Below, one piece after another: positions 1-64,000 of a DNA stretch of 64,000 nucleotides. The position numbers and the translations under genes are program-made. The stretch is from Bdellovibrionales bacterium GWA1_52_35 (lineage in GTDB: Bacteria > Bdellovibrionota > UBA1018), in NCBI GenBank assembly GCA_001769805.1, contig MEPO01000004.1:1-64000 (forward strand), in the 5' to 3' direction. Position 1 is the first letter of the stretch. Each line of letters opens with the position of its first letter. The notes below the pieces were generated by a model, which had not been told where the DNA came from, made no database searches, and worked only from the letters and a program-made list of their open reading frames with translations.

Positions 1-89
1 CCCCATAGGCCTTCATCTTTCCGTGATGTGAGGATTTTTCGCCTTTCGGCTCTGCACTCGTAAGGTGAGTGGTCCCTTCTGCAACGTAA
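1..89 (-). other. Spacer downstream of tRNA-Val; possible start of next gene
   Basis: No complete gene is visible. On the minus strand an ATG at 16-14 opens a frame (M-K-A-Y-G) that leaves the window, preceded by a weak GGAA. Small hairpins are possible (CACTC/GAGTG and GCC-GAAA-GGC). The partial frame is too short to identify. Confidence 0.25.
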
Positions 90-164
90 TGGTGGGCGCT
101 GCAGGGATTGAACCTGCGACCTTGGCCGTGTAAAGACCCTGCTCTACCGCTGAGCTAAGCGCCC
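90..164 (-). tRNA. tRNA-Val (UAC)
   Basis: The minus strand folds as a complete cloverleaf. It has acceptor GGGCGCT/AGCGCCC, D-stem GCTC/GAGC, anticodon loop TTTACAC with anticodon TAC, T-arm GCAGG-TTCAATC-CCTGC, discriminator A and an encoded CCA. It lies directly after the rpoC terminator, so it needs its own promoter or read-through. Confidence 0.95.
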
Positions 165-194
165 AAAAAAAAGCCGCCGGAGTAATCCGGCGGC
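165..194 (-). terminator. Rho-independent terminator after rpoC
   Basis: Reading the minus strand, a perfect 9-bp stem (GCCGCCGGA / TCCGGCGGC) with a TTAC loop is followed by eight T residues. It sits 14 bp after the rpoC stop and ends the secE-to-rpoC transcription unit. Confidence 0.95.
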
Positions 195-208
195 CCCTTT
201 AATTCAAA

Positions 209-3200
209 TCAAGTAGCGACCGCAGCGGTTTCGGAAATCTCTTCCACCCCTGCTTCTGCTTCCTCTGTGACATACGTCTGCAAGCTCTTGTACTGAGTCA
301 GACCCGTGCCTGCAGGAATCAGACGTCCCATGATGACGTTTTCTTTCAGACCACGGAGATAATCCACGCGGCCAGCGATACTGGCTTCGGTGAGAACCTT
401 TGTGGTTTCCTGGAAGGATGCCGCAGAAATGAAGCTTTCCGTACTGAGAGAGGCCTTCGTGATACCGAGTAACATCGGTTCAGCAGTGGCGGGAGCTCCA
501 CCGGCCTGCATGATCTTCTGATTCTCGAATTCGAAAATGGCTTTCTCAACCTGCTCGCCCGGCAAGAATGCGGTATCACCCACATCTTTGATCTTAACCT
601 TGCGAAGCATGTTACGAACGATCACTTCAATGTGCTTGTCGTTGATTTTGACGCCTTGGAGTCGATAAACTTCCTGCACTTCATCAACGAGATACTTGGC
701 GAGAGCTTTTTCTCCAAGTACGCGCAGAATATCGTGCGGATTGATCGGACCATCCATGAGCGGCTCACCGGCTTTAACGTAATCGCCTTCATTCACGGCC
801 AAGTGGCGCCCTTTGCCAATGAGGTATTCTTTTGCCTCGCCGGTTTCGGGGGTAACGATCAGCTTGCGTTTGCCTTTGGTATCTTTACCAAAGCTGACCA
901 TTCCGTCGATTTCGGTGATAACCGCAGCATCCTTGGGCTTGCGAGCTTCAAAAAGTTCGGCAACACGAGGAAGACCGCCGGTAATATCCTTGGTCTTGGT
1001 GGTTTCACGATGGATCTTCGCGATCACGTCACCGGCGGCGATTTGATCGCCATCAGCAACAACCAGGTTGGCTCCAACCGGCAGCATGTAACGAGCTTCG
1101 CGCTGCATCGGGCCGATACGGAGAGTGTTCCCCTTCTCGTCTTTGATGAGCAACTTGGGCCGTTTGTCAGTCGCCTTTGTTTCAACGATAACCTTATGAG
1201 AGAGACCAGTCACACTGTCGAACTGCTCCTGCATCGTGACGCCTTCTTCGATGTCTTCAAAATGAATAACACCGGAACTTTCGGTCACAATCGGAGTAGA
1301 ATATGGATCCCACTCAGCAATGAGCTTGCCCTTTTCAACAGGGTCGCCTTCCTTCACAAGCAATTTCGCGCCGTAAACTACCGGATACTTCTCACGCTCT
1401 CGGTTGTTCATATCGACGACCACGATTTCACCGTTACGATTCATGACAGTGAGATGGCCTTCTTTATTCACGACCGTGTTCACGTTGATGAACTTGACGG
1501 AACCCTTCGTTTTCACTTCGAGGCTCGACTGTTCAGCACGACGGGAGGCGGTACCACCGATATGGAAGGTACGCATGGTAAGCTGCGTGCCCGGTTCACC
1601 GATCGACTGAGCAGCAATGACGCCGACAGCTTCACCGTTGTTGACGAGACGACCGCGGGCCAAGTCACGACCGTAGCAGAGAGTGCACGTGCCTTTCTTT
1701 GCCTGGCAGGTCAGAACTGAGCGAATCCGAACGCGGTCAATACCGGCATCGTCGATCTGCTTGACGCAATCTTCGGTAATTTCCGCATTTGCGGCTACGA
1801 GCACGTCGTTAGTGACGGGATCAATCACATCATCGAGGGCCACACGTCCCAAGATGCGATCGCCCATACGTTCAATGATTTCGCCGCCTTCAATCAGGGC
1901 TCCGACAAACATTCCATCGAGCGTTGCACAATCAGGTTCCGTAACGATCACATCCTGTGACACGTCCACAAGACGGCGGGTGAGATACCCGGAGTTTGCG
2001 GTCTTGAGCGCGGTATCGGCCAAGCCCTTACGAGCGCCGTGAGTCGAAACGAAGTACTGCAGGACCGACAGACCTTCACGGAAGTTCGCCACAATTGGCG
2101 TTTCGATGATTTCGCCGGACGGCTTTGCCATAAGACCACGCATACCCGCCAGCTGACGAATCTGAGCATTACTGCCTCGGGCACCGGAATCAGCCATCAT
2201 AAAGACGGAATTGAAAGCCGGACCAGTGATCTCCTGCTCTTTACCCTTCCAGCCAACAGGGGCCTTAAAGGTTTGAACTGAGAGCTGCTTCATCATGGCG
2301 CTGGCAATCTGTTCGGACGTTTGCGCCCAGATGTCGATGACCTTGTTGTAACGTTCGCCGTCGGTGATCAAACCCTCGATGTACTGGTTCTCAATTTCCT
2401 GGACCTGGTGATAGGCCTTTTCAAGAAATTCTTTCTTCTCGAGCGGCATACGCATGTCGTGGATGGAGATCGAAATACCGGCGCGCATGGCTTGTTTGAA
2501 ACCGGTCTGCATCAGGTGATCGGCAAGAAGAACTGTCTTCTTGTTACCAGTCAAGCGATAGCAAACGTCAATCAATTCAGCTAAATCCTTTTTGCCTAAA
2601 ACTTTGTTGTAGACACTGAAGGGAATCTCTTCCGGAACGATTTCGGAAAGAAGAGCGCGACCAACAGTTGTGTCCCAAACCTTGCCATTGATGCGGCATT
2701 TAACTTTGGTTTGAAGACCCACAATACCTGCATCGAACGCATAGTGCGCTTCGATTGGGCTACTGAAGATCTTGCCTTCACCTTTACCAAACGGACGCTC
2801 GCGGGTCATGTAATACAGACCCAGAACGATGTCCTGACTGGGCACGATGATTGGCTTGCCGTGCGCAGGCGAAAGAATGTTGTTCGTAGACATCATGAGC
2901 ACGCGGGCTTCGATCTGAGCTTCGATAGAAAGCGGAACGTGCACGGCCATCTGGTCACCGTCAAAGTCGGCGTTGAAGGCCGAACAAACGAGCGGGTGCA
3001 ACTGGATAGCTTTTCCTTCGATCAGCACTGGCTCGAAAGCCTGAATACCGAGACGATGGAGCGTGGGAGCGCGATTAAGCATCACAGGATGTTCTTTAAC
3101 CACTTCCTCGAGAATGTCCCAAACTTCCTGACGCTGTTTCTCAACCATCTTCTTTGCAGATTTGATGGTGGTGACGTAGCCGTACTCGGAAAGTTTATTA

Positions 3201-4345
3201 TAAATGAACGGTTTGAAGAGCTCGAGTGCCATCACTTTGGGGAGACCACACTGATGCAGCTTCAATTCAGGACCGACCACGATAACAGAACGACCCGAGT
3301 AATCGACGCGTTTACCCAAAAGGTTCTGACGGAACCGACCCTGCTTGCCCTTGAGCATGTCAGACAGAGAGCGAAGCGGACGCTTGTTCGGGCCCGTGAA
3401 GGTCTTGCCGCGGCGACCGTTGTCGAAGAGCGCATCCACAGCTTCCTGGAGCATGCGTTTTTCATTACGAATGATAATTTCGGGAGCATTGAGCTCCATC
3501 AAACGTTTCAAGCGGTTGTTGCGGTTGATCACCCGGCGATAGAGGTCGTTGAGATCAGATGTGGCGAACCGGCCACCATCGAGCGGAACCAAGGGGCGAA
3601 GCTCGGGTGGAATGACCGGTATTACTTCCAGCATCATCCATTCAGGCTTATTGGTGCCACTCACCTTGAAAGCTTCGACAACTTTCAGACGCTTGGAAAG
3701 TTTTGTCCTCTGCGCTTCAGAGTTGGTCTGCTTCAATTCACGCCGGAGTTGGCGTGAAAGAATCTCGATATCCACTTTCTTCAGCAGTTCACGCACAGCC
3801 TCGCCGCCCATTGCTGCTGAGAACGTCGAACCATCTTTTACGAGCTGAGAATACTTGTCTTCCGAAAGCACAGAACTTTCTTCCAGACCACTATTCCCCG
3901 GATCTACCAAGACATAAGCTTCGCAGTAGAGAACCTTTTCGAGATCCTTCAAGGTGATGTCGAGCAAAGCTCCAATTCGGGACGGAAGAGAACGAAGAAA
4001 CCAGATGTGGGCTACGGGTGTGGCAAGCTCAATATGGCCAAGGCGTTCACGACGAACCTTGGACTGAATGACTTCAACGCCGCATTTTTCGCAAACCACG
4101 CCACGGTGCTTCATGCGCTTGTACTTGCCGCAATTACACTCGTAATCCTTGACGGGACCGAAGATTTTCGCGCAAAAAAGGCCGTCACGTTCCGGCTTAA
4201 AAGTGCGATAATTAATGGTTTCAGGCTTTTTGACTTCGCCGAAGGACCATTCACGGATCTTTTCTGGCGAAGCCAGCGAAATCCGGATTCCTGTAAAGCT
4301 CAATGGATCCTTTGGTTTGTCGAAAAAGTTCAGAAGGTCTTTCAT
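209..4345 (-). CDS. rpoC: RNA polymerase beta' subunit
   Basis: The catalytic beta' subunit of bacterial RNA polymerase, 1378 residues, a normal length for proteobacteria. The N-terminal zinc ribbon is visible ([20 protein letters not shown], about residues 70-90). The active-site loop [12 protein letters not shown], whose three Asp bind catalytic magnesium, is near residue 460. The second zinc-binding cluster ([16 protein letters not shown]) is near residue 885. The trigger-loop region follows ([19 protein letters not shown]). The C-terminal part ends with [11 protein letters not shown]. The start codon lies 81 bp after the rpoB stop, and the gene ends at a strong terminator. It belongs to one transcription unit with rplKAJL and rpoB. 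Long antisense frames inside it are codon-bias shadows. Identity is certain. Confidence 0.99.
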
Positions 4346-4426
4346 CGTCAGCCCTCAATATCTGTGTTTAGAACAAAAAACGTAAATTGACGGGGTGAGA
4401 TGCAAGGCACCCCACCCCATATATTC

Positions 4427-7400
4427 TCAGAGCAGCTCGCCTTTGAGATCCTTTTCTTCCTCTTCAATAAGTTCGACATTAAGTGCCAGACTTTGAAGCT
4501 CCTTCACCAAGACGTTGAAGGATTCAGGTAGACCCGGTTCAAGGAGTTGCTCACCTTTGACAATCGCTTCGTACATACGGTTTCGACCCGTGACATCGTC
4601 AGACTTGACCGTCAGGAATTCCTGGAGTCCGAATGCAGCACCATACGCCTCCAGTGCCCAGACTTCCATCTCTCCCAAACGCTGTCCGCCGAATTGGGCT
4701 TTACCACCGAGCGGCTGCTGGGTGACCAAGCTGTACGGACCGATACTACGAGCGTGAATCTTCTCTTCAACGAGATGATGCAGCTTCAGCATGTACATGA
4801 TGCCAACCGTGACATCTTCGGCAAACGGTTCGCCAGAGACGCCATCATACAGAGTCGTTTGACCGCGGGACGGGAAATCAGCAAGGCTCAACATCGTATC
4901 GATGTCTTTCTCGTTGGCTCCGTCGAAAACCGGAGTTGCAACGTGAATACCCTTACGGAGATGATAGGTCATCCGCTTGATTTCGGCGTCATTGGCCTTC
5001 TCGACATATTTGTCAACTTCAGGGCTAGAATAGACGTCTTTGAGGACCTTACGGAGCTTATCAGTCTTGAAGGTTTCGACGTACTCGTCGATCTTCTCTC
5101 CAATACCGTATGCTGCCCAACCAAGAGTCACTTCAAGAAGCTGACCGATATTCATACGCGAAGGCACGCCCAGAGGATTCAGAACCATATCCACTGGCTT
5201 TCCATTCGCCATGAAAGGCATGTCTTCTGCCGGCAAAATCCGACTGATCACACCCTTGTTGCCATGGCGTCCGGCCATCTTGTCGCCGACCTGGAGCTTA
5301 CGCTTGATCGCGATCTGGACCTTGACCATCTTGATCACGCCCGGAGCGAGTTCATCGCCGCGCTTCAGCTTGTCAGTCTTTTCTTTAAAGACATAACGAA
5401 CGGCTTCGATCTTCTCTTTGGCCGTCTTCATTACTGTCGTGACTTCCTGCTCGAGCTCATCCTTCACGGGAATGAAGCCCAAGAGGTCGAAAGGTACTGC
5501 GGTCAGCGTGTCACGCTCAATCTTCTGTCCCTTTTTCAACAGCTCTTCAGAACCATCTTCAGAGAGAAGCTTGCCCGTAGTATTCGCGCCTTCAAGGATC
5601 TTGGCGATCTTGTTGACTGCAGACTGACGAATTGCATCGGTTTCGATCTTCTCGTCGCGACGGATCTTGGCGATCTGCTCTTCGAGAATCGATTTGGTAC
5701 GATCATCCGGCTCAGTGCCTTCACGGGCAAACACCTGAGCGTTGATCACGATACCCTGAACACCCGAAGGAACCCGGAGCGAAGTGTCGCGTACATCTCC
5801 GGCTTTTTCGCCGAAAATGGCACGGAGAAGCTTTTCTTCAGGAGAGAGCTGAGTCTCGCCCTTAGGAGTCACTTTTCCAACCAGAATGTCACCTGGTTTC
5901 ACTTCCGCGCCGATTCGAATAATACCGCTGGTATCGAGGTCTTTAAGGGCCTCTTCGCCAACGTTTGGAATATCGCGCGTGATATCTTCTTTTCCGAGCT
6001 TCGTGTCGCGGGCGACACATTCGAACTCTTCGATGTGAATCGAAGTAAATGTATCGTCTTTGATCAATCTCTCAGAAATGAGAATTGAGTCTTCGAAGTT
6101 GTAACCACTCCAAGGCATGAACGCGATGAGCACGTTCTGACCAAGAGCCAATTCACCTGCATCCGTAGCAGGACCGTCAGCAAGCACGTCGCCCGCTTTC
6201 ACACGATCACCGGAGATCACAACCGGACGCTGGGTCACGCAGGTATTCTGGTTGGAGCGCTGGTATTTCGTCAAATTGTAGATATCAACGTCAGAACCGA
6301 CTTCCTCAGCACGAGCATTGGTGCGGCGGACGACGATCTTCGTTCCATCAACCATGATTACTTCGCCGTCGTATTTCGAGCAGATGATCTGTCCCGAGTC
6401 ACGAGCAACAATGCGTTCAATACCAGTACCCACCAAAGGAGCCGCCGTACGAATCAACGGCACCGCTTGGCGTTGCATGTTCGAACCCATGAGAGCGCGA
6501 TTCGCATCATCATGTTCCAGGAACGGAATGAGCGAAGCGGCAATCGACACGAGCTGATTGGGTGAAACATCCATGAGCTCAATATCATCAGGGTTAACGA
6601 GCGCGAAATCACCTTTACGACGGGCTGAAACAAAATCAGCTCCAAGCTTATTAGTCTTCAAAGCCTCATGTGAGACTTGAGCAATAATCTTGTTTTCCTC
6701 TTCAGTAGCCGTGAAGAACTTGATGTCATCGCTGATCTTGCGACCTGTGACGACACGGTAAGGAGTTTCGATGAAACCGAACTCATTCACGCGCGCATAG
6801 GTTGAAAGACTGGCGATCAAACCAATGTTCGGACCTTCAGGCGTTTCAATAGGGCAAATACGACCGTAGTGCGTATTATGAACGTCGCGGACTTCAAAGC
6901 CTGCGCGCTCACGAGTCAAACCGCCTGGTCCAAGGGCCGAGAGACGACGCTTATGCGTGACTTCCGACAATGGGTTCGTCTGGTCCATAAACTGCGAGAG
7001 CTGGCTGGATCCGAAAAATTCCTTCACAACGGCAGAAACCGGCTTCTGATTGATCAGATCGTGAGGCATGAGCGTCTCAATTTCCTGAATACTCATACGC
7101 TCTTTGATCGCTCTTTCCATACGGACAAGACCGATACGATACTGGTTCTCAATCAACTCACCGACGGCGCGCACACGACGATTGCCGAGGTGGTCAATAT
7201 CATCGATGGTTCCGCGGCCGTTGTTCAACTCGCAAAGATAATAGAGAGTTGAAAGAATATCTGCCTTCGAAAGCGTGGTTGTTTCCGAGGGAATATTGTT
7301 TTCAGGGAACTTGTAGTTCAATTTCAGACGGCCGACTTTTGATAAATCATAGCGGTCTGGATTGAAAAACATGTTTTCGAAGAGCTGCTTGGCGGCTTCG

Positions 7401-8560
7401 ATTGTTGGAGGATCACCGGGCCGCATTCTTTTGTAGACTTCAATCAGCGCCTCTTCCGGGCTGGACACTTTGTCCATCAGGAGCGTATCGCGAACGAAGG
7501 CCCCATAGGTCAGATTGTCCGTGAAAATCACCTTCACTTCTTTGATGCCCCTGGTACGAAGGTCAGTGATTTTTGACTCGGTGAGATCCTGATTGCACTC
7601 AAGAAGAACCTCGCCAGTCTTCTGATCAACAATGTCCTCGGAGGCTACACGACCAATGACAAACTCTTTGGCGATTTCGAGACGCTTGATGCCGGCATCT
7701 TCAATTTTCTTGATGACCGCTTTTGTGAATTTGCGGTTTTTCTTGACAATGGTATCGCCCGATTTTGGATCAACAATATCTTCATCAGCACGTTGGCCTG
7801 CGAGGATTTCAAGATCGACGCTCTTATAGAATTTGTCGTCCTTGTCGAAGGAAATTTTCTCGATGCGATAGAAGAAATTCAGAATTTCCTCGTTGGACAT
7901 ACCAATCGCGCGGAGAACAATCGTGGCGGGAAGCTTGCGCTTGCGATCAATGCGGGCATAAAGAATATCTTTATGATCGAATTCAAAATCAAGCCAGGAA
8001 CCGCGATGTGGGATAACCCGGGCGGAATAAAGAATTTTGCCGCTGGAATGGCTCTTGCCTTGATCGTGATCAAAGATAACACCGGGTGACCGGTGCAACT
8101 GACTGACGATAACGCGTTCAGTGCCATTGATAATGAACGAGCCCGCCTCAGTCATGAGGGGGATTTCGCCCATATAAACTTCCTGCTCTTTAATGTCGCG
8201 GATATTGCGAGTACCGGCTTCCTCATCCACATCATACACCACGAGCCGAACTGTAATCTTCAACGGTGCCGCGAAAGTCATGCCGCGCTGACGGCATTCG
8301 CCAACATCGTACTTGGGTTTTTCAAGCGTATAGCTTTCGAACTCAAGCGAGGCCGTTCTATTAAAATCTTCAATCGGAAACACCGATTTAAAAACGGCCT
8401 GCAGGCCGATATCATCACGCTTTTGGGGCGGAGTTTCGGCCTGGAGAAATTTGTCATAAGACTTACGTTGGAGTTCAATCAGGTTCGGAATTTCGACCGG
8501 TGAAGTGATTTTACTGAAATCCTTCCGAATGCGGCGATTTTCCGAAAAAAGGGAAGCCAT
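4427..8560 (-). CDS. rpoB: RNA polymerase beta subunit
   Basis: The beta subunit of RNA polymerase, 1377 residues, full length. It starts [18 protein letters not shown]. The rifampicin-binding region reads [20 protein letters not shown], followed by [12 protein letters not shown], which matches the rifampicin-sensitive consensus with no common resistance substitution. The C-terminal clamp region has [16 protein letters not shown] and [24 protein letters not shown]. The start ATG is preceded on the minus strand by AAGGAG. A 200-bp spacer with hairpins separates it from rplL, as in many bacteria where the ratio of ribosomal protein to polymerase mRNA is set there. Identity is certain. Confidence 0.99.
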
Positions 8561-8599
8561 GCTTACTCCTTGAGGGCTTGTTCTAGCGACAATATTTCT

Positions 8600-8712
8600 C
8601 GCGTTTCCAAATTAGAAACGCGCAGACAATAATTTCTGACTAAAAGCGTTATAATAAACCCGTGCCGACCCCACACTACCTAAATTTTCAGGTAATGCAA
8701 GGGCTCGGCACG
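8600..8712 (-). promoter_or_regulatory. Hairpin-rich rplL-rpoB spacer, likely attenuator or processing site
   Basis: Three inverted repeats are visible. CGTGCCGA (8661-8668) pairs with TCGGCACG (8705-8712). Inside it TACCT/AGGTA (8677-8694) forms a nested stem. Nearer rpoB, CGCGTTTC (8600-8607) pairs with GAAACGCG (8615-8622). None is followed by a T-run on the minus strand, so a simple terminator is unlikely. In E. coli the same position holds an attenuator and an RNase III site that lower rpoBC expression relative to rplJL. A matching role here is inferred. Confidence 0.6.
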
Positions 8713-8763
8713 AATTTTGTCTCGCAAAAAAAGAGGTATCGAACCAAGAGACAGATCTCGAAC

Positions 8764-9141
8764 TTACTTGATCTCGATCTTGGCGCCTTCGGCTTCGAGC
8801 TTCTTCTTGATATCATCGGCTTCTTGCTTGCTGACGCCTTCCTTCAAAGGTTTCGGGGCGCCTTCGACCAGGTCTTTGGCTTCTTTCAAACCGAGACCGG
8901 TGATTGCACGAACTTCTTTAATAACGTTGATCTTCTTGTCGCCTGCAGCTGCAAGCATAACAGTGAACTCGGTCTTGGCTTCAACGGCCGCTGCTGCTCC
9001 AGCCGGGGCTGCTGCTGCGGCCATGGGGGCTGCGGCAGAGACGCCAAATTTCTGTTCAAGATCCTTAACGAGCTGGGAGAGCTCGAGGACGGACATGTTT
9101 TCGATGAAGGAAATAACGTTTTCCTTAGTGATAGTTGACAT
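8764..9141 (-). CDS. rplL: 50S ribosomal protein L7/L12
   Basis: The acidic stalk protein of the large subunit, which binds translation factors, 125 residues. It has the N-terminal dimerisation domain ([21 protein letters not shown]), an Ala-rich hinge (about residues 36-52), and the C-terminal factor-binding domain ending in [21 protein letters not shown] and IEIK. The start ATG is preceded on the minus strand by GAGGTAAGTAAA. It follows rplJ, which encodes its anchor L10, and precedes the hairpin spacer before rpoB. Confidence 0.99.
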
Positions 9142-9232
9142 TTTACTTACCTCTTTGTTTCGTTCAATTACCTAGCAGCATTCCTGACTACTAGAAAAAA
9201 TGGTTATGGCTTGCCCGCAGTCCAGCTGAGCA

Positions 9233-9772
9233 TCAGGCCTGTGGATTTGCCTTCTTCTTTTCAATAGCGGCCAGGACTGTAACCAAGCTACGTGGCACAG
9301 CCGCAAGCACACCAACGAAGTTCGTGACCGGAGCATTGAGGGTTCCCAATAGCATGGCCAATAGAACTTCCTTGCTCGGAAGTTTTGCAAGCTCTTCGAC
9401 GCCAGACACATCGATTCGCTTGTCTCCCATGAGACTGTCTTTAATAGTAAAAGCCTCATTGTCCTGAGCAAATTTATGAACAACCTTAGCAGCTGCTGCC
9501 GGATCACCGTAAGCGAACGCGACGAGTGTCGGTCCCACGGTATCATCCATCAGTGCTTTCGCATCGTTACCCAAAGAGCCGTCTTTTGCGGCCAGGCGAG
9601 CGACGTTGTTTTTAAGTACTTTAACTTCTGTCTGCAGCGACCGAAGCTGGCGCCTAAGCGCATCAGCCTGCGGAGCCGAAAGACCTTTATAGTCAGCAAA
9701 AAGCGCAACTGTGGCTTTCTGGAACTTTTCTTTCAATACCGAAGCAAGTTCGGCTTTTTCATTGCGATCCAT
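9233..9772 (-). CDS. rplJ: 50S ribosomal protein L10
   Basis: Base of the L7/L12 stalk, 179 residues. The N-terminal rRNA-binding part (MDRNEKAELASVLKEKFQKA, ADYKGLSAPQADALRRQLR) and the KNNVARLAAKD segment are typical. The C-terminal helix region binds L7/L12. Only 24 bp separate it from rplA, so the long L10-binding autoregulatory leader known from E. coli has no room here. Any autoregulation must act elsewhere in the transcript. Confidence 0.98.
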   Translation of the reverse strand: MDRNEKAELASVLKEKFQKATVALFADYKGLSAPQADALRRQLRSLQTEVKVLKNNVARLAAKDGSLGNDAKALMDDTVGPTLVAFAYGDPAAAAKVVHKFAQDNEAFTIKDSLMGDKRIDVSGVEELAKLPSKEVLLAMLLGTLNAPVTNFVGVLAAVPRSLVTVLAAIEKKKANPQA

Positions 9773-9796
9773 GATCGTTAACCTCTAGAGGAGTTG

Positions 9797-10531
9797 TTAG
9801 CCGTTGCCGGTGATTGCCATGGTGTCGGCCGGATCGACCGAGATACCAGGACTCATCGTGGAAGACAGCGTGATATTTTTAATGTAAGTGCCCTTGCTAG
9901 TCGGCGGCTTTGCTTTGATCAGAACGTTGGCAAGAGCAACGAAATTTTCTCTCAGCTTCTGGGCGCCGAAAGATTTTTTACCGATCGCTACGTGAACGAT
10001 ACCTGCCTTTTCAGTACGGTATTCGATTTTCCCGAGCTTCTGCTCTTTAACCGCTCTCGCTACTTCAAAAGTCACTGTGCCAAGCTTGGGATTGGGCATC
10101 AAACCGCGCGGGCCGAGAATTTTACCGATTTTGGAAACGGCAACCATCATATCCGGTGTCGCGATCATCTTGTCAAATTCCATCCAGCCGCCTTGAATCT
10201 TCTCAATAAGATCCTCGGCTCCGACGTGATCAGCTCCAGCTGTTTGGGCTTCCTTCGCTTTGTCACCCTTCGCGAGAACGGCGATTCGAACAGTTTTGCC
10301 AATGCCGTGAGGAAGAACCACTGCTCCGCGAACCATCTGGTCCGCGTGCTTGGGGTCCACACCCAGATTGAAAGCTACGTCCACAGTCTCGTCGAATTTC
10401 GCGAAAGCGAGTTCCTGCATCAAAACTAATGCTTCATCGACAGTGTAGCGTTTGCCCGCTTGGACTTTCTTAATCGAGTCCGAGTATTTTTTGCCGTGGT
10501 TACCCACGCGCGTTTTCTTTTCTTCAGCCAT
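9797..10531 (-). CDS. rplA: 50S ribosomal protein L1
   Basis: L1-stalk protein, 244 residues from the chosen start [16 protein letters not shown]. An upstream in-frame start would add 11 residues ([11 protein letters not shown]). The ATG at 10531 is preferred because GAGGT lies 5 bases before it on the minus strand, and because the protein then starts where family members do. The signature [14 protein letters not shown] is present. In E. coli L1 represses its own rplKA mRNA; this is known for the family, not shown here. Confidence 0.97.
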
Positions 10532-10596
10532 TTTGTACCTCGGTGGTTCAAACGCCGACCTCAACTCCGGTCAGCTCCCACTGTTAATAAAAATCT

Positions 10597-11022
10597 TTAG
10601 TCTGCGATGGTGATGCCGGAGCTGCGCGCAGTTCCTTCAATAGTACGCATCGCTGCCTCAACTGAACCGGCATTGAGATCCGGCATCTTCAGTCTGGCGA
10701 TTTCCTCGACCTGCTTTTTCGTTACCTTGCCTGCTTTGGTCTTGTTCGGAGTGCCTGATCCTTTTTCGATTTTGGCAGCTTTGAACAGAAGAATCGAAGC
10801 CGGAGGTGTTTTAGTAATAAACGTGAAAGAGCGGTCGGAATAGACCGTGATGATCACCGGAATGATCATACCTTTCTGGTCCTGCGTCTTGGCATTGAAT
10901 GCCTTGCAGAACTCCATGATGTTTACACCACGTTGACCGAGTGCCGGACCGACGGGAGGTGCGGGGTTTGCCTGTCCCGCTGGGATTTGGAGCTTAATCT
11001 GACCAGTTACTTTTTTCGCCAT
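10597..11022 (-). CDS. rplK: 50S ribosomal protein L11
   Basis: GTPase-centre protein of the large subunit, 141 residues, normal length. It starts [20 protein letters not shown] followed by [19 protein letters not shown], the L11 N-terminal domain. The C-terminal RNA-binding domain ends in [12 protein letters not shown]. It lies between nusG and rplA in the conserved order. Confidence 0.99.
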
Positions 11023-11047
11023 AAGTGGACCCTCTTAACACAGGTCT

Positions 11048-11605
11048 TTAGATCTTTTCAACCTGAATAAAATCGAGTTCGACAGGCGTGGAGCGCCCGA
11101 AGATACTCACAAGAACTTTTACTTTGCCTTTATCGGGATTTACGTCTTCGACTATCCCGTTAAAATTCGAAAATGGGCCGTCAATAACACGGACATTTTC
11201 ACCTTCTTGGAACGAAATCCGGGGGCGCGGCTTCACTTGACCTTCGGCGATCCGATTGGTCATTTTTTGCACATCACTCTCCGGAACGGGAGTTGGCTTG
11301 ACTTTATCGCCAACAAACCCCGTAATTTTCGGGGTGTCTTTGACGATATGCCAAGTTTCATCGTTCAGAACCATCTTCACCAGAATGTAGCCCGGGAAAA
11401 AACGGCGCTTGGTCGTTTTCTTCTGACCCTTGACGAGTTCTACAACGTTTTCTTCGGGAACAATGATTTCCCCGAACAAATTTTCTTTTTTGGCCGATTT
11501 CACCCGCTCTTCAAGAGCGATCTTGGCCTTGTTTTCATAGCCCGAATATGTGTGAACCACATACCAGGCCATTTCACTCGTTTCGTGCGTTTTTTCGGTT
11601 TGCAT
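11048..11605 (-). CDS. nusG: Transcription termination/antitermination factor NusG
   Basis: Elongation factor linking RNA polymerase to Rho or the ribosome, 185 residues from MQTEKTHETSEMAWYVV. The NGN domain (WYVVHTYSGYENKAKIAL; FFPGYILVKM) is followed by a KOW domain (FQEGENVRVIDGPFSNFNG, GRSTPVELDF). An in-frame extension upstream overlaps secE. The start at 11605 is chosen because AGGAG stands 9 bases before it on the minus strand. The gene follows secE by 17 bp. Confidence 0.97.
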   Translation of the reverse strand: MQTEKTHETSEMAWYVVHTYSGYENKAKIALEERVKSAKKENLFGEIIVPEENVVELVKGQKKTTKRRFFPGYILVKMVLNDETWHIVKDTPKITGFVGDKVKPTPVPESDVQKMTNRIAEGQVKPRPRISFQEGENVRVIDGPFSNFNGIVEDVNPDKGKVKVLVSIFGRSTPVELDFIQVEKI

Positions 11606-11622
11606 CGAAGTCGACTCCTTAA

Positions 11623-11997
11623 CTAGACAACCCATTTGAGGAGAACGGTCCACAGGTAGTCTAAAAACCCGAGGACAACTCCGGAGATAACGACCATGAT
11701 AATTACGATCATCGTGGCCGAGGTGGTCTCTTTCTGGGTTGGCCAGGAAACACGAGACAACTCAACCATTACTTCATTCATGAACTGATTGGCTTTTTGA
11801 TGCCGAACCAGAATAAAGAAGGCGATGGCCCCCAGAAGTACAGACGAGACCCTAAGAATCAGATCAATATTTCTGACCCGAGTCTCCAAATCGTAAATAC
11901 CGACAAGCCGAGCAGCCAAAGCAGATACTATGTACCCCGCCAGGATAGCGGCGCCTAGATAGCTGGCTGTAACCCATTTTTGATATCGAGTGTCCAT
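11623..11997 (-). CDS. secE: Preprotein translocase subunit SecE
   Basis: Inner-membrane subunit of the Sec translocon, 124 residues from MDTRYQKWVTASYLG. It has three predicted membrane segments (about residues 12-35, 45-65 and 90-120), like the E. coli protein and unlike the single-span form of many bacteria. The conserved amphipathic segment FMNEVMVELSRVSWPTQKET lies before the last helix. The longer upstream frame reads through the tRNA-Trp gene and is not credible. Ribosome binding looks weak (AAGGC). Confidence 0.96.
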   Translation of the reverse strand: MDTRYQKWVTASYLGAAILAGYIVSALAARLVGIYDLETRVRNIDLILRVSSVLLGAIAFFILVRHQKANQFMNEVMVELSRVSWPTQKETTSATMIVIIMVVISGVVLGFLDYLWTVLLKWVV

Positions 11998-12021
11998 GTA
12001 ATGCCTTTTTATGCCTTTAAT

Positions 12022-12098
12022 TGGCAGGGCAGGAGGGATTCGAACCCACAACCCGCGGATTTGGAATCCGCTGCTCTAGCCGTTGGAGCTACTGCCCT
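12022..12098 (-). tRNA. tRNA-Trp (CCA)
   Basis: Cloverleaf on the minus strand with acceptor AGGGCAG/CTGCCCT, D-stem GCTC/GAGC, anticodon CCA in loop TTCCAAA, T-loop TTCGAAT, discriminator G and encoded CCA. The T-stem has one T-T mismatch. It sits between rpmG and secE, a position common in bacteria. Confidence 0.96.
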
Positions 12099-12111
12099 AC
12101 TACAAATCAAC

Positions 12112-12261
12112 TTATTTGCCTTCTTTATGCGGCGTATGTTTACGGCAAAATTTGCAATACTTTTTGAATTCGAGCTTATCCGTAGTCTTCTGTTTATTCT
12201 TGGTGGTCGAGTAATTCTTACGTTTGCACTCGGTACAATCCAAACTCACTATAACTCGCAT
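12112..12261 (-). CDS. rpmG: 50S ribosomal protein L33
   Basis: A 49-residue large-subunit protein, read from the minus strand: [20 protein letters not shown], then K-rich sequence, then [16 protein letters not shown]. The two Cys pairs (CTEC and CKFC) mark the zinc-binding (C+) form of L33. The start is supported by GAGGAA six bases upstream. It lies after the tuf terminator and 13 bp before tRNA-Trp. Confidence 0.96.
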
Positions 12262-12272
12262 GATACTTCCTC

Positions 12273-12298
12273 AAAAACGCCCTGACTTATGTCAGGGC
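12273..12298 (-). terminator. Rho-independent terminator between tuf and rpmG
   Basis: On the minus strand an 8-bp perfect stem GCCCTGAC/GTCAGGGC with a four-base loop is followed by G and five T residues. Its T-run abuts the rpmG ribosome-binding region, so rpmG is either expressed by read-through or has a promoter overlapping this hairpin. Confidence 0.85.
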
Positions 12299-12361
12299 AG
12301 AAGCTCCAAACGGGGAGAGCCGGCAGGCGGCCCTCCCCTGAAGGAAGCTCTATTTCCAACG

Positions 12362-13552
<1,191 letters not shown>

Positions 13553-13615
13553 TGTTACTAAGCCTCCGCTGTTTGGTTAGGTTTTCCCGGAACCTAAGAC
13601 CGGTTATTAAAAAAA

Positions 13616-13692
13616 TGGAGCTCTTGTCGGGATTTGAACCCGAGACCTCTCCCTTACCAAGGGAGTGCTCTAGCCAACTGAGCTACAAGAGC
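13616..13692 (-). tRNA. tRNA-Thr (GGU)
   Basis: Complete cloverleaf on the minus strand: acceptor GCTCTTG/CAAGAGC, anticodon stem CTCCC/GGGAG with anticodon GGT, T-loop TTCAAAT, discriminator T, encoded CCA. It is the last tRNA before tuf, corresponding to E. coli thrT. Confidence 0.96.
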
Positions 13693-13756
13693 GCAAATTA
13701 CTACACTACCAAAATCGCTTCCTGCGATTTCCACTCTTTCGCGATTTGCAAAAAAA

Positions 13757-13833
13757 TGGAGCGGGAAAAGGGTCTCGAACCCTCAACCCTCGGCTTGGAA
13801 AGCCGATGCTCTAGCCAATTGAGCTATTCCCGC
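13757..13833 (-). tRNA. tRNA-Gly (UCC)
   Basis: Complete cloverleaf on the minus strand: acceptor GCGGGAA/TTCCCGC, anticodon stem TCGGC/GCCGA with anticodon TCC, T-loop TTCGAGA, encoded CCA. It occupies the glyT position of the E. coli tufB operon. Confidence 0.96.
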
Positions 13834-13926
13834 CCACATAAAGCTAAGATTTGATCCAACACTTACTAATCGAATTTGCTGCTTTTTGGCATCAAATTCG
13901 TCATTCTTCTGCATCCTGCAAAAAAA

Positions 13927-14012
13927 TGGTGGAGAGAGAAGGATTCGAACCTTCGAAGACATACGCCGTCAGATTTACAGTCTGATCCCTTTGGCCACTT
14001 GGGTATCTCTCC
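13927..14012 (-). tRNA. tRNA-Tyr (GUA)
   Basis: Class II tRNA of 86 bases on the minus strand with acceptor GGAGAGA/TCTCTCC, anticodon GTA, a long variable arm, T-loop TTCGAAT and encoded CCA. It occupies the tyrU position of the E. coli tufB operon. Confidence 0.96.
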
Positions 14013-14057
14013 AACCCAGAAAAGTGAATCAAATTCCAACACAGGCCACTTTTGAAA

Positions 14058-14133
14058 TGGAGCTGGAGAAGGGACTCGAACCCACGACCTGCGGTTTACA
14101 AAACCGCTGCTCTACCAACTGAGCTACTCCAGC
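14058..14133 (-). tRNA. tRNA-Thr (UGU)
   Basis: Complete cloverleaf on the minus strand: acceptor GCTGGAG/CTCCAGC, anticodon stem GCGGT/ACCGC with anticodon TGT, T-loop TTCGAGT, encoded CCA. First gene of the tRNA-tuf operon, corresponding to thrU. Confidence 0.96.
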
Positions 14134-14354
14134 CCAATATGTGCTTTCGTCCTACCCCGGCTACCCCGGCTGGCGACCTGCCCAAGTTTTCCAAGGACAA
14201 ACCAGCCCATACCGACAAAAACTGCCAGTGTTAGACTCGCGAAAATTCCATCCTTTAAACAAAATGTCAACTGACAATAATAACTTGTGTTTAGTTTCTT
14301 CCAAATTGAAGATCCTGTTGACATCAGAACCGGGCGGCTAGAATATCAAACCCT
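14134..14354. promoter_or_regulatory. Divergent promoter region: tRNA-tuf operon and exported protein gene
   Basis: For the plus strand, TTGACA (14318-14323) and TAGAAT (14339-14344) are separated by 15 bp. The transcript would start near 14351, only a few bases before the ATG at 14355, and no ribosome-binding site is visible. For the minus strand, a TTGACA lies at 14270-14265, but no clear -10 element follows at a normal distance. A 9-bp direct repeat (CTACCCCGG twice) lies near 14153-14170. The minus-strand promoter must exist here but is not resolved. Confidence 0.5.
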
Positions 14355-14993
14355 ATGAAATCAAATACTTCCAATTTTTTTATCATTGCAATTGCACTTT
14401 GCTTAATTTCCGGCCCGCAGGCCCTATCCCGTGAGAAAGCCAGGAATAAAGCTCAAGAAGCCGGCAAGACCGCCAGTGCATCTGCCGAAACGGCGCCCGC
14501 TACTCCTTCTGAACCAAAAAGAATGGCTGTTGGCCTAGCCTCTTCTGATCAATTAACCCGCGCATCTTCGCTGACCGGAATCATAGAACTGGACAGCAAA
14601 AATCTGATCCAAGGCTATTTAGCCATACCAGGCAGCAGTCCCTTACAATTTTCGCTCGCCGGTATTTACAAGCACACGGTAATTGAGCAGGGAACTGCGG
14701 GATTACATGTCGGTGGCGGACTTGCTTTCGGAATTGCGCCTAAATCGGCTGCAGTTCTGGTAGGTGATGCTGTTGCGGAGGCTTTCGGAGGAGCAGCAGG
14801 AAGCGACTCCACAACGGCCTTCTTCGTGCGCCTAGGTGGAGTCGGCGGCATTCACCTTCCATTCCCTGGAACTTCAAACGTGATGATCCACCTGGATGCC
14901 GGCCCCGTGCTGAATCTTCAGAGTGACGCAAATGACTTCAATATAGGCGCATTTTCAGGACTTCTGGGAGCCAGCGTCGTTTATTATTTATAG
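14355..14993 (+). CDS. Exported protein, possibly an outer-membrane barrel
   Basis: A 212-residue protein of no recognised family. Residues 1-24 look like a signal peptide (hydrophobic FFIIAIALCLISG, then QALS). Residues 25-55 are Ala/Lys/Pro-rich and low in complexity. From about residue 70 on it alternates hydrophobic and Gly-rich stretches (HVGGGLAFGIAP, VRLGGVGGIHLPFPG, IGAFSGLLGASVVYYL), and it ends in aromatic residues. This suggests a small beta-barrel or periplasmic beta-rich protein. A promoter-like pair immediately upstream leaves almost no leader. It stands alone, convergent with the rRNA methyltransferase gene. Confidence 0.75.
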   Translation: MKSNTSNFFIIAIALCLISGPQALSREKARNKAQEAGKTASASAETAPATPSEPKRMAVGLASSDQLTRASSLTGIIELDSKNLIQGYLAIPGSSPLQFSLAGIYKHTVIEQGTAGLHVGGGLAFGIAPKSAAVLVGDAVAEAFGGAAGSDSTTAFFVRLGGVGGIHLPFPGTSNVMIHLDAGPVLNLQSDANDFNIGAFSGLLGASVVYYL

Positions 14994-15008
14994 CGGATTC
15001 TGACAATA

Positions 15009-15776
15009 TCAGCTGAGTTGGGAAATCATAATTCCAGCAGCGACTGAGACATTCAAAGAAGTCACTTTGCCCTGACACGGAATACTGCAGAGCACATCGC
15101 AGGATTCCTCTGTCAGTCGCCGCATTCCCTTTTCTTCATTCCCGAGGACCAGAAGCCAGGGACGGTCTTTTTCGATTTTTTTAATCGAATCTTTCGAATG
15201 TTCGGAGCTGCCCAGAATCCAGAGACCCGCGTCTTTTGCGATTTCAAAACCGCGCTGTAAATTCGTCTGAAGCGTGAACGGCACGTGCTCCACGCCTCCG
15301 CACGAAACGTCGTAGACCACGGACGTCAAAGGGGCCGAACGTTCCTGGGTCAATAGAATTCCCTGTACGCCGAAAAACGCGGCCGCTCTGAAAATCGCAC
15401 CTACATTATGTGGATCCGTGAGGCAATCCAGCGCAAGCCAGAGACCTTTTCCGTCTTTACGCTCTCTCGCGCCCGAGAAAAGTTCCTCGGCACTGATCCC
15501 CTGCTTCTCACGAATCGTCGCTTCGATCGTTCCTTCCCGTCCGCCCGCACCGGACTCGTCTTTGAAGTTCTGCTGGAAGTTACCTGGGCGCTCCTTCCTG
15601 GGGGCCGCCTCATGGACCGGGACTTTCTGCGCCCGTGCCAGGCGAATGACTTCACCCCAAGCGTCGCCAGAAGTATTTTTACCGGAACTGCGGGGCACCT
15701 GAATGCTGATAATATCACGGGGTCGCTGAGCGAGCGTTGCGAGGACACTGTGGGGATTTTTTACAATAATTGGCAC
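15009..15776 (-). CDS. SpoU/TrmH-family rRNA 2'-O-methyltransferase (RlmB-like)
   Basis: A SAM-dependent RNA ribose methyltransferase of the knotted SPOUT class, 255 residues. The N-terminal part (about 1-100) fits the RNA-binding substrate domain of RlmB. The catalytic domain shows all three SpoU motifs: LDCLTDPHNVGAIFRAA (motif 1 with the conserved Asn and Arg), LLVLGNEEKGMRRL (motif 2) and SLNVSVAAGI (motif 3, the knot). The closest known role is methylation of G2251 in 23S rRNA. RlmB is the best guess, but other TrmH paralogues cannot be excluded. It converges with the exported-protein gene, leaving 15 bp between stops. Confidence 0.88.
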   Translation of the reverse strand: MPIIVKNPHSVLATLAQRPRDIISIQVPRSSGKNTSGDAWGEVIRLARAQKVPVHEAAPRKERPGNFQQNFKDESGAGGREGTIEATIREKQGISAEELFSGARERKDGKGLWLALDCLTDPHNVGAIFRAAAFFGVQGILLTQERSAPLTSVVYDVSCGGVEHVPFTLQTNLQRGFEIAKDAGLWILGSSEHSKDSIKKIEKDRPWLLVLGNEEKGMRRLTEESCDVLCSIPCQGKVTSLNVSVAAGIMISQLS

Positions 15777-15858
15777 GGGAACTTCTCCAAGCAGGGAATA
15801 TTTTTAGAGCCTACGCATACGCTGAAACTGCCCTGGGGGAAAGCCCTTTTACAAACCT

Positions 15859-17004
15859 TTAATCTTCGAGGTAAAGCTTGCGTGGAATCCAGTAGATCGC
15901 ATTCATCGCGTTTTTTTCCACCAGGCGCATGACCGTCGGGGTGATGATCAGTTTGGCGATTCCGCCTTTTTTACACGCGTCAAAAAGTGCCCGGTGGGCG
16001 TCGTTCAACAAGTATTGATCCGCCATAAAGCCGACTCCGGAGCGAAGAACGAGGCTTCCCCAATTGTAAGTTCCCTGTTTGCTCATGCGCTTTTTGCATT
16101 CTTCGAACTTTTTTTCCTCTTCCGGGCTCAGCTTGCGCGCGGCAGCCACGCCTCCGGCAGCTACCGCGTGATTGATCCCGCTTTGCGTGCCGACATGAAC
16201 AGCTCCGAGGCTCAAACGACTGGAGAATAACTTCAGGCTGGATGCCCCATCCAGAACCAGTTTGCGGCTCAGCAGGGCGGAGGTAGGGCTTCTGACGGCC
16301 ATTCCCAGATAATCAGCCGCAGCCATTTCCCAATCACATACATTGTCCAGAGGGTTAAAGGCAGTCTCCCACATCGCGAAATTGATATTTCCTGATGACC
16401 AGCTGGTTTTGACGAAGCTCTCACCTGCATGCTCCTTGTTTGAAAAATCAAGGCAGCTGATCACCTTTTCATAGGAGTTATTTGGATCGAGAGATTTGCT
16501 CAGATTGATTTCAGGAAATTCCTTTTGGACAAAGGCAATCGCATCCTTTTTGCCTTCTTCGCTACCGTCGAGCTTGTAACGACTTTGGAGCGAAAACGAT
16601 CGGGATTCTGGCGCATAGACAAGATCACCGGCTTCCTGGACGATAAATTTCTGAAGCGGCTTACCGTCGTCTGATTTTTCGCCTTTGATCAGATTTTCAA
16701 TGATCCACAGAGCATCTTCCGGAATATCACTCCGGCCTTCAAAAACATGCACAGCGCCCGAAGAATCGACAATATAGCTGTATTGTTTGCCGCCTTTCTG
16801 CACTGCTTTGAGGATTTTTCGGTCAAGCACCTGGAGCGGATGCCGCTCAGTAACCGTACGGGTAACGAGCGGATAGGGAAACGCGAACTTCATCATCTCC
16901 TGCTGAACACAGAGTGCTTCACCACTCGCCCAGGCGCCCAAAGGATTAGACAACGCAGCAGCAATGATGCTCAACCAAAAGGCTGCGATTCCTGGAGCTT
17001 TCAT
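15859..17004 (-). CDS. Exported protein of unknown function
   Basis: A 381-residue protein not recognised as any family. Residues 1-27 form a clear signal peptide (AAFWLSIIAAALSNPLGAWA, likely cut after AWA). The mature part has no membrane segment except a weakly hydrophobic Ala/Gly stretch (GINHAVAAGGVAAARKLS, near residue 285). Several Cys (ALCVQQ, VISCLDF, NVCDWEMAAADYLG, KFEECKKRM, FDACKKGG) could form disulfides in the periplasm. It starts 12 bp after the pyrF stop and may be read with pyrF and proS. No catalytic motif could be assigned. Confidence 0.8.
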   Translation of the reverse strand: MKAPGIAAFWLSIIAAALSNPLGAWASGEALCVQQEMMKFAFPYPLVTRTVTERHPLQVLDRKILKAVQKGGKQYSYIVDSSGAVHVFEGRSDIPEDALWIIENLIKGEKSDDGKPLQKFIVQEAGDLVYAPESRSFSLQSRYKLDGSEEGKKDAIAFVQKEFPEINLSKSLDPNNSYEKVISCLDFSNKEHAGESFVKTSWSSGNINFAMWETAFNPLDNVCDWEMAAADYLGMAVRSPTSALLSRKLVLDGASSLKLFSSRLSLGAVHVGTQSGINHAVAAGGVAAARKLSPEEEKKFEECKKRMSKQGTYNWGSLVLRSGVGFMADQYLLNDAHRALFDACKKGGIAKLIITPTVMRLVEKNAMNAIYWIPRKLYLED

Positions 17005-17016
17005 GCTTATTACGGC

Positions 17017-17760
17017 CTAACCGTAAGCCGAGGTCGAGGATTGAGGCGAAAGCTCTTTTAATACGCTTTCGACGACCGCACGAGGATCCTTCGCCTGCAA
17101 AATGGGCCGACCCATGACAATGGCGCTGGCTCCAGCCCCATGCGCCTGGGAGGGAGTCATGATCCGCGCCTGATCGTCCGCCGACATTCCTTCCGGTCGA
17201 ATCCCGGGTACCACTGTATAAAGAGACGGATATTGTCTGCGAATCGATGGCAGCTCGAGCGACGAACAAACGACGCCATCAGCTCCCCAGGCGACGGCAT
17301 GTTCGACCAGACCCTCAACCGATTCCAGAGTATCCACCGCGTGCCCGGTCAAAGCCTTGGTCACCTCAGCCCAACGAACGTCGTCAAAGGAAGTAAGAAC
17401 GCTGACGCCCAGGATCTTCGGACGCAATTCCGAAATGGCCGCGAGTTCGTCCGCAACAGCGCGTACCATCGAACTTCCACCGGAAAGATGAACCGTAAAC
17501 ATTTCGACATGTAAAAGGGCGACCTGTGCCGCTGCCCGGGCCACCGTATTTGGAATATCGTGAAATTTCAGATCCAGGAAAATACGCTTCTTCTGATGAA
17601 CAAGCTCACGGACAAAATCAGGCCCGCCTGCCATGAATAACTCAAAACCCACTTTGTAAATGACAGGCAATTCGCCCAGAAGCTTGATCATCCCAAAAGC
17701 TCGCTCAGGTTTGGGATAATCAAGAGCTACAATCAACTCAGTCGGGGTGTGGTTGTTCAC
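17017..17760 (-). CDS. pyrF: Orotidine 5'-phosphate decarboxylase
   Basis: Last step of UMP synthesis, OMP to UMP and CO2, 247 residues from the GTG at 17760. The catalytic DxKxxDI signature appears as LDLKFHDIPNTV. The phosphate-binding segment is VVPGIRPEGM, and GADGVVCSSLE precedes it. An ATG 27 bp upstream (MILSSEGAA) is possible, but AGGAG lies about 6 bases before the GTG on the minus strand, and the ATG has no well-spaced site. It follows proS closely. The pyrimidine gene pyrD is about 7.5 kb away, so the pathway is dispersed. Confidence 0.96.
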   Translation of the reverse strand: MNNHTPTELIVALDYPKPERAFGMIKLLGELPVIYKVGFELFMAGGPDFVRELVHQKKRIFLDLKFHDIPNTVARAAAQVALLHVEMFTVHLSGGSSMVRAVADELAAISELRPKILGVSVLTSFDDVRWAEVTKALTGHAVDTLESVEGLVEHAVAWGADGVVCSSLELPSIRRQYPSLYTVVPGIRPEGMSADDQARIMTPSQAHGAGASAIVMGRPILQAKDPRAVVESVLKELSPQSSTSAYG

Positions 17761-17790
17761 GGCCGCTCCTTCACTGGACAATATCATGCC

Positions 17791-19257
17791 TCAATACGCT
17801 CTAGCAAAAATCGCGCGCACTCCTGGGTTTTGGGTGCCACAAACCATGCATCCCGTTTCGGAATAGGGGTTGAACTCCTGATCCAGAGGTAAACAGCGGA
17901 TCGTAGCCTTGGTGTCATCCTTCACTTTGGCTTCGCAATCCTTGCTCCGGCACCAGGGTGCGACAAAGAACCCGCCCTCTTCGATTTTGGCTTTGAATTC
18001 ATCGTAAGAACTCACGCGTTGAGTGCTTGCATCACGATAAGCACGAGCTTTTTCGAGGAGGTCCTTCTGCATCGTGGAAAGCATTTCAATGGCCCGAGCG
18101 GGTGCAACATCGAGGCTGATGAATTCCTTTTTTCCTTCATCACGGCGGGTCATGACGACCTGGTTTTTCTCCAGATCCCTTGGGCCTACTTCGATGCGTA
18201 CTGGCGTGCCAATTAATTCGTACTCAAAAAATTTCCAGCCAGGCTGCTTCGTCTCGTCCTTATCAACCATGATACCGACTTCATAGGGCAGCGTCGATTT
18301 GGAGGCGGCATCCCGAATGGATTGCGCAATTTTATCGCAAGCTTCCAGAACCTGGGGCTTGGTAGCCGCATTGCCCATGATCGGTACGATAACGACATGC
18401 GTGCTGGCCAGACGCGGTGGGAGTACCAGGCCTTTATCATCGGAATGAGTCATGATCATCCCGCCGATCAGCCGAGTTGAAACTCCCCAGCTCGTCTGAT
18501 GAACGAGCTTCTGCTTGCCATCCTTGTCGAGGAATTTGGTCTCAAAGGCCTGTGCGAAATTGGTGGAGAGATTATGCGATGTACCAGCCTGGAGGGCCTT
18601 CTTGTCCTGCATCATTGCTTCGATCGAATAGGTCCGAAGGGCGCCCGCAAACTTTTCGCTATCACTCTTGAGGCCCGGAATCACTGGCATCGCTAATATC
18701 TCTTCGGCGAAATCCCTGTAAACACCCAACATGAGGCGGGTATTGGCTTCAGCCTCTTCCGGCGTTGCATGACAGGTATGCCCTTCCTGCCAGAGGAATT
18801 CCGTGGTCCGAAGGAAGAGGCGGGTACGCATTTCCCAGCGTACGACGTTGGCCCATTGGTTGATGAGCATGGGGAGGTCGCGATAGGACTGGATCCATTT
18901 TGCAAACATGCTGTTGATGATTGTTTCGGAGGTGGGACGCACGACGAGCTTCTCTTCAAGTTCCTTGCCGCCGGCATAAGTCACGACCGCACATTGCGGG
19001 GCGAATCCCTCGACGTGCTCGGCTTCTTTTTTCAAAAAGCTTTCGGGAATGAAAAGCGGAAAATAGGCATTCCGAGTTCCCGTTTTCTTGATCCGGGTAT
19101 TGAGATCCTGCTGGATATTTTCCCAGATGGAATACCCATTGGGGCGAATGACCATGCAGCCCTTGACAGGGCTGTAATCCGCCAGTTTTGCCTGGAGAAC
19201 GACATCGACGTACCATTGAGAGAAATCCTGAGAACGGGGAGTGATTTTTTCAGCCAT
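17791..19257 (-). CDS. proS: Prolyl-tRNA synthetase, archaeal/eukaryotic type
   Basis: Charges tRNA-Pro, 488 residues from [20 protein letters not shown]. It has class II synthetase motifs (motif 2 with [22 protein letters not shown]) and lacks the large editing insertion of the common E. coli-type enzyme (about 570 residues). The anticodon-binding domain is followed by a C-terminal Cys-containing extension (CRSKDC, CLPLD, CMVCG) ending in Tyr, as in the archaeal-type (type 3) enzymes. A TTG start 12 codons upstream is possible. The ATG at 19257 is preferred because it begins at the conserved core, although no clear ribosome-binding site precedes it. Confidence 0.96.
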
Positions 19258-19302
19258 GCTTGCAACATAGAACGAGAGCCCGTGCTCCTGCAAGAGGCTA
19301 AA

Positions 19303-20703
19303 CTACTCTGTTTCTATTCCAAAGGACTTGATCTTCTTGTGAAGATAGCTCCGTTCGATGCCGAGGACTTGAGCGGTTTTAGAGATATTCCAGTCGTTTT
19401 CCTTCAAGGACTTGAGAATGAACTCCTTCTCGAAATCATGACGGGCATCCTTCAGATTACGACTACCGGTGCCGCCATCATCCTCTTCAACGCGCTTTTT
19501 GGTAAAACCTTCCGGACCCAACACAATTTCGTCTTTCATGTTTGAGAGGACGTCCGCGGCGGAGATGTCCTGCCCCTGTTCCACATCTGGAGTGAGTATC
19601 AAAATGCGCTCGATCAGGTTCTTGAGCTCCCGGACATTTCCCGGCCAGCTGTAGGAAGTCAAAACATCGCGCGCTTCAGTACTCAGGCCCCGGGGGGTCT
19701 TGCCATGGACAATCGAGAACTCTTTTAAAAAATGGAGGGCCAGGATCGGAATATCGGCTTTGCGCTCCCGCAAGGGCGGCACCACAAAAGGGATGACGTT
19801 CAGGCGATAGTAAAGGTCCTCACGAAATGAGCCCTTTTGAATTTCCACTTTGAGATCTTTGTTCGTGGCCGCAACCACACGGACATCCACCGAAATCGTC
19901 TGGGTGCCTCCTACCCGCTCAAACTTCTGCTCTTGCAGAATACGCAGAATTTTCGCTTGAGTTTTCAGCGACATATCCGCAATTTCGTCCAGAAACAAAG
20001 TCCCTCCATGAGCCAGATCAAACTTGCCGCGACGAAGCTGGGTAGCACCGGTGAAGGCTCCTTTTTCGTGGCCGAAAAGCTCGCTTTCGATCAGCTCTTC
20101 CGGAATCGCGGCGCAATTCACCTCGACAAAAGGCTTGTGATATCTTGCAGAAAGCGCGTGGATCGTGTGGGCAATCACTTCCTTGCCGGTACCGTTCTCG
20201 CCAGTGATCAAAACCGAACCGGTGGAAGGCGCGACCCGCTTGATCAGGTCCTTGATCTGATTCATGGGCTGGCTTTCGCCTACCAAAATCCGGCTCTTGT
20301 CCGCGCGTTTCCTGAGCGCCTCGTTCTCGCGGGTCAGGTCCTGCACGCTGAACGCGTTTTGGAGGATCAGAAGGGTCTTTTCCAGGGAAAGAGGCTTCTC
20401 GATGAAATCAAAGGCACCGAGCTTGGTCGCTTTCACGGCCGTTTCGATAGTACCGTGTCCGGACATCATGATAACCAGTTGATTGGGAAATTCACGTTTG
20501 ATCTCCCGCAAGGTCTCCAGGCCATCCAGATCAGGCATCCAGATATCCAGGAGAATCACGTCGGGCCGCTCGGAGCGGATCACGTCAAGCGCCTCTTTAC
20601 CCCCGCTGGCACAGGCAACCCGGTATCCTTCATCGCCCAGAACACCGGTGAGCGAGCGCTGAATTGACTGTTCATCATCGACGATGAGTACCAAACGGGA
20701 CAT
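19303..20703 (-). CDS. Sigma-54-dependent response regulator, NtrX/NtrC family
   Basis: A transcription activator of sigma-54 promoters, 466 residues. The receiver domain (1-120) has the acidic pocket DD (9-10), the phosphorylated D53 in LLDIWMP and a Lys in [11 protein letters not shown]. The AAA+ domain (about 140-370) has Walker A GENGTGKE, the sigma-54 contact loop GAFTGA and Walker [15 protein letters not shown]-terminal Fis-type helix-turn-helix ([25 protein letters not shown]) binds DNA. It starts 10 bp after the NtrY-like kinase and is probably its partner, as in NtrYX pairs. The target genes are unknown. Confidence 0.95.
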
Positions 20704-20713
20704 AAGGCCTCTC

Positions 20714-23032
20714 TTAACTTTCCTGCGCGCTACCCCTGGCCACCACGGGAAGCTCTATAAGGAAGCGAGTTCCCTCTCCCGGGCCGGAATGAACGCGGAT
20801 AAATCCATCATGGTCGTTCACGATACGTTTGACAATGGCCAGCCCGAGACCGGTACCTTCCGCCTTGGTGGAAAAATACGGTTCGAATACCCGGGCCTTC
20901 ACTTCATCGGTCATTCCTGGTCCGTTGTCCGCGACTTCAACCACCACCATCTGAAGAATCTCATTGAAGTGAGTGGCAATCCGGACCTGCCGCTGGACTT
21001 TGGAATGCGCCATGGAATTCAAAGCAGCCATGGCGTTGTCCAGCAGATTGATGGCAACCCTTTTCATCTGCTCCCGGTCGAAATCAAAAATGGGAATTTT
21101 GGGTTCGAGTTCCACGCGGTAGGCGATCTGGGAATGAGCCTGCTGATAAAGCGCAATCACTTCGGCGAGTGCCGCATTGATGTCATTGGGTACCGGAGTG
21201 GCTTCAGGTAACCGGGCAAAGCTGGAAAACTCATTGACCATTTCCTTGAGTTCGTCGGTATGCTTGATAATGGTCTCAGTGCATTCCTGCAGGAGCGCGC
21301 CTTCCATACCTTTGTAATGCCCGAGTCTTCGTTGCAGCCGCTGTGCCGACAACTTGATCGGTGTAAGGGGGTTTTTGATTTCATGGGCGATCCGTCGGGC
21401 CACCTCACGCCAGGCCATTTCGCGCTGGCCTTTAATCAGATGGGTCATATCGTCAATGACGACGACAACACCCCAGTGGGCATCGCTCTCCCGCAGTGTC
21501 GTCGCAATCACTGAAAGGACCTTGTTATTCTCGCCGGAACCGAAATTCCATTGCGTCATGTCCGGTAGGAAGGGGACATTCTCCTGGGCGGCGGCCAGTG
21601 CCCGGCCAATCAGCTCGGCAAGGGACTCGAGTTCTCCTTTGAGGACTTCGGAGTAGGCATGCCGGATTGCACGATCCGCATCAATCTTCAATAGTTTGGA
21701 AACGGCCGGATTAAAAGTAGTGATCAGCCCGGAACTGTCCACTGCAATGACTCCGGCACCGATATTGGCCAGAACTGCTTCGAGCTGCAACCGCCGTCTT
21801 TCCAGGTCCGCGCTCGCTTGACTCAGGCGCTCACGGTTATCGCGCAGATCCCGGGTCATCTGATTGAAGGATGAAATCAGGACGGCGATTTCGTCGTGCC
21901 CCGTTACCGTCACTTTCACATCCAGATTGCCCGCTCCGATTTCGGCAGCCCCCTTGACCAGTCGCTCGACCGGAACAGTCAGCTCGCGGGCGAGATAGAG
22001 TCCGATCCAGATCGCGACAAAGATGATCACCAGCGTGATCATGACCAGGATCACGAAATAGGTGGTCTTCATAGGATACTTTAGAGGATTCGTTTCCTTG
22101 TAATCGTCAAAGACGCTTGCGATCTCATCGACCTTGTTCACGAGGCTGATCGGAATATAGAAATTCACGGTCACCACCCCGACAATCGGAGCAGTCGCCT
22201 GGCCGCCCAAGCGAACTGGCATGAGACAGCGGATCAGATCACCATTGCCGACATGCTGAACCCACGGGACCCGCTCGCCAGAAAAAGCCCTTTCAAGGAG
22301 GTCCAAAGGCAGCCGTGGATAATTCATGGGCAATTCGGCAGCGATGCCCGTCGCGCCAGCAGTCACCGGGACCTCCTCCCGGCGCGCAAGAACACGTTCT
22401 TCGAGCGGATCAATATAGAATTCCACGGCATCCAAAGCCAGAAGCTCTCTTTGGGACTGAAGGTAGCCTTCCACCCATGTGGGAATTTTCAGGTTTTCCT
22501 GGGGAGCTTCCGTGATCCGCCGGCCGATGCCGCTGGCCAGGTGCTGCGCGAAGTGAAGGGCCGTCTGGTCAGTGTTCCGGTAATAGGTCCGGGTAATTTC
22601 GAGGGAAGCCTGAAGGGTATTCTGGATCTTAAGGCTGAACCATTTGTCAAAACTCGAATTGATGTACATCGCTGATATTATGAAGAGCATCAACGTCGGG
22701 ATAATTGAAAAAGCCAGGAAGGCGATCACCAGCTTGGTTTTAAGCCGAGAGCCCAGGACTTTGCGTCGCCTTTCGAGGAAAACTTTGCCGATATTCCGGA
22801 AAATGAGCCAGACAAGCGCGACAAGCAGAATGATATTGACGTTCAGCAGACCGAAAAAAAAGATCGAGTTAACAAACGGAAGCGTGCTGGAAATCTTTGT
22901 AAGCTGGAATTCAGCCAGGGTCAACCCGATGAATAAAGCCGAGAGGAGGGCGATGACCAGCAGCTCGCGCTTGCGTTTGCGTCTCTCCCGGTAATCCAGC
23001 GGCTCAATAGGATCCTGGTCTTCGGTCTCCAT
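20714..23032 (-). CDS. NtrY-like membrane sensor histidine kinase
   Basis: A 772-residue two-component kinase. The N-terminal half has three hydrophobic helices (about 22-42, 50-75 and 95-120), then a periplasmic sensor region (about 120-320) and a fourth membrane helix (MTTYFVILVMITLVIIFVAIWIGLYLA, split here by function). A HAMP domain follows (LTVPVERLVKGAAEIGAGNL), then PAS (LEAVLANIGAGVIAVDSSG). The H-box is RRIAHEIKNPLTPIKLSAQR. The ATPase domain has NLLDNAMAALN, ADNGPGMT, STKAEGTGLGLAIV and GEGTRFLIELP. This is the NtrY architecture. It sits in a three-gene operon with another kinase upstream and an NtrX-like regulator downstream. Confidence 0.94.
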   Translation of the reverse strand: METEDQDPIEPLDYRERRKRKRELLVIALLSALFIGLTLAEFQLTKISSTLPFVNSIFFFGLLNVNIILLVALVWLIFRNIGKVFLERRRKVLGSRLKTKLVIAFLAFSIIPTLMLFIISAMYINSSFDKWFSLKIQNTLQASLEITRTYYRNTDQTALHFAQHLASGIGRRITEAPQENLKIPTWVEGYLQSQRELLALDAVEFYIDPLEERVLARREEVPVTAGATGIAAELPMNYPRLPLDLLERAFSGERVPWVQHVGNGDLIRCLMPVRLGGQATAPIVGVVTVNFYIPISLVNKVDEIASVFDDYKETNPLKYPMKTTYFVILVMITLVIIFVAIWIGLYLARELTVPVERLVKGAAEIGAGNLDVKVTVTGHDEIAVLISSFNQMTRDLRDNRERLSQASADLERRRLQLEAVLANIGAGVIAVDSSGLITTFNPAVSKLLKIDADRAIRHAYSEVLKGELESLAELIGRALAAAQENVPFLPDMTQWNFGSGENNKVLSVIATTLRESDAHWGVVVVIDDMTHLIKGQREMAWREVARRIAHEIKNPLTPIKLSAQRLQRRLGHYKGMEGALLQECTETIIKHTDELKEMVNEFSSFARLPEATPVPNDINAALAEVIALYQQAHSQIAYRVELEPKIPIFDFDREQMKRVAINLLDNAMAALNSMAHSKVQRQVRIATHFNEILQMVVVEVADNGPGMTDEVKARVFEPYFSTKAEGTGLGLAIVKRIVNDHDGFIRVHSGPGEGTRFLIELPVVARGSAQES

Positions 23033-23038
23033 GTCTTC

Positions 23039-24181
23039 TTATTGCAGGACAGGACCGACGGGCGCAAGAGATTCCGCGCAGTGGAGGACCATGGGCAGGG
23101 CGATTGTAAAGGATGCTCCCTTCCCGGGTTCAGACCGAGCCCGAAGACTCCCCCCGTGTGCCTCCACAATATCGCGACTGATCGACAAACCCAGCCCGAG
23201 CTCCTTCTCTTCCCAGGCGCTGAATCCGTAATCAAAGATCCTGGGAAGATTTGCAGGGCTGATTCCAACGCCGGAATCACGAAATTGGATGAAAACAACC
23301 GCCCCCTCGTCCTGGTGCTGTTTCTCCGCACCGATAAGGACTTCTAGCTCGCCACCGCCCGGCAGTGCACGCAATGCATTTGAAAACAAACTGGAAAACA
23401 CCAGGCTCATGGCTGCTGGATCACACCAGACCAGCGGTACTTCCTTGTACTTCCGGATTAGCGTAATCTGCGGCCCCTGGCTCTCTTGATACTGCTTCAT
23501 TTTCGGGCCCAGCGTCTGCTCGAGCAGGTCCGTTACATTATAACCACCCAGGTTCAAAGCCTGTCGCGGTACCGTATGCAGCGCCTGAACCAGCTTTGCA
23601 CCGCCTTCAACCGACTGAAGCAGGCCTTCGAGCTGCTTGTGAACGCGTCCGAGGTCCTCTTCATTTCCGGCAAGCTCCGCGCGCGCGCCGATTTTAAACA
23701 GTACATTACTGAATTCATGCCCCAAGCCCCTCAGGATCTGTGAAATGCGCTGGTACCGACGAGCCGGACTTGCTTCATAAAGAAGCTTCAAGTGCATTCG
23801 AACGTACTGCTGAAGCTCAAAAAGAGGCAAAGAGCGTCGCAGGCAGAGCCAGGAAGACCCAAAAAGTTCATTCAAAGACTCCGAAAGACTCAAATTCGGG
23901 GTCGCATCGTCCGATAACAGAAAGAGCCAACTGCACTCTTTTGAGCCCCCGACAGTGCTGCTGCCCGGGAGCACGCCCATAATCAGGCGCTGATGAATCC
24001 AGTTCAACGCCCCTTCCACAATGAACAAACGTGCAGCTGCAGTCTGATCGATTTTCAGAAAATGTGCGGAAATCGCATCGCCTGTAAGTATTTTTACGTT
24101 TTCACCCAACGCCTCCCGATAAAATTTCGTGCGCTCTTCGGTTTCCAGGATGACAAAAGTGGAGGTGAAATTTCTAATCAT
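23039..24181 (-). CDS. Histidine kinase with receiver-like N-terminal region
   Basis: A 380-residue soluble kinase, first gene of the signalling operon, ending 6 bp before the NtrY-like gene. Residues 1-135 look like a degenerate response-regulator receiver fold (alternating FVILETEE, ARLFIVEG, SWLFLLSDD), with no convincing phosphorylatable Asp. The H-box is LGHEFSNVLFKIG with His155. The ATPase domain has SNALRALPGGGELEV, FRDSGVGISPANLPRIFDYGFS, KELGLGLSI and GKGASFTIALP. No membrane segment is present, so the signal is cytoplasmic or reaches it through a partner protein. The receiver-like assignment is an inference from secondary-structure pattern only. Confidence 0.88.
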   Translation of the reverse strand: MIRNFTSTFVILETEERTKFYREALGENVKILTGDAISAHFLKIDQTAAARLFIVEGALNWIHQRLIMGVLPGSSTVGGSKECSWLFLLSDDATPNLSLSESLNELFGSSWLCLRRSLPLFELQQYVRMHLKLLYEASPARRYQRISQILRGLGHEFSNVLFKIGARAELAGNEEDLGRVHKQLEGLLQSVEGGAKLVQALHTVPRQALNLGGYNVTDLLEQTLGPKMKQYQESQGPQITLIRKYKEVPLVWCDPAAMSLVFSSLFSNALRALPGGGELEVLIGAEKQHQDEGAVVFIQFRDSGVGISPANLPRIFDYGFSAWEEKELGLGLSISRDIVEAHGGSLRARSEPGKGASFTIALPMVLHCAESLAPVGPVLQ

Positions 24182-24239
24182 AGTTGAATTCAGACTAGCA
24201 CAGATCAGTGCGGTGATCTTACGACTCGAAAAACGATTT

Positions 24240-24279
24240 CAAAAAAAAATACAAAAAAGAGAGATCTACACTTGATCTC
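24240..24279 (-). terminator. Inverted repeat with T-rich tract, possible terminator after pyrD
   Basis: GAGATC (24261-24266) and GATCTC (24274-24279) form a 6-bp dyad. Read on the minus strand it is followed by TCTTTTTTGTATTTTTTTTT. This could stop transcription coming from pyrD before the kinase operon promoter. The dyad also overlaps the -35 region proposed for the Lys-rich peptide gene, so it could instead be an operator. Confidence 0.45.
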
Positions 24280-24299
24280 AAAAAATTTTGAAGTAACAT
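24272..24299 (+). promoter_or_regulatory. Putative promoter of the Lys-rich peptide gene
   Basis: TTGATC (24272-24277) and TAACAT (24294-24299) are spaced by 16 bp and lie about 64 bp before the ATG at 24363. Both hexamers depart from consensus, so support is modest. Confidence 0.35.
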
Positions 24300-24362
24300 C
24301 AGAGTAAGTGTTGGAGAGTCAATCTCAAAAAAAATACCAATGCTTTAACAGGAGATAAAAAA

Positions 24363-24434
24363 ATGGCCACGAAGAAAAAAGCCAAGAAAAAAGTAGCAAA
24401 GAAAAAAGTCGCCAAGAAAGCAAAAAAGAAATAA
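24363..24434 (+). CDS. Lys/Ala-rich 23-residue basic peptide
   Basis: A complete small gene: ATG, 22 further codons, TAA. The peptide starts MATKKKAKKKVAKKK and ends with KKAKKK. It contains only Met, Thr, Lys, Ala and Val, and 15 of 23 residues are Lys. AGGAG lies 8 bases before the ATG, and a strong terminator starts 27 bp after the stop, so it looks like a real monocistronic gene. The repeat pattern resembles the basic tails of bacterial histone H1-like proteins, which suggests binding to DNA, RNA or another polyanion. No fold or enzyme function is possible at this size. The alternative, a chance frame in A-rich DNA, is weakened by the well-placed signals. Confidence 0.7.
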   Translation: MATKKKAKKKVAKKKVAKKAKKK

Positions 24435-24461
24435 GCTTCTTGGAACTATAAGTTCACAAAG

Positions 24462-24487
24462 GCCCTGGGCTTCGGCTCGGGGCTTTT
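24462..24487 (+). terminator. Rho-independent terminator after the Lys-rich peptide gene
   Basis: GCCCTGGGC (24462-24470) and GCTCGGGGC (24475-24483) pair over 9 bp with two G-T pairs and a TTCG tetraloop, followed by TTTTGCGTTT. This is a standard strong terminator for the plus strand. Confidence 0.85.
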
Positions 24488-24529
24488 GCGTTTCAGGGCC
24501 TTTTTACCGATCTTTTTAGAACAATTAAA

Positions 24530-25582
24530 TCAAAGTTCACGCCGAAGCTTGCGCCCGATCTCTGCTGGGAACCCCAGTCCCCGATAAATCCAACCCGTAT
24601 AAATCTGAATCAGATCTGCGCCGGAATCCAATCGAAGCAAAGCTTCCTCCGGATCCATGATGCCACCCACGGAGATGATCGGAAGCCGAGTCAAAGATCT
24701 GACTTTCAGCAGACGAGCGCGCGACAGTTCGGTCAGAGGGGCTCCACTCCATCCTCCGGAACGGTCCCGGAACTGCCCTCCAAGGGTATTTGTAAGCACC
24801 CACCCCCCCATTCCCGAGGCTTCCATGGTCTGAATCAGGTGATCAAGAGCCGCATCGTCCAGTTCCGGAGCGAGTTTCAGAAGAACCGGAGGCCTGGCAG
24901 GCCAGGTTTTGACGACCGAGAGCACCGCTTCAATGATCGGTTTGAGACTTTCCGACGTCTGCAACTGCCGCAATCCGGGCGTATTCGGTGAACTCACATT
25001 GATGACCAGGTAATCCGCAAGACCTTCGAAGAAGGAAGCGGCTCTGGCATAATCCAACGGTGCTTTCTCAAGCGGGGTCTGTTTGTTTTTGCCAATATTC
25101 ACGCCCACTCTGAAATCAGAGGGAAGCAATGATCGACCATGGGCGAGATTGCCGGCCACTACTGCAGCGCCCAACCCATTGAAGCCCATACTGTTGAAAA
25201 GTGCATTTTCTGCCGGGTCACGAAAAAGACGCGGACGTTCGTTCCCGGGCTGGGGCAAAGGAGTGACCGTGCCGATTTCAGCAAAACCAAACCCAAGATG
25301 GGGCAGCGTCTGGACGATTTCAGCGTCTTTGTCAAATCCCGCAGCCAGTCCGATCGGAGAAATGAAATCCATGCCCATCACATGGACACGCAAGCTCTCT
25401 TCAGCTTCTTCAAGACAGGGATCCGAAGCACCACTCAAAATCCGGATTGGAGAATAGCCGATCCGGGGCGAGCAAATCTGAAAAAGCTTTAAAACATGGA
25501 CCGCAAAAACATGCACCCGCTCCGCATCGAAAAGGAAGAGCACTTTTTTCAAACATGCCCAGAAGATCCGCCTTGGATTCAT
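24530..25582 (-). CDS. pyrD: Dihydroorotate dehydrogenase (quinone)
   Basis: Fourth step of pyrimidine synthesis, dihydroorotate to orotate with quinone as acceptor, 350 residues. The N-terminal helix typical of membrane-associated class 2 enzymes is present (MNPRRIFWACLKKVLFLFDAERVH). The FMN/substrate region shows GLAAGFDKDAEIV, FAEIGTVTPLPQPGN and RLFRDPAENALFNSMGFN. The catalytic-Ser segment is NVSSPNTPGLRQLQ, and ISVGGI lies near the end. Its start overlaps the stop of the upstream methyltransferase by 4 bp (ATGA), so the two are translationally coupled. Confidence 0.97.
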   Translation of the reverse strand: MNPRRIFWACLKKVLFLFDAERVHVFAVHVLKLFQICSPRIGYSPIRILSGASDPCLEEAEESLRVHVMGMDFISPIGLAAGFDKDAEIVQTLPHLGFGFAEIGTVTPLPQPGNERPRLFRDPAENALFNSMGFNGLGAAVVAGNLAHGRSLLPSDFRVGVNIGKNKQTPLEKAPLDYARAASFFEGLADYLVINVSSPNTPGLRQLQTSESLKPIIEAVLSVVKTWPARPPVLLKLAPELDDAALDHLIQTMEASGMGGWVLTNTLGGQFRDRSGGWSGAPLTELSRARLLKVRSLTRLPIISVGGIMDPEEALLRLDSGADLIQIYTGWIYRGLGFPAEIGRKLRREL

Positions 25583-26871
25583 TTTGAAGTTTTCCGAACA
25601 AAAGCTTGCATGAAGAAGCCATCGGAGGATTCGGGACCGAGATATCCCCCTTGTGCCCTTTCAAATTCCGGCTGTTCGGACAGAAATTCATCGACAATAG
25701 CCGTGGTCTCCGCCTTACGGAAAGTACAGACCCCGTAAATCAACCGGCCACCGGGAGCAACCAGGCTCGAATACACCAGCAGAAGTCTCTTCTGGATTTG
25801 CGGCATCCTTGCGCGCACCTCGGGCGTCTGTCTCCATTTGATATCCGGATTCCGCCGCAGCACGCCCCAGCCCGAGCAGGGCGCATCGACGAGGACAACA
25901 TCTGCCCGTTTTCTGAATTTCCCGATTGTATCCTCTTCATGCCCCTCTTGCAGCGCGATGGTCTGAATATTTGTAAACTCGCCTCGGCTCACCCGCCGAC
26001 GCAAGGCCGTCAGCTTGGGGGCCGACGTATCATACGCAAAAACTCTGCCTCGGCCCTGAAGTGCATCAGCAAGCGCCAGAGTTTTGCCACCCGCGCCCGC
26101 GCAAGCATCTATCACCGTCCAGCCCGGAACTTTTTCGGGAACCTCGGGAAGTGACCACGGTCTTTCCGCGGAAGCGGCTCCGGGAATTTTCTGCAGCCGT
26201 GGCCCGAATAACTCAGGCCAGAGTGCGAATAGAGCCATGAATTGAGAGCCTTCGTCCTGAATTTCGTAAGCACCCTCCTTATACAGGTCGGTGTTCAAAA
26301 CTTGAGCGTAGCCCGAGAGCACCACACCAAAGGGAGCCAGAACCGAGGGCGCAATGCGCACGGGAACGTTATTTTTCTTCAGATTCTTCAGAACCCCTTC
26401 AGCGCCGATCGCTCGCCGGGAACGAAGCGACAGCGGGGCCTCCATTCCTAAAATACGCGCGAGATCCTGGGCGCCCTGCTTGCCCCATTCGTCCTGCCAG
26501 TCCTGAATCATCCATTCCGGAAAATCCGAAACATCCGCCTCCAGAGTCATCCCCGGAAATGGGGCACCGACGGCCCGAAGCTCTGAAAATCGCGAGGCAG
26601 CGAGCAGGGCCGGTTTCCAGGTTGCCAGATCCGCGAGTGAAACTTTCCAGGGTTCGCCCGAGGGAATCCCGATTCCCAAGCCCTGGCAAAGTGACGCGGG
26701 CGTTCTGAGAAGAACCGGAACAAAGGAGGCCAAAGCCGATTTGGAAGCGGGGGTGAGCTTTGAAAGCGCTGAATCAAGGTGAACCGAGCTGGTGAAAAGA
26801 CTGGCCCAAAGCGTCTCGAAAGCCTTGAATAGCGGATCCGGGTTAATTTCGGCGGGGCGTTTGATAGTCAT
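25579..26871 (-). CDS. RsmB/NOP2-family rRNA (cytosine-5) methyltransferase
   Basis: A SAM-dependent RNA m5C methyltransferase, about 430 residues. The C-terminal catalytic domain shows the SAM site DACAGAGGKTLALADAL, the motif IV Cys in DAPCSGWGVLRRNPDIKW and the motif VI Cys in YGVCTFRKAETTAIVDEFL. The N-terminal 200 residues are less conserved and contain a PUA-like or NusB-unrelated region. The start is either GTG at 26877 or ATG at 26871; no strong ribosome-binding site decides between them. It is coupled to pyrD by a 4-bp overlap. The exact rRNA target (for example C967 as in RsmB) cannot be told from sequence. Confidence 0.9.
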   Translation of the reverse strand: MTIKRPAEINPDPLFKAFETLWASLFTSSVHLDSALSKLTPASKSALASFVPVLLRTPASLCQGLGIGIPSGEPWKVSLADLATWKPALLAASRFSELRAVGAPFPGMTLEADVSDFPEWMIQDWQDEWGKQGAQDLARILGMEAPLSLRSRRAIGAEGVLKNLKKNNVPVRIAPSVLAPFGVVLSGYAQVLNTDLYKEGAYEIQDEGSQFMALFALWPELFGPRLQKIPGAASAERPWSLPEVPEKVPGWTVIDACAGAGGKTLALADALQGRGRVFAYDTSAPKLTALRRRVSRGEFTNIQTIALQEGHEEDTIGKFRKRADVVLVDAPCSGWGVLRRNPDIKWRQTPEVRARMPQIQKRLLLVYSSLVAPGGRLIYGVCTFRKAETTAIVDEFLSEQPEFERAQGGYLGPESSDGFFMQAFVRKTSK

Positions 26872-26922
26872 GTCCACTCTGCTATCATAAAGCGTGACTG
26901 ATATGAATCGTAAGGAGGAATC

Positions 26923-28065
26923 ATGATCGACTTTTCACTTTCGGATGAACAGAAGCAGCTCCAGGAACTCGCCCGCAAATTTGCAAAAGAGGAAATCATC
27001 CCGAAAGCGGCTCATCATGATGAAACCGGCGAATACCCTTTTGAAATTGTCAAAAAAGCCTGGGAACTTGGACTGATCAATACCCATGTCCCGGAAAGCT
27101 GTGGCGGGATGGGCTTGAGCGTTCTCGATGGATGTCTGATCACTGAAGAACTCTGTTACGGATGCACGGGGGTGGCAACCGCCATGGAAGCCAATATGCT
27201 GGCCTCAGCCCCGGTGATCGTGGCTGGAAATGAAGAGCAGAAGAAGGAATTCCTGGGACAGCTGACCGGGGAAGGCAAACTCGCCGCCTACTGCGTGACG
27301 GAACCCGAAGCCGGCTCCGATGTGACGGGTATCAAAACCACGGCCAAAAAAGTGGGCGACCAATACGTGATCAACGGCTCAAAAATGTGGATCACCAATG
27401 CCAAGGTGGCGAGTTGGTATTTTGTGCTGGCGTACACGGACGTGGCTGCCAAGCATAAAGGGATGAGTGGGTTCCTGGTACCGACTGACACCGCTGGAAT
27501 CACCATCGGAAAGAAAGAATGGAACCTGGGGCAACGTGCTAGTGACACCCGGGGAATCACTTTTGAAAATGTGACCATTCCGGAAAAATACCGGCTCGGA
27601 CGGGAAGGCGATGGATTCAAAATCGCGATGGCCGCCTTTGACCACAGCCGACCGGCCGTGGCGGTCGGCGCCGTGGGTCTTGCCCGCAGAGCCATGGACG
27701 AAGCGATTGCCTATGCGAAAACCCGCAAAACATTCTCCCTGCCTATCGCCAGCTATCAAGCGGTCAGTTTCATGATTGCAGACATGGCCAAGGACATCGA
27801 GGCGGCACGCCTGCTGGTCTGGAAATCAGCCTGGCTGATCGATCAAGGTGAGCGGAATACCAAATTTGCAGCCATGGCCAAAGCGTTTGCTGCCGATGTG
27901 GCCATGAAGACCGCGACCGATGCCGTCCAGGTCTTTGGGGGTTATGGGTATTCCAAGGAATACCCAGTCGAGAAACTCATGCGCGATGCCAAGATCTATC
28001 AAATTTACGAGGGGACCAGCCAGATTCAGCGCCTCATCATCGCAAAAGAGCTTTTCGATCGCTGA
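26923..28065 (+). CDS. Acyl-CoA dehydrogenase
   Basis: A flavoenzyme that forms the alpha-beta double bond of acyl-CoA, 380 residues, full length. Typical segments are [39 protein letters not shown] (FAD/substrate contact), [15 protein letters not shown] and [20 protein letters not shown]. The C-terminus has [17 protein letters not shown], where the catalytic Glu lies in YEGTS. This fits short/medium-chain family members such as butyryl-CoA dehydrogenase. AAGGAGG stands 6 bases before the ATG. It is divergent from the rRNA methyltransferase gene and overlaps the hydrolase gene tail to tail by 29 bp. No other beta-oxidation genes are adjacent. Confidence 0.96.
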
Positions 28066-28864
28066 GCTGTTCCGTACTGAAAACGAATTCCCGGATCATC
28101 TTCGCCACCCAGTCGGGTTGCTCAAGATGCAGCCAGTGACCGGCAGTTTCATGAAAATGAGAAACCGCCTCCGGAAATATGCGGACCAGCTCTTCTGAAT
28201 TTTCGAAACGCCGGAGATCCAGATCATTCCTCCCCCAAAGCAGAAGGACGGGGCACTCAAGCCGCGAAAGTCTTTCGAGCAGGTTCGTCAATTTTTCAGA
28301 CTTCTGATCCGTGGAACGGGAGGGGCGGGTTTTCTCCAATTCACAAAGCGCTCGGATCCGGGCCTTGCGGGAGAACACGTCTTGCCAGATCGCCATGATC
28401 GCCCGACGGCTTTCCGTGGATAAACCGGCTGAAGCCACCAATAGTCGCTGCAGTCTCCTCTTCAGCAGAAATTCAGTGAAACCCAGCACCCTTTCACTTG
28501 AAAGCTGCCCAAGGGACCGGCTGTTCAGAAGAATCAGCCCGCTTACCTGCGAACCACGCTCCAAGGCAACCACCTGAGCAACCGCTCCGCCCCATTCATG
28601 TCCGATCAGAAAGATTTTTTCATTACCCGCAGCCACGGCCTGATCAATCAATTCACAGACCAGACGCACGCGATCCCAGAAGCCGAGTCCTTCGGCTTCC
28701 TTAAGGGCTTCCATCGAAAACGAACGCCCAAATCCGGGGAAATCAACGGCAACGCAGCGATACCGGTCCGAAAGCAAATGGGCTATTTCACCCCACATTG
28801 CAGCATCACTGACGGTCCCGTGCAGAAAGACAAAAGTCCCCCGGTGCTCGTAAATACTTTCCAT
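28037..28864 (-). CDS. Alpha/beta hydrolase with GHEWGG nucleophile elbow
   Basis: A 275-residue alpha/beta-hydrolase-fold protein, taken from [16 protein letters not shown]. The oxyanion motif HG (14-15), DFPGFGRS and the elbow GHEWGG (Glu90) are clear, with the likely acid in [13 protein letters not shown] and the likely base in [15 protein letters not shown]. Hydrolases usually have Ser at the elbow, and epoxide hydrolases and dehalogenases have Asp (GHDWGG). Glu is unusual and may change or abolish catalysis. The longer frame to 28954 adds 30 residues with no family similarity. The substrate is unknown. The gene stands alone, overlapping the end of the acyl-CoA dehydrogenase gene. Confidence 0.88.
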
Positions 28865-29005
28865 ATTCAAGGAACAGACGAAGGAATTTTCGAATGGAAA
28901 GCAGATCTCTCTGTTCGTATTCGCTTGCACGGGCATTTGCGCAGGCCTTCGCATAGGAATTGACTAAAGATGCAAAAAAAATGCCGCACTATTCCAACAA
29001 TTGCA

Positions 29006-30061
29006 CTAATTTTCGCCCGCAAGAAGCGATTCAAGAATCCGGCAATAACTCGGGTAACGAGGAAGGGAATGAGCCAGGCACCCCGGTTCAGCGCCCGGTT
29101 GATCATAATGAAGGCATCCCTGAGTCGAGCATACGAGCTCTTTGAACTCAGGAAAAAATTCGGGAAGAGCCTCCGGCTCCAGGTTCATCAAACCGAACTC
29201 CCGGACACCGGGAGTATCAATCCAGGCGGTCTTGGCCGAAAATTTCTTCTGCTCAAGCAAGACAGCACTGCTGGTTGTATGGCGGCCTTTTCCTGTCGCT
29301 TCACTGACAGCTCCGACTTTACCCAGCTCGGTACCCAGCAGAACGCGAAGCAAGGAAGTCTTCCCCACTCCGGAATGACCACAGAATACCGCGGTCAGTC
29401 CTTCAAGCCGTTCCTGAAGTTGCACGGTGCCCTGGCCTTTCTTCGCGCAACACGGAAAAACTTCGTAACCCAGATCTGCATACATCTCCCACGGTCGCTC
29501 TGAACCATTTAGCAGGTCCAACTTACTGACACAGATCACCGGATGGATTCCGGCCGACTCCGCAGCTATCAGGAAACGGTCGACCAGCCCCGGCGAAAAC
29601 TCAGGCTCCCCAACGGACGCCACGATCACCAGTACATCCACATTCGCTGCGATGACCTGCCGAACTTTTTTTTGCGTCCGGTCACGGCCCGGCGCAGGAC
29701 GCGCCAGAAGATTACGGCGGGCACAGATGCCCTTCACTGTTCCGGAATCCGGCGAGCTGCGCTCAATTTGGACGCGGTCACCTACGGCCACGGGACTGCG
29801 ATCCCGCTCACCTTCTTCCGCATGGCCTGCCGCATGGCCCAGAACAGACGCACGCCGGTATCCGCAGAGAATCTCTTCGCCAGTTTCATCCAGCCGTACG
29901 CGACATTGCCGCGGGAAAACTTCCGCTACAGTTGCATTGGCTTCACTGGAATCAAGAGCATCGGCTTTCTTTTTTTTTGATATGACCGTGCCCTTGCCGC
30001 TCCGCCGCGAACTTTGGTCATCCAGCCAATCATCGGAGTTGCCTTTGAATTTAGGTGCCAT
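29006..30061 (-). CDS. rsgA: Ribosome small-subunit-dependent GTPase A
   Basis: A circularly permuted GTPase that checks late 30S subunit maturation, 351 residues. It has an N-terminal OB-fold (about 45-125; VGDRVQIE), then the permuted G motifs in order G4 (VSKLDLLN), G1 (GHSGVGKTSLL) and G3 (DTPGVREFGL). The C-terminal zinc-binding region is CSTQGCLHYDQPGAEPGC. The N-terminal 40 residues are a basic extension (WLDDQSSRRSGKGTVISKKKK) likely contacting rRNA. It is divergent from serA with only 58 bp between start codons. Confidence 0.96.
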   Translation of the reverse strand: MAPKFKGNSDDWLDDQSSRRSGKGTVISKKKKADALDSSEANATVAEVFPRQCRVRLDETGEEILCGYRRASVLGHAAGHAEEGERDRSPVAVGDRVQIERSSPDSGTVKGICARRNLLARPAPGRDRTQKKVRQVIAANVDVLVIVASVGEPEFSPGLVDRFLIAAESAGIHPVICVSKLDLLNGSERPWEMYADLGYEVFPCCAKKGQGTVQLQERLEGLTAVFCGHSGVGKTSLLRVLLGTELGKVGAVSEATGKGRHTTSSAVLLEQKKFSAKTAWIDTPGVREFGLMNLEPEALPEFFPEFKELVCSTQGCLHYDQPGAEPGCLAHSLPRYPSYCRILESLLAGEN

Positions 30062-30119
30062 TCAGAATTTATGGTTTCCCGTCGTCTGCTCTCATGTTTT
30101 CCGCTATAGTAATGGACTT

Positions 30120-31340
30120 ATGACACCTCAAACAAGAGAGAAGATCAAAGTCCTGCTACTGGAGAACATCCACCCACTCGCGCGTCAGATATTTGAAGCG
30201 GAAGGGTGCGAGGTGGAAACCACCGTCGGAGCGCTCACTCCCGAGCAGCTGATATCAAAAATTCCAGGGTTCCATATTCTTGGAATCCGCAGCAAAACGA
30301 CGATCACGGCCGAGGTTTTTGCCGCCGCCGAGTCTCTTGTGACCCTCGGAGCCTTCTGTATCGGAACGAATCACATCGACTTGAAAGCTGCCCGCAAACA
30401 TGGGATTCCCGTTTTCAATGCTCCGTTTGGAAATACCCGAAGTGTGGCTGAGATGGCCGTTGCCGAAATCATCATGCTTTCGCGCAAACTCGGGGACCGC
30501 AACAACGAAGTCCACCAGGGGATCTGGACCAAGTCTCATGAGGGTTGCTATGAAGTCCGGGGGAAAACCGTCGGCATCGTGGGTTACGGGAATATCGGGA
30601 CCCAAGTCTCAACCTTGGCGGAAGCCCTCGGAATGCGGGTGCTGTTTTATGACATTGTTCCCAAGCTTCCTAGGGGGAATGCCAAAGGCTGCGCGACCCT
30701 GAATCATGTGCTGAAGGAAAGCGATTTTGTTTCGCTCCATGTGCCAGCAACCCCCCTCACGCATGAAATGATCAGTACCGAGCAGTTCCAAGTGATGAAG
30801 CCCGGCTCTTATCTCCTCAATGCGGCAAGGGGGAGCGTTGTCGATATCCCGGCGCTGATCGAGGCACTCAAGAAGGGTCCGCTCGCGGGAGCGGCGATTG
30901 ATGTCTTTCCCTCTGAACCGGAAATAAACACAAAAGACTTCCACACCGAACTCCAGCGCCTTCCAAACGTCATTCTGACTCCCCATGTCGGCGGCGCCAC
31001 TGAAGAGGCGCAGACCAATATCGGAGAAGAAGTCCCAACCGCACTCGTCCGACATCTCCTGACGGGCTCCACGGTCCGCTCTGTGAATTTTCCGGAGATG
31101 GATGTCGCGCCCACGGAGAATACCCACCGAATCTTGAACGTTCACAGGAATGTTCCAGGCGTGCTTCGCGAAATCAACCGGATCGTCTCGGATCTCGGAG
31201 CCAATATCGAAGCTCAGCATCTGGCCACGGATCCTGAATTGGGGTACCTCGTTCTGGATATAAACAGGGAAATCTCCAATGACGTGAAGCTTGCGATTGA
31301 AAAGCTCAAGACGTCGGTGAAGACCCGGATTCTTTACTAG
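30120..31340 (+). CDS. serA: D-3-phosphoglycerate dehydrogenase
   Basis: First step of serine synthesis from 3-phosphoglycerate, NAD-dependent, 406 residues from MTPQTREKIKVLLLENIHP. The Rossmann fold has GIVGYGNIGTQVSTLAEALG. The catalytic Arg is in NAARGSVVD and the His in LTPHVGGATEEAQ. A C-terminal ACT domain (about 335-406) should bind serine for feedback control, as in the 410-residue E. coli enzyme. The open frame extends upstream into antisense rsgA, but family alignment favours the ATG at 30120. A TATAGT element lies at 30105-30110, so the transcript could begin almost at the start codon. No ribosome-binding site is visible. Confidence 0.96.
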   Translation: MTPQTREKIKVLLLENIHPLARQIFEAEGCEVETTVGALTPEQLISKIPGFHILGIRSKTTITAEVFAAAESLVTLGAFCIGTNHIDLKAARKHGIPVFNAPFGNTRSVAEMAVAEIIMLSRKLGDRNNEVHQGIWTKSHEGCYEVRGKTVGIVGYGNIGTQVSTLAEALGMRVLFYDIVPKLPRGNAKGCATLNHVLKESDFVSLHVPATPLTHEMISTEQFQVMKPGSYLLNAARGSVVDIPALIEALKKGPLAGAAIDVFPSEPEINTKDFHTELQRLPNVILTPHVGGATEEAQTNIGEEVPTALVRHLLTGSTVRSVNFPEMDVAPTENTHRILNVHRNVPGVLREINRIVSDLGANIEAQHLATDPELGYLVLDINREISNDVKLAIEKLKTSVKTRILY

Positions 31341-31602
31341 TGGAGTTCGGCCTCCTTCTTAGTAAGGAATTGTCGTTGGCATTATTCCGATGCAAATAGA
31401 AGCGGGGTCACGCGCATGCGCGAAGATATCGGACCAGGAACTGCGAAATCCTTACCGACCGAGCGAGATCGTCAGTGTCAGCTCTAAATGGAAGTTTCGC
31501 TACCGTTATCTTACTGTAAGGTACCGTCGATCCGTACTGAAATTGCTCAAAGCAAAACCCGGACGATACTACGTCGACTGCGACACACTCAACGTGTCCG
31601 GC
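31341..31602. other. Intergenic stretch between convergent genes
   Basis: No gene is supported in these 262 bases. A small hairpin (TCCTT/AAGGA) lies just after serA but has no T-run. A 151-residue plus-strand frame crosses the region but continues antisense into the next gene and has no family features. The sequence could be a remnant of something lost. Confidence 0.5.
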
Positions 31603-32529
31603 CTAAAGGTGATCGACGATGTACTTCGCGTTAAAGTAAAGAAGCGCGTACGCTTCGGCGCTCAGGTGCTTGCCGTTCTGAGCCTGGACGTCACTCATGA
31701 AAGCGCCGAGCACGTTTTTCGCAGTCTTCATATCGCCAGCAGAGATCTTCGACTGCGCGTTATTCAGTTTCACAGTGAAGCTGTTCTCGATTCCGTCGTT
31801 GTCGATCCAGCCTTGCAATCTCGCCTGACTTACAAGCAAGATTAGGTTCTGAATCAGTGAACCATGATTAAACGATGCTGGTGGATCGATCGGGCCTACA
31901 GTTTTCTGTTTCACCGTATCTGCAAATTTATCTGGGTACTGCGCTTTCAAGTTGGCATAGACTCGGTCAAAGGACTCTTGGACCCCATCGGGATCCTCGT
32001 CTCCTGGGCCGGAAAACTTTACCCTTCGTTTTCCAGAAAATTTAGCATCAACAATCGATGGAAGCCCTTTGCTCTTGAATGCAAATCCCTTTACGGTCTG
32101 TCCGGCGGGAATCCCCCGAACGGACCCCAGAACTTTAGTCCAGCTCCAAATGCCCTGATTTTTGTATTCACCCATATCCCATTCGGATTGGGGAGCCGGT
32201 GCTTTGGCATCAGTTACGCTCGAAGGATGGCTGATATAAACGTGCTGTAGTAGTTGCGAGGCCCCCAAAAGATTGCCGATTTCAAAAGCATAAAGGAAGC
32301 TACCGGATCCATCAGGCAATACAGATGCATGAATAGATGGTTTCACTTTATTGCCAGAGTCAAGCATCGCAGTTCTAAGGCCATATTCGGGACTGCTCCA
32401 CTGAAATACTAACCAATCATTCTTCTGATCATAGGAGCCCGCTACGAGTTCCGAAGCGTGAGCATTCATGGGTGCTAGTGCAAGGTACAGGAGCGCGATC
32501 ATTATGTTTCTCGAGAATTTCATATTCAT
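31603..32529 (-). CDS. Exported protein of unknown function, paired with Ig-like protein
   Basis: A 308-residue protein of no recognised family. Residues 1-26 are a signal peptide (NIMIALLYLALAPMNAHA, cut after AHA). The mature N-terminal half is beta-rich (SYDQKNDWLVFQW, YAFEIGNLLGASQLLQHVYI). The C-terminal 100 residues contain a helical module (NLILLVSQARLQGWIDNDGIENSFTVKLNNAQ, quoted in part; then ALLYFNAKY) resembling the FIMS/GA-like helical pairs seen after beta-sandwich domains in secreted proteins. It starts 5 bp after the stop of the 583-residue exported protein gene, so the two form an operon. Both have lower G+C than neighbours in parts, hinting at transfer. Confidence 0.8.
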   Translation of the reverse strand: MNMKFSRNIMIALLYLALAPMNAHASELVAGSYDQKNDWLVFQWSSPEYGLRTAMLDSGNKVKPSIHASVLPDGSGSFLYAFEIGNLLGASQLLQHVYISHPSSVTDAKAPAPQSEWDMGEYKNQGIWSWTKVLGSVRGIPAGQTVKGFAFKSKGLPSIVDAKFSGKRRVKFSGPGDEDPDGVQESFDRVYANLKAQYPDKFADTVKQKTVGPIDPPASFNHGSLIQNLILLVSQARLQGWIDNDGIENSFTVKLNNAQSKISAGDMKTAKNVLGAFMSDVQAQNGKHLSAEAYALLYFNAKYIVDHL

Positions 32530-32534
32530 GTCTC

Positions 32535-34286
32535 CTATTGGCTATCCTGACAGTAACTGGAAATTGCCGAAGAATACGTATGAAAATATAGGTGATAGTG
32601 TTCGTTAGGCAGTCCCGCTAGCTCCAGGTTCGGAAATCCACCCAAGCGGCAAACGATGCTTTCAAACGTTTCCTGATTGTCGTCAGGTATGCTTGTGCTC
32701 CGAATATCGATGTCAGTTCCTTCGCGATGAAACCTGTGCGGATTCGTCCATGTGTTCTTGTAATCATACAGCCCGCCCCATGACAAACTGGCGTCCGTCA
32801 CGGTAAGAAGAGGCGCACCCGGGAAGGTGCCGCTGTACGCGCTCGCGATTGCAAACATGTCCTCATCAACAAAGGACTGCACGCTATAAAAGCTCGTATG
32901 CCCGTAGCCGCCACCAGGGCAACTTGGTTCGCTTGAGTTGCCAAAGCACTTGAACGTGTAGGGCCCCCCGGAAAGGGGCGCGAGCGCTGGGACTTTCACA
33001 GTCAATGTTTTCGAGTCCTTCACCGAGGCATTGCCCGAAAGATTGCCCAAGATCTTTTCTAACCCTCCGAACTGGGATGCTGTGTAAGTGACCTGGCATG
33101 TTCCGTCCGCGCCAGTCGTGCAACTTGACGATTCAAAGGTTCCTTTGGGACGTGCGCCATGATGGATTTCGGCAATGTGCCCACCAGAGCCGTCCTGAGG
33201 AGCAGAATAGAACTGAATTGACTTCCCGTACACCGGGTTTCCTGCGCTATCACTCAGCAGAGCCGTAATGATTGTGTTACTGTTTCCGGACGTGTTGTTC
33301 GGGTAAACCTCAGGAACAGAGAGATTCAGCATCAGCTTGAAATCCCCAACAACCTTTACCTGAACACTTTTGGCGTTGTATGAGTAATCAGTCTCTGGTG
33401 GTTCATGTCCAGGATTGACCGTCGCAGTAATTGTTTGAATCCCGGCATCAGAGGGGTCGAAGGTTATACTGAATGAAATTGTTAACATACCTTGTTGACT
33501 TCGTGTTTCAGATAAATTGAACGATTGCGAGTAAGTGTGATTTCCAGCCTGGACTGTAAGAATGGAACTGCGAGTTTCGTTCTGATTTAAGCTGTTTGCT
33601 GCTGATATTATGCTTACTGACCCTTTTACAGGAATTCCCGGAACAACTTTCAGAATTCCATCTGACCCTAAACTAGCCCCAGTCTGGCTTACCTGAAGAT
33701 TGTGAGGCCAAAGATCCAAAAATACGACAGGTTCATAATCGATCGTAAGCTTCTTAATAAGTACTACCCACCAGACCTGGCCTCCTACCCCTTGAAAATT
33801 GAAAATTCCACTAGAATTAATTCCATCAATCACAAGTGTACATTCAGTGTAGAATTTAGTGGTATCGAGAAAGCAAATGTCTTGGGCAGTTGGATTGTAG
33901 GAAGTGCCTGTCGCCCAATAATTTAATGCCGGATTTCGACTAAAGGATCCCACACTATGTACTCCAATAACTTCTGCGGTAATTTTAGAGACGCGAGCTT
34001 TAGTGAAATCGAAAGATCCACCTAGATGCCCATAGCCCATATATGCTGACCATGCATAATAGCCTGGCGGCACCGGGTAACCAACAATCACCGACGAGTG
34101 TTCTACCCTGCCCCCAAAAATAATACCATCTGGCTTCGGAATAGCAGAAATGTTGGTTTTGTCGGGCAACGTCGTAAAATCGATTGTAAATGTTTCGGCA
34201 GAGGAATCTTTCGGCCAACCAATCGCTGAAATGACTGAGCACAGGCAAATGACATAAAACTTATAACGTAAACGGGTGGTCAGCAT
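32535..34286 (-). CDS. Exported protein with Ig-like region and M15/M74-like metallopeptidase motifs
   Basis: A 583-residue exported protein with signal peptide (VICLCSVISAIG to about SSAE). Residues 35-200 form a beta-rich domain of unknown type. Residues 200-320 and 325-440 look like Ig-like domains; the second resembles invasin/Big_1 modules (IITALLSDSAGNPVYGKSIQF, GADGTCQVTYTA). The C-terminus holds H-x-H-R-E-G-T-D-I-D (HRFHREGTDIDIRS) and EHYHLYF. That layout, HxxxxxD followed by HxH, matches the zinc sites of M15/M74 peptidoglycan peptidases, though overall family membership is inferred. GAGGGGG precedes the ATG. A role in cell-wall or surface-protein cleavage is possible. It is the first gene of a two-gene unit next to an IS91 remnant. 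Confidence 0.78.
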   Translation of the reverse strand: MLTTRLRYKFYVICLCSVISAIGWPKDSSAETFTIDFTTLPDKTNISAIPKPDGIIFGGRVEHSSVIVGYPVPPGYYAWSAYMGYGHLGGSFDFTKARVSKITAEVIGVHSVGSFSRNPALNYWATGTSYNPTAQDICFLDTTKFYTECTLVIDGINSSGIFNFQGVGGQVWWVVLIKKLTIDYEPVVFLDLWPHNLQVSQTGASLGSDGILKVVPGIPVKGSVSIISAANSLNQNETRSSILTVQAGNHTYSQSFNLSETRSQQGMLTISFSITFDPSDAGIQTITATVNPGHEPPETDYSYNAKSVQVKVVGDFKLMLNLSVPEVYPNNTSGNSNTIITALLSDSAGNPVYGKSIQFYSAPQDGSGGHIAEIHHGARPKGTFESSSCTTGADGTCQVTYTASQFGGLEKILGNLSGNASVKDSKTLTVKVPALAPLSGGPYTFKCFGNSSEPSCPGGGYGHTSFYSVQSFVDEDMFAIASAYSGTFPGAPLLTVTDASLSWGGLYDYKNTWTNPHRFHREGTDIDIRSTSIPDDNQETFESIVCRLGGFPNLELAGLPNEHYHLYFHTYSSAISSYCQDSQ

Positions 34287-34539
34287 ACGTTCCCCCTCAC
34301 TTTGAATTATTTTTCAAAGATCTCATTGTTGAGTGATTTAGTCAATTACAAGTATTCTATTTAGAATTGCTACTATTTCGCGGCTAAGGGTCACTCAATT
34401 ATATTAATGGAGCCAAGCGTGAATAGGACAAATAGCGGATAGGAAGAGCAAACATCATTTCCCAGAGTGGCTGGCCCGCCGGATGAGTGCTTTGCGCTGA
34501 AAGCCCCTTTTCCACATAGTTCCCTACGCTTGAAATTCA
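34287..34539. other. Upstream region of the exported-protein operon and IS flank
   Basis: No gene is seen. Just before the ribosome-binding site of the 583-residue gene, CTTTGAA (34300-34306) and TTCAAAG (34313-34319) form a 7-bp inverted repeat, a possible operator or mRNA hairpin. The rest is A+T-rich near the gene and becomes G+C-rich toward the IS91 remnant. No clear -35/-10 pair was found. Confidence 0.45.
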
Positions 34540-35690
34540 GCCAAATGGTTTGAAGTCCGGACTCTTTTTGGGGTTTTTGCGCGATGGTGGGCGGAACCGG
34601 GCCTGACCGGCTGGGAGGCGATCGGTTTCGGCGTTGGATTGGGCTTTCCTGGTTAGACGAAGCTCATTTGGGATGGGAGCCGGGCCGGGCTGATGTCCGG
34701 CGGCTTGTCTGGGAGGCCGAGATGGCCCAGGATTTTCTTGATCGCTGAAACCTCCACAATCGCAGCGCACACCTTGAGTTCCCCGCTGCACTGGGGACAG
34801 GTTGTGATGTCGATGGCGAAGACGCGCGCCAGAAGCTCGGCCCATCCCATTCGGCGCTTTTTCTTCGGCGTAGAATCTGGCTCGGGTGTCACGGCGGGTG
34901 TTTGTTCAGAGTACACGCGGCACGCGTAAACCTCCGCCTTCTTGGGCACGATGGCCGAGCGGATCTTGGAGTGCGGAGCGAGGCATCCGAAGAATCTTGT
35001 CAGATGGATTCTGGGAGGTGGCACCAGCGCTGCCAATTTTTCCACAAATTCCAGCCCCGAGAAGAGTAGATGGCTCGTCTTGTCCGAATACGGGTGCTTG
35101 AGCTTGAGCACCACATCACCAGAAGCCCTCATCTGTAGCCGCTCTTCGGCCACTGCGGGCCTGGCGATATATCTGCACAATTTTTAATTCCGGTACGCCA
35201 AGCCGCCTGCCCCTTTGGTCTTTGCGTTCACCCATCGCGATTCGAGACTGCACTGAGGCGGCCTGAAGCTCTGGCAGCAGCTCTCCTTGCGACATTTCCT
35301 CCTCGGGAAGCGCCGATTCGTATTCATCGTTGAAGTATCCGCGTTTATTTAGAAACCGAATCACGCGCTGGGCGAGCGTTGCCACCATGTCCGTGATCTC
35401 GGCGTCAGTCGGCGCGTCGATCCACCAGTAGCGAGGGCCCTGATGGGTGTCGTAGTACCCGCCCTCAAGGAAGAGCATGTGGTAATGCACATTGAGGTTG
35501 AGACTCCCGCCGAATCGCTGCACGAGCGTAACGGCCCCGGTTGGAGTCTGATGCGCAGCCCCTTTTTTTTGGCCTTCTTCCTGATGTAGGTTGTGATCGC
35601 CCGGTGGATGATGGTGAGGCATCGGGCCTGAATCTTTGGATTTTTCGCCAGGATGAATCGGACCGGCATGGGGAACGAGATTAACAAAAT
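34540..35690 (-). mobile_element. Decayed IS91-family element
   Basis: The stretch contains a broken IS91-type transposase and a little G+C-rich flanking DNA. Composition is higher in G+C than the genes on either side. The boundaries are approximate: the right edge lies where transposase-like codons begin (about 35,665-35,690), the left edge somewhere beyond the transposase stop at 34,653. No terminal inverted or direct repeats are expected, because this family moves by rolling circle. Given the lesions in the transposase it cannot move by itself. Confidence 0.75.
34653..35690 (-). pseudogene. IS91-family transposase, frameshifted and internally deleted
   Basis: Three fragments read in order on the minus strand. 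Fragment 1 (about 35,690-35,565) has ISFPMPVRFILAKNPKIQAR and YIRKKAKKK. At 35,563-35,570 an A8 run on the minus strand shifts the frame; nine A would restore it. Fragment 2 (to about 35,190) has GAVTLVQRFGGSLNLNVHYH, the HYH rolling-circle motif region, and AASVQSRIAMGERK. Then roughly 40 residues expected in the family are missing and the frame changes. Fragment 3 has LCRYIARPAVAEERL, FVEKLAALVPPPRIHLTRFFG, CPQCSGELK and KKILGHLGLP. The N-terminal zinc-finger region is absent. It is clearly inactive. Confidence 0.85.
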
Positions 35691-36055
35691 TGCCAACCGT
35701 GTCCTGTCAGAAATAGTGCTGAAACAGCCATCGCAGATAAGAAAGGTAATGTAAAAACCCCCGACCACATTAAGCCTGGAAACTTATTCCCCCACGGCAT
35801 TATATTTCTGCGCAGGGGAATACAAAAAACCAACCCCAGGACATACCCAAGCAATGGCAGTTTCCAATAAAGTGGGTCATTGGGATTACTCAAGCCATAA
35901 CGCTCTATTGATTGAATATGCCATAAAGGAATTCCAATAATAGTAATCAACCAGAATGCAGCGGTTACGGGCGTTCCAAATAATTCATTTTTTGAGTAAG
36001 AGATTCTCTTGGTCACTGGCTTACTATTCCCTCTCCAGGCGTTTTTATTAATCAA
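35681..36055 (-). CDS. Small membrane protein, probably truncated at the IS91 edge
   Basis: A 124-residue frame starting with TTG that overlaps the preceding dehydrogenase stop (TTGA). Three hydrophobic segments are visible: PVTAAFWLITIIGIPLWHI, LPLLGYVLGLVFCIPL and GVFTLPFLSAMAVSALFL. It stops just where IS91 transposase codons begin, so the C-terminus was probably lost by the insertion. The family is not recognised. The coding sequence is A+T-richer than the flanks. The TTG start lacks a good ribosome-binding site and depends on coupling. It may be a non-functional remnant. Confidence 0.5.
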   Translation of the reverse strand: MINKNAWRGNSKPVTKRISYSKNELFGTPVTAAFWLITIIGIPLWHIQSIERYGLSNPNDPLYWKLPLLGYVLGLVFCIPLRRNIMPWGNKFPGLMWSGVFTLPFLSAMAVSALFLTGHGWQFC

Positions 36056-37458
36056 AAAACCTTCCCCGGATTCATCAGTCCGGCCGGATCAAATACTTTC
36101 TTAATCCCGCGGAGCAAAACCAGCTCCGCGGGCGTACGTGTAAAGTGCAGAGCCGCTTTCTTCAACAAACCCACTCCGTGTTCAGCTGAGATCGTTCCCC
36201 GGTGCTTCTGGATCAAGGCAAAAAGCTCCTGATCCGCCTCGTGGCACTTTTCTATAAAAAGACCCTTGTCCATGGCTTCCGGCTTCAAAGTATTGATGTG
36301 GAGATTGCCGTCACCGATATGCCCCCACATGGCGATTTCAAAAGTCCCGTGCTTGGTCTCAAAAAGTGCATGCATCGAGGCGACAAAGGGTTCGAGTTCG
36401 GCAACTGGAACCGCGACATCATTCTTGTGCACGAAAGCGCGATGAGCTAGGCATTCGTTGATCGACTCACGAATCGACCAGAGATCGCGAGCCTCACGGG
36501 GTGATTGAGCCAGCGTGCCGTCCAGGACCAGACCGGATTCAAAAATTTTCTCCAGCCAGGAATCCAGGACCTCGCGACCCTTTTCGGTAACGGGCTGCTC
36601 GATTTCCATCAGTACATAGGTCGAGGCGGTCGTAGCGAGCGGATTTTTCAGCCCAAGCTCAGCTGTGACCGCCTCGATGCAATTATGGGTCATGGTTTCG
36701 AAGGCCATGACAGCAAACGGGCTCTTCCGGACTTCGTGAAATAATTTCAAAACCGCTGACATGTCTTCCACGGCAAAGAACAGAACCTGAAGCTCTTTGG
36801 GTAACGTGACCAGCTTCAGCGTCGCTTCGGTGATAATCCCCAGGATCCCTTCGCTTCCGATAAAGAGTTGCTTGAGGTCCGGGCCGGTATTGTTCTTCTC
36901 GAGGCTGCCGTTCAGCTCCAGAATATCGCCTGCCATGGTGACGACTTGCAGACCCAGGACCCAGTTGCGGGTGTTCCCGTAACGGATCACCTTCACGCCT
37001 CCGGCATTCGTCGCGATATTCCCGCCGACTTCGCTCGAGCCTTTAGAGCCAAAGTCCACGGGCCAGGTCAGCGAATGCGGCTCGCAGTGCTTATGCACCA
37101 ACTCCGTAATTGCTCCGGCCTGCACGCGCACGGTCTGGGCCATTGTGTCGACCGGGCCCATTTTGTTCATTTTCGAGAGACTGATCACGACCTCGCCTTG
37201 GATCGCCATCGCCCCCCCCGAAAGTCCGGTCCGCCCCCCCGAGGGCACCACCGGAATCGAGTACTTGCTGCATAACTTCAAGACCCGGGAAACTTCTTCA
37301 GTTGTTTTTGGAAAGAGGACCACCGCCGGTTTGGGTTCAAAAACTTTTGTCGAATCCTTCCCGTACTCAAAAAGATCCTGGGGATCACGCGTGGCAAATT
37401 CTTTCGAAAAAGTATTTTCTATTTCAGCGAAGAATTTTGAAAACTCTGCAGCACTCAT
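36052..37458 (-). CDS. FAD-linked D-2-hydroxyacid dehydrogenase (GlcD/D2HGDH-like)
   Basis: An FAD enzyme that oxidises a D-2-hydroxy acid, 468 residues. The N-terminal PCMH-type FAD domain has PVVPSGGRTGLSGGAMA, DFGSKGSSEVGGNIATNAGG and IGSEGILGIITEATLKL. The C-terminal oxidase domain has the metal-site segment AMWGHIGDGNLHINTL and ends EHGVGLLKK, FDPAGLMNPGKVF. This pattern fits D-2-hydroxyglutarate, D-lactate or glycolate dehydrogenases. No separate GlcE/GlcF or iron-sulfur gene is adjacent. In some bacteria a D-2-hydroxyglutarate dehydrogenase recycles the by-product of SerA; serA lies 4.7 kb away, but the link is only suggestive. Confidence 0.9.
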   Translation of the reverse strand: MSAAEFSKFFAEIENTFSKEFATRDPQDLFEYGKDSTKVFEPKPAVVLFPKTTEEVSRVLKLCSKYSIPVVPSGGRTGLSGGAMAIQGEVVISLSKMNKMGPVDTMAQTVRVQAGAITELVHKHCEPHSLTWPVDFGSKGSSEVGGNIATNAGGVKVIRYGNTRNWVLGLQVVTMAGDILELNGSLEKNNTGPDLKQLFIGSEGILGIITEATLKLVTLPKELQVLFFAVEDMSAVLKLFHEVRKSPFAVMAFETMTHNCIEAVTAELGLKNPLATTASTYVLMEIEQPVTEKGREVLDSWLEKIFESGLVLDGTLAQSPREARDLWSIRESINECLAHRAFVHKNDVAVPVAELEPFVASMHALFETKHGTFEIAMWGHIGDGNLHINTLKPEAMDKGLFIEKCHEADQELFALIQKHRGTISAEHGVGLLKKAALHFTRTPAELVLLRGIKKVFDPAGLMNPGKVF

Positions 37459-37491
37459 TTCATTTCCTTTTCTTGGCCCTTTCTTGGCAGG

Positions 37492-38526
37492 TCAGCCTAC
37501 CCAAGTTCCCATCAGCCAGGTCAGTAATGCAGCAAACGAGCCGATGAGCAGCATTCGGGCACCGCTCCAGAGCAAGGAACGGCCGGAAAATAGACTGACA
37601 ACTGCACCGGTGGCGAATAAAGCACACCCGCTTGCTGCGAGTGAAACCCAGAACATCGCAGGATCTTTGGAGATAAGGAATGGGAGCAAAGGAATCATGC
37701 CGCCGATAGAGAATGCGAAAAAAGATGAGCTAGCGGCCCCCCAAGGAGAGCCGAGTTCATCAGGGTCCAGTCCCAGCTCTTCACGGGCGAGCGTGTGCAA
37801 AGCTTTCTCCTTATCCTGAATCAGGCGCTTTGAAAACGCCTGGGCCTCGGCGAGCGGCACTCCTCGGGCTTCATAAATCAAAGCCAGTTCGGCTGCTTCC
37901 TCTTCAGGATACTCCTCGAGCTCCGCTCTCTCCAGATCCAGCTGGTATTCAAGAAGTTCGCATTGGGAGCGGACGGAAATATACTCGCCGCAGGCCATCG
38001 AAAGAGCGCCTGCAAGCAGACCAGCGCCGCCCGAGATCAGAATGAGACGGGGATCCATCGACGAAGCCGCCGCCACACCCACGATCAAGCTTGCGTTGGA
38101 AACCAGGCCATCATTGATTCCAAAAACCGCAGCGCGGATATTGCCCCCCGAACCTTTCAGTTTATGACGACCGCCGACTTCGTCGGCACTTTTGGGCATC
38201 TCGTGTCCTGCATGTTCCAGTGAACCGCTATAGACGGACAGGCCGCGAACTTTCAGCGAAGCCAGCAAAGGCTTCAGTCGCCGGGGGCCAATTTTCCTGA
38301 TGAGAAAAACTGCGGTACGTGCGCGCAGACTTGGCGCAAACGTGGGCAGAGGAGCGCCCGGGGCGTCCTTCTCCATGAGCTTGACCCAGCTCTTGGCCTG
38401 ATGTTCGGCCATGTGTCCGAGATTCCGAAAAAGGGCTTCGCGCGGTGTACCTTTTTCGATTTCAGCCATCACCTCATACAGGAAGGCTGATTGCTTTTCT
38501 TCTATCCAACTTTCACGCGCACTCAT
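37492..38526 (-). CDS. Ferritin-like/VIT1 fusion membrane protein (MbfA-like iron transporter)
   Basis: A 344-residue protein from MSARESWIEEKQSAFLYEVM. Residues 1-100 look like a rubrerythrin/ferritin-type helical domain (EEKQSAFLYEVMAEIEKG, NLGHMAEHQAKSWVKLM, with Glu/His spacing for a di-iron site). The rest is a VIT1/CCC1-type transporter with GSGGNIRAAVFGINDGLVSN, VGVAAASSM, GALSMACGEYISVRSQ and five membrane segments. MbfA of alphaproteobacteria has this fusion and exports iron. Export of iron or manganese is inferred. An in-frame start at 38568 would overlap the upstream gene and is less likely. The divergent feoAB import operon is close by. Confidence 0.88.
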   Translation of the reverse strand: MSARESWIEEKQSAFLYEVMAEIEKGTPREALFRNLGHMAEHQAKSWVKLMEKDAPGAPLPTFAPSLRARTAVFLIRKIGPRRLKPLLASLKVRGLSVYSGSLEHAGHEMPKSADEVGGRHKLKGSGGNIRAAVFGINDGLVSNASLIVGVAAASSMDPRLILISGGAGLLAGALSMACGEYISVRSQCELLEYQLDLERAELEEYPEEEAAELALIYEARGVPLAEAQAFSKRLIQDKEKALHTLAREELGLDPDELGSPWGAASSSFFAFSIGGMIPLLPFLISKDPAMFWVSLAASGCALFATGAVVSLFSGRSLLWSGARMLLIGSFAALLTWLMGTWVG

Positions 38527-38539
38527 GTCGCTACTCTTA

Positions 38540-39652
38540 TCAGGGTTCGGTTCCGAGCTCCATCGCAAAGGCTAAGGCGAGTTTCACGAAATGAGATCCA
38601 AAAGCCATATTCAATTTATCAATCGTATCGGCTTCCGAGTGAATACTTGGATTGTATTCCTCAAAGAGAGACTCAAAGGGAAACACCGAAGCAAATCCGG
38701 CTCTCGTCCAGCTCGCATGATCACTGCAGCCGTAGCCGCACCTGATTTCGCGCCAGGAATACTTCACATAAGTATCCAGAAGCCTTTTTTGAAAAGTATT
38801 CAACCCTGGATTGACGTTATCGCTTACCAGACCCATCACCGGTGTTTTACCCATGAAAGCGGTCATGTCGAATTGAATGACGGCGAGGACATCAACGCCC
38901 CGGCGCTTGTAATCCTGCGCGATGTCCTGGCTGCCGCGCAAGCCCGCCTCTTCGGCTGCATAAGCGATAAAATCAATTGTCCGGTCTGGCTGCCAACCTG
39001 ATTCGGAAAGGATGCGGAAGGTTTCCAGAAGTGTCGCGATTCCAGAGGCATTGTCATCGGCTCCGGGTGCCCTTCTTCCAGCACCAACCCCATTGCTTGT
39101 GGAATCGGCATGCCCCCCCAGAATGATGTGTTCAGCAGCATTCGGACCCCGACCTGCAATCCGGGCAATGACCGATGACTGCGCAAATGCATGTTTGTAG
39201 GTCTCTACGGTAATGTCTGTGCGTCCATGAGCGAATCGAGTGAATTGATCGCTGATCCAATTTGAAGAAGCGACTCCAGAGCTCGATTTGAAATACCGGT
39301 CCGGAAAATCACTCAACGTTTTGATGGAGCTGTAGAGATTTTGAGTCGAGATTTCTGGAAAAACCCGCTCGAGCCGGTTTGCCTGGGTCAAAGGTCTCTC
39401 GGCTATGATTTCCCTTGGCCCTGGAATACCAATGCCCAGGAGCTCCGAAAGATCCGGCTCATCGACGTGATCAGTCACATCGAAAAAACCACCACAGCGA
39501 CCTTCTTTGTGAATTCGAGTTGAAAGTTCTTCGATCTGGACTTCACTCATCCAGGAGCGGACCCCGGGAGCGGTTTCGATCAAACGGAGATCCGGCGCAG
39601 AAGAAGCCAACACCGTTCCCACTGCCATCCATAGCGAGATGAGAATTAACAT
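38540..39652 (-). CDS. Exported M28-family aminopeptidase
   Basis: A zinc aminopeptidase of the leucine-aminopeptidase (Vibrio Ap1-like) type, 370 residues. Signal peptide MLILISLWMAVGTVLASSA. The two-zinc site is complete: His in GGHADSTSNG, bridging Asp in PGADDNASG, catalytic Glu in AYAAEEAGLRGS, Asp in QFDMTAFMG and His in CSDHASW. A Cys pair near CGYGCSDH probably forms a disulfide, as in Ap1. It likely degrades peptides in the periplasm or outside the cell. The gene lies upstream of the ferritin-VIT1 gene and is divergent from the ArsR-feo operon. Confidence 0.93.
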   Translation of the reverse strand: MLILISLWMAVGTVLASSAPDLRLIETAPGVRSWMSEVQIEELSTRIHKEGRCGGFFDVTDHVDEPDLSELLGIGIPGPREIIAERPLTQANRLERVFPEISTQNLYSSIKTLSDFPDRYFKSSSGVASSNWISDQFTRFAHGRTDITVETYKHAFAQSSVIARIAGRGPNAAEHIILGGHADSTSNGVGAGRRAPGADDNASGIATLLETFRILSESGWQPDRTIDFIAYAAEEAGLRGSQDIAQDYKRRGVDVLAVIQFDMTAFMGKTPVMGLVSDNVNPGLNTFQKRLLDTYVKYSWREIRCGYGCSDHASWTRAGFASVFPFESLFEEYNPSIHSEADTIDKLNMAFGSHFVKLALAFAMELGTEP

Positions 39653-39722
39653 GCGTTAAGTTTAACCGGACAGCCTTAAATACCTAATGATTTCTAGTGG
39701 ATTTAGCTCTTTTAAAATATTC

Positions 39723-39766
39723 TTGACCCCTCATTGATCAATATATAATCATATGTTTATATATGA
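39723..39766 (+). promoter_or_regulatory. Promoter and imperfect dyad at the arsR-feo start
   Basis: TTGACC (39723-39728) and TATAAT (39744-39749) are 15 bp apart. An A/T-rich imperfect dyad (CATATGTTTATATATG, 39750-39765) follows the -10 and covers the start ATG at 39763. Transcription would begin near 39756, leaving about 7 leader bases and no ribosome-binding site. The dyad is a candidate operator for the ArsR protein encoded next. Confidence 0.5.
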
Positions 39767-40104
39767 ATACATCACCCGCTTACCGCAACATCCAGGAGAA
39801 GCTCGAGACAAGTCACCGCTCGAAACTCCTGTTTTCACGTTTAGCTGAAACATTTCAAGCCATGGGAGATCCATCCAGGGTCCAGATCATCTGGGCTCTT
39901 TCTCATGGCGAGCTCTCGGTCGGGGAAGTCGCGGATCTTCTGGAGATCAGCCAACCTGGGGTCAGTCATCACCTCCGGACTTTGCGAAATTTACGACTCG
40001 TCAAAGCCCGCAAGGATGGTCGTACCGCTTACTATTCTTTGGACGACGAACATATCGAGCACCTTCTGCAAGAGGGCACCAAGCACGTGGAGGACCTGTC
40101 ATGA
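39763..40104 (+). CDS. ArsR/SmtB-family metal-sensing repressor, first gene of feo operon
   Basis: A 113-residue winged-helix regulator. The DNA-binding helices are GELSVGEVADLLEISQPGVSHHLRTLRNLRLV (quoted in parts), then the wing KARKDGRTAYYSL. The Cys-containing alpha-3 site of ArsR/CadC proteins is absent (ELSVGEV). The C-terminal helix instead has D95-x-H97-x10-H108 followed by E110/D111, the alpha-5 site of zinc/nickel/cobalt sensors such as CzrA and SmtB. Its stop overlaps the feoA start by 4 bp. It probably controls feoAB in response to a metal. Fur would be the more usual regulator, so this arrangement is unusual. Confidence 0.93.
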   Translation: MNTSPAYRNIQEKLETSHRSKLLFSRLAETFQAMGDPSRVQIIWALSHGELSVGEVADLLEISQPGVSHHLRTLRNLRLVKARKDGRTAYYSLDDEHIEHLLQEGTKHVEDLS

Positions 40105-40337
40105 GACCGATGGGTTTGGGTGAAATTCCCACCGGCAGCTTTGCACAGATTGTCTCGATCGAAGGAGACGCGGGACGCCTCCTTTTGATGGGGCTGCTCG
40201 AGGGTGCACTTGTCCAGGTGGTCCATCAAGCGCCTTTCGGCGGAGATCCGATTGCTGTCCGGGTTCGAGGAACATTGATTGCGCTTCGCCGTGGTGAAGC
40301 GAATTTCGTCAAGGTAGTACCCCATGTCGTCGCCTGA
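40101..40337 (+). CDS. feoA: Ferrous iron transport protein A
   Basis: A 78-residue cytoplasmic SH3-like protein required for FeoB function. Typical features are the start GLGEIPTGSFAQIVSIEG, the middle RLLLMGLLEGALVQVVHQAP and the end DPIAVRVRGTLIALRRGEANFVKV. Its ATG overlaps the arsR stop, and its end overlaps the feoB start by 14 bp, so all three are coupled. Confidence 0.96.
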   Translation: MRPMGLGEIPTGSFAQIVSIEGDAGRLLLMGLLEGALVQVVHQAPFGGDPIAVRVRGTLIALRRGEANFVKVVPHVVA

Positions 40338-42231
40338 TTTCAGAATTGCCCTTGCAGGCAATCCCAATTGCGGCAAAACAGCCCTTTTTAACGCCCTCAC
40401 CGGGAGCCGTCAGAAAGTCGGAAACTATCCGGGTGTTACCGTTGAGCGAGTGGAAGGCAGTACCCAGACTAAATCCGGTCTGCATATCAAACTTCTGGAT
40501 CTCCCCGGGACTTACAGCCTGGATGCACAAACTCCGGATGAATTGATCACGCAGGAAGTTCTACTGGGCCTAAGAAACGAAGAGCCCCGACCCACTGCGG
40601 TGATCGCCGTAGCCGATGCGACGAATCTGGAACGCACCCTTGGACTTGTTCTCGAGATTCAAGCTCTGGGCATTCCCATGATCCTCGCTCTGAATATGAT
40701 GGACTTGGCTCGAAGCAGGGGCTCTATCATTGATCTTGAGGTTCTATCCGCCAGTCTTGGAATTCCCATCGTCCCCACGGTGGCAACTCGCAGCGAGGGG
40801 TTGGAGCCGCTCCTTCAGAGACTTGAAGAACTGCATCTTCGCAACGAACTCGACCAGGGTAACAGACTTGATCAGGAGGAAACCAAAGACTTTCCCTGGG
40901 TCCGCTCCTCGCCGCAGGTCATCCGGGAACGGTTTGCCAAAATTGATGAAATTCTCCACCGCTCGATCAAGAAGGCGCCCTCCCCGATGGTTTGGACGGA
41001 CCGGATCGATTACCTGGTCCTGCATCCAGTCTGGGGAACACTCTTACTGGCCGGCATTCTGGCCCTACTCTTTCAGACTATCTTCACCTGGGCCAGCATC
41101 CCGATGGACTGGATTGAAAACGGAATAGGAGCCTTGGGAGGTTTAATTCGGAACCAGATGGTGGACGGCCCTCTGCGAAGCCTGCTCGTGGACGGCGTCA
41201 TCGGCGGCGTGGGGTCGATGTTGATCTTTCTCCCCCAAATCCTGTTTTTGTTTTTGTTTCTCCTGATTCTGGAAGACTCCGGCTACATGGCGCGCGCAGC
41301 CTTCCTGATGGATCGCCTCATGGGAAAATTCGGCCTGCATGGACGGGCTTTCATTCCCCTGCTTTCTTCTTTTGCCTGCTCCATTCCGGGCATCATGGCC
41401 ACCCGGACGATCGAAAACCGTCGTGACCGCCTGATCACGATTTTGATTTCTCCGCTCATTACGTGCTCGGCACGACTTCCGGTTTATTCACTTCTGATCG
41501 CAGCGTTCATTCCCAATCACGTGCTCTGGGGTCCTTTTCGGCTGCAAGGAACGGTCATGTTCCTGCTGTACCTGTCCGGAATTGTCGCGGCCCTGCTGGT
41601 TGCGGTTTTTTTGAAAAAATCTGTCTTTCCCGGACCGACGCCACCACTCATGCTGGAGCTGCCGACTTATAAATGGCCCAGCGTCCATAACATTCTTCAT
41701 GGCCTGGTCGAACGTGCCTCGATCTTTGTTCGTCGCGCGGGCACGGTGATTCTCGGCCTTTCGATCGTACTCTGGTTCCTGGCGTCTTACCCGAAAGCAC
41801 CCTCCTCGCTGGAGATTCCCGCTCGTCCCGAGATCACCTACTCCTACGCAGGCCAGATCGGACATGCGCTTGAGCCACTGGTAAGGCCAATTGGTTTCAA
41901 CTGGCAGATCGCGATCGCCCTGATTCCGGGTTTCGCAGCTCGCGAGACGATGATCGGAGCACTCGGCACGGTTTACGCGCTTGAAGACAAAGACTCCGGG
42001 GTACACGAACTTCTCGCATCACAAATCAGCAAAAGCTGGAGCGTGGCAACCGGAATGAGCCTGCTCGTCTGGTACATTCTTTCCTGTCAATGTGCTTCGA
42101 CGCTGGCGGTGACCCGTCGCGAAACCAATTCCTGGAAATGGCCCGGGGTGATGCTGGGATACATGACGGCACTGGCCTACGCGGCGTCTTTCATAGTTTA
42201 CAACCTGCTTCGTTACTGGGGTTACGGCTGA
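40324..42231 (+). CDS. feoB: Ferrous iron transport protein B
   Basis: The inner-membrane Fe(II) importer with an N-terminal G domain, 635 residues, at the short end of the family. G1 is AGNPNCGKTALFNALTG, G2 the PGVTVE segment, G3 LDLPGTYSL and G4 LNMMD. Two Gate segments (IFLPQILFLFLFLLILEDSGYMARAAF, quoted in part; and the CSARLPVYSLLIAAF region) are present. The conserved membrane Cys in LSCQCASTLAVTRRE lies near the C-terminus. Compared with the 770-residue E. coli protein it lacks extra C-terminal segments, as many bacterial homologues do. Confidence 0.97.
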   Translation: MSSPDFRIALAGNPNCGKTALFNALTGSRQKVGNYPGVTVERVEGSTQTKSGLHIKLLDLPGTYSLDAQTPDELITQEVLLGLRNEEPRPTAVIAVADATNLERTLGLVLEIQALGIPMILALNMMDLARSRGSIIDLEVLSASLGIPIVPTVATRSEGLEPLLQRLEELHLRNELDQGNRLDQEETKDFPWVRSSPQVIRERFAKIDEILHRSIKKAPSPMVWTDRIDYLVLHPVWGTLLLAGILALLFQTIFTWASIPMDWIENGIGALGGLIRNQMVDGPLRSLLVDGVIGGVGSMLIFLPQILFLFLFLLILEDSGYMARAAFLMDRLMGKFGLHGRAFIPLLSSFACSIPGIMATRTIENRRDRLITILISPLITCSARLPVYSLLIAAFIPNHVLWGPFRLQGTVMFLLYLSGIVAALLVAVFLKKSVFPGPTPPLMLELPTYKWPSVHNILHGLVERASIFVRRAGTVILGLSIVLWFLASYPKAPSSLEIPARPEITYSYAGQIGHALEPLVRPIGFNWQIAIALIPGFAARETMIGALGTVYALEDKDSGVHELLASQISKSWSVATGMSLLVWYILSCQCASTLAVTRRETNSWKWPGVMLGYMTALAYAASFIVYNLLRYWGYG

Positions 42232-42419
42232 TGCTGTTACAGGAAATCCTGGCCTTCAGCATTGTAGGAATTGCGGCACTGTGGATGGGCCAGGCCTTCT
42301 TCAGAAAGTCTTTGGCCAAACCGCTGGCGGACTGGGCACTCAAGAAGGGCCGGGTCAAGTGGGCCATGCGCCTGAACCGCTGGAACCGGAAGAAATCCGG
42401 CTGCGACGATTGCCATTAG
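42231..42419 (+). CDS. FeoB-associated small Cys-containing membrane protein
   Basis: A 62-residue protein whose ATG overlaps the feoB stop (TGATG). One N-terminal membrane helix (EILAFSIVGIAALWMGQAFF) is followed by a basic region and a Cys-containing tail (KKSGCDDCH). This matches the layout of FeoB-associated Cys-rich membrane proteins found after feoB in many bacteria. Those are thought to assist iron transport, with the Cys tail possibly handling iron. A longer frame upstream lies inside feoB and is not used. Confidence 0.85.
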   Translation: MLLQEILAFSIVGIAALWMGQAFFRKSLAKPLADWALKKGRVKWAMRLNRWNRKKSGCDDCH

Positions 42420-42476
42420 GTTCATGCTGCGGCGGGTATTCTCTTTTGAAGCGAAGAAAGTCATACTTCAAAGCAC

Positions 42477-43316
42477 ATGACGACGAAGCAGCCCCTCCAC
42501 TTGGATCTTAAGCATAAAATCACCCGTCTCAAAACGCTGATGAGCGGCACGACCCATCAGATTACCGCAAACCAGCTCATGCTGGTCGCCTCAAGCCTGG
42601 CTTATGCGACGATTCTTTCGATCATTCCGCTACTGGCACTGAGCTTCGCGATTTTCAATGCTTTTGGCGGTTTGGAAAAAGCTTACGACCAGATCATGCC
42701 GTTCATTCTTTCCAATCTGGCACAGGGCTCGAGTGAAGAAGTCATGCAAACTCTGAAAAAATTCATCAATAACGCGCACGCGAATACACTGGGTGTGGGC
42801 GGTTTGATCGGTTTGATTCTCACCAGCATGCTCATGCTCTCCAGCGTTGAACGGGCAATCAACGATGTCTGGCATACGCCGATCAACCGCACTTGGTTCC
42901 AGCGGATTGCCGCTTACTGGATTTTCATCACGCTTGGTCCAATGGCTCTCGCGCTTGCACTCGGGGTCGCCACCTCTTCCCGCATACCGCTTTCGAATCT
43001 GCTTCCGGGAGGTACGGGGCTTTTCATCCTGACGATGCTCGGGTTTTCAGCGGTTTATAAATGGGTTCCCAACTGCAAGGTCCGCAGCCGATACGCGCTG
43101 CTCTCCGGGTTTTTTGTCGCCGTTCTCTGGAATATCCTGCGTCAGGGATATCAGCTCTATCTGCACTATGCGGTCAGCTATAACAGGATCTACGGAAGCC
43201 TGGGTGCAATCCCGGTTCTACTTTTATGGATTTACATCGCCTGGTTTGCGGTGCTGAGCGGGGCGGCACTGACGGCTGTGCTGCAAAAGGGACACCGGGC
43301 CCGACAGCCCAGCTGA
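42477..43316 (+). CDS. YihY/BrkB-family membrane protein
   Basis: A 279-residue inner-membrane protein with six predicted helices. Family features are QLMLVASSLAYATILSIIPLLALSFA (quoted in part), the loop LMLSSVERAINDVWHT, ILTMLGFSAVYKWVPNCKV and LWNILRQGYQLYLHY, then AIPVLLLWIYIAWFAVLSGAAL. These proteins were once called ribonuclease BN, now known to be wrong for the family; their function is unclear. It starts 57 bp after the small feo protein and could be in the same transcript. It converges with the exbD-like gene. Confidence 0.93.
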   Translation: MTTKQPLHLDLKHKITRLKTLMSGTTHQITANQLMLVASSLAYATILSIIPLLALSFAIFNAFGGLEKAYDQIMPFILSNLAQGSSEEVMQTLKKFINNAHANTLGVGGLIGLILTSMLMLSSVERAINDVWHTPINRTWFQRIAAYWIFITLGPMALALALGVATSSRIPLSNLLPGGTGLFILTMLGFSAVYKWVPNCKVRSRYALLSGFFVAVLWNILRQGYQLYLHYAVSYNRIYGSLGAIPVLLLWIYIAWFAVLSGAALTAVLQKGHRARQPS

Positions 43317-43321
43317 TCAGA

Positions 43322-43747
43322 TCAAGGCTTCGGTTTGCTGCCGCTTTCAACATTCATCGCGAAGCGGGTGATTCCGGCCTGCCTGAGCGTGTCCATGAGG
43401 CGAATGACGTTACCATGAGTGGTTGCTTCATCCGCATTAATGATCGCGGTCTGATCGGGGGGCAGATTGCGGAGTTCCGCGATTTTTTTGGTCAGCTCCG
43501 GCCACTCGAGTTTCTCTTTATCCCAAAGGATCTCGCCCGCCCGGGTGATCGTGAACTGAAAGGCTGTTTTCTCGGCCTGCTCACCGGTGGTGGCCTGCGG
43601 GAGCTGAACTTTGATCGCGGACTGGTAAATCACGGGCGCCGTGATCAGGAACATGATCAAGAGAACGAGGACAACATCGACCAGCGGGGTAACGTTGATC
43701 GAAGAGATCGGCTCGTCATCATCGTAGGAACTCGCTCCGCCCGCCAT
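43322..43747 (-). CDS. ExbD/TolR-family biopolymer transport protein
   Basis: A 141-residue single-span inner-membrane protein. The N-terminal cytoplasmic segment is followed by the membrane helix VTPLVDVVLVLLIMFLITAPV, which carries the conserved Asp (PLVDVVLVLL) needed for proton-driven work. The periplasmic domain (about 40-141) has the typical AIINADEATTHGNVIRLMDTLRQAG. It ends 2 bp before the partner ExbB-like gene start region and is cotranscribed with it. In deltaproteobacteria similar pairs drive gliding or the Tol-Pal system. Which one applies here cannot be told, because no TolA, TolB, Pal or TonB gene is adjacent. Confidence 0.93.
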   Translation of the reverse strand: MAGGASSYDDDEPISSINVTPLVDVVLVLLIMFLITAPVIYQSAIKVQLPQATTGEQAEKTAFQFTITRAGEILWDKEKLEWPELTKKIAELRNLPPDQTAIINADEATTHGNVIRLMDTLRQAGITRFAMNVESGSKPKP

Positions 43748-43749
43748 CT

Positions 43750-44400
43750 TTATCCTTTCTGCTGACTGCTGAGACAGGCAATCAAATAACTTTTAAGCGC
43801 TTCGGCTTCTGCTTTGGCCGACTTCACTTTCCGCTGAAACAAGTTGAAGGCAACCACAGCGGGGATGGCGACAAGAATTCCCACGGCGGTCGCAACCAGC
43901 GCTTCCGAAATACCCGCCGTTACGGTCTGCGCCCCGGCTCCCACCTGCTGCGAAAGATCGTGGAAAGCCTTGATGATGCCCAAAACCGTCCCAAATAGAC
44001 CCACAAACGGAGCATTGCTCCCGATCGTGGCCAGGACTGCGAGATTTTTTTCCCAGATCAGCCGGGATCTCGTCATCGAATCCTGCGCCAGCTCATTCAG
44101 AACTTCACAATCCGATGCTTTTTCGCGCTGATTCAAAAGAGCCAAAGCCATTTCGCTCTCGAGGTCACCTGCCCTCTGGTCGATCCTTTTCTGAACAGTC
44201 TTGAGGGCTTCGGCCCAGCTTCCGTCCTGCAGTTGTCGACGCAGACTGGAACGGAACAGAGCCGCACCCTTGTTCGCCTCAAAATAGAACCGCAAGCGCT
44301 CCAGGATCAGGGCCACGGAATAAACCGAGACCAGGACCAGGAAATAAAGGACCCATTCCGCACCAACGAGGGATATACCCATGAAGAGTTTTGATAACAT
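43750..44400 (-). CDS. ExbB/TolQ/MotA-family proton channel protein
   Basis: A 216-residue inner-membrane protein from MLSKLFMGISLVGAEW; a GTG 18 bp upstream is also possible. Three membrane helices are visible (EWVLYFLVLVSVYSVALILE; LAVLATIGSNAPFVGLFGTVLGII, quoted in part; ALVATAVGILVAIPAVVAF). The conserved TolQ/ExbB segment NAPFVGLFGTVLGIIKAF and the TAVGILVAIPAV signature are present. It forms the stator pair with the following ExbD-like protein and is divergent from kamA. Confidence 0.94.
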   Translation of the reverse strand: MLSKLFMGISLVGAEWVLYFLVLVSVYSVALILERLRFYFEANKGAALFRSSLRRQLQDGSWAEALKTVQKRIDQRAGDLESEMALALLNQREKASDCEVLNELAQDSMTRSRLIWEKNLAVLATIGSNAPFVGLFGTVLGIIKAFHDLSQQVGAGAQTVTAGISEALVATAVGILVAIPAVVAFNLFQRKVKSAKAEAEALKSYLIACLSSQQKG

Positions 44401-44557
44401 AACTGCTTCAGCGTACACCGCCCCCGCTCACGAATTCAATGTCCGAAAATCTGCGGTCAAACTCAAACCTGCCCGGCAAGGTAACTTTACAAAACCCTGG
44501 GAATCTGGCAGTGTTTTTTCACGCAAATCTATCGCTGGATTGCCTGAGGAGACGGCC

Positions 44558-45709
44558 ATGGCATTTAATATTGTCACTAAAAATACAGTTGCTGAGCGCT
44601 TCAAGTACGCACCACGTCCGGATGTCTGGAAGGATGTGGAAAGCAAGGACTGGAACAACTGGATCTGGCAGCAGCAGAAACGGGTGAAATCATTTGAACA
44701 GCTTGAGAAAGTTGTGAACGTCACCCAGGAAGAACGCGAAGCCTTCCAGGCAACGAATGAATCTTTCAATATGGGCATCACACCCTACTATGCCTCTCTC
44801 ATGGACAAGGATGATCCGAATTGCCCGATCCGTTTGCAGTCCGTGCCCAACAAAGCCGAACTGAATATTCTCGAAGGCGACATGGAAGATCCGCTTGCCG
44901 AAGAGCGGGACATGCCGGTCCAGGGGATCACGCACCGGTATCCTGACCGCGTGCTCTTTTATACGACTCACAATTGCCCGGTTTATTGTCGGCACTGCAC
45001 GCGCAAACGCAAAGTGGCCGATCCGTCCTCCTCAGCCGCGAATAAGCAGATTGAAGACGGCCTGGCTTATATTGAAGCCCACAAGGAAATCCGGGATGTC
45101 GTGATTTCCGGAGGGGACCCTCTGTCCAACTCCGATGACCGCCTGGAATATATCCTGTCCCGGTTGCGCGCCCTGGACCACGTCGAAGTGTTCCGGATCG
45201 GTACGCGAAACCTTGTGACGCTCCCGCAGCGGATCACGGATAATCTCGCCAGTATCATTAAGAAATATCATCCGGCTTTCATCCACACGCATTTTAATCA
45301 TCCCAAGGAATGCACGCGCGAGGCTTTTGATGCCTGCGCGAAGCTTGCAGATGCCGGGTGCGTGATCAACAATCAGATGGTTCTACTCAAGGGCATCAAT
45401 GACGATCCCAAGATCGTGAAAGAGTTGAATCATAAACTCCTGATGATGCGCGTCCGTCCGTATTATATCTTCCAGTGTGATCTTTCACAGGGAATCAGTC
45501 ATTTCCGCACTCCGATCGAATCCGGCATCAACATCATCGAACACCTGAGAGGCTGGACCAGCGGCATGGCCGTTCCTCATTACGTTATCGATGCTCCCGG
45601 TGGTGGTGGTAAAATCCCGGTCCTTCCTAACTACGTCGTGAAACACGAGGGCAAGAAATGGGTTCTCCGCAACTTCAAGAAGGACCAGTTCGAGTATATC
45701 GAGCCGTAA
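44558..45709 (+). CDS. kamA: Lysine 2,3-aminomutase
   Basis: A radical-SAM, PLP-dependent enzyme that converts L-lysine to beta-lysine, 383 residues. The cluster motif is C140-x3-C144-x2-C147 (NCPVYCRHCTRKRKV). SGGDPLSNSDDRLEYIL and FRIGTRNLVTLPQRI follow, and the PLP-Lys segment is near DAPGGGGKIPVLPNYVV. Length and the C-terminal region fit KamA better than the shorter EpmB. The chosen ATG has GAGGAG 6 bases upstream; an upstream extension overlaps the ExbB-like gene promoter. No lysine-fermentation genes are adjacent, so beta-lysine may serve another purpose, for example an osmolyte precursor. Its stop lies in a tandem repeat. Confidence 0.95.
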   Translation: MAFNIVTKNTVAERFKYAPRPDVWKDVESKDWNNWIWQQQKRVKSFEQLEKVVNVTQEEREAFQATNESFNMGITPYYASLMDKDDPNCPIRLQSVPNKAELNILEGDMEDPLAEERDMPVQGITHRYPDRVLFYTTHNCPVYCRHCTRKRKVADPSSSAANKQIEDGLAYIEAHKEIRDVVISGGDPLSNSDDRLEYILSRLRALDHVEVFRIGTRNLVTLPQRITDNLASIIKKYHPAFIHTHFNHPKECTREAFDACAKLADAGCVINNQMVLLKGINDDPKIVKELNHKLLMMRVRPYYIFQCDLSQGISHFRTPIESGINIIEHLRGWTSGMAVPHYVIDAPGGGGKIPVLPNYVVKHEGKKWVLRNFKKDQFEYIEP

Positions 45710-45772
45710 GGCTCGTGCGTGAAAGAGCCGTAAGGCTCGTGCCTAAAAGAGCCGCAGGGCTCGTCCTTCTCA
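45701..45772 (+). repeat. 24-bp tandem repeat across the kamA stop codon
   Basis: Two near-identical 24-bp units (45701-45724, 45725-45748) and a diverged third (45749-45772) begin GAGCCGTAAGGCTCGTGC. Each unit contains the inverted repeat GAGCC-GTAA-GGCTC, able to form a small hairpin. The kamA stop TAA lies in unit 1. Because the unit is a multiple of three, unit 2 carries TAA in the same frame, but the diverged third has CAG there instead. In the overlapping lipoprotein frame the repeat reads R-A-V-R-L-V-x-x. Confidence 0.9.
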
Positions 45773-46182
45773 GCATTCTGGTTGCCCTGTGCACTTTCGC
45801 GTGCACGACACTGCCCGCGCCCAAATTTTCCAGGTACAGCTTCCCGAAAAACGCTTTTATCGAACCCGTTACGCGAGCGTACGAGAAGGTGGGAACCGTA
45901 CGGGCAAAAGTGAATTTTCCCACGCTAGATCCCACCCGGGATGAGGATGCCCTCTGCCGCAATTACTTCAATAAAGCGGTAGCCGATCTCGTCCGCATGG
46001 CCCAGAAGAAGGGCGCTGATGCGGTGATTGAAGTTCGTTCCGTGGTCTTCTATGAAGGTGCAAAAAGTGACACATTTTCGACCCCTGAGTGTGCTGATGA
46101 TGGCGAGGAAGGACAAGCCCTGGCCCAAGGAATAGCTGTAAAATGGAAGACCACCGAGGGCAGTTCAGAGAAAGCCCAATGA
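45715..46182 (+). CDS. Probable lipoprotein of unknown function
   Basis: About 155 residues, overlapping the repeat after kamA. Starts are uncertain: GTG at 45715, GTG at 45739, or an ATG at 45658 inside kamA. From the second GTG the protein begins MPKRAAGLVLLSILVALCTF followed by ACTT, a lipoprotein-type signal with Cys. The mature part contains AFIEPVTRAYEKVGTVRAKVNF, CRNYFNKAVADLVRMAQKKGADAVIEVRSVVF and a late CADDGEEGQ segment (quoted in part). The small alpha-beta layout resembles YbjQ/heavy-metal-like repeats in exported proteins, but no family is certain. Its stop overlaps the lipase start by 4 bp. Confidence 0.7.
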   Translation: MRERAVRLVPKRAAGLVLLSILVALCTFACTTLPAPKFSRYSFPKNAFIEPVTRAYEKVGTVRAKVNFPTLDPTRDEDALCRNYFNKAVADLVRMAQKKGADAVIEVRSVVFYEGAKSDTFSTPECADDGEEGQALAQGIAVKWKTTEGSSEKAQ

Positions 46183-47135
46183 TTCATTGGAATCTGGGAA
46201 GTCTCGGGGGGCTCGTTCTAGCATGTCTCCTGACCCCGGGCGTTTCAAACGCCAACGCTCCAGAGCCAAGAACCCGGATCTTTCTCATCCCGGGAGCAGG
46301 CTCCTCCGCTGACCGGATCCATGTCGACGGGCTCGACACCGGCCCCTGGAAAGCTTTCAAGACTCGGCGGTATTTCGGTGCACTCGAAGATAATTTAAAA
46401 AAAGAAGGCATGCCCACCCAGGTCTGCCCGCGTCAGGCTGACGATGACACCCGCTCACTTTCCGAACGCGCCGATGACTGCGCCCAGGAAATCCTCAAAC
46501 AAGCGGGCTCCTGTCGAAAGGGCAAGCTCCGCGCCTTCCACCTCGTAGGTCATAGCATGGGTGGCCTGATAGCCCGGCTCCTGGCGCAGGATGCCCGGGT
46601 AAAAAACTGTATTGCGAGTGTCACCAGTATTTCCACGCCGCACCAAGGCACTCCTTTTGCTGATTTTTTCATGGACCACCTGAAACTCGATCAGACCAGC
46701 ATCGATTTATATGGACGGCTCGCAAAGGCGACTCGCTTTATTCCGGAACGGAAACGTTATATCCCGGAGCTGCGCGTGGATCGACGGGGGTTCGCAAACG
46801 AACTCTTCCGCGCCCAAGACACGAAAAACAACCCGGCCGTAAAATATTTCTCTATTACAGCAGCGCTCGAAGGTCCCACGATTCACCCCCTTCAACTCTC
46901 TAAAATGATTTTAGCCCGGGAACTCCGAAAGCGCGGCCTGAATCGTTCACCTTATGGAGAGCAGAACGATGGAATTGTGCCTGAATATTCCATGAAGCAC
47001 GGAACACTTCTGGGGCGAATCATCTCAGATCATTGGTCAACCGCCTGCCTCGATCCGCTCAGCCGTTCTGAACCCTGCTCAAGAACAATTGCTTTGCTCT
47101 TACCTCACCTGAAGGCTTTATGCGGGCTGAAGTAG
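46179..47135 (+). CDS. Exported lipase/esterase of the alpha/beta-hydrolase fold
   Basis: A 318-residue secreted lipase-like enzyme. Signal peptide to about residue 27 (LGGLVLACLLTPGVSNANA). The oxyanion motif region is FLIPGAGSSADRIHVDG, the nucleophile Ser lies in VGHSMGGLIARLLA, and TSISTPHQGTPFADFF follows as in triacylglycerol lipases. The catalytic Asp is probably in QNDGIVPEYS and the His in ISDHWST. Several Cys may form disulfides (VCPRQ, DDCAQEIL, KNCIAS, TACLDP, EPCSRT). The start overlaps the lipoprotein stop (ATGA), and its end overlaps the acetyltransferase gene by 16 bp. Confidence 0.88.
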   Translation: MIHWNLGSLGGLVLACLLTPGVSNANAPEPRTRIFLIPGAGSSADRIHVDGLDTGPWKAFKTRRYFGALEDNLKKEGMPTQVCPRQADDDTRSLSERADDCAQEILKQAGSCRKGKLRAFHLVGHSMGGLIARLLAQDARVKNCIASVTSISTPHQGTPFADFFMDHLKLDQTSIDLYGRLAKATRFIPERKRYIPELRVDRRGFANELFRAQDTKNNPAVKYFSITAALEGPTIHPLQLSKMILARELRKRGLNRSPYGEQNDGIVPEYSMKHGTLLGRIISDHWSTACLDPLSRSEPCSRTIALLLPHLKALCGLK

Positions 47136-47983
47136 AAGTTCACTTTGATCGGCAGATCGACACATTCAACCATTACACAGAGCCCTTCCTCGTTCAGGAG
47201 GAAGCCCGCAATAATCTGCTCCTCGGCCTTTGCTCCAACCTCAAAGCGGGCTTGACCGCCTCCTCGATTCCTCCGCTACTGATACGGATCATGCACCGCC
47301 AGAAAGTTCTTGCTGCGGCCTTGCAAACCCCTCCCAATCCTCTCGTACTGACCCGCGCCAGCAAAGAAGAACTGGATCTGCTGGCCGCCGCTCTCCTCAG
47401 CCGCAACCTTTCAATTCCCTCAGTGGTTGGGCCACCTGATGAAGCGCGGTATTTTGCTGATCAATGGTGTCACTCGCATTCGCTCAAAGCGGTGCTGGCC
47501 ATGAAGCAGGGGATCTATCAGCTGACCCAAGTCATCCAGCCGCCCCCGGTTCCAGGCAGAATGAGAGTCGCCCACCACGCGGAGCTTTCGCTCGTTGCCC
47601 AATGGATGTATGAATTCAACGACGAAGCCATGCCTCAAGACCCGAAATCGAAAGTTGAAACTCTGAAAAAAGTTGAACAAATCATTCAGCGACAGGCTCT
47701 CTTTGTCTGGGAGCAGAACGGAAGACCCGTTTCAATGGCCGGGTCCTGGGGCACCACGCCGAACGGGGTCCGGATCAATGCGGTGTACACGCCCGCCGAC
47801 CTGCGGAGGCGCGGAATTGCAAGTCGGCTGGTCGCGGAACTCAGCCAAGCCAAACTCAAAGCTGGAAATAAATTCTGCTTTCTCTACACTGATCTAAGTA
47901 ACCCGACTTCAAACCGCATTTATCAGAAAATCGGCTACGGGTTTGTTTGCGAATCAAAGTATTTCGTTTTTACAAAAGTCTAG
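47120..47983 (+). CDS. GNAT-family N-acetyltransferase
   Basis: A 287-residue protein with a C-terminal GNAT domain (about 145-287). The acetyl-CoA site is YTPADLRRRGIASRLVAEL, followed by LYTDLSNPTSNRIYQKIGYG. The N-terminal 140 residues form the non-catalytic half seen in larger GNAT proteins (NNLLLGLCSNL, LTRASKEELDLLA). The substrate is unknown. It is on the same strand as kamA, but the sequence does not clearly match the beta-lysine acetyltransferase AblB. It overlaps the lipase gene by 16 bp and ends 19 bp before the amylase start. Confidence 0.87.
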   Translation: MRAEVEVHFDRQIDTFNHYTEPFLVQEEARNNLLLGLCSNLKAGLTASSIPPLLIRIMHRQKVLAAALQTPPNPLVLTRASKEELDLLAAALLSRNLSIPSVVGPPDEARYFADQWCHSHSLKAVLAMKQGIYQLTQVIQPPPVPGRMRVAHHAELSLVAQWMYEFNDEAMPQDPKSKVETLKKVEQIIQRQALFVWEQNGRPVSMAGSWGTTPNGVRINAVYTPADLRRRGIASRLVAELSQAKLKAGNKFCFLYTDLSNPTSNRIYQKIGYGFVCESKYFVFTKV

Positions 47984-48002
47984 ACCAAGGAGCGGTGCAG
48001 GC

Positions 48003-49463
48003 ATGACAAAGATCGCAGGACGTCCCGAGTGGGTGAAAAGCGCTGTTTTCTACCAAATTTTTCCAGATCGTTTTGCCAAGAGTGAAACACTGGAGAAGCC
48101 CCGTGGGTTGGAGCCGTGGGATTCCGCTCCGACTTGCAATGGTTTCAAAGGGGGCGACCTGCTCGGAGCCACAGAGCGTCTGGACTGGCTGGTTGATCTT
48201 GGGGTGAACGCGGTCTACCTGAATCCGATCTTCACCTCAACGGCCAACCACCGTTATCACACTTTCGACTACATGAGCGTGGATCCTATTCTGGGCGGTG
48301 ATCAGTCATTTACAACTTTTCTGAACGAGGCACATCGTCGCGGAATCCGCGTAATCCTGGATGGCGTTTTCAACCACGCGAGTCGCGGTTTCTATCAATT
48401 CAACCACACCCTCGAAAACGGCAAAGACTCTCCTTACAGAGACTGGTTTCACTTCGACGAAGAGCCACTCCTCCAAGGGAAGTCTCTTCGTGCCTACCCC
48501 GAGGAGCCGCACCACGCGCCTGCCTACAAAGCCTGGTGGAACCTCCATGCGCTTCCGAAGTTCAACGTTCGCAACAGCGAGGCCCGCGCTTATCTGCTCG
48601 ATTGCGCAAGGAAATGGACCGCTCTCGGAATCGATGGCTGGAGACTCGACGTTCCAGCGGAAATTGACGATCGCTCATTCTGGGACGAGTTCCGGGAAGT
48701 GGTGCTTTCGATCAATCCCGAGGCTTACCTTGTAGGTGAAATCTGGGATGAAAGCCCGGACTGGGTTCGCGACGGCAAACCCTTTCACGCGGTGATGAAC
48801 TATCCGCTGACCCGGGCACTGCTCGGCTTTTGTGGTGGCAATCATCTGGATTTACCGGAAACCCACCGGGTTGGAAGCTACCGAAGCATCCAGCCGATGA
48901 ATGCCGAGGGGTTTTCCAAAGTGATTCAGCGGCTCTTTGAGGTTTACGGACTCGAAACCCTGGGGTTACAGCTGAATCTTCTGGATAGCCATGACACGCC
49001 CAGATTCCTCACTTCAGTCAAAGGCAAAGAGGAAATTTTGAAGCAGGCGTTCCTTTTTCTGTGCACTTTTCCCGGTGCCCCGTGCGTCTATTACGGCGAT
49101 GAAATCGGAATGAGCGGACGTCATGATCCAGACTGTCGGAAGAGCTTTCCGTGGGAAAAGGAGAGCCACAATCATTCAGTGCTGGCTTCTTTCAGGGAAA
49201 GTATTGCGCTCCGGAAACAATACCCGGTCCTGGTCAGCGGTGAGTTTCACGAGATCAGGACGCAGGATCAGGAGATCTATGCTTTTGCCCGACTCGGAAA
49301 TGCCGGTGAGCCCGCGGTTCTGGTCGTACTCAATACTTCCGACAAAGAGAAAACGGTAACGCTAGATGCAACCCAGGTATCTCAACGACTCCGCGGAGCC
49401 ACCGTCACTTCTTTGGACCTGAAGCCCCATGGAACCGCCGTGCTTCCCTTTATGATGGCATAA
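48003..49463 (+). CDS. GH13 alpha-amylase-family enzyme (neopullulanase/cyclomaltodextrinase type)
   Basis: A cytoplasmic alpha-glucan hydrolase, 486 residues from MTKIAGRPEWVKSAVFYQIF, with no signal peptide. The GH13 regions are intact: I GVFNHASRG, II DGWRLDVPAE (nucleophile Asp), III YLVGEIWDES (acid Glu) and IV LLDSHDTPRF (Asp). WVKSAVFYQIFPDRF at the start fits the maltogenic amylase/neopullulanase group, but the N-terminal starch-binding domain of that group is missing. A beta-sandwich C-terminal domain follows (from about residue 400). AAGGAG lies upstream of the ATG. It may break down internal glycogen or imported maltodextrin; no transporter is adjacent. Confidence 0.94.
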   Translation: MTKIAGRPEWVKSAVFYQIFPDRFAKSETLEKPRGLEPWDSAPTCNGFKGGDLLGATERLDWLVDLGVNAVYLNPIFTSTANHRYHTFDYMSVDPILGGDQSFTTFLNEAHRRGIRVILDGVFNHASRGFYQFNHTLENGKDSPYRDWFHFDEEPLLQGKSLRAYPEEPHHAPAYKAWWNLHALPKFNVRNSEARAYLLDCARKWTALGIDGWRLDVPAEIDDRSFWDEFREVVLSINPEAYLVGEIWDESPDWVRDGKPFHAVMNYPLTRALLGFCGGNHLDLPETHRVGSYRSIQPMNAEGFSKVIQRLFEVYGLETLGLQLNLLDSHDTPRFLTSVKGKEEILKQAFLFLCTFPGAPCVYYGDEIGMSGRHDPDCRKSFPWEKESHNHSVLASFRESIALRKQYPVLVSGEFHEIRTQDQEIYAFARLGNAGEPAVLVVLNTSDKEKTVTLDATQVSQRLRGATVTSLDLKPHGTAVLPFMMA

Positions 49464-49504
49464 AAAAAGCCCTGCCAGAAAGTAGGAATCACCTTTGGCA
49501 GGGC
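49462..49504 (-). terminator. Terminator after the outer-membrane barrel gene
   Basis: GCCCTGCCA (49469-49477) pairs with TGGCAGGGC (49496-49504). On the minus strand it is followed by seven T residues. It ends the barrel-protein gene and also overlaps the stop of the convergent amylase gene, where on the plus strand it lacks a T-run. Confidence 0.8.
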
Positions 49505-49529
49505 CTGAAGAATTTGGAAATTTAAGTTC

Positions 49530-50192
49530 TTAGAAGCCGATGTTCAAGCCGGCCAAAACCTGAATGGAGCGCCATTTATCAGTTTCACCGGGCAATGCAG
49601 GATCGTCGTTTGTATTGGTGAGACCCAAAAGATACCGACCATCCACCATAAAGCTGACAAGCGGAGCGATAGGAATATTGTAGGCTACAGAGGCAATCAG
49701 ACCCATGTCGGATTTTTTGGTAGTTGTTGGCCAAGCCCGATCTGTTTCAGTGGTAGCAGGAGTGCCTCCGGTCGGAGTCTCGGTCGCTTTGAAATGAATA
49801 TCCCCGGTTCCGGTAGCATAATAGCCACCCGCACCTACGGACAAGCCAGGGAAGACGCTCAGACGTAAAAGCACGGGAATTTGAATGTAATTCATAGTAA
49901 CTTCGGCCTCTCCTATACCGAAGCCTTCAATAGTTTCCTTAACACCATATTTGCGCTTATCCATGAGCGCACCAAATTGCAAGCTGACCAATGGTGCCAT
50001 CGAGAAACTCGCAAGCACACCATAGTCCATACCTAATTTGGAGGAGTACACGGCAGCGGCATCATCTCCCGTTGCTCCGGTAACGTTCAGAGTTGAGGAA
50101 TTAAAGCCGATAACCGGCGCAACTTCAAAAGCCATGGCGGAGGTGCCCAGAAGCGTACATATAAGCGCAAGCAAAACGAAAGTCTTTTTCAT
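49530..50192 (-). CDS. Outer-membrane beta-barrel protein
   Basis: A 220-residue exported protein. Signal peptide MKKTFVLLALICTLLGTSAMA is clear. The mature part alternates polar and hydrophobic residues in short strands (LLRLSVFPGLSVGAGGYYATG, PLVSFMVDGRYLLGLT, SIQVLAGLNIGF), and the final residue is Phe, a hallmark of outer-membrane barrels. About eight strands fit the length, like the OmpX/OmpA-barrel or PorT-like groups. The exact function is unknown. It is a single-gene unit with a strong terminator. Confidence 0.88.
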   Translation of the reverse strand: MKKTFVLLALICTLLGTSAMAFEVAPVIGFNSSTLNVTGATGDDAAAVYSSKLGMDYGVLASFSMAPLVSLQFGALMDKRKYGVKETIEGFGIGEAEVTMNYIQIPVLLRLSVFPGLSVGAGGYYATGTGDIHFKATETPTGGTPATTETDRAWPTTTKKSDMGLIASVAYNIPIAPLVSFMVDGRYLLGLTNTNDDPALPGETDKWRSIQVLAGLNIGF

Positions 50193-50344
50193 TCTCAGAT
50201 CTCCATTGTTAATTTTTTAAAGCGTCTTAATTTCACTAGTGAATCGAGTTTTTGTCAATACCAACCGACATTTACCCTTCACATCCTTTACTAAAACATT
50301 TCACTCAATTTTTTGAACCATGTGTCCGACAAGACATTGCAGAT

Positions 50345-51247
50345 ATGCCTATCCACTCGAACGTCAAAAAGTCCGCAAAGACCAGCTCTGAGTATTCGGA
50401 TCTCCTGGGTAAACTCCAGGACATTCCGACCCTTCCCATTGTCGCGATGAAAGTCAACGAGCTGATCAATGATCCCAACTCGTCCAGCTCGGATATCGCG
50501 GAAGTGTTGAAAAAGGATCAGGTCCTCACCGCCAAAATTCTGCGCCTCGTGAACTCTTCCTACTACGCCATTCCAGGTGGCGTAGCCGATGTGCAGCGTG
50601 CCCTCGCCTTCCTGGGCTTCAACACTCTGGCGCAACTTGTTTTAAGTTTGTCCGTATTTTCACTCTTTTCGACCAAAGACAGCGAGCACTTCTCCATGCT
50701 CCACTTCTGGCGACATGCTCTGGGAACCGCCGTTTGCAGCGAGTACCTGGCAAGACGCCTCAAATTTCCGCGTCCTGAAGAAGCCTTCACCTGCGGTCTC
50801 CTGCACGATATCGGCAAACTTGTGCTGCATCAGATTGATCCGGACCGGATGCTTTCGATTGTTCGAGAAACCGCTCACGATTCCACCTCCTTCCTCGAAG
50901 TCGAACGCAAGCTCGACCTTCCCGGACATTCTTATCTCGGAGAAGCGATTGCAACCAAATGGGGCCTGCCGCAGGTGATCCGGCTCGCGATCCGCTATCA
51001 TCATCTCGATGTTTCCAAAATGGAGAGCATTCTTTCTTCCGCCAAGCCTGTCATCCATGCCGTCCGGCTGGCCAATACCATTTGCGTGAAGAACCAGATC
51101 GGCGATTCAGGCGACCACTCAAGCGGTGAAATCACACCCGACATGCTCCAGACTTTGGGACTTTCGAGTTTCGACATTCCCGCAATGGAAGAACAGATTA
51201 AGATCGATATAGAAAAAGCGGGGGCTTTCCTCAATGCCTACCTCTAG
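50345..51247 (+). CDS. HDOD-domain signalling protein
   Basis: A 300-residue protein from MPIHSNVKKSAKTSSEYSDL; a TTG 93 bp upstream is possible but has no ribosome-binding site. The HDOD domain (about 20-220) shows LPTLPIVAMKVNELINDPN, DIAEVLKKDQVLTAKILRLVNS, GTAVCSEYLARRL and the HD-like CGLLHDIGKLVL, with HHLD later. The domain is related to HD phosphohydrolases but usually lacks activity and scaffolds regulatory proteins. It overlaps the downstream PAS kinase gene by 14 bp, so the two act together. Confidence 0.92.
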   Translation: MPIHSNVKKSAKTSSEYSDLLGKLQDIPTLPIVAMKVNELINDPNSSSSDIAEVLKKDQVLTAKILRLVNSSYYAIPGGVADVQRALAFLGFNTLAQLVLSLSVFSLFSTKDSEHFSMLHFWRHALGTAVCSEYLARRLKFPRPEEAFTCGLLHDIGKLVLHQIDPDRMLSIVRETAHDSTSFLEVERKLDLPGHSYLGEAIATKWGLPQVIRLAIRYHHLDVSKMESILSSAKPVIHAVRLANTICVKNQIGDSGDHSSGEITPDMLQTLGLSSFDIPAMEEQIKIDIEKAGAFLNAYL

Positions 51248-52466
51248 AGCCCTGAAGATCGTCGCCGCAGCTTCGGAATACCCGTACCTGGACAAGTACG
51301 AGGTCCTCTTTGACCAGGCCTCCGATGCCATCCTCACCATCTCGCCGTCCGGACATATCGATGCCGTGAACCAGGCCGTAGAGGAACTGACCGGCTATTT
51401 AAAATCTGAACTTGTCGGCGCAGCCATTTCCATTCTGGTCCCGGATACCTCACAGCAGCGGGTACCGCATCGCAGCCGTTCGCTCACCACCGAGTTCTTC
51501 GCCCTGCCTGGCACTTACGAGGATGTCGCGATCCTGCGCAAGGACGGCTACACGCGTTTTGTCGATCTGAGTGTCCGTATCGTTTCGAACGTCAACGGCT
51601 CCACCCTTGCCCTCGCTCTTTTCCGCGATGTGACTGAAAAGAAGCAGATGGAGCGGGAACTGATCACCAAGCACACGGAGTTGCGCAACGCCTATTTCCA
51701 ACTCGAGAAAAAAACCGCCGAGCTTCAGGCCATGCAGGAGAACCTCATTCAAGCCGGTAAAATGGCTGCACTGGGAGAGCTCACCGCGGGCATTGCCCAT
51801 GAATTGAACCAGCCGCTCCAGGGAATCCGCGGCTACGCCCAGGAGCTCAAGGATATTTCACTCCCACAACTCACCAATTCCCCTGTCCGCGAAAGTTCGT
51901 CCACCTGCATGACCGAAATTATTTCGAATGTGGATAAAATGGCCGGGATCATCGATTACCTGCGCACGTTCACGCGCAAATCAATTGAGAAGCACGAATT
52001 CACCGACATCCACCACGCAATCAATGAAGCGCTGAAAATGCTTTCGCGGCAGTTTGCCGTCAGAGGCATCACCGTTTTTCGGGCCTTCGGAGCGGACATT
52101 CCCGCCGTATACGCGAACCCCCTCCAGCTTGAGCAAATTTTCATCAATCTAGCGACCAATGCCCGTGATGCGATCGATACCGCAGGGCGGGGTAAGGGCA
52201 CCGTCTGGATCCGCAGCCGCAGAGCCGGAAATTTCGTGGAAATCCTTTTCAAGGATGATGGCTCCGGCATGAGCGATCGGACCAAGGCCAAAGCCTTCAA
52301 TCCGTTTTTCACCACCAAGGAAGTGGGTCGCGGAATGGGTATGGGCCTGAGTCTCAGCTATGGAATCATTTCGAAGTTGAATGGAACAATTGTAGTCGAA
52401 AGCGAATTCGGAAAAGGCGCCGCTTTTCTGATTCGTATTCCGATCGACTACCGGGAATTAGGTTAA
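51234..52466 (+). CDS. PAS-domain sensor histidine kinase
   Basis: A 410-residue soluble kinase. A PAS domain (about 22-140; [33 protein letters not shown], quoted in part) is followed by a coiled coil ([23 protein letters not shown]). The H-box is [20 protein letters not shown], and the ATPase domain has [41 protein letters not shown] and [11 protein letters not shown]. No membrane segment is present. It starts inside the HDOD gene and ends 16 bp before a sigma-54 regulator gene, its likely partner. Confidence 0.94.
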
Positions 52467-52482
52467 CGAGAAGGAGCACTGT

Positions 52483-53949
52483 ATGAAATCAAGAGTACTG
52501 GTAATTGATGACGAAGAAACTATCCGCAAATTGCTAAAAGCCAGGCTTGAACGCGAAGGGTACGAGGTTTACGTGGCCTCCAGCGGGGATGAGGCGATTC
52601 ACCTCTTCCAGGCAGGTCCTCCTACCGGCGTAGTCATTACCGATCTCAAGATGCCGGGGAAAGATGGTTTTGCGGTCCTAAGCTGGATCAAACAGCACTA
52701 CCCCCAGACCTGTGGCATCGTAATCACCGGCCACGGAGAAAAGGACGCCGCGGTAAAAGCATTGCGCTTCGGCGCCTCTGATTATCTCGAAAAGCCTTTC
52801 GATCTTGATGAACTGAGTCACTCGGTGAAGCGGGGAATGAAGGAATATGAACTGCAACTTGAAAACCATGAACTCGTAGCACGCCTCGAAGCGCGCGTCC
52901 AGCGCGTGGAGGGCAAAGCCGAAGACCGGTACTGGTACGTCTCCAAAGCGAATGCCATGGCCAAGGTCAACGAATGGCTCACGGTCCTCCGTCGTGAAGC
53001 TATGCGCGGCAATGCCGAAGATCCCAGTGTTCTGATCACCGGCGAAAGTGGCACGGGTAAAGAGGGAATTGCCCGGATGATCCATGCCGGCTCCCGTCGG
53101 GCCAGGGGCCCCTGGGTTGCGGTCAATTGCGCCAACTTCAACGAGCAATTGCTCGAATCCGAACTCTTCGGTCACGAAAAGGGTGCGTTCACCGGCGCTA
53201 CCAGTCTGAAGCGCGGGCTTTTTGAAATCGCTCAAGGCGGGACGCTCTTCCTCGACGAAATGGGCGAAATGGATGTCAAGCTCCAGGCTAAACTTCTGCG
53301 CGTACTTCAGGAGAAATTATTCCGCAGGGTCGGCGGCACCGCAGATATCAAGACCGATGTGCGCGTGATCGCCGCAACCAATCGCGATCTTGAGAACCGG
53401 ACGAAAGAGGGTTCATTCCGGGAGGATCTGTACCATCGCCTGTCGGGTGTGGTTTTTGAACTTCCACCTTTGCGCGAACGCACTGAAGACATCGTTCCGA
53501 TGGCTCGTGATTTCTTCGAGCGGTCATTCCGGGCGCGCGGCAAAAACTTTACCGGCTTCACGCCCGAAGCGGAAGCGGCTCTGCAGGAATACCCTTGGCC
53601 CGGCAATATCCGGGAACTGATGAACGTCACCGAACGCGTGGCCCTGCTCTGGAGCAGTCAACATCTAATTTCCCCAAAAGACCTGGGCATCTCTTTGCGG
53701 CCTTCAGGCCCCCCCTCTTTGGAGCTGGTCAAAACAGACGGACTCCAGGCGGGCGAGGCGGGTAATTACACCTCACTCAAGAAAAAGTGGACTGAGTCTT
53801 TTGAACGTGAGTATCTGATTGCGGCTCTGGCCCGCAATGGGGGCAATGTTTCGGCGGCCGCCCGCGAAGCTCACCTCGATCGCAGCAACTTCCTGCGTTT
53901 GCTCAGGAAGTACACCTTGCGCGCACAAAGCTATCGCAAGGCGGCCTGA
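52483..53949 (+). CDS. Sigma-54-dependent response regulator
   Basis: A 488-residue NtrC-family activator. The receiver has DD (9-10), phosphorylated D54 in [14 protein letters not shown] and Lys in [12 protein letters not shown] linker coiled coil is followed by the AAA+ domain with Walker [16 protein letters not shown] and Walker [14 protein letters not shown] Fis-type helix-turn-helix ends the protein ([25 protein letters not shown]). AAGGAGC precedes the ATG. It is encoded with an HDOD protein and a PAS kinase, suggesting one phosphorelay controlling sigma-54 promoters. Confidence 0.95.
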
Positions 53950-54083
53950 TACTTTAACCCATGTGTCCTCGCCGAAACGGGGCCGGAAGGTACCTGCCAA
54001 CTCCGGTTGACGCGAAATCATGGCAGAATACTGGCTAGTCCGCTGGCATCCTCCGTGCTCTCCCTCTCATAACGGAGGTACGT

Positions 54084-54719
54084 ATGAAGCAGGAGCAAAC
54101 GGAAAAACAGGTGTCCCGGAGACTTGCGGAAATTGAGGAGAACTACTCCAAGGTGCTCCTGGTTTTGAAGACACTCGAAGAGAGGCTCGAAACCACTGCC
54201 GATCGCGACGACCTCACAGGCCTTCTCCGGCGCAAATCCTTCTTCAGAAAATGGGAAGCGCTTCGGAGCGGGCATGCGGAGTTGAATGGGTTCTGCAGCA
54301 TCCTGATGATCGACATCGATTATTTCAAGAAGATCAACGACTCTTATGGCCACCCCGTGGGCGACGAAGTCATCCGCCGCGTTGCCCGCCTTCTGTCTCA
54401 GCACTGTTCAGAGGATCAGCACAGCCTTGCAGGACGACTCGGAGGCGAAGAATTCGTGGTTGCGACTTTCTGCTCAGAGAAAGAAGCGCTGACCCTGGGA
54501 GAAAAATTGAGAGCCATCATCCAAAACGACCCGGGGCAGCCAGGCTGCACCGTGAGCATCGGAGTCGCCACGGCACGGGCCAGAAAGGCAGGTCAGGAGA
54601 CGTCCGACTCCTCCCATTCACTTCTGAAATCCGCAGATGAAGCCCTCTACCTCGCTAAAGCCGGTGGACGGAACCGGGTCTGTCAGGCAGGACTTTCTTT
54701 GCTGAGAAACACAGGGTAG
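54084..54719 (+). CDS. Diguanylate cyclase (GGDEF domain)
   Basis: A 211-residue protein with a short N-terminal coiled coil (EKQVSRRLAEIEENYSKVLL) and a GGDEF domain (about 45-205). The metal/substrate motif is GGEEF (RLGGEEFVVA), and the substrate-fold segment is ILMIDIDYFKKINDSYGHPVGDEVI. No RxxD inhibitory site stands out at the usual position. It should make cyclic di-GMP. A clear GGAGG precedes the ATG. It lies 134 bp after the regulator gene and 13 bp before a membrane protein gene. Confidence 0.94.
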   Translation: MKQEQTEKQVSRRLAEIEENYSKVLLVLKTLEERLETTADRDDLTGLLRRKSFFRKWEALRSGHAELNGFCSILMIDIDYFKKINDSYGHPVGDEVIRRVARLLSQHCSEDQHSLAGRLGGEEFVVATFCSEKEALTLGEKLRAIIQNDPGQPGCTVSIGVATARARKAGQETSDSSHSLLKSADEALYLAKAGGRNRVCQAGLSLLRNTG

Positions 54720-54732
54720 CGTTGATTTCGAG

Positions 54733-55338
54733 ATGAAAAATTTACTTTCTTTATTCCTTCTTCTTTGCCTGCTGCCCGCAACGGGGCTCGCCCAGGACCC
54801 TCATCCGCTCGTCAGTATCGAGATGAGCCTGAAACAAATCAGGGAAGCGCAGATTCTTCAACAGGAAGCTCTCCAGCAGCTCGTTGATCAGGAAGCCGCC
54901 GCGAGTACTGCCGGAGCTTTGGAGGAACTGACAGAAACTCCCGTGCCGGACGCAGCCGAAACCGCGGAGCACCGCAAACTGATCGAAGAACAAGTGCAGC
55001 GTGCCCAACATGTTCTGGAACACCCACTCGTCAAGGATTTGCTGAAACTGGTTGGAACTCCCGCCTACCTGCAGGCGATGGATTCGATCCAGAAACATCC
55101 GAACCTCCGCTTGCTTTTCAAAGTGGAAATCGGGATTTTGATTTTCATATTTCTTTTACGGGCCTGGCTCTTCTCCCGACCGAGTCACTGGCTTCGGAAA
55201 ATCTGGACCCGAACTTGGACGCTCGCTCTTTTGTTTGTGGCGGGAAGCGTGATTGCACCGAGTTTGATTCTCGGGAGTTTATACGGCGAGGTTCTCGGCC
55301 CATTGCTCAAAGCATTTTGGAATCATTTTACAAGGTAG
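54733..55338 (+). CDS. Membrane protein of unknown function with coiled coil
   Basis: A 201-residue protein, not recognised. It has a signal peptide (LLSLFLLLCLLPATGLAQ), a predicted coiled coil (about 27-95, rich in Glu/Gln; MSLKQIREAQILQQEALQQL), and two membrane helices in the C-terminal half (VEIGILIFIFLLRAWLF and WTLALLFVAGSVIAPSLILGSLYG, quoted in part). The N-terminal half would be periplasmic. It follows the diguanylate cyclase gene by 13 bp and may be in the same operon. Confidence 0.78.
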   Translation: MKNLLSLFLLLCLLPATGLAQDPHPLVSIEMSLKQIREAQILQQEALQQLVDQEAAASTAGALEELTETPVPDAAETAEHRKLIEEQVQRAQHVLEHPLVKDLLKLVGTPAYLQAMDSIQKHPNLRLLFKVEIGILIFIFLLRAWLFSRPSHWLRKIWTRTWTLALLFVAGSVIAPSLILGSLYGEVLGPLLKAFWNHFTR

Positions 55339-55352
55339 TGGGTCCTGAAACA

Positions 55353-55390
55353 TTAAAGGACCCTGAGGAATGATCCTCAGAGTCCTTTAA
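55353..55390. terminator. Near-perfect palindrome, probable bidirectional terminator
   Basis: TTAAAGGAC (55353-55361) and CTGAGGA (55363-55369) pair with TCCTCAG (55374-55380) and GTCCTTTAA (55382-55390), with one C/A mismatch and an ATGA loop. This gives 16 pairs. T-runs are short on both sides, but it lies between the convergent membrane-protein and add genes, where a two-way terminator is expected. Confidence 0.6.
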
Positions 55391-55491
55391 AGCCACGAGT
55401 TCCGCTTCGGTGTGAGGGGGGAAGTCGGGTCGCCCGTGGAAACTGTTGCTGTAATAGTCAGATTAGCCCCCGGAAGCAACAAAAAAACACG

Positions 55492-56439
55492 TTAAATACC
55501 AGACAAAAAGCTCGATTTGCGCGCGTGCTCGTTGCAAAATTCGATTTCGGCCATTGAAAGCCCCATCTGGTCCCGACAAATCCGAACCTCTTCAGGCAGC
55601 CGTGTGGCGAAAATTCCCGGATCATCCGTATTGATGCAAACAGGAACCCCGGCGCGAAGAACCCGCGGAAGCGGATGCTCTTTGAACGAGGGAACTGCCC
55701 GGGTCAGCCAGTTGCTGGTGGGGCACATTTCCAGGCAGATTGAATTTTTTGCCAAATAATCCATGAGCTTGGGATCTTTGATGGCTGAGATACCATGTCC
55801 GATCCGGCGGGCCCCCAGTGTTTCAATGGCAGCCCAGATATTTTCAGGTCCAGCGGCTTCACCCGCATGCACGGTGATTTTGGCCCATTTTCGGACCTCC
55901 CGAAATGCACCTTCAAATCCCAGACACGGAAAGTCACATTCGTTTGCGGCTAAATCCAGGCCAATAAAACGAGTCCGATGCTGGGAGAAAAACTCGACAG
56001 TCCGCTCCACCGACTCCTGCCCTAAATCCCGGCTGGCGATACAGATCAGACCAGCTTTAAAGTCGGAATGACTGCGTAAAGCCCTTCTCATGCCCGCTTC
56101 AAACCCGTCCAGCGCGTCGCTCCAGGACAGTCCGCTGTACTCGCAGACAAAGCCTGGCGAGAAACGAAACTCCACGGCCCCAATTCCTTCTGCCACGCAA
56201 TCCAGGACGGCCTCAAAAGCAATGCGCTCGAGAACCTCGGGACGATCGAGTATTTTCTGGAAGATCACGAATTTCGCGAGGACGGTATTCAGATCCGACA
56301 TGGGTTCACGGATCAGAACGCTTTGCATGAATGAATCAAAACCCGTACTCTGCGCAATGAGCCCCGATTTCTGGGCCAACTCATAAAGAGTTGCCGGGCG
56401 GGTACAGAGATCCAGATGCCGGTGAAGTTCAACCTGCAT
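55492..56439 (-). CDS. add: Adenosine deaminase family protein
   Basis: Converts adenosine to inosine for purine salvage, 315 residues from MQVELHRHLDLCTRPATLYE. Zinc-site HRH (residues 6-8), the catalytic region ITVHAGEAAGPENIW (His and Glu), ARRIGHGISAIKD, CLEMCPTSNWLT and VCINTDDPGIFAT are all present. An upstream in-frame extension overlaps fabI and is rejected. The start is 5 bases after the fabI stop, so they form one unit. Distinction from adenine deaminase is not possible with certainty. Confidence 0.92.
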   Translation of the reverse strand: MQVELHRHLDLCTRPATLYELAQKSGLIAQSTGFDSFMQSVLIREPMSDLNTVLAKFVIFQKILDRPEVLERIAFEAVLDCVAEGIGAVEFRFSPGFVCEYSGLSWSDALDGFEAGMRRALRSHSDFKAGLICIASRDLGQESVERTVEFFSQHRTRFIGLDLAANECDFPCLGFEGAFREVRKWAKITVHAGEAAGPENIWAAIETLGARRIGHGISAIKDPKLMDYLAKNSICLEMCPTSNWLTRAVPSFKEHPLPRVLRAGVPVCINTDDPGIFATRLPEEVRICRDQMGLSMAEIEFCNEHARKSSFLSGI

Positions 56440-56443
56440 GGTG

Positions 56444-57220
56444 TTACGCCATGATATGTGCGCCGCTATCGACGTACATAGTGGTGCCGGTGATGTGAAC
56501 TCCGCCTGGACCACAAAGGAAAGCTCCGAGTTCCCCAACGTCCTGGGCATTAATATTTTCTTTGAGAGGAGTTTTTTCTTCAGCCGCAGAGAGCATGGTC
56601 CTGAAGTTACGGATTCCCGCGGCAGCCAGCGTTTTAACCGGGCCGGCGGAGATTGCGTTCACGCGGATTTTTTTCGGCCCCAGATCCCAGGCCAAATACC
56701 GGACACTCGCCTCGAGGGCCGCTTTTGCGACGCCCATGACGTTGTAATTGGGAACAACCTTTTCGGCCCCGTAATAAGACAAAGTCAGAATAGAGCCGCC
56801 GTTATTTTGCATGAGGGATTCGGCCTGCTTAGCAACTGCAACCAGACTGTAAGCACTGATATCCATGGCGATCCGGAAGCCCTCTCGTGAAGTATCCACA
56901 AACCGTCCTTCGAGATCATCGCGGTTTGCATACGCAAGCGAATGAACCAGAATATCCAAGCCGTCCCACTTCTCCCGAACCTTTCCGAAAAGTGCATTGA
57001 TCTGGTCGTCATACGACACATCACACGCCTCGATCAATTCAGCATTAACGCTCTGCGCAAGTGGCTCAACCCGACGCTTCAGCGCTTCCCCGAGATAAGT
57101 GAAGGCCAGGCGAGCCCCCCCTTGATGCAGGACTTGGGCAATGCCCCAGGCCAGGCTTCTTTCATTGGCAACTCCCAGGATCAGAGCTCTCTTCCCTTCA
57201 AACGGCTTCAGTTGTGACAT
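56444..57220 (-). CDS. fabI: Enoyl-ACP reductase (NADH)
   Basis: Last reduction step of fatty-acid elongation, 258 residues. The nucleotide-binding segment is ILGVANERSLAWGIAQVL. The catalytic Tyr/Lys pair appears as Y-x6-K: SYYGAEKVVPNYNVMGVAKAAL (quoted in part). The C-terminal AISAGPVKTLAAAGI and GTTMYVDSGAHIMA are typical. This is the triclosan-target class of enzyme; no unusual substitution at the active site was noticed. It is followed directly by add. Confidence 0.96.
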   Translation of the reverse strand: MSQLKPFEGKRALILGVANERSLAWGIAQVLHQGGARLAFTYLGEALKRRVEPLAQSVNAELIEACDVSYDDQINALFGKVREKWDGLDILVHSLAYANRDDLEGRFVDTSREGFRIAMDISAYSLVAVAKQAESLMQNNGGSILTLSYYGAEKVVPNYNVMGVAKAALEASVRYLAWDLGPKKIRVNAISAGPVKTLAAAGIRNFRTMLSAAEEKTPLKENINAQDVGELGAFLCGPGGVHITGTTMYVDSGAHIMA

Positions 57221-57386
57221 TCCGTCCTTTTAACGGGCACTTCCCCCGGAGGCAAGAGTCAAAGTCGGCAAATGATGATCGCGCACAGCAGCAATTTACA
57301 GAGTTTTCATGAATTTGAACGAATTCTCCCGAAAATCTAAAAACATTCCCCAATCTTGCCGATGAGTTAACAAAGAGGTGCCTTGC

Positions 57387-58040
57387 GTGACTGACGAAAT
57401 TATCCTCGAATCCCCTCCGGAAATGACAAGTTCCGCTTCTGAAATCTCCGCAGTATTCACCCAGGAGTCGATCGGCACCATGGCAGCCAAGCTCAAACTC
57501 GTCGAATCGCTGCTCAAACTCACCACTCGCGATATTCCATTCAAGGATTTCACCCGTGAACTTCTGATGATCATCCTGCACACGATCAAATGCGAAGCAG
57601 GCTCCATTTTCGAAATAAATTATGAAAATCAGACGCTCTTCTTTCGGGCGGCAAGCGGCAGAAGCTCCGATAAGGTTTCAAATTTTGAAATGCCTCTTGG
57701 CCAGGGAATCGTCGGGCATGTTGCAGAATCCCAGCAAGCCATGCTGATCAACGACATTCAAAACAATCCGTTGCATGCGAAAGCCATTTCCCAGGCCGTG
57801 GATTTCGAAGTCCATAATCTCATCGCAGTTCCCATTATCATTCGCACCAGGACCTATGGGGTATTGGAGCTTCTCAACCGGGTGGGTGAGCATTCCTTCT
57901 CCAGCAGTGATCTGGATCTTCTGAATTACGCGAGCGACATGATTGCCAGAACGGTCGAGATCCGGATGATTCTCAACTGGAGCAAAAAGGCTGAAAACAG
58001 GGCCGCAAGTGATTCGAGTCGGACCGGAGTTGCGGCATGA
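57387..58040 (+). CDS. GAF-domain protein
   Basis: A 217-residue protein from the GTG at 57387, which has AGAGGT about 7 bases upstream. Residues 50-205 form a GAF domain (EAGSIFEINYENQTLFFRAA, MPLGQGIVGHVAESQQAMLINDIQNN, quoted in part; NLIAVPIIIRTRTYGVLELLNR). No output domain is present, so it acts by binding a ligand or partner. Its stop overlaps the start of the PilT-like ATPase gene by 4 bp, which suggests it modulates that ATPase. Confidence 0.9.
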   Translation: MTDEIILESPPEMTSSASEISAVFTQESIGTMAAKLKLVESLLKLTTRDIPFKDFTRELLMIILHTIKCEAGSIFEINYENQTLFFRAASGRSSDKVSNFEMPLGQGIVGHVAESQQAMLINDIQNNPLHAKAISQAVDFEVHNLIAVPIIIRTRTYGVLELLNRVGEHSFSSSDLDLLNYASDMIARTVEIRMILNWSKKAENRAASDSSRTGVAA

Positions 58041-59266
58041 GCAGTAACCCAATTCCCAAGCCCGAGCTTTCCCTGATTGGAAATCCGGGTCCCGCCGATC
58101 ACGCGGCGAGACCAGCCATTCCTCATTCAAAAATTGATATCAAATATCTGATCCGCACTTTCATTAAATACAATGCCTCGGATCTTCACCTGAAAGTGGG
58201 GCGTCCGCCGCTTTACCGGATCAATGGTCGCCTGATCCCCGTCAAGCTTCCAGATTTCACGCCAGAACAGCTCGAACACCTGATCTCCACCATTCTCACG
58301 CCCAAACAAAGAGGCGACCTGGAGCATGATCGCGAGTTGAATACGACTTTCCTGATTCCGGATGTTGGGCGGTTTCGCTGCAATGTTTATTATCAGCTCG
58401 GCAATCTAGCTGCCGCGATCCGCATGATTCCACTGGTGGTTCCGAAGATTGATGATCTTGGTCTGCCCACGGTTCTCAAGGATATTGCACAAAGACCGCG
58501 AGGCCTGTTCCTTGTCACCGGGGCCAGCGGGACCGGAAAATCCACCACACTGGCAGCGATGATCCAGTACATCAATGAAAACAGTCATGTCCATATCCTA
58601 TCGCTCGAAGATCCGATTGAATTTCTTTTTCGCGACATCAAAGCCTCAATCACCCAGCGTCAGGTTGGAATTGATACGCTTTCTTTCCAGGACGGCCTCG
58701 CCTCGGGGCTGCGGCAGGATCCGGATGTCATCGTCATCGGGGAACTTCTCGATCGGGACATGATCCAGACCGCATTGACCGCAGCCGAAACCGGGCATCT
58801 GGTTTTTGCCACGCTTCACACCAATACCGCCAAAAGTTCGATCTCCCGGATCATCGATGTTTTCCCTCCGGAAATGCGGCCTCAGGTCAGGATCCAGCTC
58901 GCCTCGACGCTGATCGGAGTGATCTCGCAGCAGCTGCTGCTGCGTACGGATGCGTCCGGACGTATTGCCGCCTGTGAGGTCATGGTGAAATCACCCCTCA
59001 TTGAGGAATTCATCCGCAATGATCAAACCGACAGAATTCCAGAAGCGATCGAAAACTCAAACAACCATTATCGGATGCAGACCATGAACCAGGCGCTTCA
59101 GCTTCTGGTGACCTCAAAAGCCGTCACGCTGGATGAAGCCTTGAAATCCTCGGATTCGCCGGATAACCTCAGACTCGCCTTAAGCGGAATGAACCGCGAA
59201 TCCGGTTACGAGATGGCCAGCAGCGATCAGCCCAGCTCTCTGATGCCGCCGCCTCTAAAGTCCTGA
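58037..59266 (+). CDS. PilT/PilU-like type IV pilus retraction ATPase
   Basis: A 409-residue secretion ATPase of the GspE/PilT family. The N-terminal domain is NASDLHLKVGRPPLYRINGRL. Walker A is GASGTGKST (162-170), the Asp box SLEDPIEFLF (189-198), and Walker B LRQDPDVIVIGELLDRD. The His box is FATLHTNTAKSSISRIID. PilT proteins usually have GEMRD after Walker B; here it is GELLD. The AIRNL end motif is not seen. It is coupled to the GAF gene and followed by a membrane protein gene. No other pilus gene is adjacent. Confidence 0.9.
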   Translation: MSSNPIPKPELSLIGNPGPADHAARPAIPHSKIDIKYLIRTFIKYNASDLHLKVGRPPLYRINGRLIPVKLPDFTPEQLEHLISTILTPKQRGDLEHDRELNTTFLIPDVGRFRCNVYYQLGNLAAAIRMIPLVVPKIDDLGLPTVLKDIAQRPRGLFLVTGASGTGKSTTLAAMIQYINENSHVHILSLEDPIEFLFRDIKASITQRQVGIDTLSFQDGLASGLRQDPDVIVIGELLDRDMIQTALTAAETGHLVFATLHTNTAKSSISRIIDVFPPEMRPQVRIQLASTLIGVISQQLLLRTDASGRIAACEVMVKSPLIEEFIRNDQTDRIPEAIENSNNHYRMQTMNQALQLLVTSKAVTLDEALKSSDSPDNLRLALSGMNRESGYEMASSDQPSSLMPPPLKS

Positions 59267-59274
59267 GGTGAATC

Positions 59275-60072
59275 ATGTCAGTTCTCAAGATCCTCGCTCG
59301 CGCGATCCAATTATTCATTTATGCCGCGGCAATCCCCTGCGCAATCGGGGCGGTACTGGGAGGGCGCAACGGTGCGGCCCTTTGCCTCAGTCTCGTCATC
59401 GTCCTGCTGCTGCTTGGCTATTTTATTTCAACCCGCATTTTCCTGAGGCGTTTTGCAAGTACCTCCGCGACGCCCACCCTGCTCAAATCCCTCGAACTTG
59501 CAACCGTGGGGCTCAACCAGGAACTCCCGGAGCTGGTGACCGTTCCTGCAGTCAGTCTCTCGGCGCTCGCTCTTCGCGACGGAACGGGACACGCGGTACT
59601 TGTTGTTTCACAGGGCTTGCTGGCGGGCCTCTCCGAAGACGAGCTCCGGGCCACCTTCAGACGGGGCGTATTGAAAGTTTATGAGAAAGGTACGCCTCTG
59701 CGCTGCCTCGCGGCGCTCGTAAGCATGCTGCTACTGCGCTTTGCGCCACAGTCCTGGAGTGACCTGATCCTCCAGGGTGAAGAGCCTCACCCCGTGGCAC
59801 AGCCCTGTGGAACGGCTCCGGAGCGGCCTCATCTGACCGCCCTGGGTGCAATTGCATTCTGGTGCGTGGTACCGGGTATTTCTCATTTCATTCGCCTGAG
59901 TCAGGGTGCACCTCACCCGGGTGAGGATTCCTCTTGGCATTGCGCATTACATAAAATGACTCAAGACCGGAGCACCAGTTCCGCATTCCACTCACCTGCT
60001 TTCAAATACCTGGCTTTAGCCGATGCTAATGCTCGTAAATTGCTGCTGCCCATCCTGAGTTCGAGCAGATGA
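59275..60072 (+). CDS. Membrane protein resembling an M48 peptidase without the HExxH site
   Basis: A 265-residue protein with two N-terminal membrane helices (about 12-30 and 36-56) and another near residue 145-158. The segment HAVLVVSQGLLAGLSEDELRAT (106-127, quoted in part) matches the region just before the zinc site of HtpX-type M48 proteases. The next residues are FRRGVLKVYEKG where HExxH should stand. Catalysis as a zinc protease is therefore not expected. It may be a pseudoenzyme that binds substrates or regulates. Family assignment is inferred from that motif. It lies 8 bp after the PilT-like gene and may be cotranscribed. Confidence 0.75.
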   Translation: MSVLKILARAIQLFIYAAAIPCAIGAVLGGRNGAALCLSLVIVLLLLGYFISTRIFLRRFASTSATPTLLKSLELATVGLNQELPELVTVPAVSLSALALRDGTGHAVLVVSQGLLAGLSEDELRATFRRGVLKVYEKGTPLRCLAALVSMLLLRFAPQSWSDLILQGEEPHPVAQPCGTAPERPHLTALGAIAFWCVVPGISHFIRLSQGAPHPGEDSSWHCALHKMTQDRSTSSAFHSPAFKYLALADANARKLLLPILSSSR

Positions 60073-60147
60073 ATCAGCACTAAAATCAATTGACTCTCTT
60101 GTTTATCCAAAGCTCTAGGAGTAAATCTTCTGCAGAGGTGACGCAAA

Positions 60148-60420
60148 TTGGAAACAGAGAAGCACTTGAATAAAATTGACCTGACCACCTTTATCCTGTC
60201 GATTTCGTCGGCGGCGTTCATGGGCCTGGGCCTCGGCCCCACGGAGACCGGGGGTTCAAAAATTGATCTTGATCTCGCCCGGCAGAATATTGATCTTTTG
60301 GAATTGATGCACGAGAAGACCCGCGGCAACCGCACTCCCGAGGAAGATCGCCTGCTGGAACAGCTGCTGTTTGAAACCCGCCTCCGTTATGTCGAGGCAA
60401 AAAAGCGGAGTACCCAATGA
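60148..60420 (+). CDS. DUF1844-family protein
   Basis: A 90-residue cytoplasmic protein. The family pattern is visible: FILSISSAAFMGLGLGPTE, then IDLDLARQNIDLLELMHEKT and RGNRTPEEDRLLEQLLFETRLRYVE. Such proteins are found mostly in deltaproteobacteria, Acidobacteria and related groups; the function is unknown. The start is TTG, supported by AGAGGTG 8 bases upstream and the family start. Its stop overlaps the HtrA-type protease start by 4 bp. Confidence 0.85.
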   Translation: METEKHLNKIDLTTFILSISSAAFMGLGLGPTETGGSKIDLDLARQNIDLLELMHEKTRGNRTPEEDRLLEQLLFETRLRYVEAKKRSTQ

Positions 60421-61916
60421 AACTTTTTGTTTTGGTCACCACGTTCCTTTTGTCGGCCCAGTTCGCCTCGGCAGCCCAGAATTCACCCGGTCCGATGGAT
60501 GCCAATTTATTTGTTTCTTTATCAAAAAAACTGGTGCCCTCGGTCGTGAATATCTCGACTTTCTCATCCATGAAAGGTCAGCAGATGATCCCGGGAGCGC
60601 CCGAGGATTTTCTCCGACGCTTCTTCGAGGACATGCTCAAACGAAATGGCCGCAGAGGCGACGGGGGCGGTGAATTCAACGACGAAGAAACTCCACCCCC
60701 TTCTCCACATAAAGACCCGAAAAGTCGCATTCCCCGTGCGATGTCGCTCGGCTCCGGTTTCGTCATTGATGCTTCCGGCCTGATCCTGACCAATAATCAC
60801 GTGGTCGCGGATGCAGATGAAATCAAGCTTTCCTTCACAGAAGATCCGGCAGAGAAACCCACCGATGGCGAAGTCGTCGGCCGTGATCCAGAACTGGATG
60901 TCGCGCTCATCAAAGTGAAAACTAAACGCGAACTCATCCCTGTGGTGCTCGGGGACTCAGATGCGACTGAAGTCGGAGAATATGTCGCGGCCATTGGCAA
61001 TCCCTTCGGCCAGGGACATTCCGTCACGCATGGAATTATTTCGGCCAAAGGACGCATTGCACCGGACTTCCTCTTTGCAACCTACATACAAACAGACGCT
61101 CCCATCAATCCGGGCAACTCTGGCGGTCCACTCGTCAACTTGCGGGGTGAGGTCATCGGAATCAACAACGCAATTGAGCAAAGGGCGCAGGGTATTGGCT
61201 TTGCGATCCCGATCAATCTTGTGAAAAAAATTCTGCCGCAGCTCAAAAGCAAGGGCTCTGTCTCTCGCGGCTACATGGGGGTTATTGTTCATGAGACCTT
61301 GCCAGAAATTGCTGCGAGGCTGAAGCTGCCGAAGGATGTCACCGCTCCGATCGTCAGCCAGGTCGTCGCCGGGGGTCCCGCGGATAAAGCCGGACTCAAA
61401 CCTTATGATGTCATTCTGGAGTTCAACCGAAAACCGATCCGCACGCAAAGTGATTTGATTTTGGCCGTAACCTCCATCCCGGTCGGTGAAAGTGCACCGC
61501 TGAAGATTCTTCGGGAGGGAAAAGAAAAATCCCTGACCGTTACCGTGACCAAGAGGCCCGGTCCGGATGAAGATCGCATCCAGAAGCAGAAGAAAAAGGA
61601 TAAAGACAAAAAGCCTTCTCAGACGGATACCGGAATGGAGCTTGAGAACCTGTCGGCCGAAACCGCCAAAGAATTGGGACTGCCTCCGAAGACGGGCGGC
61701 GTGATTGTTTCTGACTTGTCTTATGGGGGCGCAGCCCAGCAAGCCGGCCTCATGCGAGGCGACGTGATCATGGAAATTGACCAGAAGCCTGTAAAAGACG
61801 TGGAATCCTTCTATTCCGTGGTCAAAGCCAAGAAAGCCTACCTCTTGCGGGTTCGACGAGTTTCGCCCTCAGGCCAGGAAGCCTTCATCGTCGTCATGCT
61901 CGATTTAAAAGAATAG
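60417..61916 (+). CDS. HtrA/DegP-family periplasmic serine protease
   Basis: A 499-residue exported protease/chaperone for envelope protein quality control. Signal peptide KLFVLVTTFLLSAQFASAA. The trypsin-like domain has His in LTNNHVVADADE, Asp in DVALIKVKTK and Ser in NPGNSGGPLVNL. Two PDZ domains follow (about 265-365 and 405-495; VAGGPADKAGLKPYDVILEF and AAQQAGLMRGDVIMEID). A Lys-rich linker separates them (KQKKKDKDKKPSQTD). A Gly/Glu-rich insert near residue 75-100 corresponds to the LA loop. It is coupled to the DUF1844 gene and precedes clpB, another stress gene. Confidence 0.96.
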   Translation: MKLFVLVTTFLLSAQFASAAQNSPGPMDANLFVSLSKKLVPSVVNISTFSSMKGQQMIPGAPEDFLRRFFEDMLKRNGRRGDGGGEFNDEETPPPSPHKDPKSRIPRAMSLGSGFVIDASGLILTNNHVVADADEIKLSFTEDPAEKPTDGEVVGRDPELDVALIKVKTKRELIPVVLGDSDATEVGEYVAAIGNPFGQGHSVTHGIISAKGRIAPDFLFATYIQTDAPINPGNSGGPLVNLRGEVIGINNAIEQRAQGIGFAIPINLVKKILPQLKSKGSVSRGYMGVIVHETLPEIAARLKLPKDVTAPIVSQVVAGGPADKAGLKPYDVILEFNRKPIRTQSDLILAVTSIPVGESAPLKILREGKEKSLTVTVTKRPGPDEDRIQKQKKKDKDKKPSQTDTGMELENLSAETAKELGLPPKTGGVIVSDLSYGGAAQQAGLMRGDVIMEIDQKPVKDVESFYSVVKAKKAYLLRVRRVSPSGQEAFIVVMLDLKE

Positions 61917-61979
61917 CGCTGCAGCGTGGCTTGACGGCATGCTTTTCGATACCATTTTTGTCCAAGAGGTATCTAAATC

Positions 61980-64000
61980 ATGGCCGCCAAGTTCACGAAT
62001 GCCGCACAGGAAATTCTTCAGCAATCCCAGGCGGAAGCGCTGCGGAGGGAACATCAGGAACTGCAACCGGAGCACCTGGTCTGGTCCCTGATTACCAGCG
62101 ACGAACCGTCAGCGATGATTCCAAATATTCTGGAGCTGGCAGGCGTCAATCTGGCTGCTTTGAGAGAGCGCACGGGCAAACGCCTGAGCACCTTCCCGAA
62201 AGTGTCCGGCAGTTCCCAGATTTATGCCTCCACTCAGTTCAACCGGGTACTCGTCCTCGCTGAAGATGAAGCCAAGACCTTAAGTGATGAATTTGTCGCA
62301 GGCGAACATTTCCTGCTCGCGCTACTTTCGAACGCTTTGCGTTCATCATCCGCGACCGCCTTGCTTTCTGAAAGCGGATTAAAACGTGAAGCCCTGCTCG
62401 CTGCGATCAAACAGGTACGCGGCGGTGCCAGGATCCAGGATGCCGAACCCGAGGGGAAATACCGGTCTCTCGAAAAATACTGTCGAAACCTGACGGAGCT
62501 TGCGGCCGGGCAGAAACTCGATCCAGTCATTGGCCGGGACGAGGAAATAAGGCGGGTCATTCAGGTACTTTCGCGACGGACCAAGAACAATCCCGTCCTT
62601 ATCGGCGAACCCGGGGTCGGAAAAACCGCCATAGCTGAAGGTCTGGCCCAAAGAATTGTGAATGGCGATGTGCCGGAAACCCTGAAGCACAAGCGCCTGA
62701 TGGTCCTGGATCTCGGGGCGTTGATTGCTGGGGCGAAGTTCCGGGGTGAATTCGAAGACCGTCTCAAATCTGTTTTGAAAGAAATCTCCGCGGCCGCAGG
62801 CGAGATTATTCTGTTCATCGACGAACTCCACACATTGGTCGGGGCCGGCGCGGCCGAAGGTGCCATGGATGCCTCGAACATGCTGAAGCCGGCACTTGCG
62901 CGTGGCGAGCTTCACTGCATTGGTGCGACGACTCTGGAGGAATACCGCAAGCACATAGAAAAAGATGCGGCTTTCGAACGGCGTTTCCAACCGGTATTGG
63001 TCAAGGAACCCACGGTGGAAGACACGATCAGCATTTTACGCGGACTGCGGGAACGCTATGAAGTCCATCATGGCGTTTCGATCCGGGACGCCGCGATTGT
63101 GACGGCTGCGACCCTTTCGAACAGATACATCGCCGACCGCTTCCTGCCAGACAAGGCGATTGACCTGATCGATGAAGCGGCAAGCCGAATTCGAATGCAG
63201 ATTGATTCACGCCCGGAAGAGGTCGACCAGCTCGAGCGCCGAATTCTGCGACTGGAAGTGGAACGGCAGGCTCTCCGGAAGGAACCGGATTCCGCCTCCC
63301 AGGCTCGTCTGAAGGACTTGGAGGGCGAGCTCAGCGTGCTGAAAACGCGAAGTTCAGAACTCCGTGCCCAATGGGAGCGGGAGAAGAAGGAAGTGAACGC
63401 AGTCAAAGATCTGAAAGAAAAGATAGAGCGTGTCCGCCTGGATTCCGAAGCGGCCGAAAGAAAAGGCGATCTCGAGAAAGCGGCGGAGCTGCGCTACGGG
63501 GCCTTGCTCAATCTCCAAAAGGAACTCGATGAGGTCTCGGCAAAACAGGGCCGCTTCAACGCAACCACACCCCATGTGGGCCTACTCCGGCAGGAGGTCA
63601 CCGAAAACGATGTCGCTGAAGTGGTCGCGCGTTGGACCGGAATTCCTGTCGCCCGGATGATGCAAAGTGAACAGCAGAAACTCCTAAAAATGGAAGATCG
63701 TCTGGGCCAACGGGTGATCGGTCAGAACAAAGCTCTGACTGCGGTCGCGAATGCGGTGCGAAGATCCCGGATCGGCCTTCAGGAACGGCATCGGCCGGTG
63801 GGCTCCTTTTTATTCCTTGGACCCACGGGTGTCGGTAAAACAGAGACGGCAAAAGCTCTGGCTGAATTTCTATTCGACGACGAACAGGCGATGATCCGTC
63901 TCGACATGAGCGAGTACATGGAGAAACATTCGGTCGCGCGGCTGATTGGCTCTCCCCCCGGCTATGTGGGCTACGAGGAAGGCGGGGCACTGACGGAAGC
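61980..64000 (+). CDS. clpB: ATP-dependent chaperone ClpB (3' end beyond window)
   Basis: A disaggregase, open to the end of the window with 673 residues visible. The N-terminal domain starts [20 protein letters not shown]. The first AAA+ domain has Walker [15 protein letters not shown] and Walker [14 protein letters not shown]. The middle coiled-coil domain, which separates ClpB from ClpA and ClpC, spans about residues 400-515 (Arg/Glu-rich). The second AAA+ domain begins with [26 protein letters not shown] and Walker [15 protein letters not shown], and reaches [12 protein letters not shown]. Start ATG has AAGAGGT 8 bases upstream. Confidence 0.96.

Follow-up and report, generated by a model that had tools for sequence, protein, structure and literature searches.

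The peptide described here resembles several known basic proteins, such as Chlamydia Hc2 (HctB) and Bordetella BpH1 (PF07382), which are likewise built from short, Lys-rich repeats whose spacers are Ala, Val, Thr and Pro, vary in length through their repeats and lack a hydrophobic core. Hc2 is a DNA- and RNA-binding protein (PMC2848022), and charge neutralization is one recognized route to nucleoid compaction (PMC11894785). Hc2 is 165-237 aa long, contains Arg and has pentamers with two basic residues, whereas the mini-peptides that we report have 15-28 aa, three Lys per repeat and almost no Arg. Another likeness is to the C-terminal KPAA tail of Pseudomonas AlgP/PhaF, a DNA-binding, low-complexity Lys/Ala sequence with an effect on the positioning of granules (PMC9239181). 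That tail differs in belonging to a protein of 352 aa that also has an N-terminal domain, and in its KPAA rather than KKKxA repeats.

Coxiella ScvA, like the mini-peptide, is a very small and basic bacterial peptide; it has been described as DNA-binding, but has 30 aa and a different, non-repeat sequence. The mini ribosomal proteins bS22, bL37, bTHX and eL41 also resemble the mini-peptide in being tiny, very basic and often unannotated, but they contain Arg, are non-repetitive and have an essentially fixed length. ScvA is specific to the small cell variant (PMC6759588), and bS22 and bL38 are tiny basic proteins often missed by annotation (PMC10618245).

We analyzed a locus in a window of 64,000 nucleotides (the whole stretch of DNA under study), for which the original prediction had proposed a self-contained gene encoding a short Lys/Ala/Val peptide. 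The predicted 72-bp frame and the AGGAG ribosome-binding site upstream of its ATG were both confirmed (Table 1). The peptide was said to have 15 Lys among its 23 residues; our recount gives 14. It has no acidic residues, and its hydrophobic residues are limited to Ala and Val. ATG-initiated ORFs of 15-39 aa that have a Lys content of 50% or more occur once in the 64-kb window and not at all in 20 dinucleotide shuffles, and an exact-pattern search of the genome returned this ORF as its single match.

Table 1. Features of the mini-gene locus, with positions counted from the first letter of the window.
Feature	Position	Strand	Remarks
Perfect dyad GAGATC-N7-GATCTC	24261-24279	+	Overlaps the -35 box; candidate operator
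Promoter TTGATC-N16-TAACAT	24272-24299	+	Same spacing in most orthologs; unique exact genome match
5'UTR hairpin	24306-24345	+	24306-24314 pairs with 24337-24345; predicted fold
Shine-Dalgarno AGGAG	24350-24354	+	8 bases before ATG
ORF, 23 aa, MATKKKAKKKVAKKKVAKKAKKK	24363-24434	+	ATG to TAA (stop 24432-24434); orthologs and coding pattern
Intrinsic terminator hairpin	24457-24488	+	14 pairs and T-run; starts 22 nt after stop
pyrD (dihydroorotate dehydrogenase)	24530-25582	-	Tail-to-tail neighbor; marks conserved locus

Short Lys-repeat ORFs, which the original prediction had suggested seeking in the same place in relatives, were found there. Pattern searches covering the class returned ORFs of this type from the majority of its genomes, and by our tally 49 of 55 sampled genomes of the order encode one with 15-28 aa. 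The six genomes without a match have listed completeness values of 56, 78, 82, 86, 87 and 95%, and several genomes that seemingly lack the mini-gene carry variants such as MATKKKTTKKKATVKKKTAKKKTTKKK. The named carriers are metagenome-assembled genomes labelled Oligoflexia, Bdellovibrionales, Bdellovibrio sp. or Bacteriovoracaceae. The immediate 3' neighbor is pyrD, on the opposite strand, in 32 of the 42 orthologous loci (several of the remaining loci lie near a contig end or come from more distant families), and the 5' neighbor is often a sensor kinase or ntrY-like kinase; the names pyrD and kinase at this locus are our own assignments. The synteny with pyrD speaks against both a mobile element and a chance ORF, and the latter is excluded because conservation spans the order. 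On sequence evidence, the Lys/Ala/Val 23-mer ORF is thus a real, overlooked stand-alone gene.

Some matches were set aside. One was a long unrelated protein picked up by the search pattern, and many phylum-wide matches have out-of-frame ends (GTAG/GTAA) and probably represent the 5' parts of longer Lys-rich frames, as checked for some of them. A phage origin was considered for three matches on viral contigs, of which one is the start of a larger ORF and another either forms the last part of a 57-aa ORF or is a frame within that ORF. Separately, genome G009 holds several mini-genes, including a pyrD-linked copy: three 21-aa copies, MATKKKA[AT]KKAAPKKKTAKKK, have a different common leader, AACCTAGGAGGCCTCA, and there is one further 20-aa copy. 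Eight loci of the phylum and order hold longer Lys/Ala repeat ORFs of 33 to about 260 aa, some of which match HC2 (PF07382); these may be related to the mini-genes or be functional replacements for them.

Across the 42 orthologs, pairwise codon differences at positions 1, 2 and 3 number 3114, 2113 and 8463, a count that is partly biased in that the search patterns left several Lys codons free only at the wobble position; the less constrained interior of the ORF retains the same amino-acid alphabet. The 880 ortholog residues after Met comprise 565 K, 183 A, 95 T, 21 V, 10 S, 3 P, 2 G and 1 R, with K runs mostly three long and separated by TA, VA, AT or AA. In the neighboring pyrD and kinase Arg is more frequent than Lys, so that Lys is specifically kept in the peptide. 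Taken together, the concentration of differences in third positions and the Lys:Arg ratio indicate that the peptide is under selection and that Lys is kept over Arg. We also observed that Lys codons before G are AAA in 73 of 77 cases in the mini-ORF and its orthologs, compared with 203 of 341 in the long open frames of the window, a bias that perhaps avoids SD-like internal AAGG.

The plausible promoter of the original prediction was borne out as TTGATC-N16-TAACAT. A sigma-70 scan with a cut-off of 9/12 reported no promoter upstream of the mini-ORF because this site scores 8/12 against the consensus; it was recognized through comparison with relatives. The same element lies upstream of the ORF in most orthologs, and in many of them 12 of 12 bases are identical. 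The promoter scores of the orthologs are inflated by the choice of the best match over positions, but such a choice would not by itself produce exact agreement of 12 bases at a single spacing. The overlapping dyad, a possible operator, recurs imperfectly in close relatives (for instance at L018 and L019), and a genome-wide search for a second exact site found none and revealed no regulon.

A hairpin is predicted just before the Shine-Dalgarno sequence, which in relatives is mostly CGGAGGA. The mean z-score of this region is -2.7 over 40 orthologs, whereas 31 ordinary genes of the window give -0.3; the window's own hairpin, with a predicted 9-pair stem, is weaker (z -1.9). RNAalifold found no consensus structure for the aligned ortholog 5'UTRs because the arms have no sequence in common across species and slip out of register. 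In place of this alignment approach we swapped arms between species, using fixed 16-nt arms, no fitting and 20,000 permutations. Arms of the same species pair with a mean of -9.3 kcal/mol, compared with -4.6 kcal/mol for cross-species arms, and none of the 20,000 permutations was as good. The arms of the window's hairpin are further apart than those of the orthologs and thus outside the reach of this test. Across the orthologs the predicted pairing is kept through compensatory change, although the sequence is not.

A hairpin terminator after the stop had also been predicted, and it holds up: the region 24430-24510 folds at -30.2 kcal/mol (z -2.8), and the ortholog terminator regions have a mean z of -4.4 (n=40). 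By its position the terminator may also serve pyrD from the opposite side. The lack of conservation of start, stop and terminator that the original prediction named as evidence against the gene did not occur in relatives. Promoter, 5' hairpin, Shine-Dalgarno sequence, ORF, terminator and synteny are all conserved and the codons drift in third positions, which strongly supports the self-contained gene. What the sequence supports is an independent unit with its own promoter, a conserved 5' hairpin and Shine-Dalgarno sequence, a selected Lys-only peptide and its own terminator.

Searches for known relatives of the peptide gave no match to Pfam up to an E value of 10, a 23-aa low-complexity query possibly being too short to score, and none to NCBIfam profiles; genome G000 has no match to PF07382 (HC2). 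With Rfam covariance models at the gathering score, the whole window yielded tRNAs only and nothing at the mini-gene. We found no description of a Lys-only mini-gene in the open-access literature, outside of which lie most subscription papers, so an earlier description is possible. The peptide shares with HC2-type proteins the Lys/Ala-rich short repeats and a length that varies by repeats. It may work like an H1 tail; by profile it is not an HC2 member.

We lean, with somewhat better than even confidence, toward a gene with transcription and translation of its own, encoding a minimal, unstructured polycation that would bind nucleic acids like an H1 or Hc2 tail. Its composition (Lys-only, with H1/Hc2-like repeats) is best read as that of a nucleic-acid- or polyanion-binding peptide. 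The 5' hairpin beside the Shine-Dalgarno sequence would stabilize the mRNA or set the translation rate. The peptide would stay in the cytoplasm, its Lys triplets would bind nucleic acids, and it would neutralize phosphate charge on DNA, RNA or both. Lacking a folded domain, such a disordered polycation would function in the manner of the Lys/Ala C-terminal tails of histone H1 and Chlamydia Hc2, but in a form shortened to a few repeats. In support, the Lys-triplet repeat style resembles the Lys-rich pentamers of Hc2, and relatives hold longer Lys/Ala repeat proteins, some of them matching HC2. Against it, the HC2, other Pfam and NCBIfam profiles give no match, a peptide with no more than a few repeats may bind DNA only modestly at cellular salt concentrations, and charge alone does not account for the conserved preference for Lys over Arg. 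DNA and RNA would be the most abundant candidate targets, with the ribosome and polyphosphate as rival readings.

In the ribosomal reading, which we consider unlikely, the peptide would occupy an rRNA pocket as a small ribosomal or ribosome-associated protein specific to the lineage, like bS22, bL37, bTHX and eL41. Size and charge fit this role (bS22 is 61% Lys/Arg and is unannotated in the Borrelia genome; PMC10618245), and a similar mini-gene of Chitinophagaceae comes after rplU. However, a repeat-like peptide of variable length (15-28 aa) with near-interchangeable spacers is unfit for a specific pocket, and no PDB chain matches it at E values up to 10, in a search that low complexity limits. 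Arg, moreover, is almost absent (Lys:Arg 565:1), unlike in the known mini ribosomal proteins. It is quite unlikely that the peptide instead binds polyphosphate or another non-nucleic polyanion and helps to organize polyP granules. Pseudomonas requires the Lys-rich, H1-like tail of AlgP to space its polyP granules (PMC9239181), and a Lys-only composition would also suit Lys-specific modification; yet AlgP carries a separate N-terminal domain, and the neighbors at our locus (pyrD, rsmB and two-component genes) offer no polyP link.

The product could also be the RNA itself, a small regulatory RNA of about 180-200 nt with the ORF incidental or auxiliary. A compact predicted transcript with a conserved 5' hairpin and terminator is consistent with this, but we regard it as very unlikely: the differences fall in third codon positions, AAA and AAG interchange, Rfam gives no match, and what is conserved is the amino-acid alphabet and the Shine-Dalgarno sequence, not the sequence of the hairpin arms. 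The original prediction had further offered a leader that reports the lysyl-tRNA level; such a peptide would sense lysine or lysyl-tRNA and attenuate a downstream gene. A short, Lys-rich frame followed by a terminator would suit such a leader, but the gene order contradicts it and makes it extremely improbable. The terminator directly follows the stop, both pyrD and rsmB run antisense downstream of it, and it is 2.5 kb to the start of the next substantial plus-strand gene; the idea of an attenuator fails because no co-directional gene follows the terminator, and the antisense arrangement recurs in relatives.

Beyond the order, we scanned 84,980 species, one genome per species, and found at least 115 stretches, at least 87 of which encode ORFs of 32 aa or fewer, with a pattern that favors short frames and with a few ORFs cut by the locus end. 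Among the matches listed, similar mini-genes lie at other conserved loci in Gammaproteobacteria, Chitinophagaceae and other phyla. In a group of proteobacterial genomes MATKKKAAKKKATKKKAAKKK is encoded between rpiA and an EVE-like gene (L037, L024 and relatives), and in Chitinophagaceae MATKKKAAKKKAAPKKKAAKKKK is encoded downstream of rplU, ahead of a polX-like gene (L027, L093 and relatives); we assigned all these gene names from sequence. Two families of other phyla, searched with the exact pattern only, have matches in 9 of 60 and 4 of 61 genomes, one of the four being out of frame. The mini-gene of each lineage keeps its own site, and some 20 low-complexity residues fit homology and convergence alike. 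It is a real possibility, to which we give slightly less than even weight, that many phyla hold overlooked stand-alone genes for Lys-only 'mini-H1' peptides of 15-30 aa, lineage-conserved components of chromatin or RNA-protein complexes that would be missing from annotation because they are small and of low complexity.

The mini-genes match no family model tried and trypsin in standard proteomics destroys the peptides, so a possibly abundant component of the cell may be overlooked. Our results show that a nearly sequence-free polycation of 15-28 residues can be conserved order-wide as a single gene with its own regulation. Should the peptide bind DNA or RNA, few natural nucleic-acid-condensing proteins would be simpler, and it would offer a direct test of the share that plain charge neutralization has in nucleoid compaction.
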